32,647 nucleotides of DNA from positions 1-32,647 of the forward strand of contig QHSO01000008.1 in NCBI GenBank assembly GCA_003220475.1, read 5' to 3'. Positions 1 to 32,647 of this stretch are shown one piece after another. The DNA is from Candidatus Rokuibacteriota bacterium. GTDB lineage: Bacteria; Methylomirabilota; Methylomirabilia; Rokubacteriales; CSP1-6. Each line of letters begins with the position of its first letter. Positions within the stretch are counted from its first letter, which is position 1. The position numbers and the translations under genes were made by a program. The notes below the pieces were generated by a model that was not told the origin of the DNA, searched no databases, and worked only from the letters and a program-made list of their open reading frames with translations.

Positions 1-46
1 TGGCATCTGGCGTTTGGGATGGTCGTCGACTTCCGAGGTACGCCAG

Positions 47-301
47 ATGGACGAAGAAAGCCTGCGCGAGAAGGCGCGCCTGGTGGTCCGAAACGGCAAG
101 CTCCCGCGGCGACGGCCCGACCGTACCTGGGGAGGTCCGGGCGTCGGCGCCCAGTGTGCGATCTGTGAGCTTCCCGTGCAAGCCACCGAGATGGAGTTCG
201 AGATCGAGTTCGCCCGCGACGGCAGCAATCCGGGGCTGGACAAGTTCCACGTCCACCTGCAGTGCTTCGCGGCGTGGGAGTTCGAGCGAGGATCCGCCTA
301 G
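47..301 (+). CDS. Small hypothetical protein with CxxC...HxHxxC putative metal-binding motif
   Basis: ORF 14..301 (TTG start); internal ATG at 47 more plausible. Protein contains CAIC and FHVHLQC spaced about 33 aa apart. Confidence 0.6.
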   Translation: MDEESLREKARLVVRNGKLPRRRPDRTWGGPGVGAQCAICELPVQATEMEFEIEFARDGSNPGLDKFHVHLQCFAAWEFERGSA

Positions 302-302
302 A

Positions 303-3300
303 CTAGCCGACGCGCCGGCCCAGGCAGCGCGCGCGCTCGAGCGCACCCACCACGGCGTCGGTGAGCGCATCGGGATCCACCGGCTTGGCGACGTGCAGAT
401 CGAAGCCGGCGGCCAGCGCCTGCGTGCGGTCGTGCGGGCTCGCGTAGGCGGTGAGCGCGATCGCGACCATCGGAGGCCGACCGTCGGTGCGCTCGCGCTC
501 GCGCAGCTGTGCGACGAGCGCGAAGCCATCGGCGCCGGGCATGCCGAGATCGCTCACGAGCACGTCGACGGCCACATTCTCGAGAGCGGCGAGCGCGTCG
601 CTCACCGAGGCCGCTGTGTGCACCTCCGCGCCGCGGTCGGCGAGCGCGACGCCCACCAGCTCGCGCGCGTCGGGATGGTCGTCTACGGCCAGGATGCGAA
701 TGCCCTCGAGCGGTCGGGCGGCGCGGACGGTACGTGGCCCCGCGCCGATAACCGGTCCGCGCGACTCCCGGCTCAACGGCAGCTTCACGGTGAACACGGC
801 GCCGCGCCCGAGCCCGTCGCTGTGTGCGCTGACGGTGCCGCCGTGTAGCGTGACGATGTGCCGGACGATCGCGAGCCCGAGGCCGAGGCCGCCGGCGCCG
901 CGCCCGCGCTGGCCCTGCCGGAACCTGTCGAAGACGTGCGGCAGCAGCGAAGCCTCGATGCCGGCGCCGGTGTCGCGCACGGTGACGATCGCCTCGCCCG
1001 GCTGGTGCGACAGCTCCACGGCAAGGCGACCTCCGGCCGGTGTGAACTTGATGGCGTTGGAGACCAGGTTCGCGACGACCTGGGCGAGTCGCACGGGATC
1101 GCCGTTGACGACCGCCGTGCCCGGCTCGAGGACGACGTCGAGCGCAACGCCCTTGGCCTCGGCATCACGCCGCAGCGCCTCCACTGCGGCGCCCACGACG
1201 CCGACCACGTCGACCGGCTGCCGCTCGAGCTGCATCTTGCCGGAGATGATCCGCGAGACATCGAGCAGATCGTCGATGAGCTTCGCCTGCCACAACGTGT
1301 TCCGCTCGATCGTTTCCAGCGCGCGCGTCGCCTGCTCGGGGCTCAGCCGCGCGGCGCGGAGCATGCGCGCCCAACCGAGCATCGCCGTGAGCGGCGTGCG
1401 GAGCTCGTGCGAGAGCGTGGCCAGGAAGTCGTCCTTCGAGCGGTTGGCCGCCTCGAAGTCCGCACGGGCGGCCTGCTCGCGCGCGAGCAGGCGCGCGTTG
1501 CGGATGGCGGACGTCGCTTGCTCACTGAGCCGCGTCAGCAGCGCCTCGTCGGCGTCGCCGAACGGCCGTCGCGCGCGGTTGGCGACGTACAGCAGGCCCG
1601 CCACGCCATCGTCGACGATCGGCACCACGAGCACCGCGGCGCCCAGATAGTCGTTGCTCCGCAGTGGCTGGGCCGTGGTCATCACCAACCCGCCGAAGCC
1701 TTTGCCGCGCTCGATCCGCGCGACGTCGGGGGCCGGGTCCTCCGCCGGCACGCGATGGCGCAGCGCCATGACATCCGGCGTCTCCGTCTCAGGCAGCGCG
1801 ATGGCGGCGGAGTCGGCGGCACACAGCTCGCGGGCCGTCTCGCAGACCAGGCGCAGGATCGCGTCGAGGTCGAGCCGCTCGTTCATGCGGCGCGAGAGAT
1901 CCGCCATGGCGGTGGCCTCGCGCTCGCGACGCCGCAAGTCTTCCTCGACCTGCCGCCGTGCGGTGACGTCGCGGACCACGGCGACGTGGCGGCCCGGCAG
2001 CACATGGGCGGTCGCGGAGAGTTCGACGTCACGCTCGCTTCCGTCCGGCCGCAGCAGCCGCAAGCCGCCGACGAGGGAACCCTTGGTCTGCAGGCCGAGC
2101 CAGAGCGGCTCGACGTCGCCGGGCAAGGCGGCGTCGTGCAGACGGCGGCCGAGCAATCGCTCGCGCGGAATTCCGAAGAGGTCCTCGGCGGCGGGATTTG
2201 CGTCGACGGCGCGCGCGTCGTCGTCGAGCACGACGATGGCATCGAGCGTCGACGAGAAGACCGCGCGCAGCTGCGCCTCGCTGTCGCGCAGGGCGCGCTC
2301 GAACCGGTCGCGATCGCGCGCGGCCGCCTCGAGCGCCGCCGCGAGGCGATTGACCTCCGTCACCGCGCTCGCCGTGTGCGCCGGCGCGCGTCCCTGCCCG
2401 AGCGCTTCCGCCGCGTCCACGAGCGCAAGAATCGGCCGCGCGATCCGTCGCCCGACGACGAGCGCGAGCAGCGCGCCCCCGAGCAGCACCGTGAGGCCGC
2501 CGGCGACCGCGAGCAGCAGCGAGCCGCGCAGCGGCGCGTCCACGGTCTCCGCGGGGACGGCGATGGCGACCGTCCAGCCCGTGAACGCCGACCGGCTATA
2601 CGCGGCGTAGGCGGCAACGCCGTCGCCGTCGACGCCGCGGATCCAGCCGGCGGGACCCTCGAGTCGACCGAGCAGCGCGCCGACGGGTCGCCCCAGCCAG
2701 GTCTCGGGCATGCGGCTGCGCGCGACGACGAAGCCGTCGCGATCGATGATCGTCCCCGTCCAGTCGGACGGCAGACTTTGAGAGGCGAGGAAGCCGCTCA
2801 GCGCCGCAGGCTCGAGGTCGGCGGCAAGACCGTAGCGGAGACGGCCGTTGCGAATCACCGGCACGACGATTTCGATCGTCGGCGCGCCGGTCGTCCGATC
2901 GACGAGCACGTCGGACAGCGCGGGCTGCAGCCGTCGCGTCATGTCCACGAAGTACGGCCGGCCCGCGAGCGAGGCGCGGGTGCCGCGAGCGCCGACACGC
3001 GCGGTGCGCAGGATGACCTCACCTCGCGCGTCCGTGAGGACGATGGCGCGCCACCAGGGTTGCGTCGGCAGCACACGGCCAGCATGACGCTCGAACGTGT
3101 TGTATTCGTCGCGATCGAGGTGCAGCGACGCCGCCAGCGCCTCCAGCGCTTTCATGGACGTCTCGATCTCGCGGTCGACGGCCAGCGTGAGTGCGCGCGT
3201 CGTGTCGCGCAGGCCGCGCTCCGTGGAGGCGCGCTCGCCGCGGCCGAAGACGATCACCATGACCGTCGCGAAGACGAGCACCGGCACGACGGCGGCGACC

Positions 3301-3356
3301 ACGAGCATCAGCAGGTGCCGCCGCAGAGGAAACACCGACGCGGCTTTGACTGACAT
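303..3356 (-). CDS. Hybrid sensor histidine kinase/response regulator (periplasmic Cache-like sensor, TM/HAMP-like, PAS, GAF, HisKA, HATPase_c, C-terminal REC)
   Basis: ORF 303..3362; H-box LATLSHELRTPLTAMLGWARML, N-box NLVSNAIKFTPAGG, G-box DTGAGI / GLGLGLAIVRHIV, REC domain ILAVDDHPDAREL...VLVSDLGMPGADG...LTAYAS...AKPVDPD. Start at ATG 3356 or 3362. Confidence 0.93.
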   Translation of the reverse strand: MSVKAASVFPLRRHLLMLVVAAVVPVLVFATVMVIVFGRGERASTERGLRDTTRALTLAVDREIETSMKALEALAASLHLDRDEYNTFERHAGRVLPTQPWWRAIVLTDARGEVILRTARVGARGTRASLAGRPYFVDMTRRLQPALSDVLVDRTTGAPTIEIVVPVIRNGRLRYGLAADLEPAALSGFLASQSLPSDWTGTIIDRDGFVVARSRMPETWLGRPVGALLGRLEGPAGWIRGVDGDGVAAYAAYSRSAFTGWTVAIAVPAETVDAPLRGSLLLAVAGGLTVLLGGALLALVVGRRIARPILALVDAAEALGQGRAPAHTASAVTEVNRLAAALEAAARDRDRFERALRDSEAQLRAVFSSTLDAIVVLDDDARAVDANPAAEDLFGIPRERLLGRRLHDAALPGDVEPLWLGLQTKGSLVGGLRLLRPDGSERDVELSATAHVLPGRHVAVVRDVTARRQVEEDLRRREREATAMADLSRRMNERLDLDAILRLVCETARELCAADSAAIALPETETPDVMALRHRVPAEDPAPDVARIERGKGFGGLVMTTAQPLRSNDYLGAAVLVVPIVDDGVAGLLYVANRARRPFGDADEALLTRLSEQATSAIRNARLLAREQAARADFEAANRSKDDFLATLSHELRTPLTAMLGWARMLRAARLSPEQATRALETIERNTLWQAKLIDDLLDVSRIISGKMQLERQPVDVVGVVGAAVEALRRDAEAKGVALDVVLEPGTAVVNGDPVRLAQVVANLVSNAIKFTPAGGRLAVELSHQPGEAIVTVRDTGAGIEASLLPHVFDRFRQGQRGRGAGGLGLGLAIVRHIVTLHGGTVSAHSDGLGRGAVFTVKLPLSRESRGPVIGAGPRTVRAARPLEGIRILAVDDHPDARELVGVALADRGAEVHTAASVSDALAALENVAVDVLVSDLGMPGADGFALVAQLRERERTDGRPPMVAIALTAYASPHDRTQALAAGFDLHVAKPVDPDALTDAVVGALERARCLGRRVG

Positions 3357-3616
3357 GCGCATGGAGGATAGCGCGGCGATCTCGACGGGGCCACGAGAAG
3401 CTCACGCGATTGGGAAAAATTTTTCACACGTCTGGCGGCCGTAGGCCGAGTTGCGTGCTGCTTGCGCTTTTCGCAGGTATGCCTACTTGGCTCGTTTTCG
3501 GCCGCGCGCTCTTGAGCGCCCTGATCGTGGCCCAGGCGGCCGAGCCACGACCGCCGGTGTATAGTTGGCGTCGGTCGCGCCAAGCGCGGCCGAACTGAGA
3601 CCTCGGGAGACTCCCC

Positions 3617-4810
3617 ATGAGCGCCGTCAAAGACCTGATCGGGCCCGCCGTTGACCGCCTTGCCTCCGACCTCGAGACGCTGTCGCGCCAGATCCACGAT
3701 CATCCCGAGCTCGGGTATCAGGAGGTCAAGGCAGCGACGTGGCTCACGGAGTTTCTCGACAAGCACGGATTCAAGCTCGAGCGCGGCGTGGCTGGCGTCG
3801 ACACGGCGTTTCGCGCGACCATCGAGACCGGCGAGGGACCGACGATCGCGATCCTGTGCGAGTACGACGCGCTGCCCGGCATCGGGCACGCGTGCGGTCA
3901 CAACGTCATCGCCGCCGCAGGCGTCGGAGCGGGCGCCGCGCTGGCGGCGGTGCGCGATCGGCTGCCGAAGGGCCGGGTGCAGGTGATCGGCACGCCCGCC
4001 GAAGAGGGCGGAGGCGGCAAGATCCGGCTCATTAAGGGTGGCGTCTTCAATCGCGTCGACGCCGCGATGATGATCCACGGCTTCGATCGCTGGATTCTGC
4101 ATCAGGACCTCCTGGGGATCGTGCGCGCGGGTTTCGAGTTCACCGGTAAAGCCGCGCATGCCTCCGCCGATCCGTGGGAAGGCGTCAACGCCCTCGACGC
4201 CGTGATCCAGACGTTCAACAACGTCAGCATGCTGCGGCAGCAGATCCGGCCCGAATCGCGCATCCACGGCATCGTCACCAGCGGAGGTGCCGCGGCGAAC
4301 ATCATTCCCGAGTTCGCGTCGGCCCTCTTCTACGTGCGCGCGCCGGAGCTCGACGAGATGTGGGCGCTGCAGAAGCGGGTGATCGCCTGCGCCGAAGGGG
4401 CCGCCAAAGCCACCGGCTGCACGCTCAAGGTCGTCCAGCAGCCGGACAACGCCTACGAGCCGATGAAGCGCAACGGCACCCTGGTCGAGCTCTTCCGCGC
4501 CAACGCGCGCGTGCTCGGCGTGGTGGAGTCGCCGGAGAGTCGTGAGCGTATGGGATCGTCGGACATCGGGAACGTGAGCCAGGTGATTCCCGCGATCCAG
4601 CCCATGGTGCAGATCGCGCCCGAGGGCACGCCCATCCACTCGCGCGCGTTCGAGGAGGCGGCCGTCCGGCCGCTCGCGCGCGACGGCATGCTGGCCTCGG
4701 CGAAGATCATGGCCATGACCACGTGCGACCTGCTCGCGAATCCGGCCGTCGTCGCCGACGCGCGCCGCGAATTCGACGCGGCGACGGCGCCACGCCGGGA
4801 GCGCGCGTGA
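3617..4810 (+). CDS. M20 family metallopeptidase/amidohydrolase (M20D-like)
   Basis: CEYDALPGIGHACGHNVIAAAGVGAGAAL, GTPAEEGGGGK, FTGKAAHAS, GGAAANIIPEFASALFYVRA; SD-like GGGAG upstream of ATG. Confidence 0.9.
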   Translation: MSAVKDLIGPAVDRLASDLETLSRQIHDHPELGYQEVKAATWLTEFLDKHGFKLERGVAGVDTAFRATIETGEGPTIAILCEYDALPGIGHACGHNVIAAAGVGAGAALAAVRDRLPKGRVQVIGTPAEEGGGGKIRLIKGGVFNRVDAAMMIHGFDRWILHQDLLGIVRAGFEFTGKAAHASADPWEGVNALDAVIQTFNNVSMLRQQIRPESRIHGIVTSGGAAANIIPEFASALFYVRAPELDEMWALQKRVIACAEGAAKATGCTLKVVQQPDNAYEPMKRNGTLVELFRANARVLGVVESPESRERMGSSDIGNVSQVIPAIQPMVQIAPEGTPIHSRAFEEAAVRPLARDGMLASAKIMAMTTCDLLANPAVVADARREFDAATAPRRERA

Positions 4811-6000
4811 GCGGCGCCGACGCGGTCAAGCCAACGGTCACCGAGGCCGTCGACCGGCTCGCCGACGATCTCGAGCGACTCTCGCATCGCATCCACGACA
4901 CGCCCGAGCTGGCCTTTAAAGAAGAGCAGGCGCACGGCTGGCTCGCGGAGTTCCTCGAAAAGCACGGCGCGCGCGTCGAGCGTGGTGTCGGTGGGCTCGC
5001 CACGGCGTTCCGCGCGACGATCGCCGGCATGGGGGCGGGCCCGACGATCGCGATCATGGCGGAGTACGACGCGCTGCCGGGCATCGGGCACGCGTGCGGC
5101 CACAACGTCATCGCCACCGCCGGCGTGGGCGCCGGCGCGGCGCTCGCGGCGCTCGGTACGCTGCCGTTCGCCGGCCGCATCCAGGTCATCGGCACGCCGG
5201 CCGAAGAAGGCGGCGCGGGCAAGGTGAAGCTCATGGACGCCGGCGTCTTCGACGGCGTGGATGCGGCCATGATGATCCACGGACGCTGCGGTACGCAGGT
5301 CTGGCGTCCGAGCCTCGGCATCATCAAGGTGAAGGTGGAGTTCTTCGGGCAGGCGGCGCACGCTTCGTCGTGGCCGTGGCGCGGCGTCAACGCGCTGAAC
5401 GCCGTCATCGCGCTGTTCAACGCGCTCGACGCCATGCGCCAGCAGATCCGCACCGATGCGCGCATCCACGGCGTCATCACGAAGGGCGGCGAGCAAGCGA
5501 ACATCATCCCCGAGTACACGAGCGCCGAATTCTACCTGCGCGCGATCACGGTCCCCTACTGCCACGAGCTCCTGCGGCGCTTCACTGCCGCCGCGGAGGG
5601 TGCGGCCACCGCCGCCGGCTGTCGCGTGCAGGTCACCGCCGATCCGACGGTCCACGAGCCACTCAAGCCGAATCCGACGATGGCCGAGGCGTTCAGGCGC
5701 AATCTGCAGTACATCGACTTTCCCGAGGATCCGGACGACGGCCAGGCGGGCTACGGCTCCACCGACTGCGGCAATGTGAGCCAGCGGCTGCCGACGATCC
5801 ATCCCTATATCCGGATCTCGCCCGATGGCGTCCCCGGGCACTCGCGCGAGTTCGCGGAGTGGTCGCGCTCGCCCCTCGCGAGAGCCGGGATGCTGGCGGG
5901 CGCCAAGGCGCTGGCGCTCACGGCGTTGGACCTTCTCGCCTCGCCGGAGGCACTGGCGCGCGCCAAGCACGATTTCACCCGCGAAGGAGGCAACGCATGA
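4807..6000 (+). CDS. M20 family metallopeptidase/amidohydrolase, tandem paralogue
   Basis: In-frame part of ORF 4723..6000; GTG at 4807 overlaps the previous stop (GTGA). EYDALPGIGHACGHNVIATAGVGAGAAL, GTPAEEGGAGKVKLM, FFGQAAHASSWPW, GGEQANIIPEYTSAEFYLRA. Confidence 0.9.
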   Translation: MSGADAVKPTVTEAVDRLADDLERLSHRIHDTPELAFKEEQAHGWLAEFLEKHGARVERGVGGLATAFRATIAGMGAGPTIAIMAEYDALPGIGHACGHNVIATAGVGAGAALAALGTLPFAGRIQVIGTPAEEGGAGKVKLMDAGVFDGVDAAMMIHGRCGTQVWRPSLGIIKVKVEFFGQAAHASSWPWRGVNALNAVIALFNALDAMRQQIRTDARIHGVITKGGEQANIIPEYTSAEFYLRAITVPYCHELLRRFTAAAEGAATAAGCRVQVTADPTVHEPLKPNPTMAEAFRRNLQYIDFPEDPDDGQAGYGSTDCGNVSQRLPTIHPYIRISPDGVPGHSREFAEWSRSPLARAGMLAGAKALALTALDLLASPEALARAKHDFTREGGNA

Positions 6001-6527
6001 GAGCGGCCGGCCTCGTCGTCGTCGCGTTGTTGCTGGCCGGGTGTTCCAGCATGATGTCCGGCGGCGACAATGCCGCCGTCGCGGAGTTGACGAACACGTC
6101 GGGACAGTCGGTGGGCACGGCGCGCTTCACGCAGGCCGGCAATGTCGTGCGCATTCTGGTCGAGGCGAAGGGACTGCCGCCCGGGCCGCACGGCGCGCAC
6201 ATCCACGCCGTCGGCAAGTGTGACCCGCCCGACTTCAACAGCGCAGGGCCGCACTTCAATCCGACGAACAAGCAGCACGGCGCGCTGAACCCGCAGGGCT
6301 CGCACGCGGGCGACCTTCCGAATCTGACCGTCGGTCCCGATGGCACGGGCCGCATGGAGACGACCACCGAGCAGCTCTCACTCGGCTCGGGGCCCTCGTC
6401 GGTGTGGGACGCCGACGGCAGCGCCCTCGTCGTGCACGCCAACGCCGACGACTTCAAGACCGATCCCACCGGCAACTCGGGCGCCCGCGTCGCCTGCGGG
6501 GTGCTCGTGAAGGCGCCCGGCCGCTGA
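5997..6527 (+). CDS. sodC: Superoxide dismutase [Cu-Zn] family lipoprotein
   Basis: In-frame ATG 5997 inside ORF 5094..6527, overlapping previous TGA (ATGA). Lipobox LLLAGC; PHGAHIHAVGKCDPPDFNSAGPHFNPTNKQHG, SHAGDLPNL, VVHANADDFKTDPTGNSGARVACGVL. Confidence 0.93.
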   Translation: MRAAGLVVVALLLAGCSSMMSGGDNAAVAELTNTSGQSVGTARFTQAGNVVRILVEAKGLPPGPHGAHIHAVGKCDPPDFNSAGPHFNPTNKQHGALNPQGSHAGDLPNLTVGPDGTGRMETTTEQLSLGSGPSSVWDADGSALVVHANADDFKTDPTGNSGARVACGVLVKAPGR

Positions 6528-6528
6528 G

Positions 6529-7686
6529 CTAGGCCACGGCGGCCGCCAAGCGGCGCGGCGCGACGCCGATGTACTCGGCGCGCGGCCGGATGAGCCGGTT
6601 GTCGGCGTACTGTTCCATCGCGTGCGCGCACCAGCCCGCGACACGGCCGATCGCGAAGATCGAGGTGCAGAGGTCGGCCGGGATACCGAGCGCGTCGTAG
6701 ACCACCGCCGAGAAGAAGTCGACGTTCACCGGCAAGTCTGTGCGCGCTTTCATGGCATCGTACACGCGCTCGGCCACCTCGAAGAGGCGCGCCCGACCCG
6801 TGGCCTCCGCCATGCTCTTGGCCATCCCGCGTAGCACGCGCGCCCGGGCGTCGTCCACGCGATAGACGCGATGGCCGAAGCCGGGTACGCGCGCCTTGGG
6901 GTTGGCGCGCTCGGCCTTGGACAGCGCACCGCGCGCACCCAGCCGCGCCTCGATGAACGCCTCGGCTTTCGCGGGATCGCCGATCTCCTGCAGCATGCGC
7001 AGCACGTCCTCGTTGGCGCCGCCGTGTCGCGGCCCCTTCAGCGTGGCGATCGCGGCGACCACGGCCGCGTGCAGGTCGGCCAGCGTGGCGACGGCCACGC
7101 GGGCCACGAACGTCGAGGCGTTGAACTCGTGGTCGGCGTGCAGCGTGAGGACGACGTCCATCACGCGCGCGACGTCCTCGCTCGGCGCAACGCCCTCCAG
7201 CAGATGCATCACGTACGCCGCGTGCGAGCCGCTCGACACGGCCGCCGCCGGAGCGCGGCCGCTGCGGATGCGATGCCAGGCGGCAACGACTTCCGGCACG
7301 CGCACCATCAGTCGGAACGACTTGCGCAGATTCGCGAGCGCGCCGCTGTCGGCGACATCCGGATCGAGGGCGGCATCGAGCGAGATGGCGGTGCGCAGCG
7401 CATCGAGTGGATGGCAATCGCGCGGCAGGCTGCGCAGGAGTGCCTCGATGGGCGCCGGCAGGCCGCGTGCAGCCACGAGACGCGCGCGGAAGTCGGCCGC
7501 CTGGGCGGCGTCGGGCCGCTCGCCGGTCCACAGCAACGCCGCCACGTCCTCGAAGGGCACCGCCCCCGCGAGCTCGCCGATCTCGTAGCCGCGATAGAAC
7601 AGGCGGCCCGCCGCGCCGTCGATGGCGCACACGGCCGAGCGCGCGGCGATCACGTCCTCGAGTCCCGCTTTCCATTGGTCGTGCAT
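6529..7686 (-). CDS. Citrate synthase / methylcitrate synthase family protein
   Basis: ADHEFNASTFVARVAVATLADLHAAVVAAIATLKGPRHGGANEDVLRML, PGFGHRVYRVDDARARVL, VNVDFFSAVVYDALGIPADLCTSIFAIGRVAGWCAHAMEQYADNRLIRPRAEYIG; SD AGGAGG before ATG 7686. Confidence 0.92.
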   Translation of the reverse strand: MHDQWKAGLEDVIAARSAVCAIDGAAGRLFYRGYEIGELAGAVPFEDVAALLWTGERPDAAQAADFRARLVAARGLPAPIEALLRSLPRDCHPLDALRTAISLDAALDPDVADSGALANLRKSFRLMVRVPEVVAAWHRIRSGRAPAAAVSSGSHAAYVMHLLEGVAPSEDVARVMDVVLTLHADHEFNASTFVARVAVATLADLHAAVVAAIATLKGPRHGGANEDVLRMLQEIGDPAKAEAFIEARLGARGALSKAERANPKARVPGFGHRVYRVDDARARVLRGMAKSMAEATGRARLFEVAERVYDAMKARTDLPVNVDFFSAVVYDALGIPADLCTSIFAIGRVAGWCAHAMEQYADNRLIRPRAEYIGVAPRRLAAAVA

Positions 7687-7720
7687 GGGCGCCTCCTGTC
7701 ACGTCGCGGCCCGTTGGTCT

Positions 7721-7750
7721 GTAAATTGATTATACATGATTTATATTGAT
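7721..7750. repeat. Three tandem in-phase 10-bp AT-rich repeats (GTAAATTGAT TATACATGAT TTATATTGAT), candidate operator
   Basis: Direct reading of the sequence; consensus roughly nTAnAnTGAT, reads as AATCAnnTnT on the minus strand; lies between divergent citrate synthase and HTH genes. Confidence 0.7.
7729..7734 (-). promoter_or_regulatory. Candidate -10 (TATAAT) for citrate synthase, embedded in the 10-bp repeats
   Basis: Perfect TATAAT on the minus strand, about 43 bp upstream of ATG 7686 with SD between; no well-spaced strong -35. Confidence 0.45.
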
Positions 7751-7758
7751 TCAACTGG

Positions 7759-8052
7759 ATGGCTACGTCAGCCGTCTCGCCGCAGACGGCGGCGACTGGT
7801 AGCGTGGAGGCCGCGGTGGCGACAATCGTGGTGGACGGCGAGGAGTATCTGACCGGCGAGGACGCCGCGCACGCGCTCGGCGTGAAACCCGCGACGCTCT
7901 ACGCCTATGTGAGTCGCGGCATCCTCAAGTCGTACCGCCAGGGCACGAAGCGGCGGCGACTCTACCGCCGCGCGGAGGTCGAGGCGCTACGCCGACTCGA
8001 GCGGGGCCGGCCGCCCCAGATTCCTCCCGCCGACTCATGGATCAGGGATTAG
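7759..8052 (+). CDS. Small HTH (MerR/excisionase-like) protein resembling the N-terminal HTH of HTH-citrate synthase fusion proteins
   Basis: YLTGEDAAHALGVKPATLYAYVSRGILKSYRQGTKRRRLYRRAEVEALRR; divergent from citrate synthase. Confidence 0.82.
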   Translation: MATSAVSPQTAATGSVEAAVATIVVDGEEYLTGEDAAHALGVKPATLYAYVSRGILKSYRQGTKRRRLYRRAEVEALRRLERGRPPQIPPADSWIRD

Positions 8053-8636
8053 GCGAGCGCCGAAACCACCTTGCGGGCCTGGTTGAGGTGATCGATCGCG
8101 TGCAGGCGCAAGAAGACCGCGTACGCCTTCCAGTCGATCTCGTCCTCCCAGGACAGCGCCACAGTCGTGCCGTCGGTCGCCTCGGCGTTGATGACGACGG
8201 TCACCGGCGCTCGCACGCTCGTCGGAGCGTCGTCGGGCGCGGCGGTGAGATCCGCGACGATGTCGGCGTGGACACGCGCGAGCTCGTCGAGCACCGCCGG
8301 CCATGGCCGCGCGAGCGGGTCCTTCGACTGCAGCGACGCCGGGATGGGCGGACCGGCCGGCCGATGCCCGGCGAGCAGCTCGCGTAGCTCGTCATGCGAG
8401 GGCCGGTGCGTCTCGAGGACGTGGTCGGCGATCTCGTGCAGGCTCCACTCGGCGGGCCATGCGCGGCGCGCCGCGCGGGTCGGATCGGCCGCGCGCAGGA
8501 AGTGTTCGAGATTCTCGAAGGCGGTCGTCACGCGGCGGCGGATGACCGCCGTCGGGGCCAGCGTCCCGTTGTCGCGCAGATAGTCGCGGACGCGCGCGCG
8601 CAGCGCCGTTTGCGTTTCCGCCGCCACGACGCTCAT
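8049..8636 (-). CDS. DinB-like family protein
   Basis: LRAADPTRAARRAWPAEWSLHEIADHVLETHRPSHDEL...HAIDHLNQARKV; helical DinB-like His pattern; SD GGAGG immediately upstream of the start. Confidence 0.65.
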   Translation of the reverse strand: MSVVAAETQTALRARVRDYLRDNGTLAPTAVIRRRVTTAFENLEHFLRAADPTRAARRAWPAEWSLHEIADHVLETHRPSHDELRELLAGHRPAGPPIPASLQSKDPLARPWPAVLDELARVHADIVADLTAAPDDAPTSVRAPVTVVINAEATDGTTVALSWEDEIDWKAYAVFLRLHAIDHLNQARKVVSALA

Positions 8637-8639
8637 GGG

Positions 8640-10217
8640 TTAGCCTCCGTCTCGGCGGCGCTCGGCGGCGCGCTCGGCCTCGAGGCGCTCGAGGGCGACC
8701 TCCGAGTGATCCGCGAACCTCATCGCGGCCGCGAGGGCGCGGTGGCCGGCGCGCTCGGCGATCAGCCGGTGCAGCGTCTGTGCGATCCGCCGGTAGGCGG
8801 GATGGCCCTGCGGGGCGCTGCGGAGCTCGATCAGGTGCATCGCCTCGCGCGCGTTCATCTCCATATAAAAGCGGATGCGGTACGCCATCGCGACCGCGTA
8901 GGGCGCCACGTCCACGAGCCCGGCCGCCGCGATCGCGTCGTGCAGTGACGCCGACGCGTCCAGCGCGCGATGCCAGCGATCCTCGACGTGCGCCTCGGCG
9001 ATCGCCTCCGGCATCGCGGATCCGTGACGCGGAGAAAGCCGCTGCCACTCGAGCGTGAGCAAGCGGTGCCGCTGCAAATCCCGGAACGCGCCGTAATCGG
9101 CGAGCACGTCGAAGCGATACGCCGTACGCTCGAATGCGCGGCCCGGCCGCTGCCGGCGATTCGTCCGCCGCCCGACGTACGCATCGAGCACGGTGCGTCG
9201 CTCGGCCTCGGACATCTTCTGCGCGACCTCGAGCAGGCGGTCGTCCGCCACGTCCGAGACGGCATAGAGCGCGGCCGCAACCACCTTCGCCTCGCCGTCG
9301 GGATCGAAGTCCGTCAGCGTCACCTCGTCGCGCGGCGTCGGCGCCTCGTCGGCGAGGATCTCGGCCGCGACGCCGGCGATCGCCCGGCGCGTCTCGTTCA
9401 GGTAGGACGACCAGGCGACACCGCGATCGGGCAGGTCCACACGCCGGAGGAACGCGGGGATGACCTTACGCAGCTCCACGAGCATGAGGTCGGCGTAGGC
9501 CCGCACCTCCTGCAGCGGATGCGCGCGCATGCGAATGAGCAGATTCTCGTAGGCCTGTCCCGTGCCGTAGATGCCGACGTTCGACGTCGTTGCGGCCGGC
9601 AGCAGCCCCCGCAGCGTGTCGAGCGCCTTGGCGCGGATGCTCGTCCGATATGCGGCCTCCGACGTCTGCGCCTCGCGTGGAAACCGCTCGGTGAAGTGCT
9701 GTCGGAGCACCGGCAGCAGGGCGCGATAGGTGTCGAACATCGCGTCGAGCGTCTCGACGTACCGCGTGTGCAGGTCACCCTCGAGCTCGCGCGGCACGTG
9801 ATATCGATAGCGACCGGCGACGAGATCGTCGTACGGGATGTAGCGGGTCGATTGCTCGAGATACGCGGCGAGACGGCCCCACTCCAGGACTTTGGTCAGG
9901 ATGTTCGACGCGCCCTCACAGGCCAGGTGCACGCCGCCCAGCTGTGCGACCGAATCGTCGCCGTATTCGAAGAACATGCGGCCGTAGAGCTCTTCCGCCC
10001 GCTTCGTGTCGAAGCCCACCGGCGCTCCCGGCGTTCCGCTCGGGAGAAACTCGTCGAGAAACAGGCGGCGCAGCGATTTCGGCGAGCGCGAATAGCGAGC
10101 AAACAGCGCGCCCTTCACGACCTCGGGGAGATTGACGAGCGCGAAGACCGGACCGTCGAGATTGGTGACGTACGGCGAGAGGGCCGCCCGCTCCTCCGGG
10201 CTGAACTGTTCCGTCAT
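8640..10217 (-). CDS. FAD-dependent thymidylate synthase (ThyX)-like protein, double-length with two ThyX-like halves
   Basis: 525 aa; N-half EWGRLAAYLEQSTRYIPYDDL, C-half YGAFRDLQRHRLLTLEWQRLSPRHG, each resembling parts of the RHRxxSxNExSxRY ThyX motif. Confidence 0.8.
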   Translation of the reverse strand: MTEQFSPEERAALSPYVTNLDGPVFALVNLPEVVKGALFARYSRSPKSLRRLFLDEFLPSGTPGAPVGFDTKRAEELYGRMFFEYGDDSVAQLGGVHLACEGASNILTKVLEWGRLAAYLEQSTRYIPYDDLVAGRYRYHVPRELEGDLHTRYVETLDAMFDTYRALLPVLRQHFTERFPREAQTSEAAYRTSIRAKALDTLRGLLPAATTSNVGIYGTGQAYENLLIRMRAHPLQEVRAYADLMLVELRKVIPAFLRRVDLPDRGVAWSSYLNETRRAIAGVAAEILADEAPTPRDEVTLTDFDPDGEAKVVAAALYAVSDVADDRLLEVAQKMSEAERRTVLDAYVGRRTNRRQRPGRAFERTAYRFDVLADYGAFRDLQRHRLLTLEWQRLSPRHGSAMPEAIAEAHVEDRWHRALDASASLHDAIAAAGLVDVAPYAVAMAYRIRFYMEMNAREAMHLIELRSAPQGHPAYRRIAQTLHRLIAERAGHRALAAAMRFADHSEVALERLEAERAAERRRDGG

Positions 10218-10229
10218 CCGCGCAGCATT

Positions 10230-10556
10230 CTACGCCAGGGCTCGCAGCAGCGCCACGAGGCCGACCGCGATCGCGACCGACAAGAGCAGGTTCACCCGTC
10301 GCGCGGCGAGGACGAAGACGACCACCGCGCCCCACAGCGCGGGATTGGTCCAGCCGAGCGCCAGCCGGCCGTCGCGCACGAGCACCAGCGGCACCGCGAG
10401 CGCGGGCAGGACGGCCAGCGGCACCAGCCGAAGCCACAGCCGCACGCGCGGCGGCAACGGCCGACGCGCGAGCGCCAGCAACATCGGCGCGCGCGTCAGG
10501 TACGTGGCGGCGGCCATGCCGACGATCACGAGCCACACGTCGCTTCTCACGCGCAC
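10230..10556 (-). CDS. AzlD domain-containing protein (branched-chain amino acid transport small subunit)
   Basis: About 108 aa hydrophobic protein: VWLVIVGMAAATYLTRAPMLLALARRPLPPRVRLWLRLVPLAVLPALAVP; directly follows AzlC. Confidence 0.83.
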   Translation of the reverse strand: MRVRSDVWLVIVGMAAATYLTRAPMLLALARRPLPPRVRLWLRLVPLAVLPALAVPLVLVRDGRLALGWTNPALWGAVVVFVLAARRVNLLLSVAIAVGLVALLRALA

Positions 10557-11281
10557 TCCTCGTCACCTTCGTCCGCCGCGTCCACCGGCAGCACGCTCGC
10601 CGCGAGGAGACTCACGACCAGCCCGGCCACCACGATATGCCAGTTGCCCGGCAGTATCAGGGCCAGCGTCACCGCGAGGACGGCCGCGCCGATCGCGACG
10701 AGCCAATCCGCGCGGCGGCGCAGCTGCACGGCGACGAGCGCCAGGAACACGGCCGGGAACGCGAAGTCCAGGCCATACCGCTCGGGGCGCTCGACGAGGC
10801 CACCGAGCGCAACGCCGACGGCGACGCCGGCGATGAATGCGCCCGAGATGGCCGCGGCGCTGCCGAGATAGACCTTGGCGTCGGGCGGCCGCGAGCGCGC
10901 GACGGCGACGGCGAACGACTCGTCGTTGATCACGTGGGCGATGAGCGCGAGCCAGCGTCGCGGGTAGCCGCGGAACGCGGGGGCGAGCGTGGCCGCCATG
11001 AGGTAGTGCCGCATGTTGACGACGTACGTAGTCACGACGATCGCGACGGCCGGCGCGCCGGCCGCGAGCATCGGCACGGCCACGAATTGCGAGGCGCCTG
11101 CGAAGACCAGCACCGACATGCCGAGCACCTGGGCGGCCGTCAGGCCCGTCTGCGCGGCGAGCCCGCCGAAGACGGTGCCATATACGAAGACCGACGGCAC
11201 GAGCGCGAGCGAGCCGACGAAGCCATCGCGCACCGAGTCGGCGCCCGGGCGCGCCGCGCCGGCGGCCGGCCGCGCGGTCAA
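10547..11281 (-). CDS. AzlC family permease
   Basis: GFVGSLALVPSVFVYGTVFGGLAAQTGLTAAQVLGMSVLVFAGASQFVAVPMLAAGAP...YVVNMRHYLMAATLAP; TTG start overlaps upstream TGA. Confidence 0.87.
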   Translation of the reverse strand: MTARPAAGAARPGADSVRDGFVGSLALVPSVFVYGTVFGGLAAQTGLTAAQVLGMSVLVFAGASQFVAVPMLAAGAPAVAIVVTTYVVNMRHYLMAATLAPAFRGYPRRWLALIAHVINDESFAVAVARSRPPDAKVYLGSAAAISGAFIAGVAVGVALGGLVERPERYGLDFAFPAVFLALVAVQLRRRADWLVAIGAAVLAVTLALILPGNWHIVVAGLVVSLLAASVLPVDAADEGDEECA

Positions 11282-12336
11282 AAGAACGCCCGCTCGACGA
11301 AGAGGACGGCGCCGATGAGGAAGATCGCCAGGGACGAGCTCCAGACCATGCGCCGCTCCCAGCGCGTGTGACGCAGCACCACGAGGGCCGGCAGCGCCAC
11401 CGCGACCACCAGCCCCTGCCCGATCTCGACGCCGGCGTTGAAGCCGAACAGTGAGAGCACCAGGCCGTGCGTCGACAGCCCGAGCTCGCGGAGCGCCGAC
11501 GAGAACCCGAAGCCGTGGACGAGCCCGAAGCAGAAGCTGACGAGCCAGCGCCGGACAACGACCGGCTTGCCGAACAGGTTCTCGGCGGCGACGAGCGCGA
11601 TGGAGAGCGCGATGACCGCCTCCACGAGGCGGTCGGGCAACACGACGATGTTGAGCGCGGCCAGGGCGAGTGTGATGCTGTGGGCGAGCGTGAACGCGGT
11701 GACGATCTTCGCGAGACCGAGCCAGCTGCCGCCGCGCAGCAGCAGGCCGAGCAGGAACAGCAGGTGATCCCAGCCTGTGAGGATGTGCTCGATGCCCAGC
11801 AGCACGAAGCTGCCGAGGCCGCGAGTCGTCGAGCTGCCAATGTTGAATCGGCCGTCACGCATCGACGCCTCGAAGACGAGCTGACGCGTCTCACCCGCCC
11901 ACTCGATCTTCGCCAGCGTGTGGTGGCCGACACCGAGCACGTCGAAGATGTCATCGCGGATCTCGAGATCGTGCAGCCCGACGGGACAGGCGAAGTCCAG
12001 GAGCATGGTGAAGCTCGGCGCGTCGAAGCGCGAGGGCTCCATGCGACCGGGTCCAGGCTCGCACTGGATTCCGTTGCCCCGCAGCCGGATCGTTCGTCGA
12101 AGCACATCGAGTAGTCGCTCCCGAGCCTGGACGCTGCCCCGCTGCTCGAGCCGGAGATCCTCGGCCATCTGCGAGGTCAGCGCGGCCGTCGGCAGGGTCA
12201 GCGCGTAGCGCACCGTGCTGCGCTCGACGGTGATCGACGCATAGCCGGTGCTTCCGCCCGAGTGAGCCGATGCCGACGTGCCCGTGCCTATCAGCACACT
12301 CATTACGACACACACGGCAATGGTGGATCGCTTCAC
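11278..12336 (-). CDS. HupE/UreJ family membrane protein with N-terminal exported domain
   Basis: In-frame GTG at 12336 overlaps upstream TGA (GTGA). Signal-like N-terminus VKRSTIAVCVVMSVLIGTGTSASAHS; GIEHILTGWDHLLFLLGLLL (HX5DH), LAHSITLALAAL, FGLVHGFGFSSAL. Confidence 0.85.
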   Translation of the reverse strand: MKRSTIAVCVVMSVLIGTGTSASAHSGGSTGYASITVERSTVRYALTLPTAALTSQMAEDLRLEQRGSVQARERLLDVLRRTIRLRGNGIQCEPGPGRMEPSRFDAPSFTMLLDFACPVGLHDLEIRDDIFDVLGVGHHTLAKIEWAGETRQLVFEASMRDGRFNIGSSTTRGLGSFVLLGIEHILTGWDHLLFLLGLLLRGGSWLGLAKIVTAFTLAHSITLALAALNIVVLPDRLVEAVIALSIALVAAENLFGKPVVVRRWLVSFCFGLVHGFGFSSALRELGLSTHGLVLSLFGFNAGVEIGQGLVVAVALPALVVLRHTRWERRMVWSSSLAIFLIGAVLFVERAFF

Positions 12337-12887
12337 CGCCGAGCCTCCGCCAAGGCCTGCTCCCACTCCTGGCCGATAAAGCGCGACATGACGTACACCT
12401 CATCCCCGCCCTCGAGACGCATGTACTGGAGCACCTTCTGCGGGTTCGGCGACCCGAAGTCCGCCGCGAGCAGTCGTCGCCCGCTCTGAAACAACGCCAC
12501 CGAATATGCGGGCGGATCGAGGCCGAATTCTCGAAGGCCCTGCTCGGCCCATTCTGTGCGCTCCATCACGCGGATTGGCGCAGAGACGTGGAGGAATTTG
12601 ATCGAATCGTCGAGATGAGTGGCGAGCGAGCGCGGCACCGGCGCGACGCGGGACTCCAGTCGCCATGGCCCGCCCGCGCGGGTGAACGTCCACCGCGCAG
12701 CCCCGGTGATCAGCTCGACCCGATCGACCTGAGCCGGCGCCTGTCGAAGGACTCCTGCCGGCACGAAGCGAATGAACTGACCGCTGTCACGGATCTGGCC
12801 GGACAGCGCCATCGCGCCGAGGAACGCGAACGCCAGCAGGGCGCCCACGCCTGTGAGGAGTCCGCGGCGGCCTATCGTCGACGCCAC
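12333..12887 (-). CDS. DUF4340-like protein (partner of GldG-type ABC systems)
   Basis: GTG at 12887 in ORF 12333..13040: one N-terminal TM, then VELITGAARWTFTRAGGPWRLES...LREFGLDPPAYSVALFQSGRRLLAADFGSPNPQ. Confidence 0.7.
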   Translation of the reverse strand: MASTIGRRGLLTGVGALLAFAFLGAMALSGQIRDSGQFIRFVPAGVLRQAPAQVDRVELITGAARWTFTRAGGPWRLESRVAPVPRSLATHLDDSIKFLHVSAPIRVMERTEWAEQGLREFGLDPPAYSVALFQSGRRLLAADFGSPNPQKVLQYMRLEGGDEVYVMSRFIGQEWEQALAEARR

Positions 12888-14401
12888 CAGACGACGGCGC
12901 CGCTGAGGATCACCGCAAAGGGCAGGAAGACTTCGACGGCGAGGAAGATCTGCTGCATCTGACGTTTCGTCAGAAGTACCAGCGGCGGCACCGGGATGCG
13001 CGACCGCGCCGACGGCATCTGATCCTCGCGGACGAGCCACCGCACCATGGAAATCGCGAGATCCGCATTGGCCATGTAAGGCAGGAACGAGTTGCTGACG
13101 AAGTCACCATCACCGGTCACGATAAGCCGAAACGGCGGCGCGCCCGCGGTCGATTGCGGCCACGTTCCTTCGGCGGCCACGGCCAGCACCTGACGTCCTG
13201 GTCGCGCTCCGACCGGCGTCCTGGCCGACGCGCCTTCCAGTTCACGCTCCGCCACCGGGCGGACAGGGCGAGTGTAGCTTTCGGTGCTGCTGCGGAACAG
13301 CGGCGCGAGCGTGACGCCGGACGGCGGCGGCACCAGGCTGATCGCCCGAATACCCGGAAAGAATGACAGCGCCAGTTGCCGTGTGATCGGGTGTGCCTCG
13401 TAGACGGGGACGGCGACCACCTCGGGATCCGTCGAGTAATGGTCGAGAGGATCGACGACGACATTCTGCTCCACCACGATGCCGAGCCGCCGAAGCGTGG
13501 TCGCGAGGTGCGGCTCGATCACGAAGCCCAGGTCATACGCGAGCAGGGCGGCGCCACCACCCGCGAGATACGTGGCGAGCGCTTCGCTCTCTCCGGGCAG
13601 ATACGTCGTGCGCGGGTTGAGATCGACGACGGCGGCGCACCCCGACGGAATTGCAGGCAGGGTGGCCGTGACGATCTTGCGCACGTCATAGCCCAAGGCC
13701 TCGAGCACACGCCGCATTCGGCCCGCGCCGTGCCCCCGCATCAGCACGACGCCCGCGCCGTGTTCGCCGTGGCTGTGCCCGGCCAGTCCCTCGAAGTGGG
13801 TGTGAAACTCGAAGTTGTCGATCGGGTACTCGTTGTGGCCTTCCACAAAGCAGATCGTCGTCACGGCCTGCCGAAGAACGCGCTGAATGCCGAGCGCGAT
13901 TTGATTTTCGTCGGTGCTCATCACTTGAACGCGCCGGCCGTCGGCCTCGAGGACCGCGGCGTTGTAGATGCGCACCCCGAACGTCTCGGCCACGGTCGGC
14001 TGCTTGTCTGGATCGACGGTCCGTACGCGGAGCCGCGGGTTTCGGCGGCCGAGCACCTCCACCATGTCGCGCGCACGCTTCCCGGCCGGATCCTGCGGCT
14101 GATAGAAATACGTGAGCTTCACGTCCTGCCGCAGCCCGTCGACGACCTCTTCGGCCTGATGCGACGGAGTGAAGACCTGTTCGCGAGTCAGGTCGAAATG
14201 CGCGTCGTGACGGACGAGCGCAACGTTGGCGAGCGCCGCCACGCCCAGCGTGGCCACGACGACGGCGGCGCTATACCCGACGGCGGCCAGCCGCCGCAGT
14301 CGCGGCTGCAGCGGCAACCGCACCCCCACGCTGAAGAGGCCGAGCATCGCCACGAGCCATCCGAGGAACCACAGCGAATTCACGGCATCGAACTGTGTCA
14401 C
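12872..14401 (-). CDS. GldG family ABC-system auxiliary protein
   Basis: HFDLTREQVFTPSHQAEEVVDGLRQDVKLTYFYQPQDPAGKRARDMVEVLGRRNPRLRVRTVDPDKQP...; N- and C-terminal TM segments; located after ABC permease. Confidence 0.82.
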   Translation of the reverse strand: MTQFDAVNSLWFLGWLVAMLGLFSVGVRLPLQPRLRRLAAVGYSAAVVVATLGVAALANVALVRHDAHFDLTREQVFTPSHQAEEVVDGLRQDVKLTYFYQPQDPAGKRARDMVEVLGRRNPRLRVRTVDPDKQPTVAETFGVRIYNAAVLEADGRRVQVMSTDENQIALGIQRVLRQAVTTICFVEGHNEYPIDNFEFHTHFEGLAGHSHGEHGAGVVLMRGHGAGRMRRVLEALGYDVRKIVTATLPAIPSGCAAVVDLNPRTTYLPGESEALATYLAGGGAALLAYDLGFVIEPHLATTLRRLGIVVEQNVVVDPLDHYSTDPEVVAVPVYEAHPITRQLALSFFPGIRAISLVPPPSGVTLAPLFRSSTESYTRPVRPVAERELEGASARTPVGARPGRQVLAVAAEGTWPQSTAGAPPFRLIVTGDGDFVSNSFLPYMANADLAISMVRWLVREDQMPSARSRIPVPPLVLLTKRQMQQIFLAVEVFLPFAVILSGAVVWWRRR

Positions 14402-14407
14402 GCCGGT

Positions 14408-15109
14408 TTAGCGTCGGGCGAGCGTACGCACGCTCAAGAGGAGACATGCCAGCATGACGGTCAGGAAGAAGCCGAGGTCCGACAGAAACAACGCGCCGGT
14501 CGCGAAGGGCGTGAAGTGCGCGACGAACGAGAGGCTCGTGACGATGGTGTCGAACGGGTCGGGCAGCAGATAGCCGATGGAGTCGATCATCCACATCAAG
14601 ATGCCGATACCCATGGCGATCACGGCCGCCACGATCTGGTTGGCGGTGAGGCCTGACACGAGCAGGCCCACCGCGCTGAGCGCGCCGGCGAGCAGAAAGA
14701 GTCCCAGGAAGCCGCTGTAGATCGGTCCCCAGTCCGGCTCCGCGTAGATGCCCAGCACGACGGCATGGCTGGCCGTGAGCAACAGCATCAGCGCGATCAT
14801 CGTCACGCTGGCTGCGAACTTCGCCAGCACGATCTCGAACTCACGCACGGGCGATGTCAGCAAGAGCTCGAGCGTCCCGCTGCGCCGTTCCTCCGCGAGC
14901 AGCCGCATGGTGATGACCGGCACGATGAGCAGGAACAGCACGGCCGCCTGGAAGAAGATGCGGACGAGCTCGGCGGTCCGATTGAGGAACAGCATCAGCG
15001 TGAACGTATATCCCATCAGCAGCAGATAGACGGCGATGATCGCGTACGCGATCGGGGAGGAGAAGACGGCCTTTTCCTCCTTCATCAGCAACGGCAGGAA
15101 GTTTCTCAC
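14408..15109 (-). CDS. ABC-2 type permease (GldF-like)
   Basis: MRNFLPLLMKEEKAVFSSPIAYAIIAVYLLLMGYTF...VITMRLLAEERRSGTLELLLTSPVREFEIVLAKF. Confidence 0.9.
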   Translation of the reverse strand: MRNFLPLLMKEEKAVFSSPIAYAIIAVYLLLMGYTFTLMLFLNRTAELVRIFFQAAVLFLLIVPVITMRLLAEERRSGTLELLLTSPVREFEIVLAKFAASVTMIALMLLLTASHAVVLGIYAEPDWGPIYSGFLGLFLLAGALSAVGLLVSGLTANQIVAAVIAMGIGILMWMIDSIGYLLPDPFDTIVTSLSFVAHFTPFATGALFLSDLGFFLTVMLACLLLSVRTLARR

Positions 15110-16086
15110 CGCGCCGCCTCCGTCCGCTGGGCGGTCAGCCGCAGGAACAAGGCCTCGAGATCCACGGGCGCGGGCTCCATGGCGAGCAGGCCGAAGCCGT
15201 TGCCGACGACGGCGGTGGCCAGCGCTTCGCCGACACTCCGATCGGCGTCGACGACGTACGTGGTGGCCGAGATCGCGGGCTCGCCCTCGGCCTCGACCGC
15301 CGTCACGCCCGGCACGCGTGCAAGACAGGTCCGCACGTGCTGGTCATCGCCTCGAATTCGAACACGCAGGCGCTGCGCCATGCCGGAGCCACGCAACGCG
15401 TGGACGCCGAGCAGACGTCCGTCGAGGAGGATCGCGATGCGGTCGGCCACCCGCTCGATCTCGCCGAGGATGTGCGAGGTGACCAGAATCGTACGCTCGC
15501 CTCCCAGCGAGCGAATCAGCTCGCGCATCTCGATGATCTGACGCGGGTCGAGCCCGTTCGTCGGTTCGTCGAGGATCAGCAACGCGGGGTTGCCCAGCAG
15601 GGCTTGAGCGATCGCAACACGCTGACGGTAACCGCGTGACAGCCTGCCGATCTGGACGTCGTGCATCTGCTCGAGGCGGAGGCGATGCATCGCTTCGCTC
15701 ACCGCGCCGCTGAGTCCCGGCGCGGTCAGCCCCTTGAGTCGGCCCATGAAGCCTAGAAATTCGCGCACGGCCATGCCGCCGTAGAGCGGCACATCCTCCG
15801 GTACGTAACCCACGCACCGGCGCGCCGCCAGCGAGTCGTCGACGACGTCCAGGCCGGCGATGCGCGCTGTCCCCGCTGACGGTCGAAGATAGCCCGCCAG
15901 AATGCGCAAGATCGTCGTCTTGCCCGAGCCGTTCGGACCGAGTAGCCCCATGATCTCGCCCGCGTCGACGGCCAGTGATATACGGTCGACGGCAAGGCGA
16001 GGACCATACCATTTCGTGAGTTGGTCAGCGGCGATGACGGGCGCTATCAAGCTATCCTGCTGGCGCAGCGGTCGGGGCGGTGTCAC
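15106..16086 (-). CDS. ABC transporter ATP-binding protein (GldA-like)
   Basis: Walker A GLLGPNGSGKTTILR, signature LSRGYRQRVAIAQALLGNPALLILDEPTNGLDP. True start uncertain: annotated GTG 16086 lies in the loop of a strong hairpin; in-frame TTG near 16050 possible. Confidence 0.93.
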   Translation of the reverse strand: MTPPRPLRQQDSLIAPVIAADQLTKWYGPRLAVDRISLAVDAGEIMGLLGPNGSGKTTILRILAGYLRPSAGTARIAGLDVVDDSLAARRCVGYVPEDVPLYGGMAVREFLGFMGRLKGLTAPGLSGAVSEAMHRLRLEQMHDVQIGRLSRGYRQRVAIAQALLGNPALLILDEPTNGLDPRQIIEMRELIRSLGGERTILVTSHILGEIERVADRIAILLDGRLLGVHALRGSGMAQRLRVRIRGDDQHVRTCLARVPGVTAVEAEGEPAISATTYVVDADRSVGEALATAVVGNGFGLLAMEPAPVDLEALFLRLTAQRTEAAR

Positions 16087-16098
16087 CCGCCCCGACCG
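16069..16098. terminator. 12-bp perfect inverted repeat with 6-nt loop; candidate terminator/attenuator between MBL gene and ABC operon
   Basis: CGGTCGGGGCGG TGTCAC CCGCCCCGACCG; no T-tract on either side. Confidence 0.55.
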
Positions 16099-16131
16099 TG
16101 CTGCTACATCGCGTCAGCGTGCGGCGACGCG

Positions 16132-17028
16132 CTACTCGAACTTTTGTGGATCGTGGCTCTTGGCCGCCTTGGCGGCCGGGCCATCGAGGTCGTGCGCGGT
16201 CATGAAGTTCGCATTCTCGCGACCCTGCAAGACCCGAATGTACTCGTAGGCGTTCAAGATACCCGTCGGGTAGTAGGCCAACGAGATGTCCGGGAGAAGG
16301 TTCTTCGTCACGTTCTCCGAGAAGTAGACGTTGTCGCTGGTGAGGACGACCGTGCCCGTCTTCGGCAGCCGTACGACGGCCATCTGGCTGCCTGGCGTAT
16401 GGCCCGGCCAGCGTTTGATGACCACGCTCTGGTCACCGAATACGTCCATGTCACCCTCGAGCTGGTCCATCTTGAACTTGTTCGGCAACGCCTCGCCGAT
16501 CCCGTTCCGCAGGCACGCGACGTCGCCCGGAATGTACGGGCCCGCCGTCCCCGGCTCGGGCCAGGCGGCATTCTTCATCTCATCCTTCTGGACCAGGAAC
16601 GTGGCGTTGGGGAACTTGCAGACGTTGCCGCCATGGTCGAGGTGCATGTGGCCGACCGCGACGTATTTGATGTCGTTCGGCGTCAGGCCGATCTTCTTCA
16701 GCTGGGTGTCGATGGCGACATCCGGTGTCCGCACGACCTGCAGCGCCTGGGCCATCGGGCCCCAGTAGCTCGGGTCATTGATGAGCTTGTCGTTGTTGCC
16801 GGTATCGAACAGGAAGTTGCCCTTCGGATGCATGACGACGAAGAATCCGACCGGGACTTGAACCTGCGTGCTCGGGGCGCCGGACTGAAGCGCGCTCTTG
16901 GCGATCGTGAGCGGACCCGAACTGAACGCGTACATCTTCATGCCCGCCGGCGGCGCCTGAGCGAATGCCGGAAGCACGGTGGCAACGAGCAGGAGAGCGA
17001 CTGCGAACGGAACTGCCGAGCGCTTCAT
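16132..17028 (-). CDS. Secreted MBL-fold metallo-hydrolase (N-acyl homoserine lactonase-like)
   Basis: ATG 17028 with SD GGGAGGT; signal peptide MKRSAVPFAVALLLVATVLPAFAQA; HMHLDHGG, GHTPGSQMAV, LTSDNVY. Confidence 0.87.
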   Translation of the reverse strand: MKRSAVPFAVALLLVATVLPAFAQAPPAGMKMYAFSSGPLTIAKSALQSGAPSTQVQVPVGFFVVMHPKGNFLFDTGNNDKLINDPSYWGPMAQALQVVRTPDVAIDTQLKKIGLTPNDIKYVAVGHMHLDHGGNVCKFPNATFLVQKDEMKNAAWPEPGTAGPYIPGDVACLRNGIGEALPNKFKMDQLEGDMDVFGDQSVVIKRWPGHTPGSQMAVVRLPKTGTVVLTSDNVYFSENVTKNLLPDISLAYYPTGILNAYEYIRVLQGRENANFMTAHDLDGPAAKAAKSHDPQKFE

Positions 17029-17123
17029 CTTTACCTCCCGAGTTGGGACGAACCGCTCAAGACTGACGGGACACGACAGAAGCCTGGACTCTCCTTTCCC
17101 CGACCGCATCTGAGAGCGAGCCG

Positions 17124-17152
17124 AGTATCGTTACCGGAAACAAGGCTGTCAA
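17124..17152 (-). promoter_or_regulatory. Candidate sigma70 promoter for the MBL-fold gene: TTGACA-N17-GATACT
   Basis: Minus strand TTGACA (17152-17147), 17-bp spacer, GATACT (17129-17124). The -35 overlaps the cupin stop codon. Confidence 0.6.
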
Positions 17153-17532
17153 GGGCCTCCGACCGATCCGCTGCGCATGTACACGGGCGCTCCGGCACCG
17201 GGGAAGAAGTCCTCTCGCGGGGGCGAAAAGACGTCGATGACCTCGGTGTCCTCGACGAACCACGCCTCGTGCTCGACGCCGCCCGGAACGACCGCGAGGT
17301 CGCCCGGCCCGCACGTGCGGCGCTCGCCGCCGAGGCGAAAATCCATCCGGCCGGAGATCATCCAGAACATTTGCTCGTGCGGATGGCGGTGGGCGGCGGC
17401 GTGCGCACCCGCCTTCATCGACCACCACACGATCATCTCTTTCTCGCCGATGAGCACGCGGCGACTGATCTGGTCGGTCACCTTCTCCTGCGGCAGATCC
17501 CTGAGCGTATGGAAGCCTTTCATCACGGACAT
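17149..17532 (-). CDS. Cupin domain-containing protein
   Basis: In-frame ATG 17532 in ORF 17149..18132; HRHPHEQMFWMISGRMDFRLGGERRTCGPGDLAVVPGGVEHEAWFVED. Confidence 0.87.
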   Translation of the reverse strand: MSVMKGFHTLRDLPQEKVTDQISRRVLIGEKEMIVWWSMKAGAHAAAHRHPHEQMFWMISGRMDFRLGGERRTCGPGDLAVVPGGVEHEAWFVEDTEVIDVFSPPREDFFPGAGAPVYMRSGSVGGP

Positions 17533-17586
17533 CACGGTCTCCTCCCAGGTGGTGCCACACGCTAGCAGGGGTAATATTCTCGCGCA

Positions 17587-18699
17587 ATGACCCGCGGCTG
17601 GACCGACGCCATCGCCCGAATGCGCGGACGGATCACGCGGACCGCCGAGTCCGTGACGAGCGGCTTTCCACACTTCGCCGATCCCGCCACCGGCAACTGG
17701 ACGACGTCGCCCGGCGGCGACTGGACCGGCGGCTTCTGGAACGGAATGCTCTGGCTTGCCGCCCGTTATGGCGACGACCCGCGGGCGCGGTCGTGGGCCG
17801 CCCGGTGGACGGCGCGCCTCGCGCCGCGCGCGAGCTCCGACACGGTATTTCGCGGCTTCCTCTTCTATTACGGCGCGGCCCTCGGCGCGCTGCTCTGCGG
17901 CGACCGCGCGGCACGTGAGACCGCGTTGGCGGGCGCTCACGGCCTTGCCGCCTCCTATAACCCGCGCGCCGAGGCGCTGCCGCTCGGCGCGGCCGCGGAG
18001 GAGGCGTCTGACGTCGGCGCCGGCGAGGCCAATGTCGACACGGTGCAGGCGGCGGCGCTGCTCCTGTGGGCGCACCGGGAGACCGGCGACGCCGTGCTGC
18101 GCGACATCGCGGTGCGGCACGCCGCGCGCCACATCGAGTTCTGCCTGCGCGACGATGGCTCCGTGTGTCAGTCGGCGTCATTCGATCCGGCGACCGGCCG
18201 CATGCTGCGCCGGTACACCCACAAAGGGATCACCGACGACAGCACCTGGGCGCGCGCGCAGGCGTGGGGCATTCTCGGGTGGACGGTCGCGCACGTGTGG
18301 TCCGGCGAGACACGCTTCCGCGACGCCGCCGAGCGCGCCGCCGACTGGTGGTTGGCTCACGCGCCCGCCGATCGCGTCGCCTTCTGGGACTTCGACGATC
18401 CGAAGATCCCGAACACGTTCCGCGACACGTCGGCGACCGCGATCGTCACGGCGAGCCTGCTGACGCTGGCGCCGCGCGCCTCGACGCCTGAGCGCTCGCG
18501 CGCGTATCGCGGTGCGGCCGAGGCCACCGCGGCTGCGCTGGTCGAGCGCTATTTGCGGCCGGACGGCGTGCTCACCGACGGCTGCTATAGCCCACGCATC
18601 GGCCTGGCCACACGGCACGAGCTCGTGTGGGGCAGCTACTATCTCTTCGAAGCGCTGCACGCACTGGCCGGGCTGTACGATCCCGCGAAGGTCGCCTAG
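17587..18699 (+). CDS. GH88-like (unsaturated glucuronyl hydrolase family) protein
   Basis: GNWTTSPGGDWTGGFWNGMLWLAARY, NVDTVQAAALLLWAHRETGD, GITDDSTWARAQAWGILGWTVAHVW, DSSA-like region IPNTFRDTSATAIVTASLLTLA. Confidence 0.82.
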   Translation: MTRGWTDAIARMRGRITRTAESVTSGFPHFADPATGNWTTSPGGDWTGGFWNGMLWLAARYGDDPRARSWAARWTARLAPRASSDTVFRGFLFYYGAALGALLCGDRAARETALAGAHGLAASYNPRAEALPLGAAAEEASDVGAGEANVDTVQAAALLLWAHRETGDAVLRDIAVRHAARHIEFCLRDDGSVCQSASFDPATGRMLRRYTHKGITDDSTWARAQAWGILGWTVAHVWSGETRFRDAAERAADWWLAHAPADRVAFWDFDDPKIPNTFRDTSATAIVTASLLTLAPRASTPERSRAYRGAAEATAAALVERYLRPDGVLTDGCYSPRIGLATRHELVWGSYYLFEALHALAGLYDPAKVA

Positions 18700-18707
18700 G
18701 AGGTCCG

Positions 18708-19697
18708 ATGGCGCGACTTCAGGTCGGCTTCATCCCTATCGAGGGCGGGCATTATTACAAGGAAGCACTCGAAGAAGTCACGCGGGCGGAGGAGCTCGGC
18801 TTCGACTCCGTGTGGATGGAAGAGCATCACGCGGTCACCAACCATTACTGGCCGTCGCCGTTCCCGGTGCTCGCCGGGTTCGCCACACGTACGTCGAAGC
18901 TGAGGCTGGGCACCGACATCGCCGTGGCGGCCTTCTATCATCCCGTCCGGCTCGCGGAGGACATCGCGATGCTCGACGTGATGTCCAACGGCCGCGTGAC
19001 CCTCGGCATCGCGATCGGCTATAAGCCCGACGAGTTCGCGCTCTACGGCGTCGATCTCGAAAAGCGCGGCGCGCGCTTCGAGGAGCAGCTCACGATCATC
19101 AAGGGGCTGTGGACCGAGGAGAACATCTCCTTCAAGGGCACGTACTACACCGTCGAGGGTCGCATCGAGCCCAAGCCGGTGACGAAACCGCATCCGCCCG
19201 TGTGGATCGGCGGCTGGGGCGACATCACGCTGCGCCGCGCGGCCACGCTTGCCGACAACTGGATACCGGGACCGACGGCGGATCTCGCGCGACTCGTCCG
19301 CGGCAAGGAACAGTTTCTCGCCAATCGTCGCGCAGCGGGGCGGACAGCGCCGATCACCGAATGGCCGCTGACGCGCGATCTGATCATCGCGGAGACCGAC
19401 AAGAAAGCGCGCGAGCTCGCCGAAGAGCACATCATGGTCGCGTACCGTCGCGAGTACGCCGGCGGCTGGCGTCATCCGTTCATCGACGCCTCGATCGCGA
19501 CCGACCTCGACAAGTTGATGGCCGACCGCTTCCTCATCGGCGGCCCTGACCAGGTAATCGCGAAGATCAGGAGGTTCGTCGACGCGTACGGCATGACCCA
19601 TCTGATCTGTCGAATGTTCTTTCCGGGGATGCCGCACACGCACATCATGCGAGGGCTCGAATTGCTCGCCCGCGAGGTGATGCCCGCGTTCAAATAG
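18708..19697 (+). CDS. LLM class flavin-dependent oxidoreductase
   Basis: SD TAGGAGGT then ATG 18708; EEVTRAEELGFDSVWMEEHHAV, PVRLAEDIAMLDVMSNGRVTLGIAIGYKPDEFALYGVD, KPHPPVWIGGWGDITLRRAATLADNWIPGP. Confidence 0.92.
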   Translation: MARLQVGFIPIEGGHYYKEALEEVTRAEELGFDSVWMEEHHAVTNHYWPSPFPVLAGFATRTSKLRLGTDIAVAAFYHPVRLAEDIAMLDVMSNGRVTLGIAIGYKPDEFALYGVDLEKRGARFEEQLTIIKGLWTEENISFKGTYYTVEGRIEPKPVTKPHPPVWIGGWGDITLRRAATLADNWIPGPTADLARLVRGKEQFLANRRAAGRTAPITEWPLTRDLIIAETDKKARELAEEHIMVAYRREYAGGWRHPFIDASIATDLDKLMADRFLIGGPDQVIAKIRRFVDAYGMTHLICRMFFPGMPHTHIMRGLELLAREVMPAFK

Positions 19698-19738
19698 CCG
19701 CCATTACGAGCGAATTTCGGTCCGACCAAAAGTCGGGC

Positions 19739-20851
19739 ATGCGACGTAAGTATTTGATATACTGGCGGTTGCCGCTGACTTCGTATGTAGGGAGTAAAGT
19801 CATCGCGCAGCCCGTCTATCGCGTCGATCGGTCGTACTCGTGGAACTACGGTCACTCGCCTACGTTGCCGCGCGTCCGCCGAGTGCCGTCCGGACCCGGC
19901 GGCAAGCTCTTCGATCACCCGCTGAACTCGCCGATCGGCATCGCCGCCGGCCCGCTGCTCAACAGCAAGTGGATCGAGGCGTACTCGCGCGTGGGCTTCG
20001 ACGTGCTCACGTACAAGACCGTCCGCTCGATGGCGATGCCCGCGCACGCACTGCCGAACATTCGTCCCGTCGAGAACCGCGAGCACGCGGCGATCGCCAC
20101 CGCGAAGCGCGTCGACGGGCAGCCGACGCTGGCCGTCTCGCTCGGCATTCCGTCTGTCGAGCCCGAGGTGTGGCGCAAGGACGTTCGGCGCGCGAAGGAC
20201 CGCATCGGGTCGGGGCAGGTGTTGATCGTCAGCGTGGTCGGCACGTGGGCGCCGGGAATGGACGCGGAGCAGCTCGTGCAGGATTACGCCCGCTGCGCGG
20301 CGTGGGCGGCCGAGGCCGGCGCCGACGCGATCGAGGTGCATCTGGCCGTTCCGGATCCGTTCGCCGAGCAGCCGCAGCTCATCTACGAGAACATCCCGCT
20401 GTCGGCACAGATCCTCTACCGCGTGCGCACGACCATGCCGAAGCCCGTGCTCGCCAAGCTCGGTGTGTTCCGCACTCCGCGGTTGCTGCACGAGACGGCC
20501 ACGAAGCTCGCGTCGTGGGCGTCCGGCTTCGTCATGACGCACGGCGTGCGCCGCCGCGTGGTCGACGAGGCGGGCAATGCCGCGTTCGAGGGCGCCGGGC
20601 GTGACCGCGCGACGATCGTGGGCGCCGACACGTGGCCGCTGGCGTCGCGACAGATCGAGGAGATGCTGTCGTGGCGAAAGGCCGGAGCCTGGGACCGCGC
20701 GATCCTCGGCGTGGGCGGCATCACGACCGTGGAGCGCGCGGACCACCTGCTGCGCGAGGGCGCCGATGCAGCGCTGATCGCGACCACCGCGCTGTTCGAT
20801 CCGCTGTTCGCCATTCGGTTCCGCCAGCTGCGCTCGACCGCCGTCGCCTGA
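19739..20851 (+). CDS. Dihydroorotate dehydrogenase-like TIM-barrel protein (probably not a canonical PyrD)
   Basis: NSPIGIAAGPLLNSKWIEAYSRVGFDVLTYKTVRS, AEAGADAIEVHLAVPDPF, AILGVGGITTVERADHLLREGADAALIATTALFDP. Start codon uncertain. Confidence 0.72.
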   Translation: MRRKYLIYWRLPLTSYVGSKVIAQPVYRVDRSYSWNYGHSPTLPRVRRVPSGPGGKLFDHPLNSPIGIAAGPLLNSKWIEAYSRVGFDVLTYKTVRSMAMPAHALPNIRPVENREHAAIATAKRVDGQPTLAVSLGIPSVEPEVWRKDVRRAKDRIGSGQVLIVSVVGTWAPGMDAEQLVQDYARCAAWAAEAGADAIEVHLAVPDPFAEQPQLIYENIPLSAQILYRVRTTMPKPVLAKLGVFRTPRLLHETATKLASWASGFVMTHGVRRRVVDEAGNAAFEGAGRDRATIVGADTWPLASRQIEEMLSWRKAGAWDRAILGVGGITTVERADHLLREGADAALIATTALFDPLFAIRFRQLRSTAVA

Positions 20852-20915
20852 GCGGGCGCTCGAGCGCGCGCGGCCGACCCGTCGTCCCGCCGCGTACGTG
20901 TGCTAGGCTACGCCG

Positions 20916-21938
20916 GTGCGCTGGCTGATCGTCCTTCCATTCAATCGCGGCGGCTTCATGGGAGTGGATTTCGGCGAGGAGCTCGCCGCGCGCGGCCACA
21001 CGGTGCGATTGTTCGAGTACCGACGCGACAACGCGCTGTACAAGAACAAGTCGACGAAGGCCGCCTACCAGCTATGGATCCTGCGGCTGCTGGAGCGCGC
21101 CTGCGCTTCGTGGCGCCCCGACGTGGTGCTCGTCATCAAGGGTGGGCCCATCACGCCGAACCTCGTGCGCCGCGTGAAGGCGCGCGCCGACACGCTGTTC
21201 GTGAACTTCTTCCCCGACAACCCGCTGTGGATGATCCCGTTCGGCTGCATCGAGGCCTACGACCTGTTCTTCACCAAGGAGCGTTACGCGATGCGCAGCC
21301 TGCAGCAGGTCGGGCTGCGCAATGTGCACTATCTGCCGATGTACTGCGTGCCCACGTACCATCACCCGGTCGTGCTGTCGCCCGAGGAGACGCGCCGCTT
21401 CGCGTCGCCGGTGTCGTTCGTCGGCAGTCGTTACGATTACCGCGAGCGCTTCGTGCGCGAGATCGCCGACGCGCCGCTGCGGCTTTGGGGCTCGGGCTGG
21501 AACCGCAGTCCGGATCGGGTGGTGCGCGGCCTCATCGCCGGCGGGCCCGTCTACGGCCGCGACAAGCTCTGCGTGTACTCGGGATCCATACTGTCGCTGA
21601 ACCATCACCACCCGATGAACGACATCGTCGGCGTCAACACGCGGGCGTTCGAGCTCGCCGCCGCCGGCGTCTGCCAGCTGGTGGATGCCAAGGAGGACCT
21701 GTCGCCGCTGTTCAAGCCTGGCGACGAGGTGCTCGTCTATCGCGACCTCGCGGAGCTGCGGCGCCTTCTCGATTACTTCCTCGCGCGGCCCGACGACGCG
21801 CGCGCGATCGGCGAGATGGCCCGCCGCCGCGCGCTCGCGGAGCACACGCTCGCCCATCGCGTCGACGAGATGCTGCACGTGATGCAGGAGCGCTTCGCCA
21901 TCGGCGCCACGTCGTCCGGCCCCGGCGCTCTCGCGTGA
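20916..21938 (+). CDS. CgeB-like glycosyltransferase family protein
   Basis: VLPFNRGGFMGVDFGEELAARGHTVRLFEYRR...DLFFTKERYAMRSLQQVGLRNVHYLPMYCVPTYHHP...VSFVGSRYDYRERFVREI...SLNHHHPMNDIVGVNTRAFELAAAGVCQLVDAKEDLSPLFKPGDEVLVYRDLAEL; GTG start. Confidence 0.82.
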   Translation: MRWLIVLPFNRGGFMGVDFGEELAARGHTVRLFEYRRDNALYKNKSTKAAYQLWILRLLERACASWRPDVVLVIKGGPITPNLVRRVKARADTLFVNFFPDNPLWMIPFGCIEAYDLFFTKERYAMRSLQQVGLRNVHYLPMYCVPTYHHPVVLSPEETRRFASPVSFVGSRYDYRERFVREIADAPLRLWGSGWNRSPDRVVRGLIAGGPVYGRDKLCVYSGSILSLNHHHPMNDIVGVNTRAFELAAAGVCQLVDAKEDLSPLFKPGDEVLVYRDLAELRRLLDYFLARPDDARAIGEMARRRALAEHTLAHRVDEMLHVMQERFAIGATSSGPGALA

Positions 21939-22001
21939 GTGCGCAGGCCCCTGCGAGTCGCCCGCCGGCGTGCCTCGGCACCCTGCGCTGAGACGTCGAC
22001 G

Positions 22002-23228
22002 ATGACCGAGTCGCTGGCTCGTGAGCTCGTGTGCATCGACTGCGGCACCGCGCATGCGCTCGGGTATCGCCTCGAGTGCGAGAAGTGCCGCGGACTCCTC
22101 GAGCTGCGCTATGACCTGGAGCCGCTGCGCCGCCTTGGCCCGACCCTGCTCTCGGGCGATGGCCTCTGGCGGTACGCGCCGGTGCTGCCGATCGCCGATC
22201 CGGCGCATCGTGTGACGCTCGGCGAAGGCGGCACACCGCTGCTGCAGTGTCCCCGTCTCGCGAAGAGGCTCGGCGTGCGCAGCCTCGTCATCAAATTCGA
22301 GGGTGCCAATCCCACGGGCACCGTCAAGGACCGCTCGTCCGCCACCGGCGTGGCCGCCGCGCTGCAATTCGGCTTCACGGCGACCTCCGTCGTGTCGAGC
22401 GGCAACGCCGGCTCGTCCATCGCCGCCTACTCGGCGCGCGCCGGCCTGCGCTCGCTCATCTTCGCCTACGAGCGCGCGTCCGCGCCGAAGCTGTTACACA
22501 TGGCGGCCACCACCGCGGACCTCGTCCTCTATAAGGGCGTCTACGACGATCTCATCACGCACTGGGATCGCCTGGTGGAGTCGCGTCTGTTCTTCGACTG
22601 CGGCGCGTCGCGCAACGCCTACAAGCACGAAGGGAAAAAGACGATCGGCTACGAGATCGCCGAGCAGAGCGGCTGGCGGCCGCCCGACGTCGTGGTGGCG
22701 CCGGTCGCCGTCGGCGAGACGTTCATCGCCGCCGCGCGCGCGTTCCGCGAGCTGCGCGACGCCGGCTGGATCCCGCGTGCGCCGCGCATGGTCGCCGCGC
22801 AGGCGACGCGCGCCAATGCAATCGCGCGCGCGTTCCGTTCGGGGCGCGCGCTCGAGCCGCTGAAGATCGGCTACACCGTGGCCGAAGGCCTGGCCGCCGG
22901 CAACCCCGGCCGCAAGGGCGAGTGGGTCCTGCGGTTACTGCGCGAGGGCCACGGCGCCGCCGGCGACGCCGAGGACGAAGAGATCCTCGAGGCACAGCAG
23001 ATGCTCGCGCGCACCGAGGGCATCTGGGCGGGACCGACGGGCGTGGCGACCCTCGCCGTGCTCGCGCGCATGCTCACGGCAAAGGAGCTCGATCCCACGC
23101 AATCGTACGGTGTGATCGTGAGCGAGACCGGGCTCAAGACCGAGGCGGCACCGCCGAGTCGAACGGCAACGGCGTTCGACTACGAGTCGCTGGCGCGGCT
23201 GGTCGAGGAGCGGCTGGCCCGCGCCTAG
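22002..23228 (+). CDS. thrC: Threonine synthase
   Basis: N-terminal CIDCGTAHALGYRLECEKCRGLLELRYD zinc-ribbon; LGEGGTPLLQCPRL, KFEGANPTGTVKDRSSATGVAAAL, SSGNAGSSIAAYSARAGL (PLP fold type II). Confidence 0.88.
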   Translation: MTESLARELVCIDCGTAHALGYRLECEKCRGLLELRYDLEPLRRLGPTLLSGDGLWRYAPVLPIADPAHRVTLGEGGTPLLQCPRLAKRLGVRSLVIKFEGANPTGTVKDRSSATGVAAALQFGFTATSVVSSGNAGSSIAAYSARAGLRSLIFAYERASAPKLLHMAATTADLVLYKGVYDDLITHWDRLVESRLFFDCGASRNAYKHEGKKTIGYEIAEQSGWRPPDVVVAPVAVGETFIAAARAFRELRDAGWIPRAPRMVAAQATRANAIARAFRSGRALEPLKIGYTVAEGLAAGNPGRKGEWVLRLLREGHGAAGDAEDEEILEAQQMLARTEGIWAGPTGVATLAVLARMLTAKELDPTQSYGVIVSETGLKTEAAPPSRTATAFDYESLARLVEERLARA

Positions 23229-23232
23229 ACCG

Positions 23233-23811
23233 TTGCCGCGCGCGTTCTATCTGCGTTCAGCGCCGGTCGTCGCGCGCGACCTCCTCGGCTGCATCGTCGT
23301 CTCGCAGCGCAGCCGTGCGCGGACTTCGGGGCGCATCGTCGAGGTCGAAGCCTACCTCGGACCCGAAGACGAAGCCTCGCACGCCGCGTTCCGCCCGGGC
23401 AGCCACCATCTCTTCTACGGCGTGGGCGGACACGCGTATGTCTATCTCAACTACGGCGTGCACCACTGTCTCAACGCGATCACCAATCCCGCCGGCCGGC
23501 CGGGATGCGTGTTGATCCGTGCGCTCGAGCCCCTCGAGGGAATCGGCACGATGGCGCGCCGCCGCGGCGTGTCCGCCGATGCGCGCCGGCTCGCGAGCGG
23601 CCCCGGCAACCTCACGCGCGCGCTCGGCCTCTCGCTGCACGACAACGGCGCCGATCTCACGCGCGGCTCGCTCGTCATCCTGCCGCCCGACCGCCCGCGC
23701 GAGTTCCGTATCGCGCGCGGGCGGCGCATCGGCATCACGCGCTCGATCGAGCTGCCGCTGCGCTTCTGGATCGCCGGTCACCCGAGCGTTTCCGCCGGTC
23801 CCCGGCGCTGA
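23233..23811 (+). CDS. DNA-3-methyladenine glycosylase (AAG/MPG family)
   Basis: ARDLLGCIVVS, GRIVEVEAYLGPEDEASHA, GVGGHAYVYLNYGVHHCLNAITNPAGRPGCVLIRALEPLEG, LASGPGNLTRALGLSL, LRFWIAGHPSVS; TTG start. Confidence 0.93.
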   Translation: MPRAFYLRSAPVVARDLLGCIVVSQRSRARTSGRIVEVEAYLGPEDEASHAAFRPGSHHLFYGVGGHAYVYLNYGVHHCLNAITNPAGRPGCVLIRALEPLEGIGTMARRRGVSADARRLASGPGNLTRALGLSLHDNGADLTRGSLVILPPDRPREFRIARGRRIGITRSIELPLRFWIAGHPSVSAGPRR

Positions 23812-24322
23812 CGCGGCGCGCGCGCGGCGCCGCGGTGCGGAAATGCCAGACGAGCGATGTGAGGTCGCCCTGGCGACGCGCGCGTGTGACGGCGAGGCCG
23901 ACGGCGACGCGCCGGATGACACGGCGCCAGAACGGCCGCGCGATGACGTTCCACGTGAGTACAGACAGCTCCCACCGTCCGGGGAAACGCCGAAACAGGG
24001 CGCGGGCCACGCGCGTGCCGACGCCGGAGCGCCGATACGTCCTCAGCACGAAGAACTCGGCCATCTCCCGGCTCGGTACAGTGTCGACCGCCGGCAGCTC
24101 GCGAACGAGCGCAAAGCCCGCCGGGCGTCCGTTCACCCGGACGATGAAATGGTGGCGATCGTCGCGGCGCCAGAAGCGTCGGTGCCAGCGGGCCGAGCCG
24201 TACGTGCCGTCCGCCTCGACGCCCCAGCGCTGGCCGACCAGGTCGTAGATGTAGAGTTGCACGAGGCGACGGACGATCGGGACGTCGCGCGGTCGCAGCG
24301 GGCGCAGCGTGACGCGAGCCAC
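23735..24322 (-). CDS. GNAT family N-acetyltransferase
   Basis: VTLRPLRPRDVPIVRRLVQLYIYDLVG...HHFIVRVNGRPAGFALVRELP...EMAEFFVLRTYRRSGVGTRVARALFRRFPGRWELSV; GTG start. Confidence 0.86.
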   Translation of the reverse strand: MARVTLRPLRPRDVPIVRRLVQLYIYDLVGQRWGVEADGTYGSARWHRRFWRRDDRHHFIVRVNGRPAGFALVRELPAVDTVPSREMAEFFVLRTYRRSGVGTRVARALFRRFPGRWELSVLTWNVIARPFWRRVIRRVAVGLAVTRARRQGDLTSLVWHFRTAAPRARRVSAGDRRKRSGDRRSRSAAAARSSA

Positions 24323-24328
24323 GCGCCG

Positions 24329-25081
24329 TCAGCGCTCGCGGCGGAGCGCATCGGGATCGAACAGCGCGTCGTCGAGGCCGGTGTTGACCGCCGCCGATCG
24401 CACCAGAACGCGGACGACGAGCTTCCCGTCGACGAACGCTTCCTGCCGATACGGCAGCGCGAAGCCTCCGACGAGCGGCCGATGCTCGGTCAGCGACAGA
24501 TCCACGACGCCGTCGCCGGTCGGCAGCTTCTCGCGGGTGACGAAGCGGACGACACCGCGCTCGGGGTCGAGCCACACTTGCGGAACGCTGCGCTCACCGG
24601 GCCGCGCGCCGATGACGGTCACCGTGCGATCGCCCGAGCGTGTGACGTAAGTCACGTCGTCGCGCACGCCGAGCACCTTCCACTCGGCGAGCAGATCGGC
24701 GCCGGTGCGCCGCAGCGGGACGAGCAACTGTGTGGCGTCGCGTGTTCCGGCCGGTGGCGCTTCGAACGTCTTGCCGCTGGGCGCGCGGACCCACACGCGA
24801 TCGCCGACCGTGAGGCGAACCTCTTTCTGGCCATCGATCGTCTGCTCGACGCGCTGGCGGCGCGGCAGCTTGACGTAGACGCGCTGCTCGCCGCTCGACT
24901 GCGGATGGCGACCGCCGGGGTCGAACAGCGTGAGCGTCTGATCGATGACGAGGTCGGCGACGTTGACGTCGCCGAGGCGACCGAGAAACGCATCGACCGC
25001 CGTGCGCGCGTCGGCTCCGGACGCGGCGATCACGGGAAGCTGCACGGCGATCAAGACGATGCCGACCACGGCCCGGAGCAC
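24329..25081 (-). CDS. LolA-like outer membrane lipoprotein-sorting family protein (exported)
   Basis: ORF 24329..25117 starts at a TTG that coincides with a -35 element; in-frame GTG 25081 gives signal peptide VLRAVVGIVLIAVQLPVIAASGADA. Body VADLVIDQTLTLFDPGGRHP...RVEQTIDGQKEVRLTVGDRVWVRAPSGKTFEAP. Confidence 0.72.
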   Translation of the reverse strand: MLRAVVGIVLIAVQLPVIAASGADARTAVDAFLGRLGDVNVADLVIDQTLTLFDPGGRHPQSSGEQRVYVKLPRRQRVEQTIDGQKEVRLTVGDRVWVRAPSGKTFEAPPAGTRDATQLLVPLRRTGADLLAEWKVLGVRDDVTYVTRSGDRTVTVIGARPGERSVPQVWLDPERGVVRFVTREKLPTGDGVVDLSLTEHRPLVGGFALPYRQEAFVDGKLVVRVLVRSAAVNTGLDDALFDPDALRRER

Positions 25082-25087
25082 GAGTCG

Positions 25088-25117
25088 GTTATACGGGCCA
25101 GGCACGTGAGAAGTCAA
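25088..25117 (-). promoter_or_regulatory. Candidate sigma70 promoter TTGACT-N18-TATAAC, 6 nt before GTG 25081 (leaderless architecture)
   Basis: Read directly on the minus strand: TTGACT (25117-25112), 18-bp spacer, TATAAC (25093-25088). Confidence 0.65.
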
Positions 25118-25131
25118 TGAAAAGCCTGCAT

Positions 25132-25145
25132 TTTTCGGCCGAAAA
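25132..25145. promoter_or_regulatory. Perfect 14-bp palindrome TTTTCGGCCGAAAA, candidate operator
   Basis: Lies between the divergent LolA-like and tolQ promoters, 2 bp upstream of the tolQ -35. Confidence 0.5.
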
Positions 25146-25147
25146 TG

Positions 25148-25176
25148 TTGACACTACAACGCCCGCTCCGTATCAT
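25148..25176 (+). promoter_or_regulatory. Candidate sigma70 promoter for the tol-pal operon: TTGACA-N17-TATCAT
   Basis: TTGACA 25148-25153, 17-bp spacer, TATCAT 25171-25176; SD TAAGGAG near 25187. Confidence 0.75.
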
Positions 25177-25198
25177 CGAAGCAACCTAAGGAGCGCCC

Positions 25199-25930
25199 GT
25201 GCTGACCTCCCCCGATACCCTGACCGGCGGCATTCTGGAATTGATCCTGAGTGCCGGCCCCATCGCCAAGGCGGTCCTCGCCGTGCTGGCGATCTTCTCC
25301 ATCATCAGCTGGGCGCTGATCGTGGAGAAGTGGTGGCAGTTCCGTCGCGTGCGCCGCCAGACGCTCGCGTTCCTGCGCGTCTTCCGCGAGGGCCGCCGGC
25401 CGAGCGTCGTGGTCGCGTCGGCCAAGAAGCTCCGCGAAAGCCCGCTGGCGCAGCTCTACGTCGCGGCCTACGACGAGATGGCGGCCGGCCACGACCTCGA
25501 CGCGCTCGTGGACGAGGGTGACGAGGGCAGTACCGCTCGGCTCACCGCCGCCGAGCGCGCCATGCGCAGCGCCTCGGCGCTCGAGGTTGCCAAGCTCGAG
25601 CGGTACCTGCCGTTCCTCGCGACGACGGCGAGCGCCTGTCCGTTCATCGGTCTGTTCGGCACCGTCGTCGGCGTCATGAACTCCTTCCACGGCATCGGCG
25701 CGCAGGGCTCGGCGAGTCTCGCCGTGGTTGCGCCCGGTATCTCGGAGGCGCTCGTCGCCACGGCGGCGGGGCTGGGAGCCGCCATCCCGGCCGTCATCGG
25801 CTACAACTATTTCGTCAACCGCGTGAAGCACTGGGCAACGGAGATGGAAGGATTCGCGCTGGACATGCTGAACCTCCTGAGCCGTCCGACACCCAAGCTC
25901 GCGCGGCCCGTGAAAAAAGATGGCGTTTAG
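25199..25930 (+). CDS. tolQ: Tol-Pal system proton channel subunit TolQ (MotA/TolQ/ExbB)
   Basis: Three-TM protein; LVEKWWQFRRV, ASACPFIGLFGTVVGVMNSFHGIGAQGSASLAVVAPGISEALVATAAGLGAAIPAVIGYNYFVNRV; tol cluster context. Confidence 0.92.
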   Translation: MLTSPDTLTGGILELILSAGPIAKAVLAVLAIFSIISWALIVEKWWQFRRVRRQTLAFLRVFREGRRPSVVVASAKKLRESPLAQLYVAAYDEMAAGHDLDALVDEGDEGSTARLTAAERAMRSASALEVAKLERYLPFLATTASACPFIGLFGTVVGVMNSFHGIGAQGSASLAVVAPGISEALVATAAGLGAAIPAVIGYNYFVNRVKHWATEMEGFALDMLNLLSRPTPKLARPVKKDGV

Positions 25931-26348
25931 CACCGGCTCGCCCGAGGGTTCGCGTCGCGTCGGGACGAGCCTCGCCGAGATCAACATCGTCCCGCTCGTC
26001 GACGTGGTGCTCGTGCTGCTGCTCATCTTCATGCTCACGGCGCCGATGATGTACCGCGGCATCGACGTGAACCTGCCGCGCGCCGCCGCCAAGCCGACGG
26101 CCGTCGAGGAGCGCATGGTCCTCACCGTGACGAAGGAGCGCGCGCTCTATCTGAACGACAAGCGTGTTCCACCCGGTGGACTCGAGAGCATGCTGCGCGA
26201 CGCGTTCCGCAATCGCACCGACAAGACGGTCTACCTCAAGGCCGACGCGGGCCTTGCCTATGGCACCGTGATCGAGACCATGGACATGGTCCGGCGCGCC
26301 GGCATCGAGCGCCTCGGCATGGTGACCGAGCCCGTCCGCGAGCGCTGA
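25920..26348 (+). CDS. tolR: TolR (ExbD/TolR family biopolymer transport protein)
   Basis: LAEINIVPLVDVVLVLLLIFMLTAPMM; DKTVYLKADAGLAYGTVIETMDMVRRAGIERLGMVTEP. Confidence 0.92.
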   Translation: MAFSTGSPEGSRRVGTSLAEINIVPLVDVVLVLLLIFMLTAPMMYRGIDVNLPRAAAKPTAVEERMVLTVTKERALYLNDKRVPPGGLESMLRDAFRNRTDKTVYLKADAGLAYGTVIETMDMVRRAGIERLGMVTEPVRER

Positions 26349-26350
26349 CC

Positions 26351-27208
26351 ATGAGCATCGCCGCCGCCACGATCCGGATGCGTCCGGCGCGCGGCCCCGC
26401 CCTCGGGAAGGCACGGCTGCCATTCGCGGCGACGGTCGTCTCCACGATCGTGCACGTCGCGCTCGGCGTTCTGGTCGTGCTGACGGCGCGCGCATGGTCG
26501 CAGTCGCAACCCAAGACCTACGTCGTCAATCTCGTGCCGGCCGTCGCCGCCGTCGGGTCACCGCAAGGGCAGACGACGCCGACGCTGCCGCCGCGGCCGG
26601 CCGATGTCCCGCGCACCGAGCCCGCACGTCCCGCCGAGCTGCCGCAGCGCGATGCCGCGCGACCAATAGCGGCGCCGGATATGCCTCCGCGCGCGCAGGA
26701 CGCGCCGTCGCTGCCCGACCGTGCGAGCAGCGCGCCCCGCCCGTCGGCGACGCCACGCGCCGGCGACAAGGAGCTGCCGTCGATGGCGGCGCCCACGCCG
26801 ACATCGAAGCCCTCACCGGAACGGGTGCCCACGGAGACGGTGGCGCGCGCGACGCCGCCGCCGCAACCGATCGGCCGCGCGGACGGCTCGCCACAGGGCG
26901 CGGGCGCGTTGACCCTGAACCGCTCCGACTTCCAGTTCGCGTGGTACATCAGGACGGTGCACGCGAAGATCACCGACAAGTGGGCGGGCCGTGCGCTGCC
27001 GGGCCAACAGCCGGTGGCGGTGTTCGACATCAATCGGGATGGCCGGATCAGCGGGCTCGCGATCAAAAAATCGTCCGGCAACTCGTACTATGATCAGGCT
27101 GCGCTGCGCGCCATCACCGAGGCGGCACCGTTCCCGCCCCTGCCGTCGGAGTACGATGGGCCGGCTCTGGGCGTCGAGCTCGGGTTTCATTTCCCCGAAC
27201 GAGGCTAA
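26351..27208 (+). CDS. TolA/TonB C-terminal domain protein
   Basis: N-terminal TM, Pro/Ala-rich linker, C-terminal WYIRTVHAKITDKWAGRALPGQQPVAVFDINRDGRISGLAIKKSSGNSYYDQAALRAITEAAPFPPLP. Confidence 0.87.
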   Translation: MSIAAATIRMRPARGPALGKARLPFAATVVSTIVHVALGVLVVLTARAWSQSQPKTYVVNLVPAVAAVGSPQGQTTPTLPPRPADVPRTEPARPAELPQRDAARPIAAPDMPPRAQDAPSLPDRASSAPRPSATPRAGDKELPSMAAPTPTSKPSPERVPTETVARATPPPQPIGRADGSPQGAGALTLNRSDFQFAWYIRTVHAKITDKWAGRALPGQQPVAVFDINRDGRISGLAIKKSSGNSYYDQAALRAITEAAPFPPLPSEYDGPALGVELGFHFPERG

Positions 27209-27230
27209 TCTTCCGAAGAGGGTAATCACT

Positions 27231-28568
27231 GTGTGTGTTCGAACGAAGCTCGTCGTCATCGCACTCCTCGTCGTTCTTCTCATACCGTGGGCCGGACTGT
27301 CGCCCTCGCGCGCCCAGAACCCGGGCCAGAAAACGACGGTCATCATCGACATCCTCGGGACGCCGGGCAAGAAGATCAACATCGCCGTGCCGGAGTTCAC
27401 CGTCGTGTCCGGAACCGAGAGCACGGGCGCGGCCAAGCTGCTCGCGTCGGTCACCGGCAGCGATCTCACGTTTTCGGGATTGTTCAGCGTCGTGGCCGGC
27501 ACCGGCGCGATTCCGGCGAACAATCCCGCCGCGCTCGCGCAGTCGTGGCAGGAGTTCGCCGCGGCGGGTGCGCACGCGGGCCTGCACGGGCTGCTCACCG
27601 TGCGGCCCGATCGGCTCGACGGTGAGATGCGGCTCTACGACCTGACCACGCCCGGGCAGCGGTTGATCGCGACGAAGAAGTTCGACACGCCGATCGCCCA
27701 GCCGCGACGCCTCGCGCACAAGATCGCCGACGAGGTCGTGCTGCAATTCACCGGCGAGCCCGGCATCGCCGACACGAAGCTCGCGTTCGTCCTGGGGCCG
27801 CGCGGCGCCAAAGAGATCGTGATGGCCGATTACGACGGTGCCGGAACGGCGCCCGTCACGCGCAACGGCTCGATCAACCTCACGCCGGTGTGGAGCCCGG
27901 ATGCGCGCTCGCTCGCCTACACGTCGTACAAGCAGGGCTATCCCGACCTCTATCGCGCGTTTCCGTTCGAGCGCCGGCCGGAGCAGACGCTGGCCGCCTT
28001 CGTCGGCATCAACACGTCGCCTGCGTTCAGCCCCGACGGCAAGAGCCTCGCGCTGACACTCTCCAAGGACGGTAACCCCGAGATCTACGTCCTCGCGCTC
28101 GCCACAGGCACGATGCGCCGACTCACGCGCAACGCCGGCATCGACACGGAGCCGACGTGGTCGCCGAACGGCCGCCAGGTCGCGTTCATCTCAGATCGCA
28201 ACGGCGCGCCCAACGTCTACGTGATGGACGAGCAGGGTACGGGTGTGCGCCAGCTCACGTCGGGAGGCTTTCACACCCAGCCGCGGTGGTCGCCGAAGGG
28301 CGACAGTCTCGTCTACACGGTGCGCCAGGGCGTGCATGACCTCTGGATCGTGAACGTCGACGGCTCGAATCCGCGACGACTGACGTCGGGCACGGGCGAC
28401 AGTCAGGGCGCGACGTGGGCGCCCAACGGTCGTCATGTCGCGTTTCAGTCGAATCGCAACGGACGCTGGCAGATCTTCGCGATGTTGGCCGACGGCTCGG
28501 GCCAGGAACTCATCACAAAGGGGCCCGGCGAGGCGACAAGTCCTTCGTGGTCACCTCGACTACCGTGA
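27231..28568 (+). CDS. tolB: Tol-Pal system beta-propeller protein TolB
   Basis: GTG 27231 in ORF 26991..28568; signal peptide; repeats TPVWSPDARSLAYTSYKQGYPDLY, SPAFSPDGKSLALTLSKDGNPEIYV, EPTWSPNGRQVAFISDRNGAPNVYVMD, QPRWSPKGDSLVYT. Confidence 0.94.
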   Translation: MCVRTKLVVIALLVVLLIPWAGLSPSRAQNPGQKTTVIIDILGTPGKKINIAVPEFTVVSGTESTGAAKLLASVTGSDLTFSGLFSVVAGTGAIPANNPAALAQSWQEFAAAGAHAGLHGLLTVRPDRLDGEMRLYDLTTPGQRLIATKKFDTPIAQPRRLAHKIADEVVLQFTGEPGIADTKLAFVLGPRGAKEIVMADYDGAGTAPVTRNGSINLTPVWSPDARSLAYTSYKQGYPDLYRAFPFERRPEQTLAAFVGINTSPAFSPDGKSLALTLSKDGNPEIYVLALATGTMRRLTRNAGIDTEPTWSPNGRQVAFISDRNGAPNVYVMDEQGTGVRQLTSGGFHTQPRWSPKGDSLVYTVRQGVHDLWIVNVDGSNPRRLTSGTGDSQGATWAPNGRHVAFQSNRNGRWQIFAMLADGSGQELITKGPGEATSPSWSPRLP

Positions 28569-28620
28569 TAGGCTTTTGTCGTTGAAGCGGACACTCCAGC
28601 GCACGCCAAAAGGAGGCGTC

Positions 28621-29220
28621 ATGCTTACGCGCTGTTCGCATCTTGCGTTTTCCGTCCTGCTCGTCGCCGCGGTGGCGCTCAGCGGTTGCGCCAAGCGCCC
28701 GGCGACCACGCAGGCCGCAGCGCCCGCGCCGACAGGCGCCGCGACCAGCACCGCGGCAACGCCGTCCAACACCCAGCCGGCGCAGCCGAGCGGTGGCAGC
28801 ACCACACCGAGCGGCGGCGGTACCACCACGACACCGCCGACCAGCAGCACGGCGCGTCCAGTCGTGCAGGATTTCGCAGCGACGCCCGAGCTCACGGATG
28901 TCTTCTTCGACTTCGACAAGTACGACATTCGCCCCGGCGACGCGAAGACGCTGGACTCGAACGCCAGCTGGCTCAAGTCGAATCCCACTCACCTCGTGCT
29001 CATCGAGGGCCACTGCGACCAGCGTGGCACCAACGAATACAACCTCGCGCTCGGCGAACGGCGCGCGAAGTCCACGATGAACTATCTCGTGTCCCAAGGC
29101 GTGCAGGCCAACCGCATCACGATCATCAGCTACGGTGAAGAGCGCCCGCAGTGCACCGAGCACACGGAATCGTGCTGGGCCAAGAACCGCCGCGCCCACT
29201 TCCTCGTCAAGCCACGGTAG
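28621..29220 (+). CDS. pal: Peptidoglycan-associated lipoprotein Pal
   Basis: ATG 28621, lipobox VALSGC, OmpA-like domain DVFFDFDKYDIRPGDAKTLDSNASWLKSNPTHLVLIEGHCDQRGTNEYNLALGERRAKSTMNYLVSQGVQANRITIISYGEERP. Confidence 0.95.
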   Translation: MLTRCSHLAFSVLLVAAVALSGCAKRPATTQAAAPAPTGAATSTAATPSNTQPAQPSGGSTTPSGGGTTTTPPTSSTARPVVQDFAATPELTDVFFDFDKYDIRPGDAKTLDSNASWLKSNPTHLVLIEGHCDQRGTNEYNLALGERRAKSTMNYLVSQGVQANRITIISYGEERPQCTEHTESCWAKNRRAHFLVKPR

Positions 29221-29231
29221 ATCGGGATTCC

Positions 29232-30158
29232 ATGGCGAGGAGGAGGCGAGCCCTTCTCCTCGCCGGCTTGCTGCTGGGCGGCTGTGCATCGATGCAGGAT
29301 GCCACCGGTGTCGCCACCCAGCAGGACCTCCTCCAGCTCCGGACCGACGTGACCGTCGCGCAGCAGCGCGCCCAGCGTGCGCTCGGCGAGGCGGAGGCGG
29401 CGCTGGCGCAGGCGCAGCGCCGCGAGCGTGAGCGCGACACGGAGACGGAGCAGCGCGTGGCCGCGCTCGCGCAGCGGGTCGAAGCGCTCACCGCCTCGCT
29501 GACGACGCTGTCGAATCAACTGGACGAGCTGAACAGCAAGCTCGACACGGCCTCGCGACAGCCGCGCGCCGGCACGCCGCCGACGAGCGCGCCGCGAACG
29601 GCGGTCCCGGCGCCGCCGACGGCGACACCGTCGACCTCCACGACGCCGTCGACGACACCCGCGCCGCAGGATTCCACGACGCCGACCGCCCCCCCCGCGC
29701 CTCCGCCGGTGGCAAGCCGACCGACCACCAACGCGCTACAGCCGCAGGACATCTATCAGGCGGCGTATCTCGACTTCAGCAAGGGCAGCTACGCGCTGGC
29801 GATCGCGGGATTCCGCGAATTCCTGCGTCGCTTCCCCGATCAGCCGTTGGCGGGCGCCGCGCAATACTGGATCGGCGAGGCGCACATCGCGCTGGCCCGC
29901 GGCTATGCCAACGCCGGGCAGGCGCCGCAGGCCACGGAAGCGCTGGAGCAGGCGGTGCAGGAATTCCGCAAGGTACTCGCGAACTATCCGCGCAGCGACA
30001 AGGCGCCCGCGTCGCTCTACAGAGAGGCGCTGGCGTTGCTCGAGCTCAAACAGACCGATGCCGCGCAGCAGCGGCTGCAGTATCTGGTGGAGACGTTCCC
30101 GCAGTCGGAAGAGAGCGTGCTGGCTCGCGAGCGCCTGGCGGCACTGCGGTCCAACTGA
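29232..30158 (+). CDS. cpoB: Tol-Pal system protein CpoB/YbgF
   Basis: ATG 29232; lipobox LLLGGCAS, coiled-coil, Thr/Pro linker, TPR region YQAAYLDFSKGSYALAIAGFREFLRRFPDQPLAGAAQYWIGEAHIALARGYA. Confidence 0.9.
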   Translation: MARRRRALLLAGLLLGGCASMQDATGVATQQDLLQLRTDVTVAQQRAQRALGEAEAALAQAQRRERERDTETEQRVAALAQRVEALTASLTTLSNQLDELNSKLDTASRQPRAGTPPTSAPRTAVPAPPTATPSTSTTPSTTPAPQDSTTPTAPPAPPPVASRPTTNALQPQDIYQAAYLDFSKGSYALAIAGFREFLRRFPDQPLAGAAQYWIGEAHIALARGYANAGQAPQATEALEQAVQEFRKVLANYPRSDKAPASLYREALALLELKQTDAAQQRLQYLVETFPQSEESVLARERLAALRSN

Positions 30159-30164
30159 CGAGCG

Positions 30165-30638
30165 CTACTTCGCGTCGAGCCCGAGCACCCAGACGACGGC
30201 CACGTCACGCTCCGGCGGCCCGTACACCATGACGGTCGCCCTGGGATCCCCGGTAGAAGCGGAGCGAACGATGACACCATCCTGGGGGCTGCCGCTCGGT
30301 ACGAATTGCCAGACGCCGATCGAGAGGAGCAGGGCCGCCGCGAGCGCGCCGCCGAGCGCCCATTGCGGGCGCCAGGTGCGGCGCAGGACCGGCACGGGTC
30401 GAGCGGTCTTCGCATCCTCGACTCCGCGCACGACCCCCGCCCAGAACCCCGTCCAGTCCGGATCGGCGACGGCACTGTCACGCTGCAGGAGAAGTCGGAG
30501 ACGGCGCAGCCCCTCGGCCTCGCGCTGGCACACCCCACACGTCGCCAGATGGGCGGCCGTCGACCGCGCCGTCTCCTCGTCGAGGGCCCCGTCGAGGTAG
30601 GCCCCCAGCCGTCGTCGATTGAGATAATGGCTCAGCAC
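30165..30638 (-). CDS. Putative zinc-finger anti-sigma-factor-like membrane protein
   Basis: YLDGALDEETARSTAAHLATCGVCQREAEGLRRLR (zf-HC2 style), one TM WALGGALAAALLLSIGVWQFV; no adjacent sigma factor. Confidence 0.7.
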   Translation of the reverse strand: MLSHYLNRRRLGAYLDGALDEETARSTAAHLATCGVCQREAEGLRRLRLLLQRDSAVADPDWTGFWAGVVRGVEDAKTARPVPVLRRTWRPQWALGGALAAALLLSIGVWQFVPSGSPQDGVIVRSASTGDPRATVMVYGPPERDVAVVWVLGLDAK

Positions 30639-30643
30639 GTCGG

Positions 30644-30673
30644 TTGGACGGTCGGTCCCCTCGCCGTTATTCT
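30644..30673 (+). promoter_or_regulatory. Candidate promoter TTGGAC-N18-TATTCT for the alpha/beta hydrolase gene
   Basis: TTGGAC 30644-30649, 18-bp spacer, TATTCT 30668-30673, 12 nt before ATG 30686, no SD. Confidence 0.5.
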
Positions 30674-30685
30674 CGTCACCACCAA

Positions 30686-31315
30686 ATGATAGCCGAGCGG
30701 TCGACGACAGTCCGCGCTGGCGCCGAGACCCTCGAAGCCCGCCTCGCCGTACCGCCCGGGGCTCGGCTGGGCGTCGTCGTCAGCCATCCGCATCCTCTTT
30801 ATGGGGGCGACATGGACAATCCGGTCGTCGCGCGGATCGTCGAGGTCTGCGCCGCCCGGGGGCTTGCTACGCTGCGCTTCAACTTTCGGGGTGTGGGGGC
30901 GTCGACCGGTCGACACGAGGGTGGACGGGGGGAGCAAGACGACATTCGCGCCAGTCTCGCCCTGCTCGAGGAGACGCTGGGGGGCGGAGCCCGCCTGGCG
31001 CTGGCCGGCTACTCGTTCGGAGCGGCGGTCGCGGCCGCCGTCGCCGCGACGTCGCCGGTCGCGGGCTTGGCCGTGGTGGCTCCGCCCTTGCGCATTACGG
31101 AGATGCAGCTGCCTACCGGGATCGCCGGCCCCGTGCTGGTCGTCGTCGGGGCCGAGGACCAGTACTGTCCCCCCGCCGCGCTGGAGACGATGCACGCACA
31201 GCTGCCTTCGGCGACGGTCGTCGTGGTCGAGGGGACGGATCATTTCTTCTTCGGATCGCTGGCCGCGCTGGGCGATGCCGTCGGCTCGTGGGCCGACGCC
31301 ATGCTGGCCGCCTAA
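30686..31315 (+). CDS. Alpha/beta hydrolase family protein
   Basis: ATG 30686 in ORF 30644..31315; VVVSHPHPLYGGDMDNPVVARI, RFNFRGVGASTGRHEGGRGEQDD, LALAGYSFGAAVAAAV, EGTDHFFFGSL. Confidence 0.88.
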   Translation: MIAERSTTVRAGAETLEARLAVPPGARLGVVVSHPHPLYGGDMDNPVVARIVEVCAARGLATLRFNFRGVGASTGRHEGGRGEQDDIRASLALLEETLGGGARLALAGYSFGAAVAAAVAATSPVAGLAVVAPPLRITEMQLPTGIAGPVLVVVGAEDQYCPPAALETMHAQLPSATVVVVEGTDHFFFGSLAALGDAVGSWADAMLAA

Positions 31316-31911
31316 ATCCGCGGCAAGCGCGGAGGAGTGGCGGTGCCCGCGGACAGGATGATGCGGATGCCTTCCTCGACGCTGAGGCCGGTGTGGATGA
31401 CGTCGGCGTCGGGCACCACGATGATGTCGCCGAGATAGAGATTGTTCGAGGGGACGAAGACCGTGACCATCTCCCCCTTGCCGGCGGGCGCCTCGAGCAG
31501 CAGCTGGCTCGTCACGAACCCGAAGGCGTACGTGCCCTCCCGCGGGTGTTGAACGAGCACGACGGCCTTGAAGGAGTTGCGCCGCTCGGGCGAGAAGGAG
31601 TCGATGAGCATCTTCACGGAGGGGTACAGCAGTCGGAACACGGGCACGCGGTGCAGCCACCGGTCGGCGAAGGCCAGCACGCGCCGGCCGGCGACGTTGC
31701 GGGCGACGATCCCGAACAGCAGGATCAAGACGACCGCCGTGAGGAATCCCAGCCCCCAGCCCTCGACGGGCCGGCCCAGGATGCGCTCGTAGATCGGCGC
31801 AAAGCGGCTGTCGATCCAGCTCCAGAACGCATACAGGATCCAGGCGGTGGCGATGGCGGGAACCGTGACGAAAAAGCCCGCGATCAGTCGCACCTTGAGC
31901 CAGTTCTTCAT
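31312..31911 (-). CDS. DUF502 domain-containing membrane protein
   Basis: RLIAGFFVTVPAIATAWILYAFWSWID, GLGFLTAVVLILLFGIVARNVAGRR, VFVPSNNLYLGDIIVVPDADVIHTGLSVEEGIRIILSAG. Confidence 0.88.
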   Translation of the reverse strand: MKNWLKVRLIAGFFVTVPAIATAWILYAFWSWIDSRFAPIYERILGRPVEGWGLGFLTAVVLILLFGIVARNVAGRRVLAFADRWLHRVPVFRLLYPSVKMLIDSFSPERRNSFKAVVLVQHPREGTYAFGFVTSQLLLEAPAGKGEMVTVFVPSNNLYLGDIIVVPDADVIHTGLSVEEGIRIILSAGTATPPRLPRI

Positions 31912-31928
31912 CGCACTTTGACTATGAC

Positions 31929-32647
31929 ATGACGCGCGGCCAACCCCAAACTCGCCGCCGCGCGCTCGTGACCGGCGGCGCGATCCGCCTGGGCCGCGCG
32001 ATTGCGCTGGGTCTGGCCGACGCCGGCTTCGACGTCGCGATCACCTACCATCGTTCGGGCGCCGCGGCGCGCACAACCGTGCGCGATCTGCGACGGCGCG
32101 GTGTCCGCGCCGTTGCGTTGCGCGCCGATCTTCGAAGCGCCGCCGCTGCGCGGGGGCTGGTTGGCGATGCCGCGCGCGCGCTCGGCGGCCTCGACGCGCT
32201 CGTCAACAACGCAGCGGGCTTCGCGCGCACGCCGCTTGCCACGTCCGCCGCCGGTGACTGGCGGGCGCTGCTCGCCATCAATCTGATCGCGCCGCTCGTG
32301 TGCACACAGGCCGCGGTGGCGCGTATGGGCGACGGCGGCCACATCGTCAACGTCGGCGACGCGTGGGCGCGCACCGCTCCCGCCGGCTGGTCGGCGTATG
32401 CCGCGTCGAAGGCCGCGCTCGAGATACTGACGCGGGTGCTCGCCGCCGAGTTGCGGCCTCACGGGATCGCCGTGAACTGCGTCGCGCCGGGACCGGTGCT
32501 CAAGCCACCAGGTCTTGCGCCGGCGCGCTGGCGCGCAATCACGCGCGGCCACGCGACGCGCCCTCGTGATGTGGTCGCAGCGGTGGTCCGCTTCGCGACG
32601 TGCCCACCAACGACGACCGGCCGCGTGCAAACAGTAACCGCGCGCCG
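31929..32647 (+). CDS. SDR family oxidoreductase (pteridine reductase-like), truncated by the window end
   Basis: Own translation from ATG 31929 (absent from the ORF track because no stop occurs in the window): ALVTGGAIRLGRAIALGLADAGFDVAITYHRS...LDALVNNAAGF...GHIVNVGDAWARTAPAGWSAYAASKAALEILTRVLAAELRPHGIAVNCVAPGPVL. Confidence 0.87.
   Translation, partial: MTRGQPQTRRRALVTGGAIRLGRAIALGLADAGFDVAITYHRSGAAARTTVRDLRRRGVRAVALRADLRSAAAARGLVGDAARALGGLDALVNNAAGFARTPLATSAAGDWRALLAINLIAPLVCTQAAVARMGDGGHIVNVGDAWARTAPAGWSAYAASKAALEILTRVLAAELRPHGIAVNCVAPGPVLKPPGLAPARWRAITRGHATRPRDVVAAVVRFATCPPTTTGRVQTVTAR

Follow-up and report, generated by a model that had tools for sequence, protein, structure and literature searches.

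A free HTH protein encoded divergently from citrate synthase in Rokuibacteriota: a probable local regulator and unfused form of the N-terminal domain of HTH-citrate synthase proteins

Citrate synthase (CS) is the first enzyme of the Krebs cycle and controls the entry of carbon into it. Many bacteria have a CS copy which carries a DNA-binding head of unexplained function, and a free helix-turn-helix (HTH) protein of the same kind gives a handle on the role of that head. No paper on an HTH-fused CS, or on an HTH regulator paired with CS, was found in the open-access literature. In the DNA analyzed here (the window, 32,647 nucleotides, contig C165 of the 4.8 Mb genome of a soil bacterium of Candidatus Rokuibacteriota) a complete CS gene and a small HTH gene stand back to back. 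What does the free HTH protein do beside this enzyme, and how is it related to the fused ones? The features on which the answer depends are given below; all promoter assignments were made by eye.

6529-7686 (-): CS gene, 385 aa, PF00285 match of 392 bits over residues 8-369
7692-7696 (-): Shine-Dalgarno sequence GGAGG of the CS gene (CCTCC on the plus strand), kept in relatives
7726-7735 (+): predicted operator repeat 1, TTGATTATAC, 10-bp direct repeat
7729-7734 (-): putative -10 box TATAAT of the CS gene, inside repeat 1; GATTATAC kept in most relatives
7736-7745 (+): predicted operator repeat 2, ATGATTTATA, 10-bp direct repeat
7746-7755 (+): predicted operator repeat 3, TTGATTCAAC, 10-bp direct repeat
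7759-8052 (+): HTH reading frame as first noted, 97 codons, containing LTGEDAAHALGVKPATLYAYVSRG
7797-7805 (+): putative promoter of the HTH gene, extended -10-like element TGGTAGCGT, consensus CTGnTAnnnT
7806-7810 (+): putative GGAGG before GTG 7816, usable only if transcription begins upstream
7816-8052 (+): MerR/BldC-like HTH protein from the predicted true start GTG 7816, 78 aa
8020-8049 (+): C-terminal tail IPPADSWIRD, preceded by a variable linker; conserved as [IL]P-x-A-x-x-W-[IVM]

The divergent gene pair

The initial annotation had described a complete stand-alone CS on the minus strand, and the protein bears this out: PF00285 matches it as a full-length domain and the alignment shows the catalytic His (GPRHGG), His (GFGHRVY) and Asp (NVDFFS) all present. 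The enzyme is type II-like, with a TIGR01800 score of 407 bits that is slightly below the cut-off of 421. Two further CS genes are located on other contigs of the host genome, and no HTH match was found adjoining either of them.

The HTH protein had been described as 97 aa long and 72 bp away from CS. The reading frame and its LTGEDAAHALGVKPATLYAYVSRG motif stand, but the gene probably starts at GTG 7816, which gives a protein of 78 aa and a gap of 129 bp instead of the 72 bp counted from ATG 7759. This start is favored because the first 19 residues from the ATG show no conservation in an alignment of 28 intergenic regions, because the same-genus locus L005/L065 is without the upstream ATG and has an in-frame TGA within that 19-codon stretch, and because the -10-like element lies inside it. 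The consensus CTGnTAnnnT is kept in the aligned relatives, usually 6-30 bp ahead of the conserved HTH start; a TGGAC about 17 bp upstream of it is found in many relatives and is missing from the window's genus. With GTG 7816 as the start, the promoter of the HTH gene would therefore be located inside the frame drawn from ATG 7759.

The frame scores 40.4 bits with HTH_17 and 29.5 bits with MerR_1, both above cut-off, and the stand-alone protein consists of a MerR-like winged HTH (wHTH) alone, without dimerization, effector or sensor domain. Its AlphaFold model has a mean pLDDT of 66 (about 70-80 in the wHTH core); the best PDB match of the model, a weak one with an E-value of 0.0078, is BldC on direct repeats (6ama), and Xis (4j2n) is also among the fold matches. 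Nearly all stand-alone HTH proteins end in the tail consensus or a variant of it, while the linker before it varies in length and sequence. Such a conserved tail behind a variable linker suggests a docking peptide. The tail was also compared with the first strand of CS, of which it might be a relic; the likeness was obtained at the second-best position, in Rokuibacteriota only, and was not significant, and this origin was rejected.

A survey of synteny finds the divergent pairing, on which the first reading of the locus had turned, kept across Rokuibacteriota and Chloroflexota. Strong HTH matches were found in 29 of the 148 relatives searched, all but one from the same family, and in 27 of these the HTH gene is divergent from an adjoining CS ortholog (63-100% identity); of the two exceptions, G041 breaks off at a contig end and L019 of G033 has a CS remnant. 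Among 70 relatives, all 18 genomes with a CS ortholog of at least 69% identity also have the HTH, and G033 alone has the HTH without the CS. Wherever a single Rokuibacteriota contig holds both genes, they are divergent. This recurrence and co-occurrence rule out chance neighbours. The genes around the pair (M20 peptidases, SodC, ThyX) are retained in few relatives only, and therefore the conserved unit is the HTH/CS pair itself. When named genomes were scanned with the HTH profile, a stand-alone HTH divergent from CS was also found in the Chloroflexota Ktedonobacter, Dictyobacter, Ktedonospora and Oscillochloris and in one metagenome-assembled genome (MAG) labelled Proteobacteria.

The remnant locus L019 (G033) retains the HTH and its -10 element but no repeats, and of CS only 28 C-terminal residues are left; it reads as a loss of CS and operator together. 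Among the neighbours in the window, the frame at 8640-10217 (-) encodes a ThyX-like protein of 525 aa with two Thy1 stretches, apparently a tandem duplication and present in a few relatives, and two tandem, mutually homologous M20 peptidase genes at 3617-6000 (+) have reading frames that overlap where they meet.

Relation to the fused HTH-citrate synthase proteins

A profile-profile comparison (99.7%, E 1.2e-26, 57 columns) shows that the window HTH and the HTH at the N-terminus of the fused HTH-CS proteins are homologous. When the profile of the fused HTHs was searched against the host genome, the window HTH was the sole clear match, the next match having 18.9 bits; the protein groups with the CS N-termini (86.5 bits with this profile) and not with the excisionases (25.0 bits with the model TIGR01764). 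The proposal of the initial annotation, that the HTH is the unfused form of the fused architecture, is thus upheld by the homology, by the conserved divergent pair and by a TTGAT core which both kinds of loci share.

Fused HTH-CS genes were found in Nonomuraea, Nocardia, Pusillimonas, Bordetella and a Polyangia MAG in the scan of named genomes; the phyla with fused genes here are Actinomycetota, Pseudomonadota, Chloroflexota and Myxococcota. The HTH profile used in that scan favors TLYAYV, and the scan was therefore repeated with an HTH-only profile of the fused proteins on genomes drawn evenly, which gave matches in 40/299 Pseudomonadota and 32/297 Actinomycetota genomes. Nearly all of these matches are within frames of 380-540 aa, and the loci have CS in frame. 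At least 42 of the 78 fused loci have a second, stand-alone CS (the partner CS), always divergent and never in the same direction; this count is a lower bound because some flanks are short. PRK12350, the model of the partner CS, was passed by exactly one of 14 control genomes. The catalytic His/His/Asp are retained in 72-74 of the 78 fused CS domains, so that these domains are not dead enzymes in general. Both arrangements are present in one cultivated organism, Ktedonobacter racemifer (G163), which has the stand-alone HTH/CS pair at C9:2328515-2328784 and a fused HTH-CS at C6:388569-389762.

In a CS tree of 99 rows the fused CS domains are on one side of a branch with 100% support and the window CS is on the other, apart from L171 and the L178 pair, most likely mislabelled rows. 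The side opposite to the fused domains holds the partner CSs, the Chloroflexota CSs, the host paralogs and the window CS, and the Rokuibacteriota CSs do not nest inside the partner/Chloroflexota clade. Its place in this tree makes the window CS the equivalent of the second (partner) CS found with the fused genes. The idea that it is the enzyme half of a gene that was once fused is not supported, as it falls outside the fused CS clade. It follows from the tree that either the fused domain arose once, from a CS copy and a stand-alone HTH, or lineages like this one have lost it. A Glu replaces the catalytic Asp (NVEF/NVEY vs NVDF) in all readable rows of the partner and Chloroflexota CSs; the window CS and nearly all fused domains keep the Asp.

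A predicted operator and the enzymes beside it

Three 10-bp repeats occupy the intergenic region of the window, and the site at 7726-7751 is the only one of its kind in the host genome when up to 3 mismatches are allowed. Upstream of the HTH gene in 25 Rokuibacteriota loci, TTGA-TTGA spacings of 10, 20 and 30 bp were counted 28, 22 and 7 times and every other spacing once each. Of the 25 loci, 24 have a repeat in 10-bp phase where 0.2 would be expected, the one without it being at a contig end; of 561 other tiles none has it. A consensus search of 70 relatives returned 13 sites in 12 genomes, every one at an HTH locus, with 0 in the controls.

Phased repeats are also found at 10/15 Chloroflexota CS loci. 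In many MAGs of Chloroflexota the place of CS opposite the HTH gene is taken by a gene for an HMGL-like condensing enzyme (about 440 aa, TFRDGQQAR), and the repeats are present at 14/16 loci of this kind. Where the HTH adjoins neither enzyme, repeats were found at 0 of 6 Chloroflexota loci, against 14/20 with one of the enzymes. At the Ktedonobacteria loci L096, L098, L099 and L107 the stretch searched contained no match to the strict repeat pattern.

The loci at which a stand-alone HTH faces the HMGL-like enzyme are L095, L100-L106, L109-L113, L118, L120 and L091, mostly with phased repeats. None of the HMGL-like enzymes tested matches an NCBIfam equivalog; NifV homocitrate synthase and isopropylmalate synthase are nearest, far below cut-off, and the enzyme may be a Re-citrate synthase. 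Its substitution for CS in genomes that lack a Si-CS was considered and rejected, as those genomes do hold a Si-CS. A set of Ktedonobacterales-like loci (L090, L092-L094, L097, L241, L242, L246, L252) encode close HTH relatives which mostly end in AWIPYV, with neither a CS nor an HMGL gene adjoining and without repeats where tested; these HTHs are possibly a re-targeted branch.

The predicted operator core TTGAT is common to the stand-alone and the fused HTH loci, with direct repeats at the former and inverted ones at the latter. A TTGAT inverted repeat is present at 47/53 fused loci (0.65 expected) and in 1/848 other tiles; the motif was derived from L123-L144 and tested on separate phylum samples, with L163 and L193 in both sets. 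The pattern TCAAYRTTGATTnnnnTCAA occurs a single time in each of 18/22 genomes (3-14 Mb) with a fused gene, and by its coordinates the site is in every case at that gene; the backwards control gave 0; the site of the Nonomuraea fused gene is TCAATATTGATTnnnnTCAA. This operator core of the stand-alone and fused loci is new here. As the predicted operator is single per genome tested, the role of the HTH can be addressed with a short DNA probe, and the two kinds of loci provide a natural comparison in which one recognition helix would work in a small protein on direct repeats and in a part of an enzyme on inverted repeats.

Proposed regulation and comparison with known systems

The reading that we favor, and hold with good confidence, is that the divergent CS has a dedicated local regulator in the 78-aa HTH protein, which is the unfused form of the N-terminal domain of HTH-CS proteins. 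Regulation of CS is inferred from the conserved predicted operator over the putative CS -10 box. The TATAAT at 7734-7729 (-) is 43 bp from the CS start codon, and this TATAAT and a TATATT are both inside repeats. Copies of the HTH protein would bind head-to-tail, in a BldC-like manner, on the direct repeats at 7726-7755; the oligomer on repeat 1 would keep RNA polymerase off the CS -10, and repression of CS would scale with the HTH level. The protein is probably a repressor at this promoter, because the bound oligomer would cover the -10 in repeat 1. With no sensor domain in the HTH, its conserved tryptophan tail is a candidate docking site for a carrier of a metabolic signal, possibly CS itself.

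Autoregulation by the HTH in the window is uncertain, because the predicted HTH -10 is about 50 bp downstream of the repeats. At L116, L119 and L121 of Chloroflexota the last repeat doubles as the -35 hexamer, 17 bp before the TATACT/TATAGT of the HTH gene, and autoregulation is therefore likely there. At fused loci the operator is directly upstream and abuts the start codon. CS enzymes are dimers, and a dimeric CS domain in the fused protein would thus fit an inverted-repeat operator; with the HTH on the CS domain and the operator where the fused gene begins, the enzyme would regulate its own gene.

The same operator would also serve an activator, if the HTH bent or untwisted the CS promoter as MerR proteins do. 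The MerR-like fold is in keeping with this, as is a promoter with a good -10 and a poor -35 that could be made usable in this way: the CS gene has TATAAT without a recognizable -35, and a scan of the window for the sigma-70 consensus found no promoter. However, repeat 1 is over the -10 itself, and a repeat serving as the HTH -35 (L116, L119, L121) and a fused operator abutting the start are likewise at positions usual for repression, which makes activation somewhat unlikely. Another reading gives the HTH its main role as a protein partner of CS, with the tail docking on the enzyme and controlling either DNA binding or enzyme activity. Conservation of the tail across lineages behind its variable linker speaks for it, and fusion elsewhere often marks physical partners; yet the same tail is found beside the unrelated HMGL-like enzyme, so its target may not be CS, and its likeness to the first CS strand is not significant. 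We regard this as unlikely.

It is quite improbable that the repeats are merely conserved promoter sequence and that the HTH binds elsewhere. AT-rich repeats with TATAAT and TATATT within them could serve the promoter itself, but their phasing is exactly 10 bp, the TTGAT core recurs as inverted repeats upstream of fused genes in other phyla, and the repeats are absent from the 6 Chloroflexota loci where the HTH adjoins neither enzyme. Least credible is an excisionase of a mobile element, or a stray HTH_17 gene that came to lie beside CS by chance; the TIGR01764 score and Xis 4j2n among the fold matches would suit it. That score is below the cut-off of 28.8, the pairing is kept in at least two phyla, the HTH has 86.5 bits to the fused CS HTHs, and no integrase was found among the scanned window neighbours. 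A mobile-element origin was rejected on the sub-cut-off score, the homology to the fused HTHs and the neighbours without integrase.

A wider proposal, which we put forward tentatively as a possibility, is that fused HTH-CS proteins across several phyla are enzyme-transcription factors and that the free HTH is the same regulator without the enzyme half, BldC-like and, in some Chloroflexota, re-used for the HMGL-like enzyme. The fused protein would bind one operator, at its own promoter and at that of the second, divergent CS. If this is true, the enzyme that opens the Krebs cycle would sense the substrates on which it acts and govern its own supply, and the HTH switches from symmetric dimer to head-to-tail binding once it is free of the enzyme.

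A lead from the literature is provided by Caulobacter crescentus, in which two extra CS genes, citB and citC, have consecutive locus tags (CCNA_03757/03758; PMC7083601) and CitB alone complemented an E. coli gltA mutant. This is possibly how a CS and HTH-CS pair would look, and is a lead only; the passages on these genes mention no HTH. The fused HTH-CS proteins have the same TLYAYVSRG HTH and TTGAT core as the window HTH and often the same divergent stand-alone CS, but the window HTH is a free 78-aa protein on direct and not inverted repeats, and the CS domain of the fusions is a separate clade which the window CS does not join. BldC of Streptomyces binds head-to-tail on 9-bp direct repeats (PMC5859096). 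Both BldC and the window HTH are small MerR-like wHTH proteins without coiled coil or sensor domain, and both have loci with direct repeats about one helical turn apart. They differ in the repeats (10-bp TTGATTnnnn in the window vs 9-bp AATTnnnnC for BldC), in the extra tryptophan tail of the window HTH and in its failure to pass the BldC model NF033787 of NCBIfam (18.4 bits vs a cut-off of 77); and whereas BldC controls a regulon, the window HTH is apparently a local, single-site regulator beside an enzyme gene.
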